A stretch of DNA of 64,000 nt from Marinobacter guineae (GTDB taxonomy: Bacteria > Pseudomonadota > Gammaproteobacteria > Pseudomonadales > Oleiphilaceae), in NCBI RefSeq assembly GCF_002744735.1, contig NZ_KZ319341.1, positions 483,848 through 547,847 of the forward strand, given 5' to 3'. Under the pieces are notes generated by a model. That model was not told the origin of the DNA and made no database searches. It saw only the letters and a list, made by a program, of their open reading frames with translations. Positions within the stretch are counted from its first letter, which is position 1. Every line of letters begins with the position of its first letter. The position numbers were made by a program, and so were the translations under genes. Below are positions 1 through 64,000 of this stretch, piece after piece.

Positions 1-2059
1 GCAGGAATGCCTCCACGCCGATCACCCGCTCGCTGGCCAGATCAATCTTGGGCTGGTAATGCAGAACAAAGCGGTCGCCATCCAGAGCCGTTGCCAACTC
101 CTCCTGCTGCAACAGCCTGCGGGCCGCCTTGATATTCATGGCGGGAGTGAAGAACTGGAAGGTATTCCGGCCCAGCTCCTTGGCCCGGTACATGGCCAGG
201 TCCGCATACTTCATCAGGGTTCCGGCGTCTTCGCTGTCGTGAGGGATCATGGTAATGCCGATACTGACGGTGATGCCGACCTCATGATCGTTAAGGCGCA
301 TGCGCTGGCACAGTCTGCGCAGAATGGTCTCTGCCACCTTGCCGGCGGCGTCCGGACCGCTGATCCGGGACAGCAGGACAACAAATTCGTCGCCTCCAAG
401 CCGGGCAACCGAATCCTCTTCGCGAACGCAGCCCACCAGCCACTGCGCCACCTGGCACAGTAGCTCATCGCCGGAATCATGCCCGAGGGTATCGTTGATG
501 CGCTTGAATCCGTCCAGATCCAGGAACATCAGGGCGGCCGGCTCCCCGCTGCGACGACTGCGGCTCACCACATGATTGAGACGATCCCGGAACAGCTGCC
601 GATTTGCCAGTCCGGTCAGGGGGTCGTAGAAGGCCAGGCGGTGCAGCTCGGACTGGGCAGCTTTCAGCTGGGTCAGATCCCGGAGACTGAGGACAACGCC
701 GTTAACGCCTGGCACCGACAGCATCGCCGTAAAAGTGCCTTCCATATCCCGCCAGCGGCCCTCGGCATCACGAATCCGGACCCGGATAACAGGCATTTGT
801 TTACCCGGCGCGGTCACAGAGTCATCAAAGCCCTTTTTTAACTGGGGCCAGTCATCTCCATGAACCAGCTCTTCAAAGCTCAGGGCCTGCACCTGGTCCG
901 GTTCAAAACCCAGAATGTCCAGGCTCGACGGACTGGCATAGAGAGCCTGCCCTGCGCGGTCCATCACCAACGTGACGTTGGCAGCCCCTTCGGTAATGGC
1001 CCGGTAGCGTCCAGCACTTATCTGGGCCATCAGTCGTGAGCGGATAAGAGCCAGTACAAACAGGAACAAGAGCACGCTGATAACCAGGCCCGAACCAAGC
1101 ACGATGGGCGGTCGGGGATCCGATGCCAGAAAGTCGAACGCCGGTGTGGAACGGGTCTGAAGTAACCAGTCACGCCCGCCATGGCTGATCGTCTGGCTCA
1201 TTTCGAAACTGAACTCGTTATCAAGCGATCCCAGGTTCGAGCCATACATCAGATTCTGGCGCTCGGCGACGCCGGCATCATAGATCCGGACGTCGAGAAA
1301 GGGCGATATCAGGCCAACGATCCCGTCAATCAGGTTGTTCATGCGGAACGCACTGAACACGTAACCCGCCAGCATCATGCGGCGCTCGGCCCGGATCTCG
1401 GGAACCTCGCCGCCCTGAAACACGGGGTAATACATCAGAAAGCTTGCCTGGTCCTCTCCGAGTTCTTCCTGAACCAGCACGACTTTGGCGGTTACGGTGG
1501 GAATGGCATCATCACGGGCCCGCTCCATGGCCCGGCGATGGACCGGGTCACTAAAAGCATCGTAGCCCAAGGCGCGACGATTACGCTCGGTTCCCGGTTC
1601 CAGGTAGACCATGGGGTAATAATAGGGACCGGTTCCGAGCGGCTTTACCAGGTAATTGGGAACACCGTTGGCCCGAACCGATGATATGTGCTCGGCCATC
1701 TGCCGCACGCCAATTCGACGGACATAGCCAATTCCCTGTATACCCGGGTAATAACGGTTGATATCAACCTTGTCGACGTATTCTCGCCACTGGTCCCGGG
1801 ACACATCGCCAGCCACGGCGAAAAGCCCGGCGCTTCCGGCCAGTACCTGCTCATAATTCAGGAGGCGTTCTTCGATGGCCGATTTCAACTGCAGCGACTG
1901 GGTACGGAATCTGGCTTCGGTGCGGTCTTCAACAAGCCTGATCGAGACCTGCCAAAGCAGAATAGTAACAGCAACCGCCACCGCAAAAATCAGCCACCCT
2001 ACCCAGGCATTGCGAAACTCAAGCAGTTTGCGGAGGGGGAGTTCCTGTCTGTTCATCAT
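1..2059 (-). CDS. CHASE-PAS-GGDEF-EAL cyclic-di-GMP enzyme (3' end cut by window edge)
   Basis: Membrane-bound protein that probably makes and/or degrades cyclic-di-GMP in response to a periplasmic ligand. Reading from the ATG at 2059, there is a membrane segment at about residues 15-38, a CHASE-type sensor (YPGIQGIGYVRRI is typical) to about 290, a second membrane helix near 316-340, a PAS domain (about 353-466), a GGDEF domain with intact GGDEF near residue 555, and the start of an EAL domain at the edge. An RxxD inhibitory-site motif (REED) lies five residues before GGDEF. The EAL signature reads GVEAFL, so EAF replaces EAL. A second ATG follows immediately (2056); AGGA lies just upstream. 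About 686 residues are visible and the rest of the EAL domain lies outside the window. The ligand is unknown. Confidence 0.88.
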   Translation of the reverse strand, partial: MMNRQELPLRKLLEFRNAWVGWLIFAVAVAVTILLWQVSIRLVEDRTEARFRTQSLQLKSAIEERLLNYEQVLAGSAGLFAVAGDVSRDQWREYVDKVDINRYYPGIQGIGYVRRIGVRQMAEHISSVRANGVPNYLVKPLGTGPYYYPMVYLEPGTERNRRALGYDAFSDPVHRRAMERARDDAIPTVTAKVVLVQEELGEDQASFLMYYPVFQGGEVPEIRAERRMMLAGYVFSAFRMNNLIDGIVGLISPFLDVRIYDAGVAERQNLMYGSNLGSLDNEFSFEMSQTISHGGRDWLLQTRSTPAFDFLASDPRPPIVLGSGLVISVLLFLFVLALIRSRLMAQISAGRYRAITEGAANVTLVMDRAGQALYASPSSLDILGFEPDQVQALSFEELVHGDDWPQLKKGFDDSVTAPGKQMPVIRVRIRDAEGRWRDMEGTFTAMLSVPGVNGVVLSLRDLTQLKAAQSELHRLAFYDPLTGLANRQLFRDRLNHVVSRSRRSGEPAALMFLDLDGFKRINDTLGHDSGDELLCQVAQWLVGCVREEDSVARLGGDEFVVLLSRISGPDAAGKVAETILRRLCQRMRLNDHEVGITVSIGITMIPHDSEDAGTLMKYADLAMYRAKELGRNTFQFFTPAMNIKAARRLLQQEELATALDGDRFVLHYQPKIDLASERVIGVEAFL

Positions 2060-2110
2060 GGGTCCTGGTCCGTTCCATGGCCACTCGTTTTTATTTATGA
2101 CGGCGAGTAT

Positions 2111-2156
2111 AACAAAAGCCCCCGGGCATGTCGTTTCCAACACACCCGGAGGCTTT
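2111..2156 (-). terminator. Rho-independent terminator after mucD
   Basis: Two arms, 2115-2126 and 2145-2156, pair over 12 bp with one G-T wobble. In the minus-strand direction the stem is followed by TTTTGTTAT. It lies about 30 bp beyond the mucD stop and ends the algU-mucABCD transcript before the cyclic-di-GMP gene. Confidence 0.8.
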
Positions 2157-2187
2157 GAGGGCCTGATTGGTGTTCAGGGACTCAGGG

Positions 2188-3660
2188 TCAGGGCTTCATC
2201 ACCAGGTACAGAGCCCGCCCCTGCCGCACCACTCTCACCGACACCGCCTTGTCGTCGGGCAGCGCCCGGACCACCTCACGAAAATCTTCAACGGATGCAA
2301 CCTTCTTGCGGTTGATTTCCGTGATCACGTCTCTCGGTCGGATGCCAGCTTCATAGGCTGGGCCACGGGCAACGTCTGCTACAACGACCCCGCGATCGAC
2401 ACCGAGGGAATCGGCCATATCCGCGGGCAGAGGCTCCACCATCATACCCAGAGGCGCAGAGGTAGGACCGCCACTTTCACCCGAAGGAACTGCTGCCTGC
2501 TGGCTTCCTTCCTCGGGCAGCCGGCCAATTTCGACGCCCATTTCAATGACTTCTCCACCACGGAGCACCCTGAGACCGGCCGTTTCCCCGACTGGGGTGC
2601 GACCCACCATGGGCGGCAGGTCCGACGAAAGCTCAACAGGTTCACCGTCGTAACTGAGCACGATGTCACCCGCCTGGAGGCCTGCCTGTTGGGCTGGAGA
2701 ATCTGCCATGACTTCGGCAATCAATGCGCCTCGAGGACGTTCAAGGCCGAAGGACTCCGCCAGATCACGATTCACTTCCTGGATCAATACACCCAGCCAG
2801 CCACGGGAAACGACGCCCTTGTCGCGCAACTGACGGAAAACGTTCATGGCATCATCAATGGGGATGGCAAAAGAGACGCCCATAAAGCCGCCGGAGCGAG
2901 TGTAGATCTGGGAATTGATACCGACCACTTCACCGTCCAGGTTGAACAGGGGGCCACCGGAATTACCCGGATTAATGGCAACGTCGGTCTGAATGAAGGG
3001 AACATAATTTTCAGACGGCAGAGAACGGCCCAGGGCACTCACGATTCCGGCGGTAACGGTGTAATCGAAACCAAACGGGGAACCGATTGCAAACACCCAT
3101 TCACCGACTTTCAACTCGCTTGAGCGGCCAACTTTCACCACGGGCAAATCTTCGCCATTCTCAAGTTTCAGGACCGCCATATCAGACCTTGGATCCGTTC
3201 CCACCAAGGTTGCTGGCAGTTCCCTACGGTCATTCAGGCGAACAATGATTTCATCGGCACCTTCAACCACATGGTTGTTGGTGAGTACGTAGCCATCCTC
3301 AGACACAATAAAACCGGAGCCCATGGACCGGCGAGGCTGGGAATTCCCCGGGGAGCCACCAAAAGGAGACTGGGGGCCGCGGAAAAAATCCTGGAAAAAT
3401 TCGGGCATTTGTTCGAGCTGGCGCTCGTCAAACGGCATACCACGCGTGTTTCCTGCCTTGGGCGCACTTGTGGTGCTTATGTTGACCACAGCACCTGCGT
3501 TATCTTCAACGAGTTCAGTAAAGTCGGGCAACCCCTGGGCTAACCCGGCCTGACTCCAGCCCGTCAGCACCATGACGGACAGCACCATTAGCAGAATGGC
3601 CAGGGCGCCACCGGACTGAATATTCCGGGACTGCTGGGCAACTTCTGTTGTTCTCGACAT
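2188..3660 (-). CDS. mucD: Periplasmic Do-family serine protease (MucD/DegQ type)
   Basis: Envelope quality-control protease that degrades misfolded periplasmic proteins. From the chosen start it has 490 residues: a hydrophobic export segment ending near GLAQG (about residue 43), a trypsin-like domain with catalytic His130 (NNHVV), Asp160 (DPRSD) and Ser234 (GNSGGP), then two PDZ domains that bind unfolded C-termini. The ATG at 3660 is preferred over one seven codons upstream because AAGGGG lies 6 bp before it. It is the last gene of the algU operon, 80 bp after rseC. In Pseudomonas MucD restrains AlgU activity by removing misfolded envelope proteins; the same role is likely here. Confidence 0.93.
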   Translation of the reverse strand: MSRTTEVAQQSRNIQSGGALAILLMVLSVMVLTGWSQAGLAQGLPDFTELVEDNAGAVVNISTTSAPKAGNTRGMPFDERQLEQMPEFFQDFFRGPQSPFGGSPGNSQPRRSMGSGFIVSEDGYVLTNNHVVEGADEIIVRLNDRRELPATLVGTDPRSDMAVLKLENGEDLPVVKVGRSSELKVGEWVFAIGSPFGFDYTVTAGIVSALGRSLPSENYVPFIQTDVAINPGNSGGPLFNLDGEVVGINSQIYTRSGGFMGVSFAIPIDDAMNVFRQLRDKGVVSRGWLGVLIQEVNRDLAESFGLERPRGALIAEVMADSPAQQAGLQAGDIVLSYDGEPVELSSDLPPMVGRTPVGETAGLRVLRGGEVIEMGVEIGRLPEEGSQQAAVPSGESGGPTSAPLGMMVEPLPADMADSLGVDRGVVVADVARGPAYEAGIRPRDVITEINRKKVASVEDFREVVRALPDDKAVSVRVVRQGRALYLVMKP

Positions 3661-3740
3661 GATGTACCCCTTGTATTGCAAAGACCTTGCGGTAGTTTTG
3701 GGATCAGGAAACCGATTTTCAACTTAAAAAACGGTAGGGT

Positions 3741-4190
3741 TCATAGACAGTTTCCGGATGAAATCCGGTTAACCCGGACCAATCGGGGCTCGTAATCCGT
3801 TATGCCCGGACGCTGCAGTTTACGGACAACCAGAAAGCCCAGGGCCAGGCCACCCGCAGCGGAGAACATGGCAGCAATATCCTGCCCGCCCGATAAATGA
3901 TGGCCAAGAATACTCGCCACCACCATCAGAATCAGCGGGATCGCATAAACTACCAGCGAGGCGCCAAGCAGCGCCTGTTCATCAATTCCGATGGTGACCT
4001 CATCCCCGACCCGGGCGTTGATTGTGTTCGTCACCAGAATCTGGTTCGCCCGCCCACCAGTTGCGGCTGCCAGCACCTTCTGCCCGCACCCATTGCGGGC
4101 AGCACAGCTCTGACACGCACTGGCGCGGATGGTCTGCACCCAAACCCGTTCGCCTTTCAGCGCAACAACTTTGCCCGTTTCCGTGATCAC
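3741..4190 (-). CDS. rseC: SoxR-reducing/sigma-E regulatory protein RseC (MucC)
   Basis: Small inner-membrane protein of 149 residues. The N-terminal domain carries a cysteine cluster, CQSCAARNGCG (about residues 26-36), and two membrane helices follow at about residues 80-125. The RseC/MucC family modulates the sigma-E response and, in E. coli, helps reduce SoxR with the Rsx complex. The start codon overlaps the mucB stop by 4 bp (ATGA), so the two genes are translationally coupled. The short C-terminal tail after the second helix is basic. No rsx genes are in the window. Confidence 0.88.
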   Translation of the reverse strand: MITETGKVVALKGERVWVQTIRASACQSCAARNGCGQKVLAAATGGRANQILVTNTINARVGDEVTIGIDEQALLGASLVVYAIPLILMVVASILGHHLSGGQDIAAMFSAAGGLALGFLVVRKLQRPGITDYEPRLVRVNRISSGNCL

Positions 4191-5218
4191 AGTTCACCTG
4201 CACTGAGCGCCAACGCATTCTCGACCCGGACTGATTCAGCAACCTGGCGAGCAGCTTGTGGCGGTAATTCACCAACAACAGTGACCAGAAATGCGTTGCC
4301 GTCATAACTGACCTTGTGCATATAGACTGTCGTGGCACCGATTCGGGAGGCGCCTGTGGGCATGTTTATCGCGCCAGCGGGCTCGACAAAGACCGAAAAC
4401 GCCGCCAGGCCGTCAGAGAAAGCAACCGCCTGTCCCTTGCCGGAACGAGGAGCTGCAGCCGGCACGAAACCCTCCGGCCTCCAGCCAAGCTGCCAACCAT
4501 CCATGCGCTGAACCGCCGATGCCTGGGGCGTCGAGTCCTCAAGCGTCCTCGACATTTCCCGGCCCCGGGTGCGAATTTCAAACTCACTGTCGGGGATGTT
4601 TTCGCCGATTTGCAAACTGGTGAACTGGAAATGCTCCAGAACCTCGCCCTCGGCGTTGCGCACATGACTCTTGACCAGAAGCCCCGTGGACTTTTCGAGC
4701 CACAACCGGTGACTGTAGCGGTAGGGATCCCTGGCACTAAGGGCCACGGTCACCACATCGTAACCCGCGACTCGATCCTCACCCTTCATTTCTGCACGAT
4801 ACCAGCGACTCACTGGTACCAGCTGGCTGGTAAACGCCTCTGCGAAAGGACCGGATGGAATGACCTGATTGAGTTTGATGCGGCCCCTTTCAGGAAGCAC
4901 GCAGACCACGTTCATTCCCTTGCGGACGATTTCGCCGCTGCCGCCGTCCTGCAGAACCAACCGCTCCTCGACAACACCATCATGGTAACGGTGCGCAATC
5001 TGCATTGAATGCACGCTGTCACCCCGGGCGTACACGAAAACGCCGCGATAGGAGGTCATGTTCAGAGCCGGGCCGAGGCGTTTGAGCCAGGCCGCTGCCT
5101 CCTCTTCATCGGCGGCCACCGGCATTGGGACGGCAAGCACGAACACCAGAACCATCAACAATGACAGTGAAAGATTCCGGGAAACAGCATTCAGGGCTTT
5201 GGGTATGATCACACTCAC
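4187..5218 (-). CDS. mucB: Sigma-E regulatory protein MucB/RseB
   Basis: Periplasmic partner that binds the anti-sigma factor MucA and shields it from regulated proteolysis until lipid or LPS signals displace it. The 343-residue protein has a signal peptide (hydrophobic stretch about residues 17-35, cleavage near PVAADEE) followed by the large LolA-like domain and the smaller C-terminal domain of the family. It lies 8 bp after mucA and overlaps rseC by 4 bp. Length and order match Pseudomonas mucB. Confidence 0.93.
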   Translation of the reverse strand: MSVIIPKALNAVSRNLSLSLLMVLVFVLAVPMPVAADEEEAAAWLKRLGPALNMTSYRGVFVYARGDSVHSMQIAHRYHDGVVEERLVLQDGGSGEIVRKGMNVVCVLPERGRIKLNQVIPSGPFAEAFTSQLVPVSRWYRAEMKGEDRVAGYDVVTVALSARDPYRYSHRLWLEKSTGLLVKSHVRNAEGEVLEHFQFTSLQIGENIPDSEFEIRTRGREMSRTLEDSTPQASAVQRMDGWQLGWRPEGFVPAAAPRSGKGQAVAFSDGLAAFSVFVEPAGAINMPTGASRIGATTVYMHKVSYDGNAFLVTVVGELPPQAARQVAESVRVENALALSAGEL

Positions 5219-5226
5219 TCCAGGGG

Positions 5227-5793
5227 TCAGTAACCGCTGCCATTAGCGCTGACCAGGCGGGCATAGCCAACGGCTCCCCGACCGGCGCCGACACTGTTGT
5301 GCTGCGCATGCTCCAGCAAATAACGACTCATATACTCCCACTGCTCGTCATCCAGACCCTGCAGTGCAATCTCCCTGACCGGCTGATCCTGTGTCGACAC
5401 ATCTGTCGCAGCCGCCGTCGCAGGCTGAACAGGTCCAGGGCCGACATCCGAAGAATCCCAACCTGCGCCAGCGCCGAACCCAACGAGCAGCGCCATGGCA
5501 ACCATGGCTGCGGCAGGCCAGTGCCAGCGGCGAACATTCGTGTTCGATCCCAGGACCTGAGACCGCGCCAAAGCGGACGTTCGGCCATCGAGCAATTCAC
5601 GCACAGCAACACTCACATCCACTCCATGGGCCGGTGAGTGGCCGTCATGCAGAAGATCCCGCACGTCTTGCCATCGCTGCCACTGGGCCCGAACCTCATC
5701 CTGGCTATCGTGCGACAACAGGCGACGCACCGACAGTTCGTCAGCTTCGTCGTCCATCATGGCGGACAGTGTTTCTCTGAGACGATCATCCAT
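5227..5793 (-). CDS. mucA: Sigma-E anti-sigma factor MucA/RseA
   Basis: Inner-membrane anti-sigma factor that holds AlgU inactive. An N-terminal cytoplasmic sigma-binding domain (DDRLRETLSAMMDDEADEL) is followed by one membrane helix (about residues 95-112, AAMVAMALLVGFGAG) and a periplasmic tail for MucB binding and site-1 cleavage. The ATG at 5793 is chosen, giving 188 residues, because GAGG lies 9 bp before it; a TTG five codons upstream is less likely. It starts 15 bp after algU. The C-terminal residues end in SGY, whereas site-1 protease activation is usually triggered by outer-membrane protein tails, so the tail itself need not be the signal. Confidence 0.93.
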   Translation of the reverse strand: MDDRLRETLSAMMDDEADELSVRRLLSHDSQDEVRAQWQRWQDVRDLLHDGHSPAHGVDVSVAVRELLDGRTSALARSQVLGSNTNVRRWHWPAAAMVAMALLVGFGAGAGWDSSDVGPGPVQPATAAATDVSTQDQPVREIALQGLDDEQWEYMSRYLLEHAQHNSVGAGRGAVGYARLVSANGSGY

Positions 5794-5808
5794 GGGATGC
5801 AACCTCAA

Positions 5809-6426
5809 TTACGTAACCGAGTGGTTGAGCAGAGGTCCGAGATGACGATCAACCGCATCCCGGGCCCTGAAAATTCGTGAACGGACGGTACCGATGGGGC
5901 ACTCCAGAATGCCGGCAATATCTTCATAGCTGAGACCATCGTATTCCCGTAACAAAAATGCCGAACGCAGTTCTTCCGGCAGCTGGGCAATAGCCTTGGT
6001 CAACTCCTTCTGGAGCTGCTCCCTCTGCAGGAGCCGCTCAGGTGAAGCGTTATCCCGGAGCCTGGAGCCTTCATCAAAATTCTCCGCCTCGGCGGAATCG
6101 GCACTGCCCTGGGGACGCCGCCCCCGGGATTCCAGATAGTTCTTGGCGGTATTCACGGCAATCCGGTAAAGCCAGGTATAAAAGGCACTGTCACCCCGGA
6201 AGCGTTCGATCGCCCGGAATGCCTTGACGAAGGTCTCCTGGGTCAGATCCATGACTTCCTGACTATCGTAAACGTAACGGCTGATGATAGACGCGACTCT
6301 GGACTGATACTTGACGACCAGCAGGTCGAACGCGGCACGATCGCCGTTCTTGACCTTGCGCACCAACTGCAGGTCCGTCTGGCTGTCGGAATGCTCACCC
6401 TGTTGTTTGTCTGTATCAGGAGTCAT
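5809..6426 (-). CDS. algU: Extracytoplasmic-function sigma factor AlgU/RpoE
   Basis: Sigma-E that directs RNA polymerase to envelope-stress promoters. Regions 2 and 4 are clear: FRGDSAFYTWLYRIAVNTAKN in region 2 is close to E. coli RpoE, and SYEDIAGILECPIGTVRSRIFRAR is the region-4 helix-turn-helix. From the ATG at 6426 it is 205 residues, close to the 190-195 of the family. The frame stays open upstream, with a further ATG at 6495; an N-terminal extension from there would be unusual but no strong ribosome-binding site decides it. First gene of algU-mucA-mucB-rseC-mucD, preceded by a sigma-E-type promoter at 6566-6592. Confidence 0.93.
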   Translation of the reverse strand: MTPDTDKQQGEHSDSQTDLQLVRKVKNGDRAAFDLLVVKYQSRVASIISRYVYDSQEVMDLTQETFVKAFRAIERFRGDSAFYTWLYRIAVNTAKNYLESRGRRPQGSADSAEAENFDEGSRLRDNASPERLLQREQLQKELTKAIAQLPEELRSAFLLREYDGLSYEDIAGILECPIGTVRSRIFRARDAVDRHLGPLLNHSVT

Positions 6427-6565
6427 GGACTGTTTGCCGGGGTTCCCTGATTTGACGGCCAGCTGTCCGGCCTGTACCAAGTTTCGTTGCGTCATTGATG
6501 CTATCCGGCGTCCGTTCATGAAACGGGCTGCGCCACCTGCCAGGCAGCTCACCCTGTCAGGCCAA

Positions 6566-6592
6566 ATAGACAGCAAGCGTAAAGTTTAGTTC
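6566..6592 (-). promoter_or_regulatory. Candidate sigma-E (AlgU) autoregulatory promoter
   Basis: On the minus strand GAACTA (6592-6587) is separated by 16 bp from TCTAT (6570-6566). This fits the sigma-E consensus GAACTT-N16-TCTRA with one mismatch in each box. It would start transcription about 65 bp above the ATG at 6495 or 130 bp above that at 6426. Autoregulation is known for rpoE/algU. Confidence 0.65.
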
Positions 6593-6608
6593 AATACACG
6601 TCCACATT

Positions 6609-8234
6609 ATGGCCTGCGATAACGACCCGATGCCACAGTCCTACGAATACGATGTTCTCATTATCGGCAGCGGTGCTGCCGGTCTGACCGTTGCCCTCAA
6701 TCTGCCAGAGCATCTGAAAGTGTGCGTGGTCAGCAAGGCCGAGATCAGCAGCGGCGCCACACTCTGGGCCCAGGGAGGTATTGCTGCGGTACTGGATGAT
6801 CAGGATTCAACCGAAAACCACATCACCGACACTCTGAACGCCGGGGCCGGTCTGTGCCATGAGGACGCTGTCCGTTTCACCGTGGAGCACGCCAAAGAAA
6901 GCATCGACTGGCTGATTGATTCCGGAGTGGATTTTACCCGGGACCAGGATGCCCACTATCACCTGACCCGGGAAGGCGGTCACAGCCATCGGCGCATCAT
7001 CCACGCTGCCGATGCCACCGGTCATGCCGTCTCTACAACCCTCACATCCCAGGCCCAGGCCAGGCCCAACATCGAACTCTTGTCTGGCCGGGTGGCGGTG
7101 GACCTGATAACCAACCGGAAGCTGTCCCTGCCAGGGAACCGCTGTGTCGGCGCTTATATCCTGAACCTTGAGGACAGCCATGTGGAGTTGTTCCGGGCCC
7201 GGTTCACCGTTATTGCCACCGGGGGCGCTTCCAAGGCCTACCGCTACACCACCAATCCGGACGGGGCATCCGGTGATGGTATCGCCATGGCCTGGCGGGC
7301 CGGCTGCCGGGTAGCGAACATGGAATTCAACCAGTTCCACCCGACCTGCCTGTATCATCCCCATGCAAAGTCCTTCCTGATTACCGAAGCAGTACGGGGT
7401 GAAGGTGGCTTGCTGAAACTGCCCGATGGCACCCGGTTCATGGACCGCTTCGATGAGCGCGGAGAACTGGCGCCCCGGGACATCGTTGCCCGGGCCATTG
7501 ACCATGAGATGAAACGCCTGGGTGCCGATCACCTGTACCTGGATATCAGCCACAAACCCGAAGACTTTATAAAGCACCACTTCCCGACCATTTACGAGAA
7601 GTGCCTGGGATTTGGCATTGATATCACCAAAGAACCCATTCCCGTGGTTCCGGCCGCCCATTACACCTGCGGCGGCATTGTCAGCGACGAACGCGCCAGA
7701 ACGGATATCAACCAACTTTATGTAGTGGGCGAAGCCGCTTTCACGGGGCTCCACGGCGCCAACCGTATGGCCAGCAACTCCCTGCTGGAATGTCTGGTCT
7801 ATGGCCGGGCCGCGGCGGCAGACATTACTCGACGTGAAGCCGACATCCCGCCCCCCCCGGAAGCCCCGGACTGGGATGAAAGCCAGGTGCGTGACTCCGA
7901 TGAAGACGTTGTTATTTCCCACAACTGGGACGAACTGCGCCACTTCATGTGGGACTATGTCGGCATTGTGCGCACCACCAAGCGGCTACAGCGGGCAAAA
8001 CACCGTGTCGACTTGCTGTCAGCGGAGATTGGCGAGTTCTACAGCAACTACCGGGTATCCAATGACCTGCTTGAGTTGCGAAACCTGGTGACCGTATCTG
8101 ATCTGATCATCTGTTCGGCACTCCAGCGCCGGGAAAGCCGGGGGCTGCACTACACACTGGATTATCCGGGACTGCTCCATGAGGTCCGTGATACCGTACT
8201 GGTCCCGACGACTTACCGTACCCTTTCGCCGTAA
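6609..8234 (+). CDS. nadB: L-aspartate oxidase
   Basis: FAD enzyme that oxidises L-aspartate to iminoaspartate, the first step of de novo NAD synthesis. The 541-residue protein has an N-terminal FAD-binding Rossmann motif ([11 protein letters not shown], about residues 21-31), the conserved [15 protein letters not shown] segment, substrate-site motifs ([14 protein letters not shown]), and a helical C-terminal domain. An ATG at 6630 (MPQSYEYD) gives an N-terminus closer to the family and may be the true start; neither site has an obvious Shine-Dalgarno sequence. It is divergent from algU and followed by sdhE, a conserved gammaproteobacterial pairing. nadA and nadC are not in the window. Confidence 0.95.
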
Positions 8235-8274
8235 ACCAAAGCAGACTTTTGCAACCTATTCGATGGTAAAGACT

Positions 8275-8547
8275 ATGTCAGAGACTCCTGCATCTTCCGC
8301 AAAAACAGAATACAACCGCCTTTGGTGGCACAGTCGTCGAGGCATGCTGGAATTGGACAACCTCCTGATTCCTTTCGTAGAGCAGGCGTATCGCGACCTT
8401 GGCGCCGATGACCAGGCCCGATATAAAAAACTGCTCAGCTGCGAAGATAACGACATGTTCGAATGGTTCATGCAGCGCAGCCGTCCGCAAGACCCGGACC
8501 TGCAACGGATGGTCGACCTGATCCTCAATCGTGTCCAGCCGGATTGA
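8275..8547 (+). CDS. sdhE: FAD assembly factor SdhE (YgfY)
   Basis: Small cytoplasmic protein that promotes covalent attachment of FAD to succinate dehydrogenase. From the ATG at 8275 it has 90 residues, the usual size. The family signature RRGMLELD (RGxxE, about residues 19-26) is present, followed by the helical bundle with [15 protein letters not shown]. It lies 40 bp after nadB, and its last 17 bases overlap the next gene (ygfX-like). The sdh genes themselves are elsewhere. Confidence 0.92.
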
Positions 8548-8995
8548 GCTGACGCTCTCACCGTCCCGGCTGGTCGGGGTGATGGCAATTGGACCCTGGC
8601 TGGCACTGCTGGCCTTTCTGATTGTTGCGGCTCTGGCTGGCAAAGCCTGGTTGCTGGCCACCATTCCGGTCGTTTTGACGGGTGCGCTGTTGCAATACCG
8701 GTGCAATGGCCTCCTCAAAGGCCGTCGTTCCGTCAAAGCACTGTTCGTAGAGCAAGACCAGCTATACGCGAGAACCGGAGACAATCGGCAGATCCCGGTA
8801 GTCCCGTCGGCGGCCAGCCGGATCTGGTCCGGGCTGGGGCTCTTGAAACTTCGCCCTGCTGACACCAGATACTGGTCATACACGACTATCGTTCTGACAC
8901 CGTCATCGGGCCGGCCCGGCAACGTTGCGGAAGAGGAATTCCGTCGCCTGAGAATTTGGCTCAGACTGGGCCGCTCCAGGCCACCATCCACATGA
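8531..8995 (+). CDS. YgfX (CptA)-like inner-membrane protein
   Basis: A 154-residue protein with two adjacent membrane helices near the N-terminus (about residues 14-56) and a soluble C-terminal half rich in arginine. Position immediately after sdhE, with a 17-bp overlap, and the topology match the YgfX/CptA family, whose E. coli member was described as a toxin acting on MreB and FtsZ and paired with YgfY/SdhE. Sequence conservation in this family is low, so the call rests largely on context and topology. Whether it is toxic here is not shown. Confidence 0.6.
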
Positions 8996-9016
8996 TGTAC
9001 CGATCTGGAGCACTCC

Positions 9017-10012
9017 ATGAATGACCCAGACACACCTTTACCAGCGGTTGCAGACTTCCCTTTGCCAGGTGATGGCTGGACGGTCCTGAGCGACCGGATT
9101 ATCGTGCGGATCAGCGGCCCGGGAACCGACAAGTTTCTCCAGGGCCAGTTCAGTCAGAACCTCAATGAAGTGACCGCCGGGCACTCTCCCCGGGCTGCCG
9201 CCTCAACACCGAAAGGCCGCGCTTACTGTCTGACCCGCATGGTCAGGGACGGAGAAGATATCCTGATGGACTTTTCCTCCGATCTGGCTGACGACACCCT
9301 CACTCACCTGCGCAAGTACCTGATGCTGTTCCGGGGCACTTCCATGGACGTGATTCCGGCAGCCAGCCTTGTCGGCATTCTCGGAAACCGGGTGGCCGAG
9401 ACAGTGGCGGGAAATGCCATGAACAATCTGAAGGAACCCGGGGACTCTGCCGAGCTGAATACCGGTTTTCTGGTGAGAACAGAGCCGACCGCCGAGGGCA
9501 CAGCCCGTTTTGAATTCTGGCAAACCACGGGGAATGAGATCGGCCTCGACACCACTGGCCAGCTGCCCCAGGCAGACTGGTACGCCTCAGAGATCACTGC
9601 CGGCGTCGCATCCCTCACTGCCACCACACGGGAGTCCTTCGTACCCCAGATGCTGAACTGGCAACATCTGGGCGGGGTTCACTTCAAGAAGGGCTGTTAC
9701 ACGGGTCAGGAGGTTATTGCCCGGATGCACTTCCTCGGCCAACTGAAAAAGAGCCTGTTCCGGTTCCGGATTAAACAGGCTGGGGAGCTCCCGGTTCCTG
9801 GCAGCGCATTGGTTGCAGGCGAACGTTCGGTGGGTGAAGTGGTCAACGCCGTAAAATACCAGGACGGCAGCGGTGAGTTGCTGGCCGTAGTTCGCCATGA
9901 TGCGGCCGAAAAAAACCTTCATCCGGAGGGGCAGCCCAACGCCGCCCTTGTTCCGATGCCCCTACCCTACGCCGTACCCGAGAGGGAAAAAAGCGCACAA
10001 TCAGATACATAA
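9017..10012 (+). CDS. ygfZ: Folate-dependent Fe-S protein maintenance factor YgfZ
   Basis: A GcvT-fold protein that binds tetrahydrofolate and supports synthesis or repair of certain Fe-S enzymes such as MiaB. The family signature KKGCYTGQEVIARMH, with its essential cysteine, is at about residues 224-238 of 331. The start ATG at 9017 has GGAG about 8 bp upstream. It follows the ygfX-like gene by 21 bp, the order sdhE-ygfX-ygfZ being common in gammaproteobacteria. The C-terminal 25 residues are charged and poorly conserved. Confidence 0.92.
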   Translation: MNDPDTPLPAVADFPLPGDGWTVLSDRIIVRISGPGTDKFLQGQFSQNLNEVTAGHSPRAAASTPKGRAYCLTRMVRDGEDILMDFSSDLADDTLTHLRKYLMLFRGTSMDVIPAASLVGILGNRVAETVAGNAMNNLKEPGDSAELNTGFLVRTEPTAEGTARFEFWQTTGNEIGLDTTGQLPQADWYASEITAGVASLTATTRESFVPQMLNWQHLGGVHFKKGCYTGQEVIARMHFLGQLKKSLFRFRIKQAGELPVPGSALVAGERSVGEVVNAVKYQDGSGELLAVVRHDAAEKNLHPEGQPNAALVPMPLPYAVPEREKSAQSDT

Positions 10013-10137
10013 GTTGACAGGCAAATCCCTCAGAATTTGCTATTTTGCTATGCAGTAGCTCACATATCTGATTTTCAAGGGTAACGGCCAGCATCAGTGG
10101 TCGGTATCCGGAACCTACACGCGGACCGTAACTGACC

Positions 10138-10971
10138 ATGTCGAATATTGTCGAAACCATTAAAGCCGACCTTAATGCCGCCATCGAAAATGACAAGCTT
10201 GTGCTGCCGACCCTTCCGGAAGTGGCCCTGCAGGTACGGGACATTGCTCAATCCGAAGATTCGGCAATCGCTGACCTGGTGAAGGTGATCAGCAATGATA
10301 CCGCCCTTTCCGCACGCATTATCCGGGTGTGCAACAGCCCGCTGTTCCGTGGCAGCCGGGCCATTGAGAACCTGAATATGGCGGTGAGCCGCCTCGGCAT
10401 GGCCTACACCAGTAATCTGGCGATGGGCCTGGCCATGGAGCAGATGTTCCAGGCTACCTCTGACATGATCGACAAGCGGATGCGCGCCACCTGGCAGACC
10501 AGCACCGAAGTTGCCGGTGTCTGTCACGTACTGGCTCAGCACTACACCAAGCTCAAGCCGGACCAGGCAACTCTTGCGGGCCTGGTTCATCTGATCGGGG
10601 TGCTGCCGATCCTTCGGTACGTGGAAGATCAGGACATCCAGATCAGCAGCATCATGCTGGACAACGTAATTGAAGAGCTGCATCCGAAAATCGGGGCGAC
10701 GATTCTCAAGAAGTGGGACTTCCCGAAGGATCTTCAGAATGTTCCACTGGAATACGCCAGCTTCAATCGTGAGGTTCCGACAGCGGACTATGCGGACCTG
10801 GTAATGGTTGCCAATCTGCAGCTGGTTGCGGGCTCCGAGCACCCCTGGACGGAGATGGACTGGACGAAGATTTCTGCCTTTGATCGTCTCGGGTTGGATC
10901 CGAATATCGACATGAGCGAGGAAGAGGATCTGAATGCGCAGATGGAAGCTGCCATGGCGTTGCTTCAGTAA
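10138..10971 (+). CDS. HDOD-domain signalling protein
   Basis: A 277-residue cytoplasmic protein made almost entirely of an HDOD domain, a relative of HD phosphohydrolases that lacks the metal ligands and acts in signalling or protein scaffolding. Recognisable segments are LPTLPEVALQVRDIAQSEDSAIADLVKVISND near the N-terminus and NSPLFRGSRAIENLNMAVSRLGM. There is no attached receiver or GGDEF domain. It stands alone between ygfZ and the inverted-repeat element at 10990. A TTGACA at 10014-10019 may be part of its promoter, but the -10 box is poor. Partner and signal unknown. Confidence 0.82.
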   Translation: MSNIVETIKADLNAAIENDKLVLPTLPEVALQVRDIAQSEDSAIADLVKVISNDTALSARIIRVCNSPLFRGSRAIENLNMAVSRLGMAYTSNLAMGLAMEQMFQATSDMIDKRMRATWQTSTEVAGVCHVLAQHYTKLKPDQATLAGLVHLIGVLPILRYVEDQDIQISSIMLDNVIEELHPKIGATILKKWDFPKDLQNVPLEYASFNREVPTADYADLVMVANLQLVAGSEHPWTEMDWTKISAFDRLGLDPNIDMSEEEDLNAQMEAAMALLQ

Positions 10972-10989
10972 GTCCCAACCTTGGGGGCG

Positions 10990-11102
10990 GCTCCATTGAG
11001 TGTGCCGCCCTCCCAAAAACCGCTGTAAATACGTCCCTGTACGCTTGGCTCCGCCATCCATGGCTCCGCACATTTTTGGGAGGGCGGCACACTCAATGGA
11101 GC
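10990..11102. repeat. Perfect 30-bp inverted-repeat element between convergent genes
   Basis: Arms 10990-11019 and 11073-11102 are perfect reverse complements over 30 bp, separated by a 53-bp core. The core carries TGGCTCCGC twice (about 11046 and 11061) flanking CATCCA. The right arm ends directly against the ung stop codon (11103-11105), and the left arm begins 18 bp after the HDOD stop. As RNA it would fold into a very stable hairpin in either direction, so it may end both transcripts. Length, symmetry and location also fit a small non-coding mobile or REP-like element. No coding potential. Confidence 0.8.
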
Positions 11103-11837
11103 TCAGGCTTTCCGGTAGCGCTCCAACAGATCCACTTTCAAAGGCAATTCCCAGTTGATCGCAGGCTTCCCCTGTTGCTGTAGCCAGTCATTTGCCTTTG
11201 AGAAGTGCTTGCAGCCAAAGAACCCCCGGTAGGCACTTAAGGGTGACGGGTGGGGGCCTTCGAGTACCAGGTGCCGGCTGCGGTCGATGTGCCGGCCTTT
11301 CTTTTTGGCGTAACTTCCCCATAGCAGGAACACCACCCCTTCCCGTTCACGATTGATCGTTTCGATGACCCTGTCGGTAAAGGTTTCCCAGCCTTTGCCC
11401 TGATGGGCACCGGCCTGGCCCTGAACGACAGTCAGGACGCTGTTGAGCAGCAGCACGCCCTGCTCTGCCCAGGGCTGCAGGCAGCCATGGTCTGGCGGGG
11501 CGATGCCCAGATCGTCCTGGATTTCCTTGAAGATATTGACCAGTGACGGCGGGGTTGCCACGTTGGGGCGCACGGAGAAACACAAGCCGTGGGCCTGGCC
11601 GGGGCCGTGGTAGGGGTCTTGCCCCAGAATCACCACCCGCACCTGTTCCAGCGGTGTGCTGTTCAGGGCATTGAAGCAGTGGTGACTGGCCGGGAACAGG
11701 ACTTTTCCGGCCTGCTCCTCGGCTGCCAGAAGTTCCGCCAGGTTCTGCATGTAGGGCTGGCGAAACTCTTCCGAGAGGTGTTCTTGCCAACCCCGGTCGG
11801 GCCTGAGCTGGCTGGCCAGTTCCTCAACCGGGGTCAT
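11103..11837 (-). CDS. ung: Uracil-DNA glycosylase
   Basis: Family-1 UDG that removes uracil from DNA to start base-excision repair. Motifs are intact: [18 protein letters not shown] (water-activating Asp and uracil-binding loop, about residues 72-89) and [17 protein letters not shown] (leucine-loop motif, about 196-212). The 244-residue length is normal. The start is 3 bp after the lysS stop, so ung is the last gene of a prfB-lysS-ung transcription unit. Its stop codon abuts the inverted-repeat element at 10990-11102. Confidence 0.95.
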
Positions 11838-11840
11838 GGA

Positions 11841-13376
11841 TTACGCCTCGTCCTTCCGGTAATCTGCCTTGTTCTCCGGGCGCATGGCCGGGAACAGGAT
11901 GACGTCGCGGATGGAGGCGGAATTGGTCAGCAGCATGGCCAGGCGGTCGATGCCGATGCCCTCACCGGCGGTGGGCGGCAGGCCGTACTCCAGTGCCATG
12001 ATGTAATCTTCATCGTAGAACATGGCCTCGTCGTCGCCGGCGTCCTTTTCGGCCACCTGGTCCTGGAAGCGTTCAGCCTGGTCTTCCGCATCGTTAAGCT
12101 CGGAGAAGCCGTTGGCAATCTCCCGGCCGCCCACGAAGAATTCGAAACGCTCGGTGACGAACGGGTCGTTGTCCTTGCAGCGGGCCAGTGGGGACACTTC
12201 TTTCGGGTAATCGGTAATAAACGTCGGCTGCATCAGGCGGTGTTCGGCGGTCGCTTCGAAAATTTCGATCTGGACCTTGCCAAGCCCCCAACCATTTTTG
12301 ATGTAAATGCCGAGATCTTTTGCCACCTGGCGGGCACCAGACTCATTCGACAACTGTTCAGCTTTGATGTCGGGATTGTGGCGCAGGATGGCATCCACCA
12401 CGGTCAGGCGCTCGAACGTCTTGCCAAAGTCGTATTCGATGGTTTCTTCTTCACCGTCCGCCAGGATGCGGGTATTCACCACGGTGGTGGTCCCCAGCAC
12501 CTTCTGGGTGATGGTGCGCAGCATATCTTCGGTCAGGTCCATCAGGTCGTTATGGTCGGCGTAGGCCTGATAGAACTCCACCATGGTAAATTCCGGATTG
12601 TGACGGGTGGAGAGGCCTTCATTGCGGAAATTGCGGTTGATCTCGAACACCCGCTCAAAGCCTCCCACCACCAGGCGCTTGAGAAAAAGTTCCGGCGCAA
12701 TCCGCAGGTACATATCGATGCCAAGGGCGTTATGGTGGGTCACGAACGGGCGCGCCGTGGCGCCACCGGGGATCACCTGCAGCATCGGGGTTTCCACTTC
12801 CATGAAGTCCCGGTCGGTAAAGTACTGGCGCATGACGCTGATGATTTTTGAGCGTGCATAGAACACCCGGCGGCTGTCCTCGTTGACCATGAGATCCACG
12901 TAACGGTGACGGTAGCGGGCTTCTGTGTCTGTCAGGCCTTTGTGCTTTTCTGGCAGCGGCCGGAGGGACTTGGTGAGCATCACGTACTCGTCCATAGTCA
13001 CGTACAGGTCGCCCTTACCGGACTTGCACAGCACGCCACGCACTCCCACGATATCCCCGAGATCCCAGTGTTTGGTGTCTTTCTGGACATCCTTGGAGGC
13101 GTATATCTGGATACGGCCGGTCATGTCCTGAACCACTTTGAACGCCTTGCGATCGAGCATCATGCGGCCAGCAATGGCCACCTGAATACCCATTTCGGCC
13201 AGCTCTTCCTTGCTCTTGTCGCCATATTTCGCCTGAAGCTCGGCAGCGGTTGCATCACGACGAAAGTCGTTGGGGAAGGCATTGCCCTGCTCGCGCATCT
13301 CTGAGAGTTTGGCGCGGCGCTCGGCAATCAGCTTGTTGTCCTCATGCTGTGCGGCATTCTGAGTTTGATCAGTCAT
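11841..13376 (-). CDS. lysS: Lysyl-tRNA synthetase (class II)
   Basis: Charges tRNA-Lys with lysine. The 511-residue protein has an N-terminal OB-fold anticodon-binding domain (about residues 65-170) and the class II catalytic core: motif 2 near [23 protein letters not shown] and motif 3 near [14 protein letters not shown] at the C-terminus. It follows prfB by 53 bp, the same neighbour order as in E. coli and Pseudomonas, and precedes ung by 3 bp. Confidence 0.97.
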
Positions 13377-13429
13377 TTTCGCTCACTAGAAATCAGGGGT
13401 TGTCCGGGTTAGCGTGGCAAAGGCGCTGA

Positions 13430-14525
13430 TTACAGCGCCATCTTCAGGCTGGCTTCGATGAACTTGTCGATGTCACCGTCCAGCACCGCCTGGGTGTTGC
13501 TGGTTTCCACCTTGGTGCGCAGGTCCTTGATGCGGCTGTCATCCAGCACATAAGAGCGGATCTGACTGCCCCAGCCGATATCGGCCTTGGCATCCTCAGC
13601 CTTCTGCTTCTCGGCGTTACGCTCCTGCATCTCACGCTCAAACAGCTTCGCCTTCAGCTGCTTCATGGCCTGATCCTTGTTCTGGTGCTGGCTTCGGCCA
13701 GCCTGACAGGCCACAACAATGCCGGTGGGATTGTGGGTCAGACGCACCGCAGACTCGGTCCGGTTAACATGCTGACCACCAGCACCCGAAGCACGGTAGA
13801 CGTCCACCCGCAGATCCGCCGGGTTGATTTCAATGACGAAGCTGTCGTCCACTTCTGGAGACACAAACACCGATGAAAAAGAAGTGTGACGGCGGTTGCC
13901 GGAATCGAATGGCGACTTGCGAACCAACCGGTGAACGCCGGTTTCCGTGCGCAGCCAGCCATAGGCGTAGTCACCCTGAACGTGAATGGTGGCACTCTTG
14001 ATGCCCGCCACTTCACCTTCCATCAGCTCGACGATCTCGGCCTTGAAACCACGGCGCTCCGCCCAGCGCAGGTACATGCGCAGAAGCATGTTGGCCCAGT
14101 CCTGGGCTTCCGTACCGCCGGAACCGGCCTGGATATCCAGATACGCGTTGTTGGCGTCCATTTCGCCAGAGAACATGCGGCGGAACTCGAGCTTCTCGAG
14201 CTCTTTGTCCAGGCTGTCCAGATCGGACTCGATCTCGGCCACAGTGCCTTCGTCATCCTCTTCTGCGGCTATATCCAGCAGGCCTTCGGCGTCCTCGAGG
14301 CCCGAAGTGAGGTTGTCGATAGTTTTGACGATCAGCTCAAGATCGGCTCGTTCCTTGCCCAGTGCCTGGGCCCGGTCGGGGTCATCCCAGACCGTGGGCT
14401 GCTCCAGTTCCCGCTCTACTTCGACCAGTCGCTCATTCCGCTGATCGTAGTCAAAGATACCCCCTGAGCGCTTCAGTGCGCTCACGAAGCTCTTTAATCT
14501 TCGTAACAATGGGATTAATTTCCAT
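13430..14525 (-). CDS. prfB: Peptide chain release factor 2, with programmed +1 frameshift
   Basis: RF2 ends translation at UGA and UAA. The reading frame opens at ATG 14525 and runs 24 codons ([20 protein letters not shown]...) to an in-frame TGA at 14453-14451. The site AGGGGG-TAT-CTT-TGA-C (14465-14450) is the classic autoregulatory slippery site: an internal Shine-Dalgarno sequence, then CUU UGA C. A +1 shift continues into DYDQRNERL and the rest of the protein. The stop-recognition SPF motif (RKSPFDSG) and the catalytic GGQ motif ([15 protein letters not shown]) are both present. An annotation that ignores the shift would start wrongly near 14509. lysS follows 53 bp downstream. Confidence 0.96.
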
Positions 14526-14615
14526 GAAACCCTTACTCGCTCTTGAAAATGGAGAGTAAAACAGAGGCCGGATTCTACCGGAAATCTGTCTGTAAATCAG
14601 CCTGCGGGGAATTGC

Positions 14616-16346
14616 TTACAGTGGTTCCAGGTAATCCACCAACAGTTGCAGGTTGGTGCGCCCCCGGAAGGTATTGGCATCCGGTTTGTAAACTACCCGT
14701 GCCCCGGTACGGGTATAGTCGGGCACTTCGGGACCGGTGTTGAAGGCAATGCCGTCGACAATGCCGCCGCCGTCAACAGGCTGCAACACTAGCTTAAGAT
14801 GGTTCTCACCGACGATACGCTGACTCACTACCCGGAACTCGCCATCGAACAGCGGCTCCGGAAAATGCTGCCCCCAAGGGCCGGCGCGCTTGAGCAGCGC
14901 GGCCGTGTCGAGGGAAAGCTCATCCGGGCCCAAGGGTCCATCAGTGGTAATAGCCGCTTCGAGATCTTCCGCGCAGAGCGTGTCGCGAACAGCCTGGTCG
15001 AAAGCCGCGGAAAAGGCGTCCAGATCCGCTTTTGCCAGGGTCATGCCAGCGGCCATGGCGTGACCACCAAACTTTTTCATCATGCCGGGATGACGGGAGT
15101 CGACAGCCGCGAGAACATCTCGGATATGCAAGCCGGGGATAGAGCGGGCGGAGCCCTTGATGTCTTCGCCGTTATCGTCCGGGGCAAAGGCAATGGTGGG
15201 TCGGTGGGTCTGTTCCCGGATGCGGGCGGCAAGGATGCCGATGACCCCCTGATGCCAGTCAAGATCAAACAGCGCCAGGCCCCAGGGCAAACCTTCCAGA
15301 TCCAGCGACATGGACGCCAACAGATCCTGCGCCTGGGCTTTCATGTCTTTCTCTATGGTTCTGCGCTCCCGGTTGAAGGTATCCAGCTCCCGGGCGAGCC
15401 GGCGGGCCTCATCAGGGCTATCTGCCAGCAGGCAGGCGATGCCGATGCTCATGTCATCCAGACGGCCCGCCGCGTTCAGGCGGGGGCCGACCACGAATCC
15501 GAGGTCTGTTGAGCTTATAGCCGTGTGGTCCCTACCAGCCACTTCCAACAGAGCCAGTATGCCGGGGCGAGCCTCGCCCTGGCGTATCCGGCGCAGGCCC
15601 TGCTCTACGAAAATGCGGTTGTTGTGGTCCAGGGGTACCACATCAGCAACCGTCCCCAGCGCCACCAGATCAAGCAGGCTTCCCAGGTTAGGCTCCGGCT
15701 GCGGCAAGCGTCCGGTTTCCCGGAGGTGTTTGCGTAGCGCCGTAAGTACATAAAACATCACGCCAACCCCGGCGGCATTCTTGCTCAGAAAGGGGCAGCC
15801 AGGCTGATTCGGATTCACGATGGCGTCGGCATCCGGGAGCTCTTCCCCGGCCAGGTGATGATCGGTGACCACCACCTTCACACCCAACTCCCGGGCAACA
15901 CGGACACCTTCAATGGCTGATATACCGTTATCCACCGTGACCATCAGGTCTGGCAACTCACCTTCGTCACGTAGGCGCTCAATGATCCCGGGGGTCAGAC
16001 CATAGCCGTCAGCAAATCGGCTGGGCACCCGGAAGTCAATACTCTGCAAACCGAGCATGGACAGACCGAGCATAGCCACGGCGGTGCTGGTGGCGCCGTC
16101 TGCGTCGAAGTCACCCAGAACCAGCACTCGCTCCTGCTGGCCAATGGCCTCGGCCAGAAGCTCAACGGCACGGTCAATGCCCTGCAAGGACATGGGCGAG
16201 GCCAGATGCTTGAGGGTGTAGCTCAACTGCTCGTCGGAGGTGACGCCGCGGGCCGCATACAGCCGGCGAAGCAAGGGGGGCAGCTTTTGCCCCCAGCCGG
16301 CAAGCGATTCCGGCTGGGGGCGACGCAGGATCTTTTTGGATGCCAT
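14616..16346 (-). CDS. recJ: Single-stranded-DNA-specific exonuclease RecJ
   Basis: A 5'-3' single-strand exonuclease used in recombination and mismatch repair. The DHH-family motifs are in order: LGDFDADGATSTAVAM (about residues 77-92), VTVDNG, VTDHH (about 159-163), then the DHHA1 domain with GGHAMAAGMTL (about 427-437) and a C-terminal OB-like domain. Length is 576. It starts 6 bp after thrC and forms the tail of hom-thrC-recJ. A 90-bp gap separates it from prfB. Confidence 0.96.
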   Translation of the reverse strand: MASKKILRRPQPESLAGWGQKLPPLLRRLYAARGVTSDEQLSYTLKHLASPMSLQGIDRAVELLAEAIGQQERVLVLGDFDADGATSTAVAMLGLSMLGLQSIDFRVPSRFADGYGLTPGIIERLRDEGELPDLMVTVDNGISAIEGVRVARELGVKVVVTDHHLAGEELPDADAIVNPNQPGCPFLSKNAAGVGVMFYVLTALRKHLRETGRLPQPEPNLGSLLDLVALGTVADVVPLDHNNRIFVEQGLRRIRQGEARPGILALLEVAGRDHTAISSTDLGFVVGPRLNAAGRLDDMSIGIACLLADSPDEARRLARELDTFNRERRTIEKDMKAQAQDLLASMSLDLEGLPWGLALFDLDWHQGVIGILAARIREQTHRPTIAFAPDDNGEDIKGSARSIPGLHIRDVLAAVDSRHPGMMKKFGGHAMAAGMTLAKADLDAFSAAFDQAVRDTLCAEDLEAAITTDGPLGPDELSLDTAALLKRAGPWGQHFPEPLFDGEFRVVSQRIVGENHLKLVLQPVDGGGIVDGIAFNTGPEVPDYTRTGARVVYKPDANTFRGRTNLQLLVDYLEPL

Positions 16347-16352
16347 GCCAGG

Positions 16353-17753
16353 TCAGGTCTTCTTCCAGTTCTTGGCGATGAATTCCTGAACGCCAGCGAT
16401 GTTGTTATCCAACACCGTGTAACGTTCTTCCCGCTCAAACAGGTCCGCCATGTGGGCCGGCAGTGGCGGCTGCACACTCAGGCCGGACTCGGCGACGGCA
16501 TCCGGGAACTTGGCAGGATGGGCGGTTCCCAGAGTAATCATCGGCACCGCCGGATCACGGCGACAGTTGCGGGCAGCACGGACGCCGATCGCCGTGTGGG
16601 GATCCAGCAGATACTCGTTCTGATCGTAGGTCTCGCGGATAGTGTCGCAGGTGGTTTTATCATCCACCGCATCGCTGTCAAACAGCTTGCGGGCGTGCTT
16701 CCAGCGGTAATCCTCGATGCTGACCGGGCCTTTGGCGGCATTTTCCAGCAGCGTTTTCACCGCCAGCCCATCCCGGCCATGAAGGTCAAACAGCAGGCGC
16801 TCGAAGTTACTGGACACCATGATATCCATACTCGGAGACAGGGTGTGCTCGAGCTGGTGCTGCTCGTATTTGTTACCACTCATGAAGCGATGCAGGATAT
16901 CGTTCCGGTTTGTGGCAATAACCAGCTGGGAAATCGGCAGCCCCATCTTCTTTGCCAGGTAGCCGGCAAAGATATCGCCGAAGTTGCCAGTGGGTACCGA
17001 GAAGGCCATGCTTCGATCCGGCCCGCCCAGCGCCAGTGAGGCATGGAAGTAGTAAACGATCTGGGCCATGATCCGTGCCCAGTTAATGGAATTCACTGCC
17101 GCCAGCTGGGTCTTCCCGCCCAGGAAGGACTGATTGCCAAAGCTCTCCTTCACCATCCGCTGGCAGTCATCAAAATTGCCGCGCACGGCAATGTTGTGAA
17201 TGTTATCACCTTCAACAGTGGTCATCTGGCGGCGTTGGACTTCTGACACCCGCTGGTACGGGTGCAGGATGAAGATATCCACATGCTTACAGCGACGGCA
17301 ACCTTCAATGGCCGCAGAGCCGGTATCACCGGAGGTGGCCCCCATGATGACCACGTGCTGCTGGCGCTTCTCCAGCACATAATCCAGCAATCGACCCAGC
17401 AACTGCAGGGCGAAATCCTTGAACGCCAGAGTCGGGCCATGGAACAGCTCCATCACCCACTCATTGGTGTCCAGCTGTACCAGCGGTGCAACGGCCTTGT
17501 GGGCGAACACGGCGTAGGTTTCATCCAGCATCTTGCGAAAGTCGTCCGCAGGAATCGCATCGTCTACAAACGGGTGCATGACGTTAAAGGCAAGTTCGCT
17601 GTAGGAAAGCCCGCGCCAGCTCCGGATTTCCTCGAGACTGAAATGCGGCAGCGATTCCGGAACATAAAGGCCACCATCGGTGGCCAGCCCAGTCAGCAAA
17701 ACGTCTTCAAAGCCCAGTGCGGGCGCTTCACCCCGCGTACTGATGTATCTCAC
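16353..17753 (-). CDS. thrC: Threonine synthase
   Basis: PLP enzyme converting O-phosphohomoserine to threonine. The PLP lysine lies in HGPTLAFKDFALQLLG (about residues 104-119), and the phosphate-binding GATSGDTGSAAIEG motif follows (about 138-151). The 466-residue length fits the longer proteobacterial class. It is 11 bp after hom, so the last steps of threonine synthesis are co-transcribed. Homoserine kinase (thrB/thrH) is not between them and must be elsewhere, as in Pseudomonas. Confidence 0.96.
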   Translation of the reverse strand: MRYISTRGEAPALGFEDVLLTGLATDGGLYVPESLPHFSLEEIRSWRGLSYSELAFNVMHPFVDDAIPADDFRKMLDETYAVFAHKAVAPLVQLDTNEWVMELFHGPTLAFKDFALQLLGRLLDYVLEKRQQHVVIMGATSGDTGSAAIEGCRRCKHVDIFILHPYQRVSEVQRRQMTTVEGDNIHNIAVRGNFDDCQRMVKESFGNQSFLGGKTQLAAVNSINWARIMAQIVYYFHASLALGGPDRSMAFSVPTGNFGDIFAGYLAKKMGLPISQLVIATNRNDILHRFMSGNKYEQHQLEHTLSPSMDIMVSSNFERLLFDLHGRDGLAVKTLLENAAKGPVSIEDYRWKHARKLFDSDAVDDKTTCDTIRETYDQNEYLLDPHTAIGVRAARNCRRDPAVPMITLGTAHPAKFPDAVAESGLSVQPPLPAHMADLFEREERYTVLDNNIAGVQEFIAKNWKKT

Positions 17754-17764
17754 ATGTGTACCTG

Positions 17765-19066
17765 TCAGTTAAAGTTTTCAGCGCGGATGCGGACAACCTG
17801 GCCATCGGTGTCGGACAGGGCTTCCAGCTCTTCGATCGCACGGTTAATCTGCCGCTCCTGAACCGTGTGGGTCAGGATAATCACCGGAATTCGGCCGTCT
17901 TTCAGCTCGGATTCCTTCTGCATGATCGACTCGATATTGATGCCGTGCTCACTCAGGATGGAGGCAATCTTTGCCAGCACACCCGGGCGGTCCAGAGCAG
18001 TAATACGAAGGTAATAGGCTGACTGGATATCCTCCATGGAAAGGACGTCCAGATCCTCCATCGCCTCCGGTGCGAAACCGAGGTAAGGCACACGCTGTTT
18101 GCTTTCGCTGGCCACGCCGCGGGCAACATCCACAATATCGGCGATTACGGCGGAGGCAGTCGCTTCATCGCCGGCGCCCGGGCCATAGTACATGGTCTGA
18201 CCAACGGCATCGCCATCAACCAGTACCGCGTTCAGGACGCCATCAACCTGGGCAATCAGGTGGCTCTGGGGAACCAGGGTGGGATGAACCCGCAATTCGA
18301 TGCCATCGTCCCGGCGCCGGGCGATACCCAGATGCTTGATGCGATAGCCCAACAATTCGGCGTGGGCGATATCGTAGGGAGTGATCTTCGAAATCCCCTC
18401 GGTGTAGGCTTTTTCAAACTGCAGCGGCACGCCGAAGCCGGCCGATGCCAGGATGGTCAGCTTATGGGCTGCATCAATACCTTCAACGTCAAAGGTCGGA
18501 TCGGCCTCGGCGTAGCCCAGATCCTGAGCTTCCTTGAGCACTTCGGTAAACTCCCGACCTGCACGCATTTCGGTGAGGATGTAATTGCCTGTGCCATTGA
18601 TAATGCCGGCAATCCAGTCGATACGGTTTGCCGCCATGCCTTCACGCACAGCCTTGATCACCGGAATACCACCAGCTACTCCGGCCTCGTAGGCAACCAC
18701 AACGCCGGCCTTCTCGGCGGCCTCGAAGATTTCGTTGCCGTGCACGGCGATCAGGGCCTTGTTGGCCGTCACAACATGCTTGCCATTGCGGATGGCCGCC
18801 AGCACGAGTTCACGGGCTGCGTCGTAACCGCCAATGAGTTCCACCACGATATCCACGCCCGGATCGTTAACTACGTCGTAAATGTCGGTGCTGAAGGGTA
18901 CGTCTCCGAGGTCCATGTCCTCGCGAGCACGGCGACTGGCGATCCGGGTAATCCGTATGTTACAGCCGGCCCGGCCGGCAATGAGCCTGGCATTCCGGGT
19001 CAAGACATTAAAGGTACCGCCGCCGACGGTTCCCAGTCCGCAGATTCCGACACTGACGTCTTTCAA
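17765..19066 (-). CDS. hom: Homoserine dehydrogenase
   Basis: Reduces aspartate semialdehyde to homoserine, the branch point to threonine and methionine. It is the monofunctional 433-residue form: an NAD(P)-binding motif at the N-terminus (GICGLGTVGGGTFNVL), a catalytic/dimerisation domain (AGGIPVIKAVREG; EADPTFDVEGIDAAHKL), and a C-terminal ACT domain (about residues 350-430, LRITALDRPGVLAKIASIL) that usually gives threonine feedback inhibition. First gene of hom-thrC-recJ, with a promoter and dyad at 19119-19159. Confidence 0.96.
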   Translation of the reverse strand: MKDVSVGICGLGTVGGGTFNVLTRNARLIAGRAGCNIRITRIASRRAREDMDLGDVPFSTDIYDVVNDPGVDIVVELIGGYDAARELVLAAIRNGKHVVTANKALIAVHGNEIFEAAEKAGVVVAYEAGVAGGIPVIKAVREGMAANRIDWIAGIINGTGNYILTEMRAGREFTEVLKEAQDLGYAEADPTFDVEGIDAAHKLTILASAGFGVPLQFEKAYTEGISKITPYDIAHAELLGYRIKHLGIARRRDDGIELRVHPTLVPQSHLIAQVDGVLNAVLVDGDAVGQTMYYGPGAGDEATASAVIADIVDVARGVASESKQRVPYLGFAPEAMEDLDVLSMEDIQSAYYLRITALDRPGVLAKIASILSEHGINIESIMQKESELKDGRIPVIILTHTVQERQINRAIEELEALSDTDGQVVRIRAENFN

Positions 19067-19118
19067 ACTCTCACCTCTGATCCCGAAGGGGTGCTGATGG
19101 ATTGCAATAAGGGGGCAT

Positions 19119-19159
19119 AGTATACCGATTCAGGCCTCACTGAATAAGCCCTGAATCGG
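19119..19159 (-). promoter_or_regulatory. hom promoter -10 box with abutting 10-bp inverted repeat
   Basis: On the minus strand TATACT (19124-19119) is a good -10 hexamer about 53 bp above the hom start. A perfect dyad, CCGATTCAGG at 19125-19134 and CCTGAATCGG at 19150-19159, fills the -10 to -35 interval and touches the -10 box. It could be an operator for a repressor. It could also be part of the dsbC transcript end, but no T-run follows it. The -35 hexamer is poor. Confidence 0.5.
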
Positions 19160-19211
19160 AACCAACTCAAATACCGAAACTTTCGGGAAGCCCTGACGAC
19201 CAAAACTGCAA

Positions 19212-19943
19212 TCAGAGCAGCCCAAGGCCCTCGGCCAGACGCTTCGCCGGGACATAACCTCGAACCATATTGCCATCTTCCAGCACAATGGCTGGCGTGC
19301 CCGTTACGCCAATCCGGCCGCCAAGCCGGTACTGCTCCTGAACCGGATTTTCGCAACTTGCCTCATCAACCTTGCGGCCCGCCTTGGCAGCGTCCATGGC
19401 AGCCTGCTGATTCTCGGCACACCAGACCGACTCGTACTTTCTGAATGAAGCCGTATTGGGGCCTGAGCGGGGAAACGCGTAGTAATTAACAGTAATACCG
19501 TACTCATTGAGTTGCGGCACCTCATCGTGCAGCTTCCGGCAATATGGGCAGTCAATATCAGTGAAGACATCTACCACCGCCTTTTCGTTTTTGGCTGGAA
19601 AGCTAATCACGCCATCGTCCCCAAAGCCGGCCATGATCGCCTTGCGAGACTCGGCGCGGGCGGCTTCAGTGACATTAGCGATACCCTGATCAGTGATTTT
19701 CAGCAGATCGCCGGTCATCAGATACTGGCCATCTTCTGTTGTGTAAATAGTGTCACCGTTGTTGCTCTGAACCTCGTAGAGGCCTTGCGCTTCGGATTGC
19801 CGCACCGACACCACCTCGAGGCCCGGCACGGCCTGGGTCAGGCGCTCGGCAATCCGATCTTCCACTTCGCCGGCACTGACGCTGGCCACTCCCAACAAGC
19901 CGCCCAAGACACTGAACACCACGACAAGACTTTTAATATTCAT
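19212..19943 (-). CDS. dsbC: Thiol:disulfide interchange protein DsbC
   Basis: Periplasmic disulfide isomerase that reshuffles wrong disulfide bonds and is kept reduced by DsbD. From ATG 19943 the protein has 243 residues: a signal peptide (NIKSLVVVFSVLGGLLGVASVSA), the N-terminal dimerisation domain, a linker, and a thioredoxin fold with active site CPYC in DIDCPYCRKLHDE. A TTG four codons upstream is less likely. xerD lies 122 bp upstream in the same direction, the order found in E. coli and Pseudomonas. Confidence 0.95.
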   Translation of the reverse strand: MNIKSLVVVFSVLGGLLGVASVSAGEVEDRIAERLTQAVPGLEVVSVRQSEAQGLYEVQSNNGDTIYTTEDGQYLMTGDLLKITDQGIANVTEAARAESRKAIMAGFGDDGVISFPAKNEKAVVDVFTDIDCPYCRKLHDEVPQLNEYGITVNYYAFPRSGPNTASFRKYESVWCAENQQAAMDAAKAGRKVDEASCENPVQEQYRLGGRIGVTGTPAIVLEDGNMVRGYVPAKRLAEGLGLL

Positions 19944-20065
19944 TCTGGCAAACAACCCTTTTCCGGTAATCGGTTAAACAACCCGGGCAGTATTGGCACA
20001 GGCCGGGAATCAATTCAATGCGACATCCCCTTGCAGGGAAAGTTCACCTTGCATTCTGTCTGCAC

Positions 20066-20974
20066 TCAGCCTCGAGGATGATGGGCCTGGTGCAATGAAT
20101 GCAGCCGCTGGCGGGCCACATGGGTGTAGATCTGGGTCGTGGACAAGTCCGAGTGACCGAGCAGCATCTGGACAACACGCAAGTCCGCACCATGATTGAG
20201 GAGATGGGTGGCAAACGCATGCCTGAGCGTATGGGGGGACAGGTGTTTTCGGATACCCACTCGCAGGGCGTAGTGTTTGATGCGATGCCAGAAAGTCTGA
20301 CGCGTCATGGCCGCTGCCCGGTTACCGGGGAACAGCGCGTCACAGGACCGACCCTTCAGGAGTTCCGGACGCCCTTCTTTCATATACTGGACCAACCAGT
20401 CCACAGCTTCTTCGCCCAGGGGCACCAGCCGTTCCTTGTCACCCTTGCCGGTAATCCGGACCACACCCTGGCGCAGATTTACCTGATCAACCCTCAGCTC
20501 CGTCAGCTCGGACACCCGCAGGCCGCACCCGTAGAGAATCTCCATCATGGCCTTGTCGCGGAGCTCAATGGCAATACCGGGGTCGGGTTCTGAAAGGAGC
20601 GCATCCACCTCCTCTTCTGTCAGGGAATCCGGCAGGCGTCGTGGCAACCGCGGGCTATCAATACGTAGGGTCGGATCCTCAGCGATCAGACTTTCCCGCA
20701 ACAAAAATCGGTAAAACCGGCGGAGCCCCGAAAGGCGCCTTGCGGCCGTGGAGCTCTTTAGCCCTTCTGCAAGCCCTCGGGACATCCAGGCCAGAAGGTC
20801 GGTTCGGCGAACCTCCTTCAATAACGGTCGACCCGGCTGATCCTGTAGCCATTCTGACAACCGGGACAGATCACTCCGGTATGCCTGCCTCGTCTTTTCG
20901 CCAAGGCCATCCTCAAGCCAGATGGCATCGACAAACCGACCGATCACTGATTCGTCTTCTGATCTCACGCCCAA
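20066..20974 (-). CDS. xerD: Site-specific tyrosine recombinase XerD
   Basis: Works with XerC at the dif site to resolve chromosome dimers under FtsK control. The 302-residue protein has an N-terminal SAM-like core-binding domain and a catalytic domain with the R-K-H-R-H-Y set: Arg in GLRVSELTELR, HTLRHAFATHLL, LLGHSDLSTTQIYTH with the tyrosine nucleophile near residue 284. The C-terminal tail matches XerD rather than an integrase of a mobile element. xerD-dsbC is a conserved neighbour pair. Confidence 0.95.
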   Translation of the reverse strand: MGVRSEDESVIGRFVDAIWLEDGLGEKTRQAYRSDLSRLSEWLQDQPGRPLLKEVRRTDLLAWMSRGLAEGLKSSTAARRLSGLRRFYRFLLRESLIAEDPTLRIDSPRLPRRLPDSLTEEEVDALLSEPDPGIAIELRDKAMMEILYGCGLRVSELTELRVDQVNLRQGVVRITGKGDKERLVPLGEEAVDWLVQYMKEGRPELLKGRSCDALFPGNRAAAMTRQTFWHRIKHYALRVGIRKHLSPHTLRHAFATHLLNHGADLRVVQMLLGHSDLSTTQIYTHVARQRLHSLHQAHHPRG

Positions 20975-21024
20975 GCCCTCGAACTGCGACTAAGCCACAG
21001 CAAGCATACCGGATCGTCAGACAC

Positions 21025-21053
21025 AAAAAAGGCAGCCATGGGCTGCCTTTTTT
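21025..21053 (-). terminator. Terminator after rplS (symmetrical)
   Basis: A 7-bp GC stem, GGCAGCC (21031-21037) and GGCTGCC (21041-21047), is flanked by six A and six T, so it can end transcription in both directions. It sits 28 bp beyond the rplS stop and ends the rpsP-rimM-trmD-rplS operon before xerD. Confidence 0.9.
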
Positions 21054-21080
21054 CTTGCCTGGTGCTCAGCAATACGCTGA

Positions 21081-21437
21081 TCAGCCCAGCTTTTCCTTGA
21101 TACGAGCTGCCTTGCCAGACAGGTCGCGCAGATAATAAAGCTTGGCCTGGCGTACGTCCCCGCGGCGCTTCACACTGAGGCTGTCAATCAGCTTGGAGAA
21201 GGTCTGGAAGGTACGCTCTACACCAACACCGTAAGAGATCTTACGGACGGTGAAGGAGGAGTTCATGCCACGGTTACGCTTACCGATGACAACACCCTCG
21301 AACGCCTGCAGACGCTCACGGTTACCCTCAGTTACGCGGACCTGAACGACCACGGTGTCACCCGGCGCAAACGCAGGGATTTCCTTGGTCATCTGTTCTG
21401 CTTCAAGTTGACTGATGATGTTGTTCTTGCCACTCAT
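21081..21437 (-). CDS. rplS: 50S ribosomal protein L19
   Basis: Large-subunit protein at the 30S-50S interface. From ATG 21437 it has 118 residues. AGGAGC lies 8 bp upstream, which rules out the longer frame reaching to 21488. Sequence segments such as [35 protein letters not shown] are characteristic. Last gene of rpsP-rimM-trmD-rplS, 37 bp after trmD, followed by a strong terminator. Confidence 0.98.
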
Positions 21438-21474
21438 CGTAATGCTCCTGATACCTAATCTGTTAATGCCCTGA

Positions 21475-22221
21475 TCATTCAGAGGCACCCGGTTCGTTCA
21501 AAATCTCTACCAGCAGCTGACGCTCTTCGTCCGTAAACACCCGCTTTTCAAGCAGGTCGGGGCGTCGCTGCCGGGTTCGCCTCAGCGACTGCTTGAGTCG
21601 CCAACGCCGGATCTGATCATGATGACCGCCCAATAAAACATCCGGCACCGCCAGACCTTCGTAGACCTCGGGCCGGGTGTAGTGCGGACAATCCAGCAAA
21701 CCGTCAGCAAAAGAATCCTGCTCTGCCGACTGCGCATGACCCAGCGCTCCGGGGATGAGGCGTGTAACCGCATCGATAACAGCCATCGCTGCCAGCTCGC
21801 CACCAGAAAGAACAAAGTCGCCCAGCGACACCTCCCGATCGACTTCCGTCGCTATCAGGCGCTCATCAACACCTTCGTACCGGCCTGCCACGAGAATCAG
21901 CCGCTTTTCGGCCGCAAGAGACTCGACAACAGTCTGATCCAAGGTCTCGCCCTGGGGCGACAGGTAAACCACGCAAGCCTTGCCAGGCGCCGCCTCCCGT
22001 GCCACGTGAATGGCATCCCGGAGGGGCTGAATTTTCATCAGCATACCCGGGCCGCCACCATAGGGCCGGTCATCCACTGTGCGGTGCCGATCGTGGGTGT
22101 AGTCACGGGGATTCCAGCTCTGGAAAGTCAGAAGACCATCCCGGACTGCCCTACCCGTAATCCCATAATCCGTTACCGCACTGAACATATCCGGGAACAG
22201 ACTGACTGCGCCAATCCACAC
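21475..22221 (-). CDS. trmD: tRNA (guanine-37-N1)-methyltransferase
   Basis: SAM-dependent SPOUT enzyme that makes m1G37 next to the anticodon and prevents +1 frameshifting. Motifs include [12 protein letters not shown] (about residues 53-64) and the knot region [12 protein letters not shown]...[12 protein letters not shown] (about 111-140). Length is 248. It starts 3 bp after rimM. Confidence 0.97.
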
Positions 22222-22224
22222 CCG

Positions 22225-22752
22225 TCAGAACTCCGGATCCCAGTCCACAACCATGCGCTTGGCAGCCAGATCAACTTTCTGGACCACCTGGTCCGGAAGG
22301 TAAGGGATCAGACGCTCACGCTGATCGATGGAGCCCGTCGTCGCTTGCACCACCAGAACATCGTTGGAACCGGTTTCAATCAGATGATGCACTTTACCAA
22401 GGCATTCATCCTCGACCGTGACAACCTCAAGGCCTTCCAGCTGAAACCAGTAGAACTCGCCCTCGGGGAGCTCGGGCAACTCTGCCCTGGAAACCCTGAC
22501 CTCAGCACCACAATAAGTGCGCGCCAACTCACGATCATCAATTCCCTTCAGCCTGACGACAATGGCCTGCCCTTGGCGGCGACCTTCCTCAAGCTTGACT
22601 GGAATACATCTACCGTCCAGATCCAGAGTCCAGTCCGGATAGTTCAGTATTCCTTCCTTGGGATCCGTGTAGGAGAAGACTTTCAGCCACCCCTTGACCC
22701 CAAATACCGAGGTAATCCGGCCGATCACAGTTTCCTGCGAATTCTGTGTCAT
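22225..22752 (-). CDS. rimM: 16S rRNA processing factor RimM
   Basis: Assembly factor for the 30S head that binds ribosomal protein S19. The 175-residue protein shows the N-terminal RimM domain (IGRITSVFGVKGWLKVFSYTDP) and a C-terminal PRC-barrel (EFYWFQLEGLEVVT...LIPYLPDQVVQKVDLAAKRMVVDWDPEF). It lies 27 bp after rpsP and 3 bp before trmD. Confidence 0.96.
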   Translation of the reverse strand: MTQNSQETVIGRITSVFGVKGWLKVFSYTDPKEGILNYPDWTLDLDGRCIPVKLEEGRRQGQAIVVRLKGIDDRELARTYCGAEVRVSRAELPELPEGEFYWFQLEGLEVVTVEDECLGKVHHLIETGSNDVLVVQATTGSIDQRERLIPYLPDQVVQKVDLAAKRMVVDWDPEF

Positions 22753-22779
22753 GCCATAAACCCCGGTGTCAATACTGAG

Positions 22780-23019
22780 TTACTCAGCAGCCTTCAGCAG
22801 CTGGGCAACGCGATCGCTGGCCTGAGCACCCTGGCCAAGCCAGTGGTTGATACGGTCACGATCTACGCGCAAACGCTCTTCCTGGCCGCGGGCGACCGGG
22901 TTGAAAAAGCCAACACGCTCAATAAAACGACCGTCGCGTGATTTGCGGCTGTCGGTGACTGTCAGATGGTAGAACGGGCGCTTCTTGGAGCCGCCGCGAG
23001 CCAAACGGATTATTACCAT
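22780..23019 (-). CDS. rpsP: 30S ribosomal protein S16
   Basis: Small-subunit assembly protein of 79 residues, beginning [32 protein letters not shown], nearly invariant in the family. It opens the rpsP-rimM-trmD-rplS operon. The upstream 163 bp to ffh contain a possible -10 TAGAAT on the minus strand at 23118-23113, but no convincing -35 box. Confidence 0.98.
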
Positions 23020-23133
23020 TTAACCAATATCCTGTTCTGTTGTACGAACTTTGTACGATTCCCGCCTGCTGAACAACAGCTGACGCGAAGAGCCATACTC
23101 GAAAGGGGCGCTATTCTATGCTAAATGAACGCC

Positions 23134-23170
23134 AAAGAAAACAGGAAAACCGGTTGTTTCCCAGTTTTCC
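23134..23170 (-). terminator. Terminator after ffh
   Basis: Arms 23144-23153 and 23161-23170 pair over 10 bp with one G-T wobble and a 7-base loop. On the minus strand TGTTTTCTTT follows. It lies 13 bp past the ffh stop and separates ffh from rpsP. Confidence 0.7.
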
Positions 23171-23182
23171 ATGTAAGGCTTT

Positions 23183-24571
23183 TTACATACGGCCAAATGG
23201 AGGCGCGCCACCACCTCCGCCGCCCGGTGGCATCATGCCACCCATGCCGCGCATCATATTCGCCATGCCACCCTTTTTGCCAAACTTTTTCATCATTTTC
23301 TGCATTTGCTTGTGCTGCTTGAGCAAACGATTCACATCCTGGATCTGTGTGCCAGACCCGGTGGCAATGCGGCGCTTGCGGGAGTTGTTGATGACATCCG
23401 GGTAGCGACGCTCCTTCGGGGTCATCGAGCAAATGATGGCCTCCATCTGCCCCATGGACTTGTCGTTTACCTGCTGCTGGGCCATCTGGGCCATCTGCCC
23501 CATACCCGGAAGCTTGTCGAGCAAACCACCAATGCCTCCCATATTCTTCATTTGCTGCAACTGGTCACGGAAGTCTTCCAGATCAAAGCTCTTGCCCTTC
23601 TTGATCTTCTTGGTGAGCTTCTGGGCCTTTTTCTGGTCCAGCTTGCGCTCCGCGTCCTCTATAAGGGAGAGCACATCGCCCATACCCAGAATCCGGGAGG
23701 CGATCCGGTCAGGGTAGAACGGCTCCAGGGCATCGGACTTCTCACCCACACCCAGGAATTTAATCGGTTTGCCGGTGATGTGGCGGACGGACAAGGCTGC
23801 ACCACCCCTGGCGTCGCCATCGGTTTTGGTCAGCACCACGCCTGTCAGCGGTAAGGCGTCGTTGAAGGCTTTGGCTGTGTTGGCCGCATCCTGACCTGTC
23901 ATGGCGTCAACCACAAACAGGGTTTCTACCGGATTGACGGCTTTATGAAGCCTGCCAATCTCACCCATCATCTGCTCATCAACGTGAAGACGACCCGCGG
24001 TATCGAGAATCACCACATCAATATGCTTTTTCCGCGCGGCAGCAATTGCGCCTTCGGCAATTTCCACGGGGTCCTGGTCAGCAGTGCTCGGGAAAAACTC
24101 GACGCCGACCTCGCCTGCCAGGGTTTCCAGCTGGCGAATCGCTGCCGGACGGTATATGTCAGCACTGACAACCATCACGGACTTCTTCTGGCGTTCCTTG
24201 AGAAAGCGGGAGAGTTTGGCAACAGTGGTGGTCTTACCAGCACCCTGCAAGCCGGCCATCATAATCACGGCCGGCGGCTGAACGTTCAGGTTCAGGGATT
24301 CGTTACCCTCACCCATCACTCGCTCAAGTTCCTGCTGAACAACCTTTACGAATACCTGGCCAGGCGTAAGGCTGCGCTGCACCTCCTGCCCGATAGCGCG
24401 CGTGCGGACACCCTCAACAAAATCCTTCACTACCGGGAGGGCAACGTCGGCCTCCAGCAGTGCCATCCGCACCTCTCTGAGGGTGTCCTTTATATTCTCG
24501 TCGGTGAGGCGCGCCTGGCCGGAAATCTTGCGCAGACTGCCGGAAAGTCGGTCTTGGAGGTTATCAAACAT
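23183..24571 (-). CDS. ffh: Signal recognition particle protein Ffh
   Basis: GTPase that binds signal sequences and 4.5S RNA and delivers ribosomes to FtsY at the membrane. From ATG 24571, with GGAAGAG upstream, it has 462 residues: N domain, G domain with GLQGAGKTTTVAKL (P-loop, about residues 103-116), DTAGRLHVDEQMM and TKTDGDARGG, then the methionine-rich M domain ending in a glycine/proline/methionine tail (GGMMPPGGGGGG). The frame is open 29 codons further upstream, but that part does not look like SRP54. Divergent from ypjD, as in E. coli. Confidence 0.97.
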   Translation of the reverse strand: MFDNLQDRLSGSLRKISGQARLTDENIKDTLREVRMALLEADVALPVVKDFVEGVRTRAIGQEVQRSLTPGQVFVKVVQQELERVMGEGNESLNLNVQPPAVIMMAGLQGAGKTTTVAKLSRFLKERQKKSVMVVSADIYRPAAIRQLETLAGEVGVEFFPSTADQDPVEIAEGAIAAARKKHIDVVILDTAGRLHVDEQMMGEIGRLHKAVNPVETLFVVDAMTGQDAANTAKAFNDALPLTGVVLTKTDGDARGGAALSVRHITGKPIKFLGVGEKSDALEPFYPDRIASRILGMGDVLSLIEDAERKLDQKKAQKLTKKIKKGKSFDLEDFRDQLQQMKNMGGIGGLLDKLPGMGQMAQMAQQQVNDKSMGQMEAIICSMTPKERRYPDVINNSRKRRIATGSGTQIQDVNRLLKQHKQMQKMMKKFGKKGGMANMMRGMGGMMPPGGGGGGAPPFGRM

Positions 24572-24656
24572 GTTGCTCTTCCGTACCCCGGATAAATTGA
24601 GTGCATGAACCACAGAGCCAGCGTCGGCTCCTTGATTCCAGTTGCATAATCGCGAC

Positions 24657-24662
24657 ATTATA
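24657..24662 (-). promoter_or_regulatory. ffh promoter -10 box
   Basis: A perfect TATAAT on the minus strand, about 86 bp above the ffh start, in the divergent ffh/ypjD interval. The hexamer 17 bp upstream (TCGTTT) is a weak -35 box. Confidence 0.45.
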
Positions 24663-24752
24663 ACCAGACTATCGCCCTGAAACGACCAGCCCGGTCAAAT
24701 CGGCTGAAACCAATGCCGATCTCCAGTCAGAACAGTGGTAAATAAGGAAGTC

Positions 24753-25559
24753 ATGGGAACGCTGATTCTCGCGGTCACCTCTCTTTTTCTTTACAGCGTT
24801 GGTACTGCGCTGCAAGCCCTGCATTTCAGGGGCCGGGTTCAAAGCAATCTTGCCATTACCACCCTGATTGGCGTACTCGCCCTGACCAGTCATGGCCTTC
24901 TGATAGCCCAGACCGTTCACCATGATGGGGGCTTCGACTTCAGCTTTTTCAAAAGCTCAGTGCTGATATCCTGGCTGATCGTCTTCCTGCTGCTTGGGCT
25001 GAATCTGAAAAAGCCGGTTCAAAGCCTGTTCCTGGGCGTGTACCCGCTGGCCATACTCACGATTATCGTGGCACTGGTCACCCATGGACCTTCCAGGCTG
25101 GTGTCAGACCAGAGCTACGGCATGCTGTCCCATATCGCATTATCAGTGACAGCCTACAGCCTCTTTACCCTGGCGGCTATCCAAGCCGTGCTCCTGTATT
25201 TCCAGAATCGCCAACTGAAGCACAATTACAACAGCCTTCTGGTCCGCAACCTGCCACCGCTGCAAACCATGGAGTCGCTGCTGTTCGAGATGGTCTGGGC
25301 AGGGGTGGTCATGCTCATTCTGGCGATTGTGACCGGCGCGCTCTTCATCGAAGATCTTTTTGCCCAGAATCTCGCCCACAAAACCCTCTTCTCGATACTT
25401 TCCCTGCTCGTCTTCGTGGCACTCCTGATTGGTCGCTACACCAAAGGCTGGCGCGGCATCACCGCAAGCCGGTGGACACTGGCGGGCTGTGCCCTGCTGA
25501 TGCTGGCGTTCTATGGCAGCAAATTTGTCCTGGAACTCATCTTCCAGAGAGGCGGCTGA
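24753..25559 (+). CDS. ypjD: CcsA-like inner-membrane protein YpjD
   Basis: Polytopic membrane protein of 268 residues with about eight hydrophobic helices, of the cytochrome c assembly (CcsA/CcmC-like) family. ATG 24753 is chosen because AAGGAAG lies just upstream; a GTG six codons earlier is in frame. In E. coli the same neighbour group (ffh, ypjD, yfjD) is linked to magnesium/cobalt resistance (CorE/CorB names), so a role with the next gene in ion homeostasis is more likely than haem handling. Direct evidence for function is lacking. Confidence 0.82.
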   Translation: MGTLILAVTSLFLYSVGTALQALHFRGRVQSNLAITTLIGVLALTSHGLLIAQTVHHDGGFDFSFFKSSVLISWLIVFLLLGLNLKKPVQSLFLGVYPLAILTIIVALVTHGPSRLVSDQSYGMLSHIALSVTAYSLFTLAAIQAVLLYFQNRQLKHNYNSLLVRNLPPLQTMESLLFEMVWAGVVMLILAIVTGALFIEDLFAQNLAHKTLFSILSLLVFVALLIGRYTKGWRGITASRWTLAGCALLMLAFYGSKFVLELIFQRGG

Positions 25560-25645
25560 CTCCCTGAAACGCCCGTCACTCTCTTGACACGGGGCTCTCC
25601 CACACCCTATTTTCGCTACTTGCCAGCAATATAAGGACACCCCTT

Positions 25646-26929
25646 TTGAACGAAACATCGCTTACCGCGCTGTTTATTCTCCTTGTCGGACTGATCGTGC
25701 TCTCCGGATTCTTCTCCAGTTCAGAAACGGGGATGATGTCCCTCAACAGGTATCGTCTCAAACATATGGCCAAGACCGGCCATAAAGGCGCCAAACGTGC
25801 CCAGGGTTTACTGCAACGCACGGACCAGCTGATCGGCGTTATTCTGATTGGCAACAACTTCGTCAATATCTTCGCATCGTCGATTGCCACAGTTATTGCG
25901 ATACGTGTCTGGGGCGACGCCGGCATAGCGATAGCAACGGTCCTGTTGACCATCGTGATCCTGATTTTTGCAGAGGTGACTCCCAAGACCCTGGCAGCGC
26001 TGTTCCCGGAGAAAATCGCATTCCCTGCCAGCTACATACTCGGGCCGTTATTGAAAATCCTCTACCCCATTGTTTGGGCAGTTAACCTGTTTACCGGTGG
26101 CATATTGAAGCTGCTTGGTGTTTCTGCGGCAGATGCTGCCAATGACCACCTCAGTCGGGAGGAACTCAGAACCCTCGTCAATGAAGCTGGTGCGCTGATT
26201 CCCGCCAAGCACAAAGACATGCTGGTCAGCATACTCGATCTGGAAAAAGTGACGGTGAACGACATCATGGTGCCTCGCAATGAGGTGGTTGGCATCGATC
26301 TGGAGGACGACACCGACACGATCCTGCGCCAGTTACGCAGCAGTCAGCACACCCGACTGCCAGTCTACAAAGGTGACATCAACAACATTCAGGGCATCCT
26401 GCACCTCCGGAGCGCATCCAAGCTGCTTCAACAGGAGGAAATCAACAAGGCCATGATCATGCAGCTTTGCCAGGAACCCTACTTCGTCCCGGAAAGCACC
26501 CCGCTGAATACCCAACTAATCAATTTCCAGAAAGGCCGGCGAAGGTTTGGTGTGGTGGTCGACGAGTATGGAGACGTTCTCGGCCTTGCGACACTGGAGG
26601 ACATACTGGAAGAAATTGTCGGCGACTTCACAACGGATTACGCAGCAACCAGCCCCGACATCATTCCCCAGGACGATGGCACGTTTATCATTGACGGCGC
26701 CTCAGCCGTGCGCACCATCAACAAGACCCTGGGATGGAAACTCCCCACGGACGGGCCAAAAACCCTCAACGGCCTGATTACCGAAACCCTGGAGAACATT
26801 CCGGACACCAACGTCTGCCTGAAAGTGGATGGGCACCGGGTGGAGGTATTGCAGATCAAGGACAATGTTGTGAAAGCGGCTATTGTGCACCCGAAAAAGC
26901 GCAAAAAGCGTTCACTTTCGCTGACCTGA
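25646..26929 (+). CDS. corB: CNNM/CBS-domain transporter of the CorB/HlyC family
   Basis: Inner-membrane protein of 427 residues: an N-terminal CNNM (DUF21) domain with about four membrane segments (about 1-150), a CBS pair (about 205-335, IMVPRNEVVGIDLED; RFGVVVDEYGDVLGLATLEDILEEIVGD), and a C-terminal CorC/HlyC domain. The family is linked to Mg2+ and Co2+ export. Translation probably starts at TTG 25646, with TAAGGA 8 bp upstream; no better ATG exists near it. It follows ypjD by 86 bp. Confidence 0.9.
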   Translation: MNETSLTALFILLVGLIVLSGFFSSSETGMMSLNRYRLKHMAKTGHKGAKRAQGLLQRTDQLIGVILIGNNFVNIFASSIATVIAIRVWGDAGIAIATVLLTIVILIFAEVTPKTLAALFPEKIAFPASYILGPLLKILYPIVWAVNLFTGGILKLLGVSAADAANDHLSREELRTLVNEAGALIPAKHKDMLVSILDLEKVTVNDIMVPRNEVVGIDLEDDTDTILRQLRSSQHTRLPVYKGDINNIQGILHLRSASKLLQQEEINKAMIMQLCQEPYFVPESTPLNTQLINFQKGRRRFGVVVDEYGDVLGLATLEDILEEIVGDFTTDYAATSPDIIPQDDGTFIIDGASAVRTINKTLGWKLPTDGPKTLNGLITETLENIPDTNVCLKVDGHRVEVLQIKDNVVKAAIVHPKKRKKRSLSLT

Positions 26930-27089
26930 ACAAACCCGACCTTTTCGCTTCCCTGTCGCTATAGACCTTTAAGTTATAGCGGTACCTATTCTTGAAAGAT
27001 CAAAATGTAATCACCGGCTTGACCGTTATCAATCCCCCACCAACACTGAGAGTGCGTGCGACACAAAAACAACCAAAAGGAATTCGTCC

Positions 27090-27692
27090 ATGAGCCTGAC
27101 ACACAGTTTTGGCCTGCTTACCCACCCGGACCAGGAATGGGAAGCGATACGCAAAGAATCCGAATCTGTCACCAAACTCTATGTCGGCCACATTTTGTTA
27201 CTGGCCTTGATCCCCGCCGTTGCAGGTTTTTATGGAACAACCCAGGTTGGCTGGCAAATTGGTGACGGCCAGATAACCCGACTCTCCACAGCCAGTGCGC
27301 TTCAGCTATCAGCACTGTTCTATGTCGCCATGCTCGCGGGCATATTTGTGCTGGGCAAGTTCATCGATTTTTTTGCCGCCACCTACGATGCGGTTGAGCG
27401 GATACCGAGAGGCGTCGCCCTGGCGGCCTACACTGCGACGCCAATCTTCCTGATTGGCGTCATCGCAGCATATCCCAACATCTGGGTTAACATGCTGGCC
27501 GGGCTCGTAGCTGCCGCCTATGCAGTCTATCTGCTCTACGAAGGACTCCCCATCCTGATGAAAATCCCCGAAGAGCGAGGCTTCATGTTTGCCTCTGCCG
27601 TGCTCACAGTCGGACTGGTGATGTTTGTTGCCTTGCTGGCCATCAGCGTTGTCATCTGGAGCATGGGCGTAGGCCCTGTCTATGTGAACTGA
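27090..27692 (+). CDS. Yip1/DUF1282-family membrane protein
   Basis: A 200-residue inner-membrane protein with about five hydrophobic helices after a short polar N-terminus containing the family-typical THPDQEWEAI. AAAAGGA lies about 8 bp before the ATG. Yip1-domain proteins in bacteria have no settled function. It stands alone, with a terminator 35 bp after its stop. A 7-bp dyad, CGCTATA/TATAGCG, at 26957-26981 lies in its 160-bp upstream region. Confidence 0.75.
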   Translation: MSLTHSFGLLTHPDQEWEAIRKESESVTKLYVGHILLLALIPAVAGFYGTTQVGWQIGDGQITRLSTASALQLSALFYVAMLAGIFVLGKFIDFFAATYDAVERIPRGVALAAYTATPIFLIGVIAAYPNIWVNMLAGLVAAAYAVYLLYEGLPILMKIPEERGFMFASAVLTVGLVMFVALLAISVVIWSMGVGPVYVN

Positions 27693-27726
27693 CCGCGATA
27701 TCTCTGGCAAGTCAGTAACATGCATA

Positions 27727-27757
27727 AGGGTGCCCTGAGGGGCACCCTGTGTTTTTT
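27727..27757 (+). terminator. Terminator after the Yip1-like gene
   Basis: AGGGTGCC (27727-27734) pairs with GGCACCCT (27741-27748) around a 6-base loop, followed by GTGTTTTTT. It ends transcription before the DUF1631 gene. Confidence 0.88.
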
Positions 27758-27887
27758 GAATTCGGTCCCAGGTTAGCGTTTAGTCATGTTAACTTTAGTG
27801 AAAATGCGGTAAGTTTAGCCAATAACGAGAATACAAGGATCTTTAGCTCGGTCATGTATCCGGTTGAGGCGTAATCAGGAGTCTGCC

Positions 27888-30110
27888 ATGAACAAGCAGT
27901 CCGGCATACATTACCTCCGTGAGCATCGGGAAGCAGGAAGTAGCAAGCCGGTTCCCGCGGAGGTCACCCGCATCCGGGACACTGTTGTCGCCGGGCTGGG
28001 CGATTTGCTGCAGGGTGCTTTCGACGCCGTCGACGATTCACTGTTCGAACTGGCCAATAACGCACGCAGCAATAACGAGCAGAATCGGTATTTCGAGGCG
28101 ATGCGTGAAATCCGCATCAAGCGGAAGGGTGTGGAGCGGCATTTCCAGAACACAGTCGCCCAGTACTTCTCGAATCCGCCACATACTGGCCTTCTCCAGG
28201 AAGAAAACCTGAGCAAACAGGCCAGTGCCGACACGCTGTCTCTGGTCGGCAATGACGACCTGGAAGAGCAGGTTGCGCTCAACGCCATGATTACCAAAGC
28301 AAAAGCCCATTTTCAGGGTCCACTACTCCAACTCCAGACCCGCTTCACTCAGGTTTATCCCGAGGCCACCGACGAGTCACCGGTTAACCCGATGGCGCCA
28401 GAACATCTATGCAGCGCCTTTACCGAGGCGATACAGGCCCTGGAAATCCAGATCCGGGAACGCCTGATTCTGCTCAAGCAATTTGACCGCTACGTTGTCT
28501 CCAACCTTGGAATGTTGCTGGACGAAGCCAACCGCATTCTGATTCAGGCCGGCGTCATCCCGAATTTCCGTTATCACGGCAAAGCGGGACAGCAGCATGG
28601 TGCTTCAAAGGCACAAGACACCGGCAAGGAGACATCCGGGGCCTCAGGCTCCGCAACTCAAACGATGGCCGGAGAATCCGGTAACAGCAGCGCTGTTTTC
28701 GACCAGATCAGGCAGATGTTGGCACATCAAAGGGCCAATGCCGGGATACCGCCCCGATCATCTGACCCAAACGTTCGCGTAGTCGGCGATTCCGAGCTGG
28801 CCAGTCTGCTGAATTCGCTGCCTCTCGCAGGCGCCAGACACGACCAGGGCGACCTGAGTTACGGGGAGCCTGTCAGTATCGATCTCAGACAGTTGATGCA
28901 GCAACTGCTTGCCAAGGCAGATGCAGGGGATGGCCGAAAACCGGCACTGAACGAGATCGACGAAGACCTCATCAATCTGGTGTCCATGTTGTTCGAGTTT
29001 ATTCTTGATGATTACAACCTTTCTGCCCCGGTCCAGGTATTAATCAGCCGCCTTCAGATTCCGATACTCAAAGTAGTCATTCGGGACAAGAGCTTCTTTA
29101 GCCAGGCCACACACCCGGCCCGACGCCTGCTGAACTCCCTCGCCCGGGCAGGCATCGGCTGGAGCAGTAGTGACGAGAAAACCAAGGACAAACTGTACGG
29201 CCAGATTCACAACATTGTTCAGAGGATTCTCAACGAATTTGATGGGGACATAGCGTTGTTCGAGACATTGAACCAGGAGTTTGAGCAATTCCTGGAACGG
29301 GAGAACCGTAAAGCCTCACTGGTTGAGCAGCGGACCCGGGAATCGGAACGGGGCCGTATCAAGTCCCAGACGGCACAGCAAACCGTCGATAATTTGCTGA
29401 AAGAAAAAGTGTCACGCTACAAGCTGCCAGAATCGATCCACGACATTCTGATGAACGGTTGGAGTCGGGTGATGTTTCTCGCCTACCTCAGGGACGACGT
29501 TGAGCATCGCTGGAATGCGACGGTGAAGGTGGTTGATGACCTGATCTGGTGCCTGCATCCCCATCAGGAGGATGACGAGAGGGACCAGTGGGTTCGGGTT
29601 GTGCCGGGCCTTTTGAAAGCTCTGAAATCAGGTCTGGAGGAAGTTTCCTACAATTCGTCCAGGCTGGACGAAATGATGGGCCATCTGAAACATGAACTGG
29701 CCGAAGCATTCAGAACCAATGCAGCCATAGAAGCACGGCAGGACTCGCCCCAAGAGATTGAAGAAGAGGAAATCGCTACCGTTCACCAGACCGCAGTCGA
29801 ACGGCAGCAGGAGCTGGAAGAGGCTGCAATTTCCGAATACGTGGCTCAGATTGACAGCATTGAAATCGGTAACTGGGTAGAGTTTCGCCTGGTCAATGGT
29901 GCCAACTTCCGCTGCAAGCTTTCCGCCATTATCGAGGAAGCCGACTGCTTTGTCTTCGTGAACCGGATGGGGCTGAAGGTAATCGAAAAAACACGGATCC
30001 AGCTGGCCCACGAAATGCGCCGTGGTCGCCTGACTCTGCTGGAACAGGGCGCTCTGATTGACCGGGCTCTGGACGCTGTTGTCGGCACCTTACGGAGCAA
30101 AACGGCCTGA
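27888..30110 (+). CDS. DUF1631-family protein
   Basis: Large cytoplasmic protein of 740 residues, starting at ATG 27888 with AGGAG upstream. There is no signal peptide or membrane segment. The N-terminal half is helical and contains a low-complexity stretch (about 235-275, rich in Gly, Ser, Ala). The middle (about 340-600) is the DUF1631 core. The C-terminal 100 residues (ISEYVAQIDSIEIGNWVEFRLVNGANFRCKLSAIIEEADCFVFVN...) look like a small beta-barrel of the PilZ-like type described for this family, but the RxxxR and D/NxSxxG cyclic-di-GMP motifs are not obvious. A TonB-like gene follows after 5 bp. Function unknown. Confidence 0.8.
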   Translation: MNKQSGIHYLREHREAGSSKPVPAEVTRIRDTVVAGLGDLLQGAFDAVDDSLFELANNARSNNEQNRYFEAMREIRIKRKGVERHFQNTVAQYFSNPPHTGLLQEENLSKQASADTLSLVGNDDLEEQVALNAMITKAKAHFQGPLLQLQTRFTQVYPEATDESPVNPMAPEHLCSAFTEAIQALEIQIRERLILLKQFDRYVVSNLGMLLDEANRILIQAGVIPNFRYHGKAGQQHGASKAQDTGKETSGASGSATQTMAGESGNSSAVFDQIRQMLAHQRANAGIPPRSSDPNVRVVGDSELASLLNSLPLAGARHDQGDLSYGEPVSIDLRQLMQQLLAKADAGDGRKPALNEIDEDLINLVSMLFEFILDDYNLSAPVQVLISRLQIPILKVVIRDKSFFSQATHPARRLLNSLARAGIGWSSSDEKTKDKLYGQIHNIVQRILNEFDGDIALFETLNQEFEQFLERENRKASLVEQRTRESERGRIKSQTAQQTVDNLLKEKVSRYKLPESIHDILMNGWSRVMFLAYLRDDVEHRWNATVKVVDDLIWCLHPHQEDDERDQWVRVVPGLLKALKSGLEEVSYNSSRLDEMMGHLKHELAEAFRTNAAIEARQDSPQEIEEEEIATVHQTAVERQQELEEAAISEYVAQIDSIEIGNWVEFRLVNGANFRCKLSAIIEEADCFVFVNRMGLKVIEKTRIQLAHEMRRGRLTLLEQGALIDRALDAVVGTLRSKTA

Positions 30111-30115
30111 CATTA

Positions 30116-30871
30116 ATGGTCGAAAATGGCAGTGCCAGTGCCCTTCCGGCACAATACCGGATCGGCCTTGCACTATCCCTGGCGCTACTGTTTCATACCC
30201 TTTTGCTCGCTGGCATTCCTTCGCCGGTCAGAGAGCAAGAGGAGGCCCATCGCGAAAGCCTGAAATTAGAACTGATTCCCCCGGGCATTGACGAGACTTC
30301 CCGCCCCAGCCCGGAATCCTCCGCAACCAGTCGGCCGATACCTCCCATTCCACGTTTCACGACTGAGCCTGTCGAACCGATAATCACCCGGCAGAAGCCT
30401 GCCCCCCCGGATGCCCCCCCACAGGTCGGCCCCGAGCCGCCTGTACCAAAGCCCGAAACAGCGGAGAATAGCCGTAAATCAACAGCCAGTAACAGCGTCC
30501 GCGCCGGGAAAGTTGCTCAGCAGGAAGTGGATGCCGCCGACGCAGCCGTAACCCGCATTACCAAATCCCCAACGGAGCAGGACCCATACGTGGTAATTTT
30601 GGCTACACATCTGGCGCGCCAGCTCGAACAAGTCAGGGTTCCGGCAGTGAGAAAATTGTCCCGAACTGTGGCTATGGAGGTGGAGCTACAACTGCTTGGT
30701 AACGGCGCCCTGACCAGGGCACGAGTACTGAAATCGACGGGAATCAAGGGTATCGATGAGGCCGCCTACCGGGCCGCTCTGGCAGCAAGTCCCTACCCCA
30801 GACCGCCCGAAGGTGGAAACAGCCAGAATCGTTTCGAAGTTGAACTGGTGTTCACTCCGAAACGGCTCTGA
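30116..30871 (+). CDS. TonB-like energy transducer
   Basis: A 251-residue protein with one N-terminal membrane helix (about residues 15-40, GLALSLALLFHTLLLAGIP), a proline- and acid-rich periplasmic spacer (about 55-125), and a C-terminal TonB domain (about 160-250) with the typical GALTRARVLKSTGIKGIDEAAYRAALAASPYPRPPE. TonB couples the inner-membrane ExbBD motor to outer-membrane receptors. No exbB, exbD or receptor gene is adjacent. It starts 5 bp after the DUF1631 gene and is surely co-transcribed with it. Convergent with grxD, 13 bp apart. Confidence 0.85.
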   Translation: MVENGSASALPAQYRIGLALSLALLFHTLLLAGIPSPVREQEEAHRESLKLELIPPGIDETSRPSPESSATSRPIPPIPRFTTEPVEPIITRQKPAPPDAPPQVGPEPPVPKPETAENSRKSTASNSVRAGKVAQQEVDAADAAVTRITKSPTEQDPYVVILATHLARQLEQVRVPAVRKLSRTVAMEVELQLLGNGALTRARVLKSTGIKGIDEAAYRAALAASPYPRPPEGGNSQNRFEVELVFTPKRL

Positions 30872-30884
30872 CTCAAGACTGCTT

Positions 30885-31211
30885 TCAGGCTTCTGCCTGC
30901 TTCGCAGCCTCTTTGACCATCTTGGCCAGCTCACCACTCTCGGACATTTCCAGAATGATGTCACAACCCCCAACGAGCTCGCCGCTGATGTACAGCTGCG
31001 GATAGGTCGGCCAGCTGGAATACACCTTGAGACCCTCGCGGAGCTCTTGGTTGTCCAAAATATTCACGAACGCAAAACGCTCGCCACAGGCCATCAGAGC
31101 CTGCACGGTTTTAGCGGAAAAGCCACACTGGGGCGCCTGGGGGCTGCCCTTCATGTACAGGATGATCGGGTTTTCGTCGAGCTGGCTTTTGATGGTTTCA
31201 TTGATATCCAT
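30885..31211 (-). CDS. grxD: Monothiol glutaredoxin Grx4
   Basis: Carries and transfers [2Fe-2S] clusters, usually with BolA. The CGFS active site is at about residues 29-32 (QCGFSAKTVQAL), and the glutathione-binding WPTYPQLYISGELVGGCDII follows. The ATG at 31211 is preferred over one at 31217 because GAGG has better spacing; the protein is then 108 residues. It is divergent from argF. Confidence 0.95.
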   Translation of the reverse strand: MDINETIKSQLDENPIILYMKGSPQAPQCGFSAKTVQALMACGERFAFVNILDNQELREGLKVYSSWPTYPQLYISGELVGGCDIILEMSESGELAKMVKEAAKQAEA

Positions 31212-31346
31212 GAACATTCACCTCTGTTGGAACAGTCTTGCCACACGGCAATTTGATTAACGGTATTGTACACGGGTGCCTGACCGCTCACCAAACACAG
31301 TGATTTGACCTCAGACAACGCCACCGGTTCCGGCCCGGTTGCAGCG

Positions 31347-31375
31347 TTGTCATACCTGCCCCGAAGGGCTAGACT
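31347..31375 (+). promoter_or_regulatory. Candidate argF promoter
   Basis: TTGTCA (31347-31352), 17 bp, TAGACT (31370-31375): five of six and four of six matches to the sigma-70 consensus, about 75 bp above the argF ATG in the 238-bp grxD/argF interval. No clear ArgR box was found. Confidence 0.5.
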
Positions 31376-31449
31376 TGATGCCCCGTTTTTTCAGCCAACG
31401 TTCAGGCAATCCCGCACGCTGCGGGGTTCGTTGAGATAAGGGCCATTTC

Positions 31450-32364
31450 ATGGCAGCAAGACATTTTCTGACATTGAATGACATGACAACCAGTGAGCTG
31501 GAAAGCCTCGTTGATCATGCCACTGCTTTGCGCAACGAATGGCGGCAGGGCAAGGTTCGCAACTCTCTTGAAAATCGTGTGCTTGCGATGATTTTCGAAA
31601 AGTCATCAACGCGGACCCGAGTTTCCTTTGAAGCAGGCATGACCCAGCTCGGCGGCTCCGCGATGTTCCTGTCTTCAAGGGACACCCAGCTTGGCCGGGG
31701 CGAACCCATTGAGGACTCCGCCATCGTAATCTCCAGCATGGTAGATGCGGTGATGATCCGCACCTTCGCCCACGAGACGGTCGAGCGCTTTGCTGCCGCT
31801 TCCCGGGTGCCGGTGATTAACGCCCTGACGGATGAGTTCCACCCGTGCCAGCTTCTGGCCGATATGCAGACGTACCGGGAACACCGCGGCAGCATCCGCG
31901 GTGCCACCGTGGCCTGGATCGGCGATGGTAACAACATGTGCCACTCCTACATCAACGCGGCGGCCCAGTTTGATTTCCACCTGAATGTTGCCTGCCCAAA
32001 GGGCTACGAGCCCGCCGAATCCCTGATCAAGGCACACAGCGATCGCATAACCCTGTTTCGCGAACCGGCAGAAGCCGCGCGCAATGCCCACCTCTTGGTA
32101 ACCGATGTTTGGGCGTCCATGGGTCAGGAAGACGAACAGAAAGCCCGTCAGAAAGCGTTCAGTGGCTACCAGATCAACCCGGAGCTGCTGGCCATGGCGG
32201 ATAAGGACGCCTTGTTCATGCACTGCCTGCCGGCGCACCGGGGCGAAGAGATTTCCGCAGACATGATGGAACATCCCGCTTCGGTGGTGTGGGACGAGGC
32301 AGAAAACCGCCTGCACGCACAGAAAGCCCTGCTTGAGTTTCTCATTCTGAACCACCTGGACTGA
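31450..32364 (+). CDS. argF: Ornithine carbamoyltransferase
   Basis: Makes citrulline from ornithine and carbamoyl phosphate in arginine synthesis. Carbamoyl-phosphate binding motif STRTR (about residues 53-57), HPCQ (about 135) and the ornithine-site HCLPAHRG (about 258-265) are all present. Length 304 and motif pattern fit the anabolic enzyme. AAGGG precedes the ATG. The next gene, an ABC ATPase, begins 4 bp downstream, suggesting co-transcription. Confidence 0.95.
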
Positions 32365-32368
32365 CCCC

Positions 32369-33442
32369 ATGAGTACGACCGCGCAATCTCCTGCAGACTG
32401 GCTGCTTGAGGTCAACAACCTGTCTTGTGGCTACGGCGGGGATTCCGTGGTCAAGGATGTCAACTTCGCGCTGAGCCACGGCGACATCGGCTGTCTGTTG
32501 GGCCCCAGCGGCTGCGGCAAAAGCACCATCCTTCGGGCTCTGGCCGGCTTTCTGCCGTTGACGGGTGGTGAGATCTGCCTCCAGTCTCAGGCCATCAGCC
32601 TGCCCGGTCGCACCCTGCCGCCCGAGAAGCGTCGGATCGGCATGGTGTTTCAGGACTATGCCCTGTTTCCGCACCTGACGATCGCCGATAACGTTGGCTT
32701 TGGCCTGCGCAATCTGGGCAAGGCGGAGAAGCGGCAGAAGGTAATGGAGCTGCTCAATGTCGTTCACCTCCAGGACCTGGCCGATAACTACCCCCACGAA
32801 CTGTCCGGCGGTCAGCAGCAACGAGTTGCCCTGGCCCGCGCGCTGGCACCCGAACCAACCCTGATCCTGCTGGACGAGCCGTTTTCCAATCTGGATGCGG
32901 ACTTGCGCCGGCGCCTGAGCCTGGATGTTCGGGAAATTCTCAAAACACTGGGGATAAGCGCCATCCTGGTGACCCACGATCAACAGGAAGCCTTCGCCAT
33001 GTGCGATCAGGTTGCGGTGTTGCGGGACGGCATGATCCAGCAGTGGGACGTGCCTTACAATCTCTATCATGAGCCGGCAAACCGCTTCGTGGCGAGCTTC
33101 GTCGGCCAGGGCGGATTCATCCCCGGCAAGGCCCTGGGGCCAGATACCATTGAATCGGAACTGGGCATTATTCACGGCAACCGGGCCTACAAGTGGTCCT
33201 CGGGCACCCTTGTAGACGTACTGATCCGGCCGGATGACATTGTCCACGATCCAGACTCGGATCTTCGACCGAAAGTTATCGAGAAAACCTTCGCAGGAAC
33301 CTCAACGCTTTACCGCTTCCGCTGTTCGGAAGACACTGAATTCGAGGCCCTTTTCCGAAGCCATCTGGACTTCCATCTGGGCGAGCACGTGCCGGTGCGC
33401 GTCGAGGCGGATCACCTGATCGCTTTTGAGCGCACCGCCTGA
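32369..33442 (+). CDS. ABC transporter ATP-binding protein (FbpC/PotA-type, with TOBE domain)
   Basis: Cytoplasmic ATPase of 357 residues: Walker A GPSGCGKST (about 45-53), signature LSGGQQQR (about 147-154), Walker B LILLDEP, and the switch histidine in VTHDQQEA. The C-terminal 110 residues form a TOBE-like domain. Similarity is to ATPases of iron(III) or polyamine importers, but no permease or binding-protein gene is near. It starts 4 bp after argF. Substrate cannot be assigned; iron is the usual annotation for the closest-looking members. Confidence 0.85.
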   Translation: MSTTAQSPADWLLEVNNLSCGYGGDSVVKDVNFALSHGDIGCLLGPSGCGKSTILRALAGFLPLTGGEICLQSQAISLPGRTLPPEKRRIGMVFQDYALFPHLTIADNVGFGLRNLGKAEKRQKVMELLNVVHLQDLADNYPHELSGGQQQRVALARALAPEPTLILLDEPFSNLDADLRRRLSLDVREILKTLGISAILVTHDQQEAFAMCDQVAVLRDGMIQQWDVPYNLYHEPANRFVASFVGQGGFIPGKALGPDTIESELGIIHGNRAYKWSSGTLVDVLIRPDDIVHDPDSDLRPKVIEKTFAGTSTLYRFRCSEDTEFEALFRSHLDFHLGEHVPVRVEADHLIAFERTA

Positions 33443-33449
33443 ACCACAC

Positions 33450-34931
33450 TCAGTTGTTACAGACCCGCTCAACGGCATCGATCCAGCCAGCATAAAGGGA
33501 TTCACGCAGGGCTGGCCGCATGCCGGGATGGAACTGACGCTCACACTCCCAAAGCCCGGATATCTGCTCGAGACTCTCGAACACACCCGTCTGCAGTCCG
33601 GCGAGGTAGGCGGCCCCGAGTGCTGTTGTTTCCGTTACCCTTGGCCGATAAACGGTGACATTCAGAATATCTGCCAGGAACTGCATCACCCAGTCATTCA
33701 CCACCATGCCGCCATCCACTCGCAGGGAATCAAGCCGGGCGCCATCATTCTGGATAGCGCGAACCAGGTCCTTGGTCTGATAACACACCGACTGCAGGCC
33801 CGCCGTGACTATCTCGCCAATCCCCGTATCCCGGGTCAGCCCCATGATCGCCCCACGGGCATGGGGATCCCAGTGGGGCGCGCCCAGACCGGTAAACGCC
33901 GGTACCAGATAAACCGGATTCTCGACACCAACGGCCTCGGCGTGGGCCACGGATTCATTGGCATGTGCAATCAGCTTCAGCCCATCCCTCAGCCATTGCA
34001 TGGCGGCACCGGCGACAAAAATACTGCCCTCCACCGCGTAGCAGGGCTTCCCGTTGAGGCGGTAGGCCATTGTTGTCAGCAAACGGTTCTCGGAACGAAT
34101 GGCCTGATCCCCGGTATTGAGCATCAGAAAGCACCCGGTGCCATAGGTGCTCTTGGCCATCCCCGGCTTGAAGCAGGCCTGTCCCACCAGAGCGGCGTGT
34201 TGATCGCCGGCAATGCCCGCAATCATGACCGGACTTCCCAGCCAATGTGATTCCGCAGTACCGTAATTCGCGGCACTATCCAGCACGATGGGTAACAGGG
34301 CGCGGGGCACACGGAACAGAGCCAGAAGCTCGTCGTCCCAGTCCTGCCCGTAAATGTTGAAAAGCGCTGTGCGCGAGGCATTGGTGGCATCGGTGCAATG
34401 TGACTTGCCGCCAGTCAGATTCCAGAGCAGCCAGCTGTCCACTGTTCCGAACGCCAGCTCACCGGATTCTGCCCGCTCACGGGCACCCTCCACATTGTCC
34501 AGTATCCAGGCGATCTTGGTCGCCGAGAAATAAGGGTCTATCAGCAACCCCGTCCGCTCGACGACGCTATCTTCATGCCCGTCCGACTTGAGCTTGGTAC
34601 ACCAGGACGCAGTCCGACGATCCTGCCAGACAATGGCATGATATACGGGCTTGCCGGTGGCCCGCTCCCAGATCACCGTGGTTTCGCGCTGATTGGTGAT
34701 GCCAATGCCTGCCAGGTCACCGGCCTCAATGCCGGCCTTCTCCAGGGCACCCCGGCACACCGCCAGCGTGCTGTCCCAGATTTCGAGGGCATCATGCTCA
34801 ACCCAGCCGTCCTTTGGGAAATACTGATGGAATTCCTGCTGATCAGTAGCAACGCTGTTGCCCGTCTGGTCGAAAACGATCGCGCGGGAGCTGGTTGTGC
34901 CCTGGTCAATGGCGAGCAGATAGCGGGTCAT
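33450..34931 (-). CDS. glpK: Glycerol kinase
   Basis: Phosphorylates glycerol to sn-glycerol 3-phosphate. FGGY-family kinase of 493 residues with the N-terminal [13 protein letters not shown] phosphate-binding motif and the C-terminal FGGY signature region ([19 protein letters not shown]). AGGAGG precedes the ATG. It is convergent with the ABC ATPase and has its own promoter region, isolated by the terminator at 35016. glpF, glpD and glpR are not in the window. Confidence 0.96.
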
Positions 34932-35015
34932 GGACGGCCTCCTGTTGTTTTTTTCGATTCTAACAGCAGAGGCACCGGGAAAGAGTGACCAATCCGGTAT
35001 TTGGCGGCAGACATA

Positions 35016-35041
35016 AAAAAAGGGCCGGAAAACCGGCCCTC
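35016..35041 (-). terminator. Terminator of the two-component operon
   Basis: AGGGCCGG and CCGGCCCT pair around a TTTT loop and are followed by a run of T on the minus strand. It lies about 150 bp past the histidine-kinase stop and about 85 bp above the glpK start, insulating glpK from read-through. The 147 bp between it and the kinase gene hold nothing else recognised. Confidence 0.85.
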
Positions 35042-35188
35042 AAATGACGAATGAAACAAGGAAAGTTCGTAAGAACTACAACCTCAAAAGTCATCCCTTA
35101 CGCTTTCGATTATCGACGCCAAAGCAGAAAACTTCAGTAGCGCTTGTGTAGCAGCTTTGTTACATCAGGTGAGTCAGCAAGTCCTGGT

Positions 35189-36763
35189 TCACACAATTGA
35201 ATCCAGTGGTTTCTTTCTGGGCCAGACCAGACTGAACTTCGCTCCGCCGAGGTTGTCGCTTCTGCTGACGAAGGCCTGGCCGCCATGCCAATACAGAATC
35301 CGCCGGACGATGGACAAACCGAGACCATAGCCGCCGGAGGTACGGGTACGGCTATCGTCCAGCCGGGCGAAGGCCGTGAATACTTTCTCCCACTCCCCCT
35401 CCGGAATCCCGGGGCCATCATCCTCTACGTCAATCCGGCAATTATCCTCGTCAAAATGACAGTTTACGGCGACCCTGCCAGCAGCATAGCGTCCAGCATT
35501 ACCAACCAGATTCTGGATCGCCCGGTGCAGGTAACGGGGCTCAACATCCGACAATGCCCAGCGTTCGGACGTCTCATCAATATTGCCTTGAATACTCAGC
35601 TCCGGTCGCACCAGCTGCTGCTCCGAAACCACCTGGCGGACAATGTCGGTTACCGAGGTTTCATGAAGAGAGAAAACCGGGCCACCCTGTTCCAGCCTGG
35701 CGTAGGTGAGAATCTCGTCGATCAGTTCGTCCAGCTCCTGAATATCGCCGTCGATACCGTCCAGCTGCTTCTGCAGAGAGGCCTGATCCTGACAATCCTC
35801 GATCATCTGGACGCCAAACCGGATTCGGGCCACTGGGGTACGTAATTCGTGCGATACCGCATGAATCATTTCCCGCTGCACATGCACCAGCCGCTGGATA
35901 TGTTCCGCCATGCCGTTAAAGGAAGAGGCCAGCCGGGAAACCAGGGTCCCTTCGCCCGCCTGAACCCTTGCTCCCATTTCACCGCGAGCTATTCGAACAG
36001 CCACCGACTCCACGGTTCTGAGATTGTTGTCCACTTCCCGAAGCGCCAGGAACAGGGCGACCGCAAGCACGCCACCCAGCACCATCACCAGCAGGAGAAC
36101 AACGGGCCAGGACCAGGCATTGAAGGGAGCAGGTATATCAATCCGGAACAGCTCACCATTCGAGAGTTGAATAATGACTCTGCCGCAGCCATCAGAGCCC
36201 TCTGTGTAGAATGCCAGGCCACGCTCGGCAACCTGATCCAGAACATCTGAACCCGGCAGCAGGGTTGAGTCATCCAAAGGACGAACCTCAACGTTGAGAG
36301 CCTGGGCCATTTGAGCAGCAACATCAGGACGATTCTCAGGCGACGCTGAATCAAGATGCCAACGGAAGAAAAGCCCGGTGGTTTCAGCCACATCGCGGTA
36401 CGGGTTGGTCAGGCGCAGTTGCAAAATCTGCCCGGAGAGCCCCATGATGAGAACCCGATACCCGGCACCACTCTCAATTCCGACCACCTGACCGTAACCC
36501 AGTCTCTCGAGCGCAACCGGAGAAATCTCAAACTCCGAAGCGGCGCCGACACGGAGATCAACTGTCGATCTCAGCCAATGATATTGCTGCGCCGGAGCAG
36601 GCGCTGCTGCCAGCCACCGCAGCACAGGCTCAGGAAAGCGCTCATGCCAGAACTGGGAACGAACAGAATTGATACCGGCAAACAGGAGAGCACACAAAAG
36701 GACAACCAGCGCAGTGAGGCCGGCAAGGCGGGCATAGAGCTTGAGGAAGAGCTTCAGGGGCAT
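35189..36763 (-). CDS. Sensor histidine kinase (RstB-like)
   Basis: Inner-membrane sensor of 524 residues from ATG 36763, the likely start (a GTG 15 codons upstream is in frame). Two membrane helices (about 7-30 and 205-228) enclose a periplasmic sensor domain; a HAMP domain, the H-box HELRTPVARIRFGV and an ATPase domain with NAGRYAAG (N box) and DDGPGIPEGEW, GGYGLGLSI (G boxes) follow. The architecture is closest to RstB. It is 67 bp after the response-regulator gene. The signal is unknown; in enterics RstAB is linked to PhoPQ. Confidence 0.88.
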   Translation of the reverse strand: MPLKLFLKLYARLAGLTALVVLLCALLFAGINSVRSQFWHERFPEPVLRWLAAAPAPAQQYHWLRSTVDLRVGAASEFEISPVALERLGYGQVVGIESGAGYRVLIMGLSGQILQLRLTNPYRDVAETTGLFFRWHLDSASPENRPDVAAQMAQALNVEVRPLDDSTLLPGSDVLDQVAERGLAFYTEGSDGCGRVIIQLSNGELFRIDIPAPFNAWSWPVVLLLVMVLGGVLAVALFLALREVDNNLRTVESVAVRIARGEMGARVQAGEGTLVSRLASSFNGMAEHIQRLVHVQREMIHAVSHELRTPVARIRFGVQMIEDCQDQASLQKQLDGIDGDIQELDELIDEILTYARLEQGGPVFSLHETSVTDIVRQVVSEQQLVRPELSIQGNIDETSERWALSDVEPRYLHRAIQNLVGNAGRYAAGRVAVNCHFDEDNCRIDVEDDGPGIPEGEWEKVFTAFARLDDSRTRTSGGYGLGLSIVRRILYWHGGQAFVSRSDNLGGAKFSLVWPRKKPLDSIV

Positions 36764-36830
36764 GATACCAACCCTGGCATGGAACACCGATGTGCAGGCC
36801 GTTTGCACACCGGGTCCAGAGACTGAATCG

Positions 36831-37568
36831 TCAGGCTTCCTTTACGAACAGGTAGCCTTTACTGCGAACGGTCTTGATGCGCCGTGGATGGATAGGATCA
36901 TCACCGATTTTGGGGCGAATCCGAGACACCCTCACATCAATCGACCGATCCTGGCCGTCGTACTCGATACCGCGCAGGGCGGTAAAGATTTCTTCCCGAC
37001 TCAGGACCCGGCCCGCATTACTGGCGAGCAGCCAAAGCAGGTCGAATTCGGCGCTGGTCAGGTCGATACTCTCTTCACTCAACCAGGCTTCCCGCATGGA
37101 GCGATCGACAACCAGGTCATTGAACTGAAGACGAACCGGCTCTTCGCCGCTCGATTCATCAGCTGAGCTCTGCGCCGTCTCGGTTACCCGTCTCAGCATG
37201 GCGCGGATACGGGCGAGCAAAACCCTGGGTTTGACCGGTTTGCCGATGTAATCGTCTGCGCCCATTTCCAGACCAAGAACCTGATCCAGATCATCCGTAC
37301 GAGCTGTCAGCATGATGATAGGGCCGGAATAGAAGGGACGGACCCGGCGACAGATGGACAGGCCATCTTCCCCCGGTAACATCAGGTCCAGCACCACCAG
37401 GTCGGGCTGTTCGTTGCGGATCCGCTCTACCGCAGGGCCACCATGAGTTTCCAGGGAGACCGTCAACCCGTTGCTTTCAAGATACTCACGGGTTAACTCA
37501 GCCAACCGCTCGTCGTCCTCGACAATCAGAATTCGCCAACTTTCGTTTGTCTGTTCCACGCCATCCAT
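36831..37568 (-). CDS. OmpR/PhoB-family response regulator (RstA-like)
   Basis: DNA-binding regulator of 245 residues: receiver domain with phospho-acceptor Asp in VVLDLMLPGEDG (about residue 57) and conserved Lys in GADDYIGKPVKP, then a winged-helix domain (about 140-240). Together with the kinase it forms a two-component system divergent from olsB. The 247-bp shared region holds tandem TATACATG repeats near this gene and an 11-bp-period repeat array nearer olsB, either of which could be its target. Confidence 0.9.
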   Translation of the reverse strand: MDGVEQTNESWRILIVEDDERLAELTREYLESNGLTVSLETHGGPAVERIRNEQPDLVVLDLMLPGEDGLSICRRVRPFYSGPIIMLTARTDDLDQVLGLEMGADDYIGKPVKPRVLLARIRAMLRRVTETAQSSADESSGEEPVRLQFNDLVVDRSMREAWLSEESIDLTSAEFDLLWLLASNAGRVLSREEIFTALRGIEYDGQDRSIDVRVSRIRPKIGDDPIHPRRIKTVRSKGYLFVKEA

Positions 37569-37626
37569 CTCTGGTTTTGTTATTCCGGTTTCAGGTCATT
37601 CTGTGTACCTGACAATACAGGCAACC

Positions 37627-37687
37627 TGCTGTAACAGCAATTATACATGCTATTCAGAAATATACATGGAACCGCTGCTTCGTTACA
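37627..37687. promoter_or_regulatory. Dyad and tandem repeats upstream of the response-regulator gene
   Basis: TGCTGTAACAGCA (37627-37639) is a 6-bp-arm palindrome. TATACATG occurs at 37642-37649 and 37661-37668, 19 bp apart. GTTACA, part of the described RstA box, occurs inside the palindrome on the minus strand and at 37682-37687. This cluster is a plausible autoregulatory site for the RstA-like regulator. Confidence 0.4.
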
Positions 37688-37728
37688 GCCCGTGACACAG
37701 CTCCCGGCGAAGTCAGTTTGCCCTGCGA

Positions 37729-37780
37729 TGTCATAGACACGTCACCTCGTGGTCACTGATGTGTCACACCGGCTTCATAG
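37729..37780 (+). promoter_or_regulatory. Pho-box-like array of four 11-bp repeats upstream of olsB
   Basis: GTCAT/GTCAC occurs at 37730, 37741, 37752 and 37763, exactly 11 bp apart; the outer copies are TGTCAT and TGTCAC. The PhoB box is built of CTGTCAT-N4 direct repeats with an 11-bp period. TTCATAG (37774-37780) follows at the distance expected for a -10 element, about 36 bp above the olsB ATG. The adjacent OmpR/PhoB-family regulator is an alternative binder. Confidence 0.65.
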
Positions 37781-37815
37781 GCTTGTCGGGAAATGGAAAC
37801 AAAAGAGACCATGCC

Positions 37816-38577
37816 ATGACCACACAAACCGCGAAAGCCCGCCGCAGTGCCCGTCGGCTGAAAACCGACATGACCCGGTGCCCCGATCTGGTAGAAGCGG
37901 CGCAGCGACTGCGCTATCGGGTATTCTCGGAAGAGTATGGAAGTGACCTGGGCGCGGAAACGCCGGGAATCGATAAAGACGCGTTCGACACTGTGTGCGA
38001 CCACCTCATTGTGACAGATCTGGATTCCGGCGAACTGGTGGCAACTACCCGGATCCTGCACCAGGCAAACACCCGGGCCGCTGGCGGCTTTTACTCGGCG
38101 GGCGAGTTCGACCTGAGCGCCCTGGAAAAACTGCCGGGGACGATCGCCGAACTGGGACGCACCTGTGTCCATCCGGACTACCGTAACGGCGCTACCATCA
38201 GCCTGCTCTGGTCCGCCGTCGCCGAATATCTGGTTGAACGGGATGTGGACTACATGATCGGCTGCGCCAGCATCGGTATGTCCGACGGCGGCCTGAAAGC
38301 CTGGCGCATTGCCCGCCATCTCCAGAAGGAATACCTGGCCGATCCGGAGTTTCTGGTCAAACCGCTCCGGGAGCTACCGCACCTGACCCACACCCGGGAC
38401 AATGACCGCCCGGTTGACGTACCTGCCCTTATTCGCGCTTACATGCGCCTGGGTGCGAGAGTCTGCGGTGAACCTTGCTGGGATCCGGAATTTCGTTGTG
38501 CTGACCTTCTGGTTGTGCTGGAAGTCAGCAAACTGGCCGGCCGCTACAGCCGGCACTTCATGCGCACTGCATCCTGA
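37816..38577 (+). CDS. olsB: L-ornithine N-alpha-acyltransferase OlsB
   Basis: Transfers a 3-hydroxyacyl chain from acyl-ACP to ornithine to give lyso-ornithine lipid, the first step of phosphorus-free ornithine lipid synthesis. The 253-residue protein is a GNAT-like acyltransferase with the OlsB/hemolysin-like pattern LRYRVFSEEYGSD near the N-terminus and ELGRTCVHPDYRNGATISLLW in the middle. ATG 37816 is chosen because upstream sequence is not conserved-looking. It is followed 26 bp later by olsA and preceded by a Pho-box-like array. Confidence 0.88.
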   Translation: MTTQTAKARRSARRLKTDMTRCPDLVEAAQRLRYRVFSEEYGSDLGAETPGIDKDAFDTVCDHLIVTDLDSGELVATTRILHQANTRAAGGFYSAGEFDLSALEKLPGTIAELGRTCVHPDYRNGATISLLWSAVAEYLVERDVDYMIGCASIGMSDGGLKAWRIARHLQKEYLADPEFLVKPLRELPHLTHTRDNDRPVDVPALIRAYMRLGARVCGEPCWDPEFRCADLLVVLEVSKLAGRYSRHFMRTAS

Positions 38578-38603
38578 ATCCGGAATTCCGGGGAGGTTAA
38601 GGG

Positions 38604-39464
38604 ATGGGCTGGATTCGACTGGGCGGCCGCCTCACCAGTTTTGTTGCTTTTCTGGCAGCGACCACGATGCTGGCTGCGGGATTGCGACTCACTGAAATGG
38701 TCACCGGGAAAACCATCGACCGGACGCCCTGGGCAGGATTCTGCTTCCGGTGGGCTTGTCGCTGCCTGGGATTGGACATACACCAGCACGGCTCACCCTC
38801 AGACAGCACCGTTCTGTTTGTCAGCAATCACATAAGCTGGTCGGATATTCCAATTCTGGGCAGCCTGGCACAGGTCCGGTTCCTGTCCAAAGCGGAGGTT
38901 GGTCAGTGGCCGTTGATCGGCTGGCTCGCCAGACAGGCGGGCACGCTCTTCATCAAGCGTGGCGGTGGTCAGGCCAGGCGGGTCCGCAACCAGATCATGG
39001 AAAACCTGGGAGCGGGAGAGTCCGTTCTGGTTTTCCCGGAAGGCACAACCAGTGCCGGGCTGACCGTACTGCCTTTCCACGGGCTACTGCTGAAAGCCGG
39101 CCCGGACAGCAATACACCCGTTCAGCCAGTCACCATCAGTTACCGTCGCGCGGGGCGGCCGGACCATCTGGCCCCGTTCATTGGTGACGATGAATTTCAC
39201 ACACACCTGCTGAGAATGCTCCGTCAGCCGTCGGCGAGGGTCGACATTATTTTCCATAGCCCCATAAGTCCGGCGGTTGAAACCGGAGCCGGCGATCTTA
39301 CCCGCCAGCTCCGTGAGCTGATACTGGACGGACTCGCCCGCATCCACAGGGGCGAACTGGACCAGGGCGAAGACTGCCCAATCAGAACAACGGGCGACCC
39401 TGAGCCACCTCGTCTTCCGTCGCTTCACGGCGGCCGACAATCTCCAGATCAAAGTACAGGGTAA
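38604..39464 (+). CDS. olsA: Lyso-ornithine lipid O-acyltransferase OlsA (PlsC family)
   Basis: Second step of ornithine lipid synthesis: O-acylation of lyso-ornithine lipid. A PlsC-family enzyme of 286 residues with the HX4D motif in SNHISWSDIP (about residues 72-81), FIKRGGGQARR, and FPEGTTSAG (about 146-154); an N-terminal hydrophobic segment anchors it. By sequence alone it could be a general 1-acylglycerol-3-phosphate acyltransferase; pairing with olsB makes OlsA likely. GGGAGG precedes the ATG. Its 3' end overlaps the convergent FKBP gene by 83 bp. Confidence 0.85.
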   Translation: MGWIRLGGRLTSFVAFLAATTMLAAGLRLTEMVTGKTIDRTPWAGFCFRWACRCLGLDIHQHGSPSDSTVLFVSNHISWSDIPILGSLAQVRFLSKAEVGQWPLIGWLARQAGTLFIKRGGGQARRVRNQIMENLGAGESVLVFPEGTTSAGLTVLPFHGLLLKAGPDSNTPVQPVTISYRRAGRPDHLAPFIGDDEFHTHLLRMLRQPSARVDIIFHSPISPAVETGAGDLTRQLRELILDGLARIHRGELDQGEDCPIRTTGDPEPPRLPSLHGGRQSPDQSTG

Positions 39465-39852
39465 AGCCCGCCAGCGGGTGGTTGGCATCAACCCTGACCA
39501 GGTTGCCATCGATACCGACTACCTGCACGATTTGCGCTTCATCCCCGGTGTTGGTCTGAAACTTCATGCCAACCTGCAGGTTTTCAATCCCTTCAAACAA
39601 CGAACGCGGCACCTTGCGCACCAGCTCCGGCTTATGTTCGCCATAGGCCATCGCCGGAGGCACCGTCACCTCAAGGCAGTCGCCCACGTTGCGGTCCTTC
39701 ACGGCTTGCTGGATACCCTCAATAATCTCGGGGCTGCCGTAGACAAAATGAAGAGGCTCACTGCCCTCGGAAGTATCAACCAGCTCGCCGATCTTGTTCT
39801 TCAGCACATAGTGGATAGTAAAAACGTCGGGTCTTGCTTGTGAAGCTGTCAT
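39382..39852 (-). CDS. SlyD-like FKBP-type peptidyl-prolyl isomerase
   Basis: Prolyl isomerase and chaperone of 156 residues. FTIHYVLKNKIGELVDTSEGSEPLHFVYGSPEIIEGIQQA is the split FKBP domain, with an inserted chaperone flap (about residues 66-120; YGEHKPELVRKV) as in SlyD. The histidine-rich metal-binding tail of E. coli SlyD is missing, so a role in nickel handling is unlikely. Its last 83 bp overlap the 3' end of olsA on the other strand. It directly abuts the next minus-strand gene upstream. Confidence 0.9.
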   Translation of the reverse strand: MTASQARPDVFTIHYVLKNKIGELVDTSEGSEPLHFVYGSPEIIEGIQQAVKDRNVGDCLEVTVPPAMAYGEHKPELVRKVPRSLFEGIENLQVGMKFQTNTGDEAQIVQVVGIDGNLVRVDANHPLAGFTLYFDLEIVGRREATEDEVAQGRPLF

Positions 39853-42062
39853 CAGGTTTTCGAGTTTCCTGTATCCGGTGGTGATTCGAGCTGTTGCAGA
39901 CCATGAATAACCAGTCGCTGATCCAGCTTTTCCCGCAATCCCGAAGGGCCAGACAGCCCCATGCGCTCTAGCAGGGCTTCATAACGGCCTTCGTCGTCCC
40001 GGGCCCGGAGGGCCTGCCACAGGGTCGCCAGTTTACCACGGCGAGTAGCCGTTGCGGCCTTTAGCCCCTTAAGGGCTTTCCCTAACGTCAGTTCTTCATC
40101 AGTGAAATCCCGGCCAAACGGAAATGGCGGGAACAGGCCAGCATCGCCGGTCACCGACATCGCGCTACGGATCGCTGCGGGGGTGTTGTTGCACCAGGAG
40201 TCCGGCAATTTGAAGGCGGGATCCACCTTGCCCACCTTCTGGGCCTTTTTCAGAAGCTCCTGCTGGAACCGGGAGTCGGCAATGCGGATCAGCCTCAGGA
40301 ATACTTGCTCATCGGACTGCCCTCGAAGATCCGCAATACCGTATTCGGTTATCACAATATCCCGGAGGTGGCGCGGAATGGTGCAGTGGCCATAGTTGAA
40401 TACAATGTTCGACAACACCTTGCCGTGGGACTGCCTGGTGCTGCGCAGCGTAAGTATGGAACGGGCCCCCGGCAGTTCGTGAGCCATGGCTACGAAGTTG
40501 TATTGGCCGCCTACACCACTGACAACCCGACCATCTTCCAGGCCATCCGACACGCCGGCACCATTCAGGGTGTACATCATCGCCGAATTAATAAAACGGC
40601 CATGAACCCGCTGTGCCACCTTCAGCTTCTGATCGCCAAACCGGTGATCATAGAGGTGATTGATGAAATTCACGCTGGTCATGCAGATTCTGGCACGCTG
40701 CTCGTCCGACAATTCCCTGAGGGACTGGTAGAACCTTTCCGGGCCCACATAGAAGCCACCATGCATGGCGATGCCACCGGTGAGCCGGTCTCCCAACACC
40801 AGCGTTTCAATGGCTTCCCGCGCTTCGGAATTGTCCAGATCGCCCTCAACGGACTGATCGCCGGCACGCAGCCGGCCGCCCTTGAATTCCACGGCGCCCC
40901 TGAAAATTCCGTAACGAATCAGCCAGCGCACGTCCCGGGCCCGCAACGGACTGTCGATCAACTTCTCCCGGCGCAACACATCCAGAGTGGCCAGCGACAC
41001 CTGCTCTGCAATTTCCCCATTATTGATCAGGGACTGCAGACCTGCATGATCATAGACTTCGCGACGCAGAATGCCTTGCTCCATCAGATAGAGAAAGCCA
41101 TCGACCATCATCTCGCTACAGCCATACAGCCCCTGCTCAAACGGACCGGTACCGCCGGCTTCGCTGACCAGAGGGAAATGCTCATCAACCCGAAGGTGGT
41201 CAAACACAGCGCGCCAGGCATCGTTGTGCTTATGTCTGAGAATGGCACTGTGGACCAGGGCAGCACCCAGTGAACCGATGCCGACCTGAAGGGTGCCACC
41301 GTCTTTCAGCAAGGCGCTGGCATAAAAACCGATCAGATGATCTTCCGGGCTCACCGACATCTGGGGCGCCGAAAACAGCGGGTGATCGCTGGAGGGCTGA
41401 TCAAGCACAATATCAAAACGATCTGCCCCGATGGCGGCATCGTGCCCGAACCATGGCAGATTCCGGTTCATCTCTGCGACCAGTGCCACGGGCGTACCCG
41501 CGTCTTCACGCTCCCGAAGCAGTGGGATCAGGTCCAGCGTCAGGTCCGGATTACAGCTCAGACTGACCTGCCCGGGTTGGCCGTGAGCTTCGCCCGGCGC
41601 CACCATCTGTGCGACCACATTGACACCCACAGCCATCAGGTCACGGACAGCATGGGTGTAATTGGTGCAAACGTAATGGCGCTGCTGGGAACGATTGTTG
41701 AGGTAACTCCCGGCCTTGAAGAAAAACTCGGAGACCTGGACGTTTTCTGGCAGACGATTTGACGATACGTCCCGGGCATAGGCCAGTTCCGGAATGGCGC
41801 CGTACAGGCGCTCCACGAATGGCCCCAGGAAGCGCTGCTCCAGTGATGAACCGCCTTTCGGGGCCAGAAGCGAAAGCGCAGTGACAATGTGCAAGCGGAT
41901 TTCGGGGTCATCTTTGGCCCGCTGGTAAAGCGCGTTAACAAACCGGACGGGCTTCCCCAGCCCCAGAGGCAACCCCAGCGTGATGTTCTTGCCAACCCGG
42001 CGAATCACCTCATCAACACAGGCGTTCACATCGTTAGATACCTGCCCTCTTTCCCCTGCCAT
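39852..42062 (-). CDS. Acetyl-CoA hydrolase/transferase family protein
   Basis: Cytoplasmic CoA-transferase-fold protein of 736 residues. The C-terminal AcCoA hydrolase domain is recognised by GVGGQYNFVAMAHELPGARSILTLRST and HCTIPRHLRDIVITEYGIADLRGQSDEQV; an extra C-terminal region follows. The length is greater than the roughly 500 residues of plain acetate CoA-transferases. ATG 42062 is chosen, with GGAG 7 bp upstream; a TTG two codons earlier is in frame. The stop overlaps the FKBP start, so they are co-transcribed. The physiological acyl-CoA is unknown. Confidence 0.85.
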   Translation of the reverse strand: MAGERGQVSNDVNACVDEVIRRVGKNITLGLPLGLGKPVRFVNALYQRAKDDPEIRLHIVTALSLLAPKGGSSLEQRFLGPFVERLYGAIPELAYARDVSSNRLPENVQVSEFFFKAGSYLNNRSQQRHYVCTNYTHAVRDLMAVGVNVVAQMVAPGEAHGQPGQVSLSCNPDLTLDLIPLLREREDAGTPVALVAEMNRNLPWFGHDAAIGADRFDIVLDQPSSDHPLFSAPQMSVSPEDHLIGFYASALLKDGGTLQVGIGSLGAALVHSAILRHKHNDAWRAVFDHLRVDEHFPLVSEAGGTGPFEQGLYGCSEMMVDGFLYLMEQGILRREVYDHAGLQSLINNGEIAEQVSLATLDVLRREKLIDSPLRARDVRWLIRYGIFRGAVEFKGGRLRAGDQSVEGDLDNSEAREAIETLVLGDRLTGGIAMHGGFYVGPERFYQSLRELSDEQRARICMTSVNFINHLYDHRFGDQKLKVAQRVHGRFINSAMMYTLNGAGVSDGLEDGRVVSGVGGQYNFVAMAHELPGARSILTLRSTRQSHGKVLSNIVFNYGHCTIPRHLRDIVITEYGIADLRGQSDEQVFLRLIRIADSRFQQELLKKAQKVGKVDPAFKLPDSWCNNTPAAIRSAMSVTGDAGLFPPFPFGRDFTDEELTLGKALKGLKAATATRRGKLATLWQALRARDDEGRYEALLERMGLSGPSGLREKLDQRLVIHGLQQLESPPDTGNSKT

Positions 42063-42234
42063 TACCAAGCTCCTTATTGGCTAAACCGGATGTCACCAGA
42101 GGGATAATCACACGAGCTTCCGGCACTGACAATGCGCCAGATCATGATTCCGGGGTTTGCAGCAGGCAGTGGCGGTGACAGATGGGCGCGGAAACCCCGA
42201 TAACGACGGATTCAAGGCAGGAGAAAGAAAGCGC

Positions 42235-42558
42235 TCAGAAGTTCCATTTCAGGTTCAGGCAGGCGCCCTCGTTCAGCAACGCAATGCCGTGGTCGGCCTG
42301 GGCCGGATCAGACGCATAGCGCTTCCCGGAACTCTCTGAACGGGTCAGTGTGAGGCTCAGCAGGCGTGAGCCAATTTCGGTAAAGGCCTCGGAGCTGTCA
42401 TTCTCGAAATCGCCGGACATCCGCTCCTGCAGCTCATAAATTTCTTCGGTCGTCGGGGCATTTTCGACTTCTTCAAACACACGCCCGGAAGCTTCGGCGC
42501 GAACGACGAAAGCGACGAGATTTAGAGCGAGTAATGCAACAAAGATGCGAATAATCAT
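42235..42558 (-). CDS. Small secreted protein of unknown function
   Basis: A 107-residue protein with a clear N-terminal signal peptide (IIRIFVALLALNLVAFVVRAEASG) and an acidic mature part with no motif I recognise. It has a single cysteine near the C-terminus. It lies alone, 172 bp above the acetyl-CoA hydrolase gene in the same direction. Export to the periplasm or outer membrane is inferred from the signal peptide only. Confidence 0.6.
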   Translation of the reverse strand: MIIRIFVALLALNLVAFVVRAEASGRVFEEVENAPTTEEIYELQERMSGDFENDSSEAFTEIGSRLLSLTLTRSESSGKRYASDPAQADHGIALLNEGACLNLKWNF

Positions 42559-42786
42559 GACGCTGACTGAGACCTTTTTTCCGGGACGGGAGTCTACGGA
42601 TACCTATGGCTAAAGTCTAAAGGTTCAGCGCCAGAAAGATGTGAATCTGCACACAAATACGCCGTCTTTTTGTCACCAGATCAGCTCGTTTCTGTCAAAA
42701 AATAATCCCCGATATTTCAGACTGTAACTGCAGCCCCGCCCGACCCGTTGGATGAACAGGGCTGCATCCCTTATGCCAGAAGAATC

Positions 42787-43824
42787 TCAGGGACAGGGGT
42801 AGGTAAATTCCTGGTGAATCGCCTCAATGGCTTCCTGCAACTCAGGGCTCAGGGTGACTCTTGCGGAACCAATGTTCTCACGCAGCTGCGCCATGGACGT
42901 GGCACCGATGATGTTACTGGTGACAAAACTGCGGCTGTTAACATAGGCGAGCGCCATCTGAACTGGCGACAACCCGTGCTCCTTCGCAAGCTCGACATAG
43001 GCCCGGGTGGCCTCCATGCCACGGCTACCGGTGTACCGGCTGAATCGCTCATACAGGGTCATGCGCGCTTTTTCCGGCCACTTGCCGCCCAGGTACTTGC
43101 CAGACAACATGCCAAAGGCCAGCGGCGAATAGGCCAGCAAACCCGCCTGTTCCCGATGGGCAATTTCCGCCATACCTACCTCGAACGAGCGGTTCAGGAG
43201 ATTGTAGGGGTTCTGGATACTGGCCACCCGTGGCCACTCTCTCTCCTGGGCCAGGCGCAGATATTCCATGGTGCCCCAGGGCGTTTCATTGGATAGGCCG
43301 ATATGCCGAACTTTCCCCGCCTTCACCAACCCGTCCAGCGCCTCAAGGGTTTCTTCGATTGGCGTGAAATTCTCATCGGGGTTGTGTTCATAACCGAGCT
43401 TACCGAAAAAGTTCGTGCTGCGGTCAGGCCAGTGCACCTGGTACAGATCGATGTAATCGGTCTGCAGACGCTTCAGGCTGGCGTCGCAGGCTTCGACAAT
43501 ATGGTCGCGGGTCAGGCGCGGACCATTACGGAGGTAGGCCAGCCCATTACCAGGCCCGGCCACCTTGGACGCAATCACCAGATCATCCCGCTGGCCCCTC
43601 CTGGCCAGCCAGTTGCCCAGATAGGTTTCGGTGAGCCCCTGGGTCTCGGCCCTGGGAGGCACCGGGTACATCTCCGCGGCATCAATGAAGTTAATGCCTT
43701 CGGCCACGGCGTAATCCAGTTGCTCGAAGGCCTCCTGCTCGGTGTTCTGCTCGCCCCAGGTCATGGTGCCCAGGCAGATCAGGGTAACGTCGATATCCGT
43801 CTTTCCAAGCTTTCGTGTTTGCAT
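42787..43824 (-). CDS. tas: NADP(H)-dependent aldo-keto reductase (Tas-like)
   Basis: A 345-residue TIM-barrel reductase. The N-terminal KLGKTDIDVTLICLGTMTWGEQNTEQEA is typical of Tas; catalytic Asp and Tyr lie in FIDAAEMYPVP (about residues 50-60), with Lys in VIASKVAGPG and His in YQVHWPDRS. Substrate is unknown; the E. coli member complements tyrosine auxotrophy. GGAGA lies before the ATG. It is divergent from the glycosyltransferase gene and shares its 114-bp upstream region. Confidence 0.9.
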   Translation of the reverse strand: MQTRKLGKTDIDVTLICLGTMTWGEQNTEQEAFEQLDYAVAEGINFIDAAEMYPVPPRAETQGLTETYLGNWLARRGQRDDLVIASKVAGPGNGLAYLRNGPRLTRDHIVEACDASLKRLQTDYIDLYQVHWPDRSTNFFGKLGYEHNPDENFTPIEETLEALDGLVKAGKVRHIGLSNETPWGTMEYLRLAQEREWPRVASIQNPYNLLNRSFEVGMAEIAHREQAGLLAYSPLAFGMLSGKYLGGKWPEKARMTLYERFSRYTGSRGMEATRAYVELAKEHGLSPVQMALAYVNSRSFVTSNIIGATSMAQLRENIGSARVTLSPELQEAIEAIHQEFTYPCP

Positions 43825-43862
43825 ATCGTCTCCGAGTTGGTGCGGTTAACGGGTAAAGGGAA

Positions 43863-43906
43863 TGTCACGGGAGTGTCGCATAACTGTCATGCCAGGTTTC
43901 CATAGT
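43863..43906 (+). promoter_or_regulatory. Pho-box-like array of three 11-bp repeats upstream of the GT4 gene
   Basis: TGTCAC (43863), TGTCGC (43874) and TGTCAT (43885) are spaced exactly 11 bp apart; the third, with its preceding C, is a perfect CTGTCAT. CATAGT (43901-43906) follows as a -10 candidate, about 33 bp above the GTG start. The downstream part (TGTCAT-GCCAGGTTTCCATAG) closely resembles that at olsB (TGTCAC-ACCGGCTTCATAG). Confidence 0.7.
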
Positions 43907-43938
43907 AGAGGCATGTCCGAGGAAACACAGGAAACACC

Positions 43939-45165
43939 GTGACCGTGACCGAGTCCATGCAGGCCAGCCGGCGCCACCAACACATTACCATTGTTTCGGA
44001 GACTTTTCCGCCGGAAATCAATGGCGTGGCAAATACACTCAGGCATCTGTGCCAGGGGCTGATGCAGCGCGGGCACCGGGTAACCGTTATACGGCCACGA
44101 CAGCAACATGAGAGCAAAGGCCATTTCGCCAGCGCTGGCGAGGCCCTGTTTACTCGCGAACATGTGGTGACCGGACTCCCCCTGCCCGGCTACGCGGATC
44201 TGCGCTTCGGGCTCGTGCGCAGCAACCGCCTGAAAAAGCTCTGGACGGCCGACCGCCCCGACGCCGTTTACGTAGCAACCCAGGGCCCGCTGGGTGTGGC
44301 CGCCACATCTGCGGCACGGCAACTGGGCGTCCCGGTAAGCTCAGGATTCCATACCAACTTCCACAGTTACAGCCACTATTACGGTGTTGGCATGCTCGAA
44401 CGGCTGCTGTGTCTATATGGACGGTGGTTCCACAACCGCACTGCCATTACCCTGGTACCAACCCGGCGAATGCAGCAGAAAACCGTTGCCATGGGCATTC
44501 CGGCAACAGGACTTTGGAGCCGGGGTGTCGACTGTCACCGCTTCACCCCCCACAAACGGGATAACGTCCTGCGGGAATCCTGGGGGCTGCAAGCCAACGA
44601 CCGTGCCATCCTTTATGTCGGCCGGCTGGCACCGGAGAAAAACCTTCGCATGGCGGTTGCCTGCTTCGAGCGCATCCGGGGGCTTCATCCCCAGGCAAAA
44701 TTTGTGCTGGTGGGAGATGGCCCCCTTCGGCGGCAACTGGCCGAGCGCCACCCGGATTACATTTTTTGTGGCCCCCAGCGGGGCAACGACCTTGCCCGAC
44801 ACTTCGCCTCCGGCGACCTGTTCCTGTTCCCGAGCAAAACCGACACCTTCGGCAACGTGGTCCTCGAAGCCATGGCCAGTGGCCTTGGCGTGGTTGCTTT
44901 CGATGATGCTGCGGCGGCCGAGCATATCCGGCACGAAGAAAATGGCATGAAGGTGCCTCTGGATCAGGACGAAGCCTATGTTGACAGTGCGCTCCGGCTG
45001 GCCGACCAGCCGACACTGCTGAACCGGGTCCGGGCCCAGGCCCGGCTCGATGCCCTGGAACTGAGCTGGAACTCGCAAATCGAACAGTTTGAACAACTGG
45101 TTTTCAATCAAACCGCACAGGCCGGATACCATGGCATCAACAAGCAAAGCGTCTCGCTTCTTTGA
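43939..45165 (+). CDS. GT4-family glycosyltransferase, probably lipid-directed
   Basis: A 408-residue retaining glycosyltransferase with two Rossmann domains: the acceptor domain opens with ITIVSETFPPEINGVANTLRHL, and the donor domain has YVGRLAPEKNLRMAV and FPSKTDTFGNVVLEAMASG (about residues 297-315). In the latter the usual EX7E pair is DX7E. The family includes diacylglycerol glycosyltransferases and mannosyltransferases. The start is GTG 43939, with AGGA 8 bp upstream. It overlaps the PAP2 gene by 35 bp and has a Pho-box-like promoter, both suggesting glycolipid synthesis during phosphate limitation. Donor sugar and acceptor are not proven. Confidence 0.8.
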   Translation: MTVTESMQASRRHQHITIVSETFPPEINGVANTLRHLCQGLMQRGHRVTVIRPRQQHESKGHFASAGEALFTREHVVTGLPLPGYADLRFGLVRSNRLKKLWTADRPDAVYVATQGPLGVAATSAARQLGVPVSSGFHTNFHSYSHYYGVGMLERLLCLYGRWFHNRTAITLVPTRRMQQKTVAMGIPATGLWSRGVDCHRFTPHKRDNVLRESWGLQANDRAILYVGRLAPEKNLRMAVACFERIRGLHPQAKFVLVGDGPLRRQLAERHPDYIFCGPQRGNDLARHFASGDLFLFPSKTDTFGNVVLEAMASGLGVVAFDDAAAAEHIRHEENGMKVPLDQDEAYVDSALRLADQPTLLNRVRAQARLDALELSWNSQIEQFEQLVFNQTAQAGYHGINKQSVSLL

Positions 45166-45709
45166 ACTGGCAGACCAGCGGGAATACGCATTCTGCCAGT
45201 CCATCAACCGCGCCGTCCGTTTCCGGGCAGCCCTGGGCTACTTCCGGCTGGTCAGCCGCCTTGGAGACGGCTGGTTCTGGTACGCCCTGATTCTGTCCAT
45301 TCCCTTCATCTACCCTATATCGGGACCCGGCCTGGCACTGCTTATGGCATTGACCGGGCTTACCTGCACCCTCGCCTACAAGCTGCTTAAGCGATGGCTG
45401 ATCCGGGAACGCCCGTTTATCTCGTTTCCTGCAATCAATTGCGGCACGCCGCCGCTGGACCGTTACAGCTTCCCCTCCGGCCACACCCTCCACGCAGTCT
45501 GCTTTCAGGTGATGCTGGCCCTGGCAGAACCGGCCCTGGCATTGCTTGTTCTGCCGTTCACCCTCAGCGTTGCCGCTTCGCGAGTGATTCTCGGGCTTCA
45601 CTACCCTAGCGACGTCCTCGCAGGTGCCCTGGTCGGTGGGCTGATGGGCTACGCAGCCATGGTCCTCCTGTACGCAGACTTAAGAATGCTCTTTGGCAGC
45701 CCCTTCTAA
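45131..45709 (+). CDS. PAP2-family membrane phosphatase
   Basis: A 192-residue integral membrane phosphatase. The three PAP2 motifs are complete: KRWLIRERP (about residues 87-95), PSGH (about 114-117) and [12 protein letters not shown] (about 145-156). Family members dephosphorylate phosphatidate, phosphatidylglycerol phosphate or undecaprenyl pyrophosphate. ATG 45131 gives an N-terminus that overlaps the glycosyltransferase gene by 35 bp, so the two are translationally linked. A role releasing diacylglycerol for the glycosyltransferase is the natural inference. Its stop overlaps the convergent dinB stop by 4 bp. Confidence 0.88.
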
Positions 45710-46770
45710 TCGAACAGACGCAGCTGGGTAACCGGTGCGTCATCATTGCGAAAGCGCACTCCCAGCCCCAGTAAGCGCACCGGTCGCTCCCGGTTGGTCA
45801 CCAGTTCAGTAAGCAGAGGCAGGTAATCTTCCAGCGCAGGCTCCCTGACATGCTCCCGGACCCTCTCCAGGGTATGGGTCGAGAAATCGCTGTACCGGAT
45901 CTTGATAAAAAGCTTGTGGATGGGCTTCTGGCGAGCCTTGCGGGACAGCCTCAGGTTCAGGTCAGCCACCAGGGATGCCATGACCGTTTCGCAGGCTGCC
46001 ATGTCCGGCAGGTCCTGGGAAAACGTCTTTTCAACGCTCACCGATTTTGCGATCCGCGACACCACCACCGCTCGCTCATCCCGACCATGGGCCATTTCAT
46101 GCAACCGGTACCCCTGCTTACCGAAGCGCTCAATCAATACATCCGCTCCGAGGGCCTGCATGTCACCACAGGTCTGAACACCCAGGGCATGCAATTTTGC
46201 TGCGGTCACCTGGCCAACCCCGAACAGTTTTTCAACCGGGAGTTGCCGGACAAACCCTTCTATATCTTCGGGCCGAATGACAAACAATCCGTCGGGCTTT
46301 TCCCAGTCACTGGCGATCTTGGCAAGAAACTTGTTAGGCGCGACACCGGCGGAGATGGTAATACCCACCTCCGAGCGCACCCGCTCGCGGAGGTGACGGG
46401 CCATCAGCGTGGCACTGCCCTTGTACTCGGAAATATCTGACACATCGAGAAAAGCCTCATCCAGGGACAGGGGTTCCACCAGATCTGTCAGTTCTCTCAG
46501 TATGGCCATCACTTGCTGCGATACCGCCCGATACCTCCCCATATCCGGCGGCACCGTCACCAGCCCCGGGCAAAGCCGCCGTGCCTCACTGCCGGGCATG
46601 GCCGAGCGCACCCCGAAAGCACGGGCCTTGTAGTTGCAGGTGGTCACCACCCCCCGGCCTCCGTCGCCACCCACCGCCAGCGGAACATCCCGCAGGCTGG
46701 GATCGTCCCGCATTTCCACCGCCGCGTAGAAGCAGTCACAATCCACATGGATGATCTTGCGTTGTGGCAT
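45706..46770 (-). CDS. dinB: DNA polymerase IV
   Basis: Y-family translesion polymerase of 354 residues. Catalytic acidic residues lie in [12 protein letters not shown] (N-terminus) and [10 protein letters not shown] (about 103-112); the thumb helix-hairpin-helix region ([19 protein letters not shown]) and the little-finger domain follow. The C-terminus ends in QLRLFD, close to the beta-clamp binding motif of Pol IV. A LexA box 25 bp upstream places it in the SOS regulon. Confidence 0.96.
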
Positions 46771-46794
46771 AATCAGGCGGCTCGCGTCGAGATT

Positions 46795-46810
46795 CTGTAC
46801 ATTTATACAG
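46795..46810. promoter_or_regulatory. LexA (SOS) box upstream of dinB
   Basis: CTGTACATTTATACAG fits the LexA consensus CTG-N10-CAG exactly, with an AT-rich centre. It begins 25 bp above the dinB start codon. It also lies 77 bp above the divergent DUF1244 gene, which could be affected. Confidence 0.88.
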
Positions 46811-46886
46811 CCTTGTATCTTAAGCTAACATGCAGAGAATGTCAGGAACCCTGATAATCGGCGTACAAACCATTGCGAGGCCCCCT

Positions 46887-47165
46887 ATGAGCAACCCGAT
46901 TCCCGAAACAGAACGCACCGAAATTGAAGCCGCGGCATTCCGTCGGCTGGTCAAGCACCTGCGCGACAATACCGAGGTCCAGAACATCGACCTGATGAAC
47001 CTGGCCGGTTTCTGCCGCAACTGCCTGTCCAAATGGTATCGGGCCGAGGCTGACGAGCGAGGCTTCGAGATTTCAGACCCGCAAGCCCGGGAAGAAATTT
47101 ACGGGATGCCCTACGAGGACTGGAAAGCCCTATACCAGACCGGCCCGAAGCAGGACCACAAGTAA
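46887..47165 (+). CDS. DUF1244-family protein
   Basis: A 92-residue cytoplasmic protein of the DUF1244 family, with the conserved FRRLVKHLRDNTEVQNIDLMNLAGFCRNCLSKWY and YGMPYEDWKALYQ segments. The two cysteines in FCRNCLSKW are conserved. ATG 46887, with GAGG upstream, is chosen over earlier in-frame starts. Its stop overlaps the hopJ-like start by one base. Function unknown. Confidence 0.85.
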   Translation: MSNPIPETERTEIEAAAFRRLVKHLRDNTEVQNIDLMNLAGFCRNCLSKWYRAEADERGFEISDPQAREEIYGMPYEDWKALYQTGPKQDHK

Positions 47166-47554
47166 TGAATGTCAACGATGCTGTGAGAATCCACCTGGCA
47201 TCCCTGGAAGCTGGCCATGCCAGTTTCGAGGATTCTCTTGCGCTGATCGAGCGGCACTTTGAGTATCAGCCCTGCGGCTTCCGGAATGGCCACGTGGTCA
47301 ACGCCGCCGGCGAGAACGCCGGATCCTGCCGGATCTTTGGCCTTGGCCAGTACTGCAACCTCAGTGAGCCCGATACACTGAAACTGTTTGCCCAGCACTA
47401 CCAGCAGGTGCTGGATGACCCGGCCGGCGAAAGCCACGGCAATATCCGCCAGTTCATCAGCACCGGCTGGTCCGGTATCCGATTTGACGGTGTCCCGCTC
47501 CGGCAGCGCGCCAATCCATCAGAGAACACCACCAGGGAAGAGACTCATTCATGA
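47165..47554 (+). CDS. HopJ-family protein
   Basis: A 129-residue protein of the HopJ family, with the characteristic FEYQPCGFRNGHVVNAAGENAGSCRIFGLGQYCNLS segment and FISTGWSGIRFDG near the C-terminus. HopJ was first described as a Pseudomonas type III effector, but homologues are widespread in bacteria without such a secretion system, and none is visible here. It is sandwiched by overlapping genes (DUF1244 and minC), which points to a housekeeping role. Confidence 0.85.
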   Translation: MNVNDAVRIHLASLEAGHASFEDSLALIERHFEYQPCGFRNGHVVNAAGENAGSCRIFGLGQYCNLSEPDTLKLFAQHYQQVLDDPAGESHGNIRQFISTGWSGIRFDGVPLRQRANPSENTTREETHS

Positions 47555-48312
47555 GCGATACCGCCACCTCCGGGGTAAAACAGGGTTTTCAGCTAAAAAG
47601 CGCCAGCGTGTCCATGACTGCCCTGGAGCTCTATTATTTTGACGACGGTGAGTTCGAGGAAGTCCTGCGGGACAAGATCAGCCAGGCGCCGGGATTTTTC
47701 AAGGACACGCCACTGATCATCAGCCTGGAAAAGTACCAGGGGCTGGACAGTGAACTCGACTTCTTCAAGATTATTGGCACCTGCCGGCGCAATCACATCC
47801 ACGTGATCGGCGTCCGGGGCGGCAATGAAGACCAGCGCCGGCTGGCCCGCGGCGCGGCCCTGGCACTCCTGCCCGGCAGTGGCCAGCGGGACCGGACCCA
47901 CGAAACCGATCAACCCGCCGCTCCGGAAGCAGAGACAGCGGTTGCCCAGCCTCCTTCGGCCGGCGCCGGTGATCCGCCTCCCGCACGTATCATCAGCCAG
48001 CCCGTCCGCTCTGGCCAGCAAATCCACGCGCCGGACGGCGACCTGGTGATTCTGGCGCCGGTCCAGGCCGGCGCCGAAGTACTTGCGGCAGGCAACATTC
48101 ACGTTTACGGCCCGCTACGGGGCCGGGCATTGGCAGGCATCCACGGGGCGGAGTCCGCGCGGATATTTTGCCAATCCCTGGAGGCAGAGCTTGTGTCCAT
48201 TGCGGGACACTATAAAATCTCTGAAGATCTTCAGGAGAATGGCTGGAAAAGCGCTGTGCAGATCCAGCTCAGGGACGACCTGCTGGTGGTGACACCACTG
48301 GACAAGGCCTGA
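47551..48312 (+). CDS. minC: Septum site-determining protein MinC
   Basis: Inhibitor of FtsZ polymerisation that keeps division away from the poles. The 253-residue protein has the N-terminal FtsZ-binding domain (about 1-110), a variable Ala/Pro-rich linker (about 115-150), and the C-terminal beta-helix that binds MinD (GDLVILAPVQAGAEVLAAGNIHVYGPLRGRALAG). Its start overlaps the hopJ stop (ATGA). minD follows after 77 bp. Confidence 0.95.
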   Translation: MSDTATSGVKQGFQLKSASVSMTALELYYFDDGEFEEVLRDKISQAPGFFKDTPLIISLEKYQGLDSELDFFKIIGTCRRNHIHVIGVRGGNEDQRRLARGAALALLPGSGQRDRTHETDQPAAPEAETAVAQPPSAGAGDPPPARIISQPVRSGQQIHAPDGDLVILAPVQAGAEVLAAGNIHVYGPLRGRALAGIHGAESARIFCQSLEAELVSIAGHYKISEDLQENGWKSAVQIQLRDDLLVVTPLDKA

Positions 48313-48389
48313 TATTGGAGCTGAATACAATAATTTGACCGGATAATTCGGCAGACACGACGAATCCACCGCGAAACAGGAACAGAACC

Positions 48390-49202
48390 TTGGCTAGAAT
48401 CATTGTCGTTACCTCAGGAAAAGGCGGCGTTGGTAAAACCACCACCAGCGCCTCGATCAGCACCGGCCTTGCCAAACGAGGCCACAAAACCGTCGTTATT
48501 GATTTCGATGTGGGCCTGCGCAACCTTGACCTGATCATGAACTGCGAGCGCCGCGTCGTGTACGATTTTGTTAACGTCATTCAGGGCGAGGCGTCGCTCA
48601 ACCAGGCGCTGATTCGGGACAAACGGGTCAACACGTTGTATATCCTCCCCGCGTCCCAGACCCGGGAGAAAGAAGCCCTCACCAAGGAAGGCGTTGAAAA
48701 AGTCATTAACGAGCTGTCCGAGACGTTTGACTACATCGTCTGTGACTCTCCGGCTGGCATCGAACACGGCGCCATGATGGCCCTGTACTATGCCGACGAG
48801 GCGGTGGTGGTCACCAACCCGGAAGTGTCCTCGGTCCGGGACTCGGATCGCATTCTGGGTATTCTGCAAAGCAAATCCCGGCGGGCCGAAATGAGCCAGG
48901 ATCCGGTGAAAGAACACCTGCTGCTCACCCGCTACAACCCTGCTCGTGTGGAAAGGGGCGAGATGCTGTCGGTGGCCGACGTCGAGGAAATTCTCGCCAT
49001 TCCGCTGCTGGGCGTGATCCCGGAAAGTCAGATTGTGCTGAACGCCTCCAACCAGGGCGTGCCGGTTATTCTGGAAGAGGACAGCGATGCCGGCCAGGCC
49101 TATGAAGACGCAGTAGCACGCCTGCTGGGCGAGGAACGGGAACACCGTTTCATGACCTCCCAGAAAAAGGGTTTCTTCTCACGGATGTTCAAGGGAGGCT
49201 AA
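48390..49202 (+). CDS. minD: Septum site-determining ATPase MinD
   Basis: Membrane-bound ATPase that recruits MinC and oscillates with MinE. The deviant Walker A motif SGKGGVGKTT is at about residues 9-18, and the C-terminal amphipathic membrane-targeting helix is present (KKGFFSRMFKGG). Translation starts at TTG 48390, with AGGA upstream, so the first codon is rare. The 270-residue length is normal. minE starts 3 bp after its stop. Confidence 0.97.
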   Translation: MARIIVVTSGKGGVGKTTTSASISTGLAKRGHKTVVIDFDVGLRNLDLIMNCERRVVYDFVNVIQGEASLNQALIRDKRVNTLYILPASQTREKEALTKEGVEKVINELSETFDYIVCDSPAGIEHGAMMALYYADEAVVVTNPEVSSVRDSDRILGILQSKSRRAEMSQDPVKEHLLLTRYNPARVERGEMLSVADVEEILAIPLLGVIPESQIVLNASNQGVPVILEEDSDAGQAYEDAVARLLGEEREHRFMTSQKKGFFSRMFKGG

Positions 49203-49205
49203 GGG

Positions 49206-49460
49206 ATGAGTTTCCTGGATTACTTCAAAGGCAAAAAGAGTAATAACACGGCCAACGTCGCCAAAGAACGGCTGCAGATCATCGTCGCCCATGAACGAGG
49301 CCAGCGTGACCAGCCGGATTACCTACCACAGCTGCAACAGGAACTTCTCGCGGTGATTCGCAAGTACGTTCAGATCAGCGACGACATGGTTCAGGTGGAA
49401 GTTGACCGCAACGAAAGCTGTTCCATCCTGGAGCTGAACGTCACGCTACCCGAGCGATAA
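49206..49460 (+). CDS. minE: Cell-division topological factor MinE
   Basis: Stimulates MinD ATPase and drives pole-to-pole oscillation. An 84-residue protein with the N-terminal anti-MinCD helix ([29 protein letters not shown]) and the C-terminal topological domain. GGAGG lies upstream, inside the end of minD. Confidence 0.97.
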
Positions 49461-49467
49461 CCCCGAG

Positions 49468-49491
49468 CACCTGCCCTGACCGGGGCAGGTG
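49468..49491. terminator. Hairpin between minE and the DUF2804 gene
   Basis: CACCTGCCC (49468-49476) pairs with GGGCAGGTG (49483-49491). It sits in the 36-bp gap between convergent genes and probably ends transcripts from both sides, though neither direction has a strong T-run. Confidence 0.5.
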
Positions 49492-49496
49492 GCTTC

Positions 49497-50510
49497 CTAC
49501 CACCGGGCAAAATGATCCTCCACCACCCCCCGTAGGCCCTTTACGGTAATGCTGGTGCCTGCCTCATCGGTCACCGTTCCGTTAAACGTGCCTACGTACT
49601 GGCGAAAATTGGAAGCCAGCACCAGGGCATTCAGCTTCTCCTTGCGCACACCGGCCGGAACGAAGTGCAGATCAACGCGACCATCTTCAGTGGTCACGTG
49701 CCAGTCGTTGCCTGGCTGATATCGATCGAATCGGAATTGAGCGGCGCCGAGCCTGTGGCACTTGCCATCCAGCCAGAGCGCGTTTTCAGTCATACCGGTC
49801 TCGTTCACGCCTGCGGCCAGGTTCAGCCCCAGGGACCGGCCATCCTGTAACAAGCCGGCCAGACAGGCCCAGTTCCACGCCGTCTCCCGGCGCATGAAGC
49901 CGCAACTCCAGTCGATGGATCCCCGGGTCGCCTCATCGCAACGCCAGATGCGGTGATCCCAACGCACCTCCCCCTCAACCGGCAATCCTGCCGATTTTCG
50001 GGTAAAAACCCAGCCGTTATAACCGGCCGGGCAAACCAGGCGGAGAGGGTCCCGGTCCTCCTTCAGGGTCAGGTCGATCCGGATACCACCGGGAGCCGAT
50101 ACCGAAATATTGCGGCCACCTGCAAAAGGGAGAATCCGCATGATAACGTCGCCCTTGCCGAAAGACGCTGTACCATGCTCGGGAAAGGGTTCAATTCGGG
50201 TTTCCCGGGCCAGGGGCTGCAGAAACGTCTGCTCCATCATCTGGCCGGTCTCGAAATCGTAAAGATAGAAGAAGCCGTTTCCGAGCAGTTTCAGATCGAC
50301 CACCGCCAGGCCAAATACCCACCCGGGGCCCATGGCACTGACAAACTGGAACTGGTTGAACCGCCAGCGCCGGGCCAGGCGGGAACGCCGGCGATCCATC
50401 ACCGTACGCAGGTCGTAATCCAGATAGTTAATCTCCTCAACCGGTTCATCCAGAACACCCGGAGCAACCTGTCCTTTCGCATTGATCAGCTTTGTTGTTG
50501 TCATAGTCAT
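49497..50510 (-). CDS. DUF2804-family protein
   Basis: A 337-residue soluble protein of the DUF2804 family, seen in DLRTVMDRRRSRLARRWRFNQFQF near the N-terminus and in the tryptophan-rich middle (WNWACLAGLLQDGRSLGLNLAAGVNE). The predicted fold is mostly beta. ATG 50510 is chosen; a GTG 18 codons earlier is in frame but poorly supported. It is divergent from the START-domain gene, 131 bp away. Function unknown. Confidence 0.82.
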   Translation of the reverse strand: MTMTTTKLINAKGQVAPGVLDEPVEEINYLDYDLRTVMDRRRSRLARRWRFNQFQFVSAMGPGWVFGLAVVDLKLLGNGFFYLYDFETGQMMEQTFLQPLARETRIEPFPEHGTASFGKGDVIMRILPFAGGRNISVSAPGGIRIDLTLKEDRDPLRLVCPAGYNGWVFTRKSAGLPVEGEVRWDHRIWRCDEATRGSIDWSCGFMRRETAWNWACLAGLLQDGRSLGLNLAAGVNETGMTENALWLDGKCHRLGAAQFRFDRYQPGNDWHVTTEDGRVDLHFVPAGVRKEKLNALVLASNFRQYVGTFNGTVTDEAGTSITVKGLRGVVEDHFARW

Positions 50511-50641
50511 CGTCAGATCAGGCCAATTTGAAGGACGTGACCAACAGGTAGTTACCTGGTTCACAATCCCCTGTTTCCGTGGCCGTGCCGGTCAGAACCT
50601 CATGCTAGACTCGGCCCACCATCATCAAGGAAGTGTACCTT

Positions 50642-51379
50642 ATGAGAAAGACCAGAGCCCATGGCATTGCGGGCTGGGCCTCTGTCATCAGCGGGCTTGT
50701 CTGTGCGTTCCTGGTATCGGCCCTTGCGGCCGCCACGGCCCGGGCGGAACTGCCGCCCGAAAGCGACGAGGGATGGACGCTGCGCAAGGAAACAGACCAC
50801 ATCCGTATCTATACCATCGAGCAGCCAGGCTCCAGCTTCAAGGCTTTCAAGGCCGTCGGTGTACTCGATGCCCCCATCGAAAACCTGATGGCGGTGATGG
50901 CGAGCCCCGGCTCCTGTGTCGAGTGGGTCCACAACTGCATCGAATCCTATGCCTTTGGTAACGGTGGCTTCCATGATCGGTACGCCTACTCCGTGAACGA
51001 TATGCCCTGGCCCGTGACCGACAGGGACTATGTACTGCGCATCCGGACCCGGGGTGACCGGTCTTCCGGAGAAGTTGTCATGGACCTGAACGCCACCCCG
51101 AATCAGCGGGCGGAGAGCAGCAGCCGGGTTCGGGTTGACCGTTCCGACACCCTGTACCGGTTCACCCCGGAGGGCGACAAGACCCGGATGTTGTGGGTTC
51201 AGCATACCGACCCCAACGGTTCATTGCCCGGCTGGCTGGTCAATTCGCTGGTGGTGGATATCCCCCTGCAATCCATGGAAGAACTGGAGCGGGTGGCTAA
51301 CCTGGAAAAGTATCAGGGATATCAGCTGATTTACGGCGAAGGCGGCGAACTGGCTGGGCTCAGCCGGTCAAACCCCTGA
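50642..51379 (+). CDS. START-domain lipid-binding protein, exported
   Basis: A 245-residue protein with an N-terminal signal peptide (ASVISGLVCAFLVSALAAATARA, cleavage near residue 37) followed by a START domain. The START fold binds a hydrophobic ligand in a deep pocket; bacterial members include sterol- and lipid-binding proteins. Segments such as WPVTDRDYVLRIRTRGDRSSGEVVMDLNA and GSLPGWLVNSLVVDIPLQSMEEL are typical. The ligand is unknown. AAGGAA lies about 10 bp before the ATG. Confidence 0.82.
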   Translation: MRKTRAHGIAGWASVISGLVCAFLVSALAAATARAELPPESDEGWTLRKETDHIRIYTIEQPGSSFKAFKAVGVLDAPIENLMAVMASPGSCVEWVHNCIESYAFGNGGFHDRYAYSVNDMPWPVTDRDYVLRIRTRGDRSSGEVVMDLNATPNQRAESSSRVRVDRSDTLYRFTPEGDKTRMLWVQHTDPNGSLPGWLVNSLVVDIPLQSMEELERVANLEKYQGYQLIYGEGGELAGLSRSNP

Positions 51380-51462
51380 GCCGTCAGATCCCAGAAAGGA
51401 TGACGCAAAAGGTATCACGCGCTAAGCTTTGGAAAAGGACTTCATAAGGCAGGCCCCATTTA

Positions 51463-51954
51463 ATGACCGTTCTCGCTTACGAGATCATGACACCGAGTAT
51501 CAAAGCCGTTCCGCAATCCTGGACAATGGACCGGCTTGCTCGTTTTCTCACCGACAACGAAATAACCGGCAGCCCCGTAACCGATGACCACGGCGAGATT
51601 GTCGGTATCGCCACCCTGAAGGACATCACCGAGTTTCGCTGGAACGCCACACGGTCCGATGCTGACCGGCACTTGACGCCCGAGGAACGTCAGGCAGCCC
51701 GCCAGCTGCGCATGGTTATCTTTGAAGAGATGGGCAAGGTGCCGGTTGAAGTGCGGGATATCATGACGCCCATCGTATTATCAGTTGACGAGACGACGCC
51801 GGTGCGCGACATTGCGAATATCATGATGCGCGAGCACCTGCACCGGATATTTGTCACCAGGGATTCAAAAATTACAGGCATCGTAACCACTTACGATATG
51901 CTGAAAGTGATCTCGGATGAGGAACTCACGCAACGCTGCGCCCGTAACGACTGA
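51463..51954 (+). CDS. Tandem CBS-domain protein
   Basis: A 163-residue cytoplasmic protein consisting of two CBS domains (EIMTPSIKAVPQSWTMDRLARFL; DIMTPIVLSVDETTPVRDIANIMMREHLHRIFV), a module that binds adenosine nucleotides. No catalytic domain is attached. It lies 83 bp after the START gene and 24 bp before the PhoH-like gene. A partner cannot be named. Confidence 0.85.
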   Translation: MTVLAYEIMTPSIKAVPQSWTMDRLARFLTDNEITGSPVTDDHGEIVGIATLKDITEFRWNATRSDADRHLTPEERQAARQLRMVIFEEMGKVPVEVRDIMTPIVLSVDETTPVRDIANIMMREHLHRIFVTRDSKITGIVTTYDMLKVISDEELTQRCARND

Positions 51955-51978
51955 GCCACCAGAGAGGTAGCGCCACCT

Positions 51979-53364
51979 ATGCCCAGAGCACCGCAAGCTC
52001 GCCGAAAGATGTACGTCCTCGACACCAATGTCCTGATTCACGACCCGAACGCCCTCCTGAACTTTGAAGAACACGATGTCATCATCCCGATGACGGTCCT
52101 CGAAGAACTCGACAGCCTCAAATCCGGCAAACAGGCCGTGGCCGCAGACTGTCGCCAGGCCATCCGTAACATCGACAAACTGCTGGGCGATGCCAGTCCG
52201 AAGGAAATCGAGAAAGGCGTTCCCATCGTAAGGGGCAGAAAGGCCGCACCCCTGGGCAGCCTGTCGATCCTGATGAGCACGAAAGAGACGGGCGATCACT
52301 CCCTCCCGGAGCACCTCAACGACAACAAGATCATCAACACCCTGGCCGCACTGCAGAACCGGCATAAATCCCGGGATATCATCCTGGTGTCCAAAGACAT
52401 CAACATGCGCCTGAAAGCGCGCGGCTTCGGGGTGGAAGCCCAGGACTATCACAACGACCAGCTGCTTGATGACATCGACCTGCTGCCCAAAGGATACCGG
52501 GAATTTCCCAATTCGTTCTGGGACACCATCGAGAAAGTCGAAACCGTTCAGCGCGAAGGCAGCACCGAACACATCCTCAAGCGGGAGGGGGAACTGGCCA
52601 GGCTCAACATCAACGAATTTGTGGTGGACGAGCTCGGCTTTGTCGGCCAGGTGTTGGACCTGACCGACACCCAGATCATCATCAAGGACCTGCACCAGCA
52701 CGACCTGATGAACGAGGAGGTCTGGGGCCTGGTCCCCCGGGATATCTATCAGGCCATGGCCCTGAACCTGCTGCTGGACCCGGACATCCATCTGGTCAAC
52801 CTCACCGGCTCCGCCGGCTCCGGTAAAACCATCCTGGCGCTGGCCGCCTGTATCGAGATGACGGTCGCCAGCAAACTGTACAAGCGCATTATCGCCACCC
52901 GCTCCACCCAGGGGCTGGACGAGGACATCGGTTTCCTGCCTGGTACCGAGGCCGAGAAGATGGAACCCTGGCTCGGTGCCATTGTGGACAACCTGGAAGC
53001 GCTGCACGAAGACGACGAGAACATGACCGCCAGTGTGGACTACATCCTCAGCAAGGTGCCCCTGCACTTCAAGTCCATGAACTACATCCGCGGCCGCAGC
53101 TTCCAGCATAGCCTGATCATCATTGATGAGTCGCAGAACCTGACGCCGCACCAGATCAAGACCATCATTACCCGGGCTGGGAACGGCTCCAAGGTGATCT
53201 GCCTGGGCAACCTGGCACAGATCGACACCCCCTACCTGAGCGCCCTGAGTTCAGGCCTCACTTACATGACGGAACGCTTCAAGGGCTTCCGCCACGGCGG
53301 CCACATTCACCTGCAGGGCGTTCCACGCTCGGTACTGGCGGAATTTGCCGAGGCTAATCTCTGA
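51979..53364 (+). CDS. PhoH-family ATPase with N-terminal PIN domain
   Basis: A 461-residue PhoH2-type protein. The N-terminal PIN ribonuclease domain has the acidic residues in YVLDTNVLIHDPNAL (about residues 11-25) and further Asp in DIILVSKDINMRL. The C-terminal PhoH domain has Walker A LTGSAGSGKTILAL (about 275-288) and Walker B LIIIDESQNLTPHQIKTIITR (about 377-397). Related proteins have RNA helicase and RNase activity. No toxin-antitoxin partner of the PhoAT type is seen upstream. Confidence 0.92.
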   Translation: MPRAPQARRKMYVLDTNVLIHDPNALLNFEEHDVIIPMTVLEELDSLKSGKQAVAADCRQAIRNIDKLLGDASPKEIEKGVPIVRGRKAAPLGSLSILMSTKETGDHSLPEHLNDNKIINTLAALQNRHKSRDIILVSKDINMRLKARGFGVEAQDYHNDQLLDDIDLLPKGYREFPNSFWDTIEKVETVQREGSTEHILKREGELARLNINEFVVDELGFVGQVLDLTDTQIIIKDLHQHDLMNEEVWGLVPRDIYQAMALNLLLDPDIHLVNLTGSAGSGKTILALAACIEMTVASKLYKRIIATRSTQGLDEDIGFLPGTEAEKMEPWLGAIVDNLEALHEDDENMTASVDYILSKVPLHFKSMNYIRGRSFQHSLIIIDESQNLTPHQIKTIITRAGNGSKVICLGNLAQIDTPYLSALSSGLTYMTERFKGFRHGGHIHLQGVPRSVLAEFAEANL

Positions 53365-53391
53365 CCTGCTGGCTGAAAATTAGAGGTTGGC

Positions 53392-53426
53392 AAAAAAGAG
53401 GGGCAAAACCGCAGTTCTGCCCCTCT
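53392..53426 (-). terminator. Terminator after the chemoreceptor gene
   Basis: GAGGGGCA and TGCCCCTC pair around a 12-base loop, followed on the minus strand by TTTTTT (53397-53392). It lies just past the chemoreceptor stop; on the plus strand it may also end the PhoH-like transcript. Confidence 0.82.
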
Positions 53427-53443
53427 TGTTCAGCCCACCGGGA

Positions 53444-55138
53444 TCACACTCGATAACGACTCACCTGTTCCGACATGTCGGAAGCCAGGTTCCTCAGGCG
53501 CTGGGTGGCATCACCCGCACGCCGGGTTCCCTGGGCGGTCTGCTCAGTAATGGCGACAATCTCATGCACGTTCCGGTTGATGGTTTCAGACACACTGGTC
53601 TGCTCTTCCGCAGCACTGGCAATCTGGGTGTTCATATCCGTGATGGTAGCCACGGCCTGGCCAATACGCTGCAGGGCTTCGTTCACCCGACGGGTTTCTT
53701 CTACGGTCGCCTCGCTGCGCTCGCTGATTGAGCCAATTAGTTTCACAGCATTGCCCGCGCCAGTCTGGAGGCGCTCGATCATATCCTGGATTTCCTGGGT
53801 GCTCTGCTGTGTGCGACGGGCAAGCGTGCGCACCTCATCCGCTACAACCGCAAAGCCACGACCGGCATCACCGGCCCGGGCCGCTTCGATGGCCGCGTTC
53901 AGTGCCAACAGGTTGGTCTGGTCGGCGATCTCACGGATCACCTCCAGCACACTGTCAATCCGGCGGGAATCAGCACCCAGCCTCTCAATGACCTGAACAC
54001 CCTCTTCTACCTGCTCGGAAAGCCCGCCAATAACGCCAATGGCCTGATGCACCAAGCCCTGGGCATCACAGACCTGGCCGTTGGCATGGTCAGCAGCTTC
54101 GGATGCCTCACTGGCATTGCCGGCGACTTCCTGGGCGGCGGCGGTCATCTCATTCATGGCCGTTGCCACCTGGTCGCTCTCGGATTTCTGCCGTTCAACT
54201 CCCTGCTCCGCCTCATCCATGACCTGACTCAGATCAGCAGTCGCTTCGTTCAGGGTACGAGTAGAAGACAATACCCGTTCCACGAGACCGTGCACCTGGT
54301 CTGCAAAGCTGTTAAATGCGGTGGCCAGCTGGCTAAGTTCGTCCTTGCCGTGGACCTCAAGGCGCCGTGTGAGATCACCATCACCACTGGCAATGCCATT
54401 CATAGCGGCAACAGCCGACTTCAACGGCCGAATGATGCTCCGCACTACGATCAGGGCCAGAAACACAATGATTGCCAGCGCAATCATAGATGTGGTCACG
54501 GAACCGACGAGTGCATCGCCGAGCGACTCGCCCACCTTGTCACCCATGGCGGCTACCTGGTTCTCCAGACCGTCCACCCAGAAGCCGGTACCAATTATGA
54601 TATCCCATTGTGGCAGCATCTCGGCGTAGCCCAGTTTCGGGGCGACCTCACCCGTGTCAGCATTCTTCCAGCTGTAAGAGACATAGCCACCGCCGTTTCG
54701 TGCTGCTTTCACCAGCTCACGGATAAAGTAAATGCCATTAGGGTCCTTGAAATCCCATGTATTTTTACCTTCCACAGACTGGTTTACGCCGTGCATTACA
54801 TTCTTGCCGTCAGTCTCAGAGGCAAAAAAATATCCGACACTACCGGAATCATCGAAACGCAGCTGTCGCAGAATTTCCCACGCTCGCTCCCTTACTTCGG
54901 GATCATTCGCAGAACCAGGTTGCTGGTAAAGGTGCTCAATCGACGAGCGCGCCAGCGCCATGTAGTTTTTCAGCTCCTGTCGTTTGCTTTTTTCCATATC
55001 GGACGAAAAACCAGTCACGGCCTCCTCGCCAATATCGCGAGCCTGGTTCAGATTGAACGTTGTCAGAAAAGCAGTAAGCGCGATCACTGGAACGAGCGCC
55101 AGTAGCAGCACCCGTGTCTGGATGGTCAGGTTCTTCAT
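53444..55138 (-). CDS. Methyl-accepting chemotaxis protein with single Cache domain
   Basis: Transmembrane chemoreceptor of 564 residues: first helix (about 9-30), periplasmic sCache domain (about 40-185, [32 protein letters not shown]), second helix (about 207-230), HAMP, and a long coiled coil with the invariant hairpin tip [38 protein letters not shown] (about 400-437). sCache domains often sense small organic acids. There is no C-terminal NWETF-type tether. It lies 145 bp below the dctD-like gene, same strand, with a palindrome between them. Confidence 0.94.
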
Positions 55139-55207
55139 GTGGGGTAGATCTTCTGGCTGTTGCGGGAAATGGTCGGAAGCTCCGACTGTTCAGGAAAGGC
55201 CAGGATA

Positions 55208-55222
55208 CTACCTAATAGGTAG
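55208..55222. promoter_or_regulatory. 15-bp palindrome upstream of the chemoreceptor gene
   Basis: CTACCTAATAGGTAG is a perfect palindrome with 7-bp arms, 70 bp above the chemoreceptor start. AGGATACT occurs on both sides (55202-55209 and 55237-55244). A regulator binding site is likely; its protein is unknown. Confidence 0.4.
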
Positions 55223-55283
55223 GTAAATTTGCATCTAGGATACTGTGAACTTTGTATACGGTCTGTAACAGCACCCCGCTGAA

Positions 55284-56636
55284 TCAGTCCTTGAACTGCG
55301 CCTTATCCAGGCCATGTTTACGCATCTTGTCGTACAGCGTTTTGCGGGCGATACCGAGCTGTACCATGGTGTCCTTGATGCTGCCGTGGCAGGTATTCAG
55401 GGCACTGATAATAGCCGAACGCTCGAACCCATCCATCATCTCGGCGAGGGTCTGCCGGCCTGCCACATTGTCGGTGGCCAATGGTTCGTTTTCATTCAAC
55501 GCCGCCAGCCCCAGCAAAACATAGCGTTCGGCGAGATTCCTGAGCTCACGGACATTACCGGGCCATGTGTGCTGCATCAGGCGCGCTGCCTGGCCTGCAT
55601 TCAGGGGAATACTCTCCCGGTCATACCGGGCGGCAGCGATCAGTACAAAGTGGTGAAACAGGGTCGGGATATCGTCCTTGCGCTCCCGCAAGGGCGGTAT
55701 GTCCACCTTCACAACGTTCAGCCGGTAATAGAGATCAGGACGAAAGTCGCCCTCCTCACTGAGCTTTTTCAGGTCCGCCTTGGTGGCCGCGATGATGCGA
55801 ACATCCACCTCCTGCACCTGATTGCTACCCAGACGTTCCACCCGCTGCTCCTCCAGCACCCGCAACAGCTTTACCTGCAGCGGCATGGGCATGCTCTCGA
55901 CCTCATCCAGAAACAGGGTGCCCTTGTGAGCGTGCTCGATTTTTCCGATGCGGCGTTTGTCCGCGCCGGTGAAGGCGCCGGCCTCGTGGCCGAACAGCTC
56001 GCTCTCGATCAGGTTCTCCGGAACCGCACCGCAATTGATGGCGACAAAGTTGTGGGCGCTTCGGGCACTGTTTTCGTGAATATATCTGGCCAGCGCGTCC
56101 TTACCGGAGCCGGTTTCGCCATGCAGCAGGATATTGGCGGATATGTCCAGGATCGGATCAATGGTCGCCATCACTTTCTGCATTGACGGTGAATCCCCCA
56201 GAATCCGGGGGCCGGGCCTCGCCAGATGGCGCAACTGAGCTTTCAGGCGCCGGTTCTCGAGCGCCAGGTGGCGCTTTTCCAGGGCATGCCGCAGCAGTTC
56301 GATCAACTCGTCGTGATCAAAAGGCTTTTCTATGAAATCGTAGGCGCCCTGCTGCATGGCGGTTACGGCGGTGCTGATATCGCCCTGGCCGGTCAGGATG
56401 ATCACCGGGATGGCCTCATCCACTGCCCGGATCCGTTCCAGCATGTCCAGGCCGTTCATCTCCGGCATGTTGTAATCACACAGGACAACGCCCTCATAGT
56501 CGGCACTGATGTGTCCGAGAGCGGAAGGCGCGCCTTCAAAACAGCTGACCGGCAGGTCCTCCAGAGTCAGTGTCTGGGCAATGGCCTGGCGGATATGGGG
56601 ATCATCATCCACAAAGATTACCGAAGGTTCTGTCAT
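55284..56636 (-). CDS. dctD: Sigma-54-dependent response regulator (DctD-like)
   Basis: Activator of sigma-54 RNA polymerase, 450 residues. Receiver domain with phospho-acceptor Asp in VVLCDYNMPEMNG (about residue 54); AAA+ domain with Walker A GETGSGKD (about 171-178), the sigma-54-contacting GAFTGA loop (about 223-228) and Walker B GTLFLDEV; C-terminal Fis-type helix-turn-helix (IKDTMVQLGIARKTLYDKMRKHGL). The start overlaps the dctB-like stop by 4 bp. The likely target is the TAXI-TRAP promoter at 61858-61985. Confidence 0.9.
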   Translation of the reverse strand: MTEPSVIFVDDDPHIRQAIAQTLTLEDLPVSCFEGAPSALGHISADYEGVVLCDYNMPEMNGLDMLERIRAVDEAIPVIILTGQGDISTAVTAMQQGAYDFIEKPFDHDELIELLRHALEKRHLALENRRLKAQLRHLARPGPRILGDSPSMQKVMATIDPILDISANILLHGETGSGKDALARYIHENSARSAHNFVAINCGAVPENLIESELFGHEAGAFTGADKRRIGKIEHAHKGTLFLDEVESMPMPLQVKLLRVLEEQRVERLGSNQVQEVDVRIIAATKADLKKLSEEGDFRPDLYYRLNVVKVDIPPLRERKDDIPTLFHHFVLIAAARYDRESIPLNAGQAARLMQHTWPGNVRELRNLAERYVLLGLAALNENEPLATDNVAGRQTLAEMMDGFERSAIISALNTCHGSIKDTMVQLGIARKTLYDKMRKHGLDKAQFKD

Positions 56637-58447
56637 TCCGTGGCCTCCCGCTTCCTGAGGGTTAACACAAATTCGGCACCCGGGCCGTCGATCCGGTTCC
56701 GGCCTGTGAGGCTGCCGCCGAGGGCATCGACAATCTGTCGTGAGATTGAAAGCCCGAGGCCCAGCCCCTGTTTCACCGATTTGGTGGTGAAAAACGGCTC
56801 AAAGATCTGTTCGGTATTGCCCTGTAGGCCCGGCCCGTTATCGCGCACCAGGCATTTCCAGCAGTCATCGGTTTCCTCAATATCAATCCGGACCTGCGGA
56901 TGCTGCGATTCCTCCACCGCCTGTACCGCATTGGCCATCAGGTTTACCATCACCTGCTCAATGCGGATCAGGTCACCATGGCACATCACGGGGTGTTCCG
57001 GCCGGTTCCACTGAATGTCGATATCAGCACTGGATGTCTGGGCAGCGATGATCTTGAGGGACGCATCCACGGGCTGCCGCAAATCCACCACCGCAGGGGG
57101 CCCCTCGGATTTGCGGGCAAACACCTTGAACTGCCTCGTCAGCTCAGCCATCTTGTCACACAGCGCGATAATCTCGGACAGGTTGGCGTCGACCATGTCT
57201 TGCGCACCTTTCTCAAGGAAACGGCGGCTGTTTCTTGCATAGGTCTGGATAGCAGTCAGCGGCTGGTTCATTTCATGGTTCAGGCCCGCCGACATTTGCC
57301 CCAGAACAGCCAGCTTGGCTGCCTGAATCAGCTCCTGCTGGGTTTCCCGGAGTTCGCTCTGGGTGCGCTCACGCTCGCGAATCTCTTCCAGTAGCTTGCG
57401 ATTAGAGCTCTCCAGATCGGCGGTGCGTTCGGCCACCCTCCGTTCCAGCTGCTCTCCCCTCAACGCCAGCTCGGCCTCCCGGCGATAGCGCTCCCGGAGA
57501 TAGAGCCAGGTCAGCAAACCTCCGAAAAACAATGCGGCACCACCGACCAGAAAGGCCAGCCGGGTCCAGATAACGGAGCGGGTGCTCACCATTACCTGCA
57601 GCGTCCAATCCAGCCTCGGCAGATCGGTACGGACACTCAGATAATTCCCGCCAGCGTCACTCCCAACCAGATGGATTTTTTCAGACCGGTCAGACACGCC
57701 CCAGGGACGCCCCAGCCGCCCCATGTTGATGGGCGTCAGGTCCCTGTCCGGATAGCGTTGGTAGGATTCGGCCTCCGGTGTGGTGCCGGAATAGGGTTCG
57801 AAGTCCCGATAAAGCCAGCGTGGCTTACTGGCAAGAAAGCTGATACCGGCCCGGTCCAGCACCACCATTTCCGCTTCACTTAACGACGCAGGGCGGTGCC
57901 ACTGGGACTCCAGCTCATGCACAAGGACTTTGACTGCAATGACGCCCAGAACCACGCCCTGGCTATTCAGAACCGGGTGGGAAAAATACAGGCCACGCAC
58001 ATTCGACATCAGCCCAAGGGCAAAATAGATGGCCGAATCCCGGGTTGCCAGAGCCTCTGAAAAGTATGGGCGAAAAGCGTAGTTGCTACCTACGAAGCTG
58101 TCTTCCTGCAGATAGTTGTTGGCAGCAATGGTCATGCCGGTCACATCCATCAGATAGACATCAGAGCTGCCTACGATCGTGGCCATTCGCTGCATCTCTT
58201 CGTTGGCCTGCAAAATAACTCCCGGATCGTCCGGGTTTATCAGGGCCTTCTCGAGCAGGGGATGCTCAGCCATGAGTTCAGGGATAGGCAGGTACCGGTT
58301 CAGCTCGTTGGCGACAAGCTGGCGGTAACGGAATGACTCCTCGAGGCTTTCCTGTTCCACCTGCCGATAGCCCACCCAACCTCCCAGTGTCCCGGACACC
58401 AGGAGGGTCAGGCAAAAAATGACAAAAGCGCCAATCCGGTAGGACAT
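56633..58447 (-). CDS. dctB: Sensor histidine kinase (DctB-like)
   Basis: Membrane sensor with two helices (about residues 4-25 and 290-312 from ATG 58447) enclosing a double-Cache periplasmic domain (SDVYLMDVTGMTIAANNYLQEDSFVGSNYAFRPYF), as in DctB. A coiled coil, the H-box GLNHEMNQPLTAIQTYARN and an ATPase domain (NLMANAVQA; DNGPGLQG; GLGLGLSISRQI) follow. ATG 58447 gives 604 residues, the usual DctB size; the frame stays open to 58531 with two further ATG codons. Co-transcribed with dctD. The ligand is probably an organic acid taken up by the adjacent transporter. Confidence 0.88.
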   Translation of the reverse strand: MSYRIGAFVIFCLTLLVSGTLGGWVGYRQVEQESLEESFRYRQLVANELNRYLPIPELMAEHPLLEKALINPDDPGVILQANEEMQRMATIVGSSDVYLMDVTGMTIAANNYLQEDSFVGSNYAFRPYFSEALATRDSAIYFALGLMSNVRGLYFSHPVLNSQGVVLGVIAVKVLVHELESQWHRPASLSEAEMVVLDRAGISFLASKPRWLYRDFEPYSGTTPEAESYQRYPDRDLTPINMGRLGRPWGVSDRSEKIHLVGSDAGGNYLSVRTDLPRLDWTLQVMVSTRSVIWTRLAFLVGGAALFFGGLLTWLYLRERYRREAELALRGEQLERRVAERTADLESSNRKLLEEIRERERTQSELRETQQELIQAAKLAVLGQMSAGLNHEMNQPLTAIQTYARNSRRFLEKGAQDMVDANLSEIIALCDKMAELTRQFKVFARKSEGPPAVVDLRQPVDASLKIIAAQTSSADIDIQWNRPEHPVMCHGDLIRIEQVMVNLMANAVQAVEESQHPQVRIDIEETDDCWKCLVRDNGPGLQGNTEQIFEPFFTTKSVKQGLGLGLSISRQIVDALGGSLTGRNRIDGPGAEFVLTLRKREATE

Positions 58448-58533
58448 GAAGCCGGGTCCCTGAAAAAACCGCAAGCGTAACGCCCGGAACCGGGCAGGAC
58501 AACCTCTCATGACCGAGGTTGTCCTGCTCACGA

Positions 58534-60720
58534 TCAGGCAGCTGCCGCCGCCACACGCAGCCTGCGTTGACGCTGGACCAGAAACGAGACCACTGCCAGG
58601 GTTACGCCCGCCAGATCCGTCCAGAGCCCCCCTTCGATCATCAGCAACGCCGAGACAATCAGCATGATACGAACCGGCCAGCCGGCGTTGACCTTACCGA
58701 ACCAGCCCAGCACACCGCCAGACAGCAGATAAACACCAAAGGTCGCAGTGACCAGGGCGCGGGCGATAACGAACCAGTCCCCATCCATCAACAGCGCACT
58801 GTTATAGAAGAACATGAAGGGTACGATGAACGCCGCAATACCAATCCGGAACGAGGCCACCGAGGTTTCCATGGCATTGGCCCCGGAAATACCAGCTGCC
58901 GCGTAAGACGCCAGGGCAACGGGCGGCGTAATAGCGGATACTACCGCGAAGTAGAACACGAAGAAGTGCGCCGTAAGTGGCTCAATCCCCAACTTCACCA
59001 GGCCTGGCGCCACCACCGACGCGGCTACAGCGTAAGCCGCCGTCGTAGGCATGCCCATACCTAACAGGATGGATATGAACATGGCGAAAACCAGCGCCAG
59101 CAGCTGGCTGGTCTGGGCCACATCCAGCAACAGCACCGAGAATCGCGCCCCGACACCAGTCAGTGAGATCACGCCGACAATAACACCGGCCGCCGCACAC
59201 ACCACGATAATCTGGATCGCCATCATTGATGCAATATCCAGCGCCCTCAGAATTGAGCGGAAACCCATCTTGTTGGGTGTTAACCAGCTCACTACCGCAG
59301 CAGACACTGTAGCCAGCGTACCTGCACGAATTACCGAATACCCCTGGAACAGGGCGTAAATCAGTATGATGATGGGAATGAACAGGTAAACCTGCTTGAT
59401 CAGCTTGCGAAGCTTCGGCAGCTCATCCTCGCGCATGCCGCGCATGCCCAGTTTCGCGGCCTCGAAATCCACCATGAAATAGACTGATGCGAAGTACAGT
59501 ACCGAGGGAATGATCGCCGCAATGGCAATCTCGGTATAGGGAATACCGGTAATCTCCGCCATGATGAAGGCGCCCGCACCCATGATCGGTGGCATGATCT
59601 GCCCACCGGTAGATGCCGCAGCCTCGACCGCGCCGGCGGATTTCTTGGAGTAGCCCACTTTCTTCATCAGCGGGATAGTCAGCGAGCCGGTGGAAACCAC
59701 ATTACCGGCACTGGTGCCATTGATCATACCCATCAGACCCGAGGCAAAGATGGCTACCTTGGCGGGGCCGCCCCGGGAGCGACCGGCTGCTGCGAAGGCG
59801 AAGTTTACGAAGTAATCACCGACCTTCGACGCCTGAAGGAAGGCGGCAAAAACAATAAACAGAATGATGTAGGTTGAGGACACCGCTGTGGTGGGCCCCA
59901 GAATACCAGCATCGGTATACACCTGGCTGAAGAACCGCTGCACAGACAAGCCCGGAAAACCCAGGAAGCCAGGCAGATAGGGACCGACAAAAACATAAAC
60001 CAGGAAAACCAGACCAATCACCACCAGCGCCAGGCCCGCGACCCGGCGGGTCAACTCCATGATCAGGGCGGTGCCGGCAACGGCGGCAAAGGAAATACCC
60101 ACGGGCGCAAACGAGGTGCCCGTGCTCATACGCATGTTGGTGTTGTATGCCACCAGAAAATAAGCCGCAACGGCGATCGAAGACACAATCAGCACCAGAT
60201 CGGGCACGCTGAACCGCGAGCGTTCACGCTGATGGAACCAGCTCAGAACAATACCCAAAGCGGTAGCCGCCAGCAGAGGCCAACCAAAATGCCATGTTTC
60301 CAGCTCGGGCGGAATCCGCATGGCGCCGCCGGCTACCAACTGGTTAAAGACAAACGTCTGATAAAGCGCATAGAGAGCCGGCAACAGCGCGACGCCGCCA
60401 AACCAAGTGGTCCACTTATGTCGTGCACCACCCTCTTCAGGGGACACAAACCGGGCACCTGCGTACAGTATGAAGCCCAGCACCAGCGCGCCCGCCACAT
60501 GAACAATGCGGTAACTCCAGGTTTCCATCGGGGCAATGTTCAGGGAGTAAAGATGGAATGATGAGTAGCCGATCGTCAGCAAGGTAACGAATTTCAGCAG
60601 CCAGCCATCAAACATTCGGCGATTGGCCTCAACCGGCTCCTCGTCGACATCGTGGGCAAGAATATGATCGTCATCCGACAGCGTCGGGGTCGGATCCTTG
60701 GGAGAGTGTTCGGTGGTCAT
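58534..60720 (-). CDS. TAXI-type TRAP transporter, fused small and large permease
   Basis: Sodium-coupled secondary transporter subunit of 728 residues with about 18 hydrophobic segments. The N-terminal part (about 35-190) corresponds to the 4-TM DctQ-like subunit and the rest to the 12-TM DctM-like subunit, joined in one chain as is usual for TAXI systems. Conserved segments include GSLTIPLMKKVGYSKKSAGAVEAAASTGGQIMPPIMGAGAFIMAE and GMGMPTTAAYAVAASV. It lies 85 bp after the binding-protein gene, with two hairpins between, and 86 bp before the dctB-like gene. Confidence 0.93.
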   Translation of the reverse strand: MTTEHSPKDPTPTLSDDDHILAHDVDEEPVEANRRMFDGWLLKFVTLLTIGYSSFHLYSLNIAPMETWSYRIVHVAGALVLGFILYAGARFVSPEEGGARHKWTTWFGGVALLPALYALYQTFVFNQLVAGGAMRIPPELETWHFGWPLLAATALGIVLSWFHQRERSRFSVPDLVLIVSSIAVAAYFLVAYNTNMRMSTGTSFAPVGISFAAVAGTALIMELTRRVAGLALVVIGLVFLVYVFVGPYLPGFLGFPGLSVQRFFSQVYTDAGILGPTTAVSSTYIILFIVFAAFLQASKVGDYFVNFAFAAAGRSRGGPAKVAIFASGLMGMINGTSAGNVVSTGSLTIPLMKKVGYSKKSAGAVEAAASTGGQIMPPIMGAGAFIMAEITGIPYTEIAIAAIIPSVLYFASVYFMVDFEAAKLGMRGMREDELPKLRKLIKQVYLFIPIIILIYALFQGYSVIRAGTLATVSAAVVSWLTPNKMGFRSILRALDIASMMAIQIIVVCAAAGVIVGVISLTGVGARFSVLLLDVAQTSQLLALVFAMFISILLGMGMPTTAAYAVAASVVAPGLVKLGIEPLTAHFFVFYFAVVSAITPPVALASYAAAGISGANAMETSVASFRIGIAAFIVPFMFFYNSALLMDGDWFVIARALVTATFGVYLLSGGVLGWFGKVNAGWPVRIMLIVSALLMIEGGLWTDLAGVTLAVVSFLVQRQRRLRVAAAAA

Positions 60721-60746
60721 GATAAGCCCTGCCTACAGGAAAACTG

Positions 60747-60791
60747 GGCCGGCATTAAGCCGGCCTCCGACTGGGGCCCAGCGGGCCCCAG
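60747..60791 (-). promoter_or_regulatory. Two adjacent intercistronic hairpins between TRAP binding-protein and permease genes
   Basis: GGCCGGC/GCCGGCC (60747-60753 and 60759-60765, 5-base loop) and CTGGGGCCC/GGGCCCCAG (60771-60779 and 60783-60791, 3-base loop) are perfect stems with no T-run. They probably protect the 3' end of the binding-protein message or attenuate read-through, so that binding protein exceeds permease. Confidence 0.65.
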
Positions 60792-60805
60792 ACACACAAG
60801 GATTG

Positions 60806-61783
60806 TTACTTGATCTGGCTTTCAGGAATCTCGTAACCGTTTTCGTTGAACCAACGAGCTGCACCCGGATGCCAAGGCAGAACAGTGTTCTTGGTGTAGT
60901 TTTTCGGAACAGACGTTGTGGCTGCCTTGTGGATCGACACCATCTTGTCGTTGTTCTCCATGGTCAGCTTGGTGATTTCATACACCATGCTTTCCGGAAC
61001 GTCGCAGTTGGCGATGGAAAAGTTCCACATGGATACCACACGGGAGTCGTTTTCCAGGGACTGGTAAGTGCTCGCCGGGATGATGAACTCGGAGACCGGG
61101 AAGTTATCAGTGATCTTCTTGGCTTCCGCATCGGTCATGCCGATGATGTTTACATCCGTCTGAACTTCCAGCTGACTAACAGCCGGGATAGGAATACCCG
61201 CAGCAAAAGCCACCACATCAATCAGTCCATCCTGCAACTGGGTGCCCAGGTCAGACCAGCTACCGTTACGACGCTCGAAATCCACGCCCAGGGTTTCCAT
61301 CATGCGCGGGAAATAGGTGTCAGACGTGGAACCTGCGGGGCCAAAGCCGATGGTAGCACCGTCGGGAATGTCAGAAATTGAGGTAATGCCAGAATCAGAC
61401 AGTGCTGTAACCGAGAACGGAGTCTCATACATCGGGAAGATGGCACACACGTTGTCCATATTCACACCCGGCGCTATTGGGCTGTTGCCTTCCATGGATT
61501 CCCGGGCCGGGCCCATGGTAGTCAGACCAAACTGCAGGTTGCCGGTGTGCACCAGAGCCATGTTCTGCATCGGGCCACCGGTGATCTCGGCGCCGCCGGA
61601 TACTCCCAGGTTCTCGGCTACAAAGTTGGCCCAGCCAGAACCATAGGCGAAGTAGGTCCCGCCCTGACTTGCTGTACCCACGGTAAAGTTGTCCGGCCAG
61701 CCCTCACGATCCTGAGCGGCAACCGGATTGGCTGCAACCAGAGTAGAAGCGAACGCTGCCGCCATAACCATTTGGGTTTTCAT
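60806..61783 (-). CDS. TAXI-family TRAP transporter solute-binding protein
   Basis: Periplasmic binding protein of 325 residues with a signal peptide (TQMVMAAAFASTLVAANPVAAQ). The TAXI family pattern is clear: FTVGTASQGGTYFAYGSGWANFV after the signal, GPARESMEGNSPI, and GPAGSTSDTYFPRMMETLG in the middle. The ATG at 61783 is chosen because GGGGAG lies about 8 bp upstream; earlier ATG and GTG codons are in frame. TAXI substrates are mostly unknown (glutamate and 2-oxoglutarate have been reported). First gene of the transporter operon, behind a sigma-54-type promoter. Confidence 0.93.
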   Translation of the reverse strand: MKTQMVMAAAFASTLVAANPVAAQDREGWPDNFTVGTASQGGTYFAYGSGWANFVAENLGVSGGAEITGGPMQNMALVHTGNLQFGLTTMGPARESMEGNSPIAPGVNMDNVCAIFPMYETPFSVTALSDSGITSISDIPDGATIGFGPAGSTSDTYFPRMMETLGVDFERRNGSWSDLGTQLQDGLIDVVAFAAGIPIPAVSQLEVQTDVNIIGMTDAEAKKITDNFPVSEFIIPASTYQSLENDSRVVSMWNFSIANCDVPESMVYEITKLTMENNDKMVSIHKAATTSVPKNYTKNTVLPWHPGAARWFNENGYEIPESQIK

Positions 61784-61857
61784 AAAGGGTGCTCCCCGTT
61801 TCATTATGTTTGTTAGGTGTTTCACGAAGCGCTACAGGCTTCGATGACGTGAATAGA

Positions 61858-61874
61858 GGCAAGGAGCAGACCAA
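61858..61874 (-). promoter_or_regulatory. Candidate sigma-54 (-24/-12) promoter of the TAXI-TRAP operon
   Basis: On the minus strand TTGGTCTGCTCCTTGCC contains GG and GC separated by 10 bp, the invariant sigma-54 spacing, and TTGC at -12. The -24 box is a 5 of 8 match to TTGGCACG. Transcription would begin near 61847, about 64 bp above the binding-protein ATG. Confidence 0.6.
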
Positions 61875-61937
61875 ATTCGAAAACTGCTTGAAAAACAGAG
61901 TTCTTTTGAGTGAACCTGGACTACAGCGCTTGAAAAT

Positions 61938-61985
61938 GGGTGAGATATCACCCAAACAAATCTGGCAATGGGTGACAATCGCCCC
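61938..61985. promoter_or_regulatory. Tandem dyads, probable enhancer sites for the DctD-like activator
   Basis: GGGTGAGATATCACCC (61938-61953) is a dyad with perfect 6-bp arms; GGGTGACAATCGCCCC (61970-61985) is a degenerate copy. Both are preceded by AAT, and their spacing is 32 bp, three helical turns. Centres fall near -98 and -130 from the predicted sigma-54 start site, the usual place for activator-binding sites. Confidence 0.55.
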
Positions 61986-62114
61986 AAACTGTCAAATGTT
62001 GTGCGACGTCTTCCATTGCCGGAATTAACTGTTCAAACTCTGAGCAGGTCAATCTCACCACTCATATTGCGCCCAGCCCACTCTGGAACAGCCGCCCACA
62101 TCAAGGCCGAAGCC

Positions 62115-63776
62115 ATGTCGATTTCCGCAAAAACCACTGCATTGATTGTGCTGATGGGTATTTTGCTTTCATTATCGGCCTTTTTTATCCAACGCAGCGT
62201 TGTCTATCCCGCCTTTCATGAAATCGAGGTGGATTACGCCAGGAACAACATTGACCGGGTGGTCCGGCGACTGGATACCCAGCGACAAACCATTGATTTC
62301 ACGGTGTACGACTGGTCGGCATGGAATGATACCTACTCGTTCATACAAAGCGGCGATCCGGAGTACATCGAGTCCAATCTGTATCCGGACACCTTCCTCA
62401 ACTTCGGGTTCGATGTTGCGCTATTTCTTAACCTTGACGGGGAGGTGGTCTGGGGCAGTGTGTACGACTTCCCATCGGACGGCAGCATCGTCGACCTGAC
62501 TGCAACCTACCTTGATGACATAGTGGCGGCTACGGCCAAATTCACTGGCCGAATTGATCCGGAAGAAGACATTGATGACCAGACAACGAGCGGTGTTGTC
62601 CAGGTGGACGGCATCCCGGTTCTATTCGCCATGCGGCCAATTGTGCAGAGCGACGGCTCTGGTCCCCACAAGGGTTATGTGGTGTTTGGCCAGTTTCTGG
62701 ATGACGAGCTGATAACCACCCTTTCAGATCAGATTGTCCAGGGTTTCAGCATTGAGCCAGTCTCGGAAAACACCGCCCCCGCTGCCCCCGACAACTACTC
62801 GCTGAAAATCATTGACCAGAGCACACTGTCCGCCTCGAAGATCTACAGTATCGACGGCATACCAACCCTGAGGGCAACAGCCATTCTGCCCCGCAACATC
62901 ACCGAACTTGGCAGAGACATTACCTATTACGGTATCGCCCTGCTAATTCTGTTGTGCATTGCCCTCGCAGCGGCACTACTGGCACTGTTCCGCTGGATTG
63001 TCGTAAAGCCGATCATGAGCCTTAAGGCCGATATATCGAGTATATCCAGTGCCATGGATTATTCCCTCCGGGCCAGTATCAGGAACAACGACGAAATCGG
63101 GGCCCTGTCACGGGAATTCAACTCCATGCTGCAGATGATTGAATATAACAACACGGAATTGCTGCGGCTGAATGCCGAGTTGACCTCGAAGCATCAAACG
63201 GTGCTTGCAGTCCAGAGTGACCTTCAGGCAGCCAACGCTGAACTGAAGCGTCTGTCAGAGCACGACCCTCTCACCGGCCTCTCAAACCGCCTGGCCCTCG
63301 AGAAGAAATTGGAGCAGGCCTGGGGAATACTCTGCCGAACCGGCGACCCTCTCACCGTCATGCTCGTCGATATCGACTTATTCAAACTGTACAACGACCG
63401 CTATGGGCATCAGGCGGGCGACCAATCCCTGAAGCAGGTTGCGGACATCCTGGCGAGCGCCATGCAGCGGAAATCGGACATGGCCGCACGATACGGTGGT
63501 GAGGAATTCCTTTTGGTGCTCCCGGGCACAAACGCCGAAGACGCCCTGGGTATCGCCGCGTCTATAAGGGAGCAAGTCATTGCCGCAAATATTGAGCACG
63601 ACTGCAGCCCTATCGAGCCCTTCCTGACTATCAGCATCGGAATTTCATCGGTGGTGCCCCATGGTGACCTTACGACGGGGGATCTTGTCAGGGCGGCAGA
63701 CAGGGCCCTTTACGCAGTCAAGGGGAGTGGCAGAAACAATTTCAGGTACGAGCCGGTTGGGACAACTGGCCATTAA
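62115..63776 (+). CDS. Diguanylate cyclase with CHASE4 sensor
   Basis: Membrane protein of 553 residues that should make cyclic-di-GMP. N-terminal helix (about residues 7-26), periplasmic CHASE4 domain (about 50-215; VYDWSAWNDTYSFIQSGDPEYIESNL is typical), second helix (about 275-300), HAMP, a short coiled coil, and a GGDEF domain with the active motif GGEEF in ARYGGEEFLLVLPG. An RxxD inhibitory site (RKSD) lies five residues before it. ATG 62115 is chosen; the frame is open further upstream but crosses the enhancer-like dyads. The next gene is convergent. Confidence 0.9.
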   Translation: MSISAKTTALIVLMGILLSLSAFFIQRSVVYPAFHEIEVDYARNNIDRVVRRLDTQRQTIDFTVYDWSAWNDTYSFIQSGDPEYIESNLYPDTFLNFGFDVALFLNLDGEVVWGSVYDFPSDGSIVDLTATYLDDIVAATAKFTGRIDPEEDIDDQTTSGVVQVDGIPVLFAMRPIVQSDGSGPHKGYVVFGQFLDDELITTLSDQIVQGFSIEPVSENTAPAAPDNYSLKIIDQSTLSASKIYSIDGIPTLRATAILPRNITELGRDITYYGIALLILLCIALAAALLALFRWIVVKPIMSLKADISSISSAMDYSLRASIRNNDEIGALSREFNSMLQMIEYNNTELLRLNAELTSKHQTVLAVQSDLQAANAELKRLSEHDPLTGLSNRLALEKKLEQAWGILCRTGDPLTVMLVDIDLFKLYNDRYGHQAGDQSLKQVADILASAMQRKSDMAARYGGEEFLLVLPGTNAEDALGIAASIREQVIAANIEHDCSPIEPFLTISIGISSVVPHGDLTTGDLVRAADRALYAVKGSGRNNFRYEPVGTTGH

Positions 63777-63790
63777 CAGTGTCCATCGGC

Positions 63791-64000
63791 TCACCACCGC
63801 CCCTGCAGCGTCGCCACGATCCTGCGAGCCCCAGGGCGATCTCGGTGCTCACAGAGGTAAATACCTTGCCAGGTACCCAGAGCGAGATGGCCATGGTTTA
63901 CCGGCAGGGTCAGGGACGGGCCGATCAGGATGCTCTTGATATGTGCGGGCATATCGTCCGGGCCTTCCATCACGTGTTCATAATGCGGCGCATTCTCCGG
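63791..64000 (-). CDS. YjbQ (UPF0047)-family protein, 5' part outside window
   Basis: The last 69 residues of a YjbQ-family protein, with the signature [40 protein letters not shown]. The family is a small beta-rich trimer; some members show thiamine-phosphate synthase-like activity. The reading frame is open to the window edge. The stop lies 14 bp from the convergent diguanylate cyclase stop. Confidence 0.88.

Follow-up and report, generated by a model that had tools for sequence, protein, structure and literature searches.

The window, by which we mean the whole stretch of 64,000 nucleotides (64 kb) that was analyzed, carries a gene for a GT4-family glycosyltransferase and, on the same strand, a gene for a PAP2-family phosphatase that begins before the glycosyltransferase gene ends. 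The intergenic region in front of this pair, which is shared with a divergent aldo/keto reductase gene, contains three direct repeats and a -10-like element. The features of this region are as follows, where the fractions refer to the 50 Marinobacter orthologues of the glycosyltransferase described below.

42787-43824, minus strand: aldo/keto reductase gene (NF007912, above cut-off), divergent from the glycosyltransferase gene
43852-43857, plus strand: GGTAAA, degenerate and at most a weak fourth half-site, in register 11 bp 5' of half-site 1 and agreeing with the consensus at 3/6 positions
43863-43868, plus strand: TGTCAC, candidate Pho half-site 1 (TGTC here in 48/50)
43874-43879, plus strand: TGTCGC, candidate Pho half-site 2, the most degenerate of the three (TGTC in 43/50)
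43884-43890, plus strand: CTGTCAT, candidate Pho half-site 3 (TGTCAT at 43885-43890 with C at 43884; TGTC in 49/50)
43901-43906, plus strand: -10-like CATAGT, 4/6 matches to TATAAT (CATAGT with a 10-bp spacer in 46/50)
43929-43932, plus strand: AGGA, likely ribosome-binding site, 6 nt 5' of the GTG start codon
43939-45165, plus strand: Agt2-like GT4-family glycosyltransferase gene, 408 aa (open reading frame, Pfam GT4 domains, 49% identity to Pseudomonas aeruginosa protein P0138, tree)
45131-45709, plus strand: PAP2-family phosphatase gene, 192 aa (PF01569, 74.2 bits)

A first-pass annotation of this DNA had reported repeats starting at 43863, 43874, and 43885 with an exact 11-bp period, the last being a full CTGTCAT, and they are present just as described. 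It had also placed CATAGT about 10 bp beyond the last repeat and 33 bp upstream of the glycosyltransferase start codon. The spacer between TGTCAT and CATAGT is exactly 10 bp, and CATAGT does precede the GTG start codon at 43939, although the two are separated by 32 bp rather than 33. On inspection of the sequence, no -35-like hexamer is present 16-18 bp 5' of CATAGT (at most 2/6 matches to TTGACA), which together with the 10-bp spacer is consistent with an activator-dependent promoter. A small ATG-initiated frame occupies 43912-43938, starting approximately where transcription would be expected to start. Its ATG is kept in many orthologues, and its frame relative to the GTG start is variable.

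The rarity of the array was assessed with a match score from 0 to 18 that measures the fit to TGTCAY at three 11-bp steps. On both strands of the window, the glycosyltransferase array is the single match scoring 17, and the only matches scoring 16 are two overlapping ones 5' of olsB, at 37729 and 37740. In the 4.46-Mb genome, the pattern TGTCRY-N5-TGTCRY-N5-TGTCRY with up to two mismatches has seven matches, and its reversed control has three. The only exact match genome-wide is the glycosyltransferase promoter; the other six each have two mismatches. When 61 Marinobacter genomes were searched for exact TGTCAY-N5-TGTCNY-N5-TGTCAY, we found 47 matches in 43 genomes and none for the reversed control. 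A script check placed 40 of these 47 less than 200 bp 5' of the glycosyltransferase gene on the same strand and seven elsewhere (G012:C23:692882, G048:C1:46637, G033:C345:9711, G050:C3:61183, G050:C26:148048, G025:C107:8297, and G060:C2:160315). Among the 11 genomes that lack an intact orthologue, G060 is the only one with an exact triple, and it lies elsewhere in the genome. Two half-sites alone were rejected as a search pattern because the background is too high (102 matches genome-wide with up to two mismatches versus 66 in the control), and a two-half-site match by itself is weak evidence.

A lack of conservation upstream of orthologues had been named beforehand as an outcome that would refute the Pho-box reading, and the opposite was found. 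Orthologues of the glycosyltransferase were found in 50 of the 61 Marinobacter genomes, a count that includes two genes split between reading frames (in G036 and G055) and leaves out a fragment with a stop in G045. All 50 keep the array with a score of at least 15 (40 score 17, eight score 16, and two score 15), and there are 39 different box sequences among them. CATAGT sits at exactly 10 bp in 46 of the 50. Its position is taken by CACACT in L007 and by CATACT in L044, and two further loci, L043 and L045, carry four TGTC repeats in tandem, the last being TGTCAT followed at 10 bp by CACAGT; in these two loci the script scored the upstream three of the four repeats. The first of these four repeats has the same register as the degenerate GGTAAA at 43852. 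Several relatives, such as L035 and L046-L048, have a degenerate middle half-site. In a named Marinobacter locus, L213, a direct scan found the array with a score of 16 and CATAGT 10 bp on; the score of 10 for this locus in the alignment-based scan is an artefact of partial alignment.

The first-pass annotation interpreted the arrangement as the layout of a PhoB binding site. This interpretation gains good support at the sequence level from the conserved repeats, from the PhoB protein encoded in the genome (357 bits versus a curated cut-off of 296.2), and from similar repeats before phoB, pstS, plcP, and olsBA. Upstream of phoB lies a two-repeat box, CTGTCATATACTTGTAAC, and the gene for a PstS-type protein (PF12849) likewise has a two-repeat box, CTGTAACAAAGTTGTCAC. 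Of the 10 phoB upstream regions that served as a positive control, only 3 reached p<0.01 with the triple score, because these regions carry two half-sites rather than three; the shuffle controls for all upstream scores preserve base composition and not dinucleotides. A longer array is found before a gene on a different contig from the glycosyltransferase.

G000:C2:584773-585712 (L098:6774-7713): PlcP-like metallophosphoesterase gene, preceded by a four-repeat Pho-like array (AGTCAC, TGTCTC, TGTCAT, and CGTCAC at 11-bp steps)

The 30 plcP upstream regions taken from the 32 Marinobacter genomes with PlcP have scores of 14-17 out of 18, each with p<0.01 versus shuffles, and 29 of them score at least 15. 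One of these 30 loci, L254, is in the wrong register and is uninformative, though counted. In the window itself, a second Pho-like array precedes an apparent ornithine-lipid operon, which lies 6 kb away from the glycosyltransferase-PAP2 pair.

36834-37574, minus strand: RstA-like response regulator gene (263.9 bits, cut-off 330), divergent from olsBA
37729-37767, plus strand: second Pho-like array (TGTCAT, CGTCAC, GGTCAC, and TGTCAC at 11-bp steps), preceding olsB
37816-38577, plus strand: olsB-like ornithine N-acyltransferase gene (best NCBIfam matches OlsB, below cut-offs; PF13444)
38604-39464, plus strand: olsA-like lyso-ornithine lipid acyltransferase gene (best matches OlsA, below cut-off; PF01553)

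Nine stretches from relatives were examined for the olsB array, and it is present in all seven in which olsB was matched. The olsB promoter has CATAGG 8 bp after the array and does not have the 10-bp spacer of the glycosyltransferase type. Taken together, the two arrays suggest that the window contains two probable phosphorus-sparing lipid operons.

Several other explanations for the repeats can be weighed against control of the glycosyltransferase by PhoB. Chance could be considered given how frequent two-half-site matches are, but the single exact triple in the genome, the 47 versus 0 matches over 61 genomes with 40 before one gene, and above all the conservation in orthologues refute it, and its probability is negligible. 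Tandem half-sites about 11 bp apart are common among OmpR-family regulators, and the repeats could thus be bound by another member of the OmpR/PhoB family, such as the RstA-like protein, in which case the operon would answer a different signal. The RstA-like gene is transcribed divergently from olsBA, with 6 kb between it and the glycosyltransferase gene. In at least nine relatives, coordinates put an OmpR-family gene, whether RstA-like or not, some 5-7 kb away from that of the glycosyltransferase. Against this, PhoB is encoded with a score above its curated cut-off, two-repeat forms stand before phoB and pstS, and arrays of three to four repeats stand before plcP on another contig. The half-site also fits the Escherichia coli PhoB consensus, CTGTCATNNNNCTGTCAT (PMC8528852 and PMC11828411). 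We therefore consider a different regulator improbable. The box could instead mainly serve the divergent aldo/keto reductase, or both genes, since the reductase start is 38 bp from half-site 1 and a divergent reductase is present at 47 of the 50 loci of the genus. However, the -10-like element with its 10-bp spacing faces the glycosyltransferase, and no reductase lies within the examined flanks of four f38 orthologues (L122, L124, L127, and L130) that have upstream repeats scoring 15-17. Control mainly of the reductase, or of both genes, thus appears very improbable.

The glycosyltransferase had been called uncharacterized in the first-pass annotation, a description that is not fully accurate. 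The protein is 49% identical to P0138 of P. aeruginosa, and in two Pseudomonas-group genomes the gene for a relative of P0138 follows a CysZ gene at a distance of about 0.1 kb. In the genome nearest to P. aeruginosa (97% identity to P0138), CysZ lies 5.6 kb upstream of the P0138 relative. In P. aeruginosa, PA0843 is plcR, PA0844 is plcH, and PA0845 is cerN (PMC5150637), and PA0846 is cysZ (PMC10687435), so the proximity of CysZ to the P0138 relatives fits the PA0842 neighborhood. The product of PA0842, Agt2, uses UDP-glucuronate to form glucuronosyl-diacylglycerol, and the gene carries a Pho box and is upregulated when phosphate is depleted (PMC8528852). From identity, synteny, and the tree, the Marinobacter glycosyltransferase is probably an orthologue of Agt2, where the equation of P0138 with PA0842 is based on synteny. 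Agt1 is disfavored as its counterpart: the Agt1-like proteins adjoining plcP in four Pseudomonas-group loci (L223-L226) are 29-32% identical to it and lie apart in the tree. The branch that separates the glycosyltransferase from Agt1 has moderate support (87/85) with long branches, and the deeper placement is unsure. Among the best 25 of 34 NCBIfam models, the glycosyltransferase is far below the cut-off in every case. A GT4 paralogue, recognized by its Pfam GT4 domains, is encoded elsewhere in this genome at G000:C1:1391561.

PAP2 phosphatases are characterized by the signature motifs K-x6-RP, PSGH, and SR-x5-H-x3-D, all of which are intact in the protein encoded here. A PAP2 gene follows the glycosyltransferase gene on the same strand at 49 of the 50 loci of the genus, each with these motifs, and L045 is the one without it. 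The motifs are also present at 29 of 44 loci from other genera, and the other 15 have no adjacent PAP2 gene. The PlcP-like protein is 44-46% identical to six PlcP-like proteins of the Pseudomonas family, and its NCBIfam and Pfam matches are limited to weak metallophosphoesterase/LpxH hits. An Agt1-like gene adjoins plcP in four of these Pseudomonas-family loci (L223-L226), and none was annotated by the script in L227 and L228. No glycosyltransferase gene adjoins plcP in the present genome, where a DUF547-like open reading frame (named by eye) and others lie downstream.

We then compared the distributions of the glycosyltransferase, PAP2, and PlcP. Within Marinobacter, where all PlcP candidates were scored, PlcP is present in 31 of 50 genomes with the glycosyltransferase versus 1 of the 11 that lack an intact copy (Fisher p = 0.0019, a value inflated by kinship); the single exception, G059, is an 83%-complete assembly. 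In one genome, G047, the glycosyltransferase is present and neither PAP2 nor PlcP was found. A search of 341 genomes of the order, Marinobacter included, recovered a relative of the glycosyltransferase at an E value of 1e-50 in 46 genomes outside the genus. Two of these, from family f34, were excluded because their 29% identical relative is a doubtful orthologue; neither partner was found in either genome. For the remaining 44, PlcP absence was judged from the seven best first-look candidates per genome. An adjacent PAP2 gene with no PlcP match occurs in 24 genomes (10 from f38, 11 from f36, and 3 from f35), PlcP with no adjacent PAP2 gene occurs in 15 (11 from f20, the Pseudomonas family, and 4 from f9), five have both, and none has neither. 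This pattern, which is also inflated by kinship, is at the level of families and therefore represents a small number of independent events. It is consistent with PAP2 and PlcP being alternative sources of diacylglycerol for one glycosyltransferase. Of the four f9 genomes, three have plcP and the glycosyltransferase relative on one strand, separated by 3.5-3.6 kb, and in the fourth the two are on different contigs.

Upstream arrays are weaker outside Marinobacter, with scores of 12-17, and they fall short of significance in G309 (p = 0.24) and G285 (p = 0.077). No convincing array was found in G095, G232, and G310, where the best match extends into the start of the gene. Among named loci from other classes and phyla with relatives of at most 48% identity, most have no significant array and many have no PAP2 gene. 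Judging by the names of its matches, f38 looks like the Thalassolituus/Oceanobacter group. All 10 f38 genomes have two glycosyltransferase matches each, separated by about 6-13 kb in those genomes for which both positions are given, and in G312 (L237 and L238) PAP2 follows only the first of the two. In one f36 genome (G131, L232), the glycosyltransferase-PAP2 pair is near an open reading frame that by eye resembles a 5'-nucleotidase, another kind of phosphate-scavenging gene.

From these observations, we think it quite probable that the repeats serve as a PhoB operator (Pho box) that switches on an Agt2-type glycosyltransferase-PAP2 operon for lipid remodeling at low phosphate. Phosphorylated PhoB would bind the three or four 11-bp half-sites and thereby replace the -35 element before CATAGT. 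When phosphate is scarce, the two overlapping genes would be turned on, presumably as a single transcript. The glycosyltransferase would then transfer a sugar, probably glucuronate or glucose, from a UDP-sugar onto diacylglycerol, and the resulting phosphorus-free glycolipid would take the place of a phospholipid. PAP2 probably supplies diacylglycerol by removing the phosphate from phosphatidate or a comparable lipid phosphate, and in this genome it would act alongside the Pho-boxed PlcP and the ornithine-lipid operon as a lipid-remodeling module.

The operon could also be controlled by phosphate and yet yield something other than a diacylglycerol glycolipid, such as a surface polysaccharide or one linked to a polyprenyl carrier, in which case PAP2 would recycle undecaprenyl diphosphate. 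The acceptors of GT4 enzymes are diverse, the best NCBIfam match of the glycosyltransferase is a phosphatidylglycerol glycosyltransferase (133.5 bits, cut-off 480), and PAP2 is weakly similar to the undecaprenyl-diphosphatase SepP and to PgpB (44.6 and 37.1 bits, below cut-offs). On the other hand, the 49% identity to probable Agt2, the moderately supported tree that sets both apart from Agt1, the co-occurrence with PlcP, the additional Pho-boxed lipid genes in the genome, and neighboring open reading frames that by eye form no polysaccharide cluster all argue that such a product is unlikely. Membrane lipid remodeling is the likely role of the operon.

Pho boxes, Agt enzymes, PlcP, and ols genes behind a Pho box have all been described before. 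What is new is the PAP2 phosphatase gene that overlaps the glycosyltransferase gene. No account of this operon appears in the titles or abstract openings of the open-access papers listed for Marinobacter or PAP2 with phosphate-starvation lipids. The point of most interest is the supply of diacylglycerol, for which PAP2 may be a PlcP-independent source. In such a second route, a Pho-controlled PAP2 would divert newly made phosphatidate to diacylglycerol and Agt2 would glycosylate it, a proposal for which we judge the prospects to be evenly balanced. If correct, this route would serve bacteria with no PlcP match, which include f38, f36, f35, and many Marinobacter. PlcP has been used as a marker of phosphorus-saving lipid remodeling in marine bacteria and metagenomes (PMC4796936). 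Should PAP2 and Agt2 work without PlcP, the trait would be more widespread than this marker indicates, and PlcP-based surveys of marine lipid remodeling would overlook these same groups. The question of a second diacylglycerol source also arises in P. aeruginosa, where a plcP mutant retains a little glucuronosyl-diacylglycerol (PMC8528852); the Pseudomonas loci that we examined have no adjacent PAP2 gene. The operon is amenable to gene deletion in culturable Marinobacter.

Comparison with described systems places these features in context. Like the P. aeruginosa PlcP-Agt1/Agt2 system (PA3219, PA3218, and PA0842), as far as the relevant parts of PMC8528852 describe it, the Marinobacter system has a probable Agt2 orthologue, PlcP, and Pho boxes in one genome. 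In contrast to that system, the glycosyltransferase gene overlaps a PAP2 gene, plcP has no adjacent Agt1 gene, and many relatives of the system have no PlcP match. The PlcP-Agt operons of marine Alphaproteobacteria and SAR11 similarly combine Pho-boxed genes for phosphorus-free lipids with a glycosyltransferase acting on diacylglycerol, but there the diacylglycerol comes from PlcP; no PAP2 partner is mentioned in the parts of that report considered here, and Marinobacter is not named in its main text (PMC4796936). The box shares with those of E. coli the 11-bp direct repeats and a fixed distance to the core promoter, as represented in the corresponding parts of PMC8528852 and PMC11828411 (consensus) and PMC10294691 (ChIP-seq), and it differs in having three half-sites plus a degenerate fourth, with TGTCGC in the middle. 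Acinetobacter baumannii also has olsB, for aminolipid synthesis, behind a Pho box; its olsA is elsewhere and is not phosphate regulated in the account given there (PMC11828411), whereas olsB and olsA are adjacent in Marinobacter. Finally, GTGTCACCGCTCTGTCAC is present at G000:C3:448559-448576 (L063 and L101) before an open reading frame that by eye resembles a fatty-acyl-CoA reductase, and it could be a further Pho box on storage-lipid genes.
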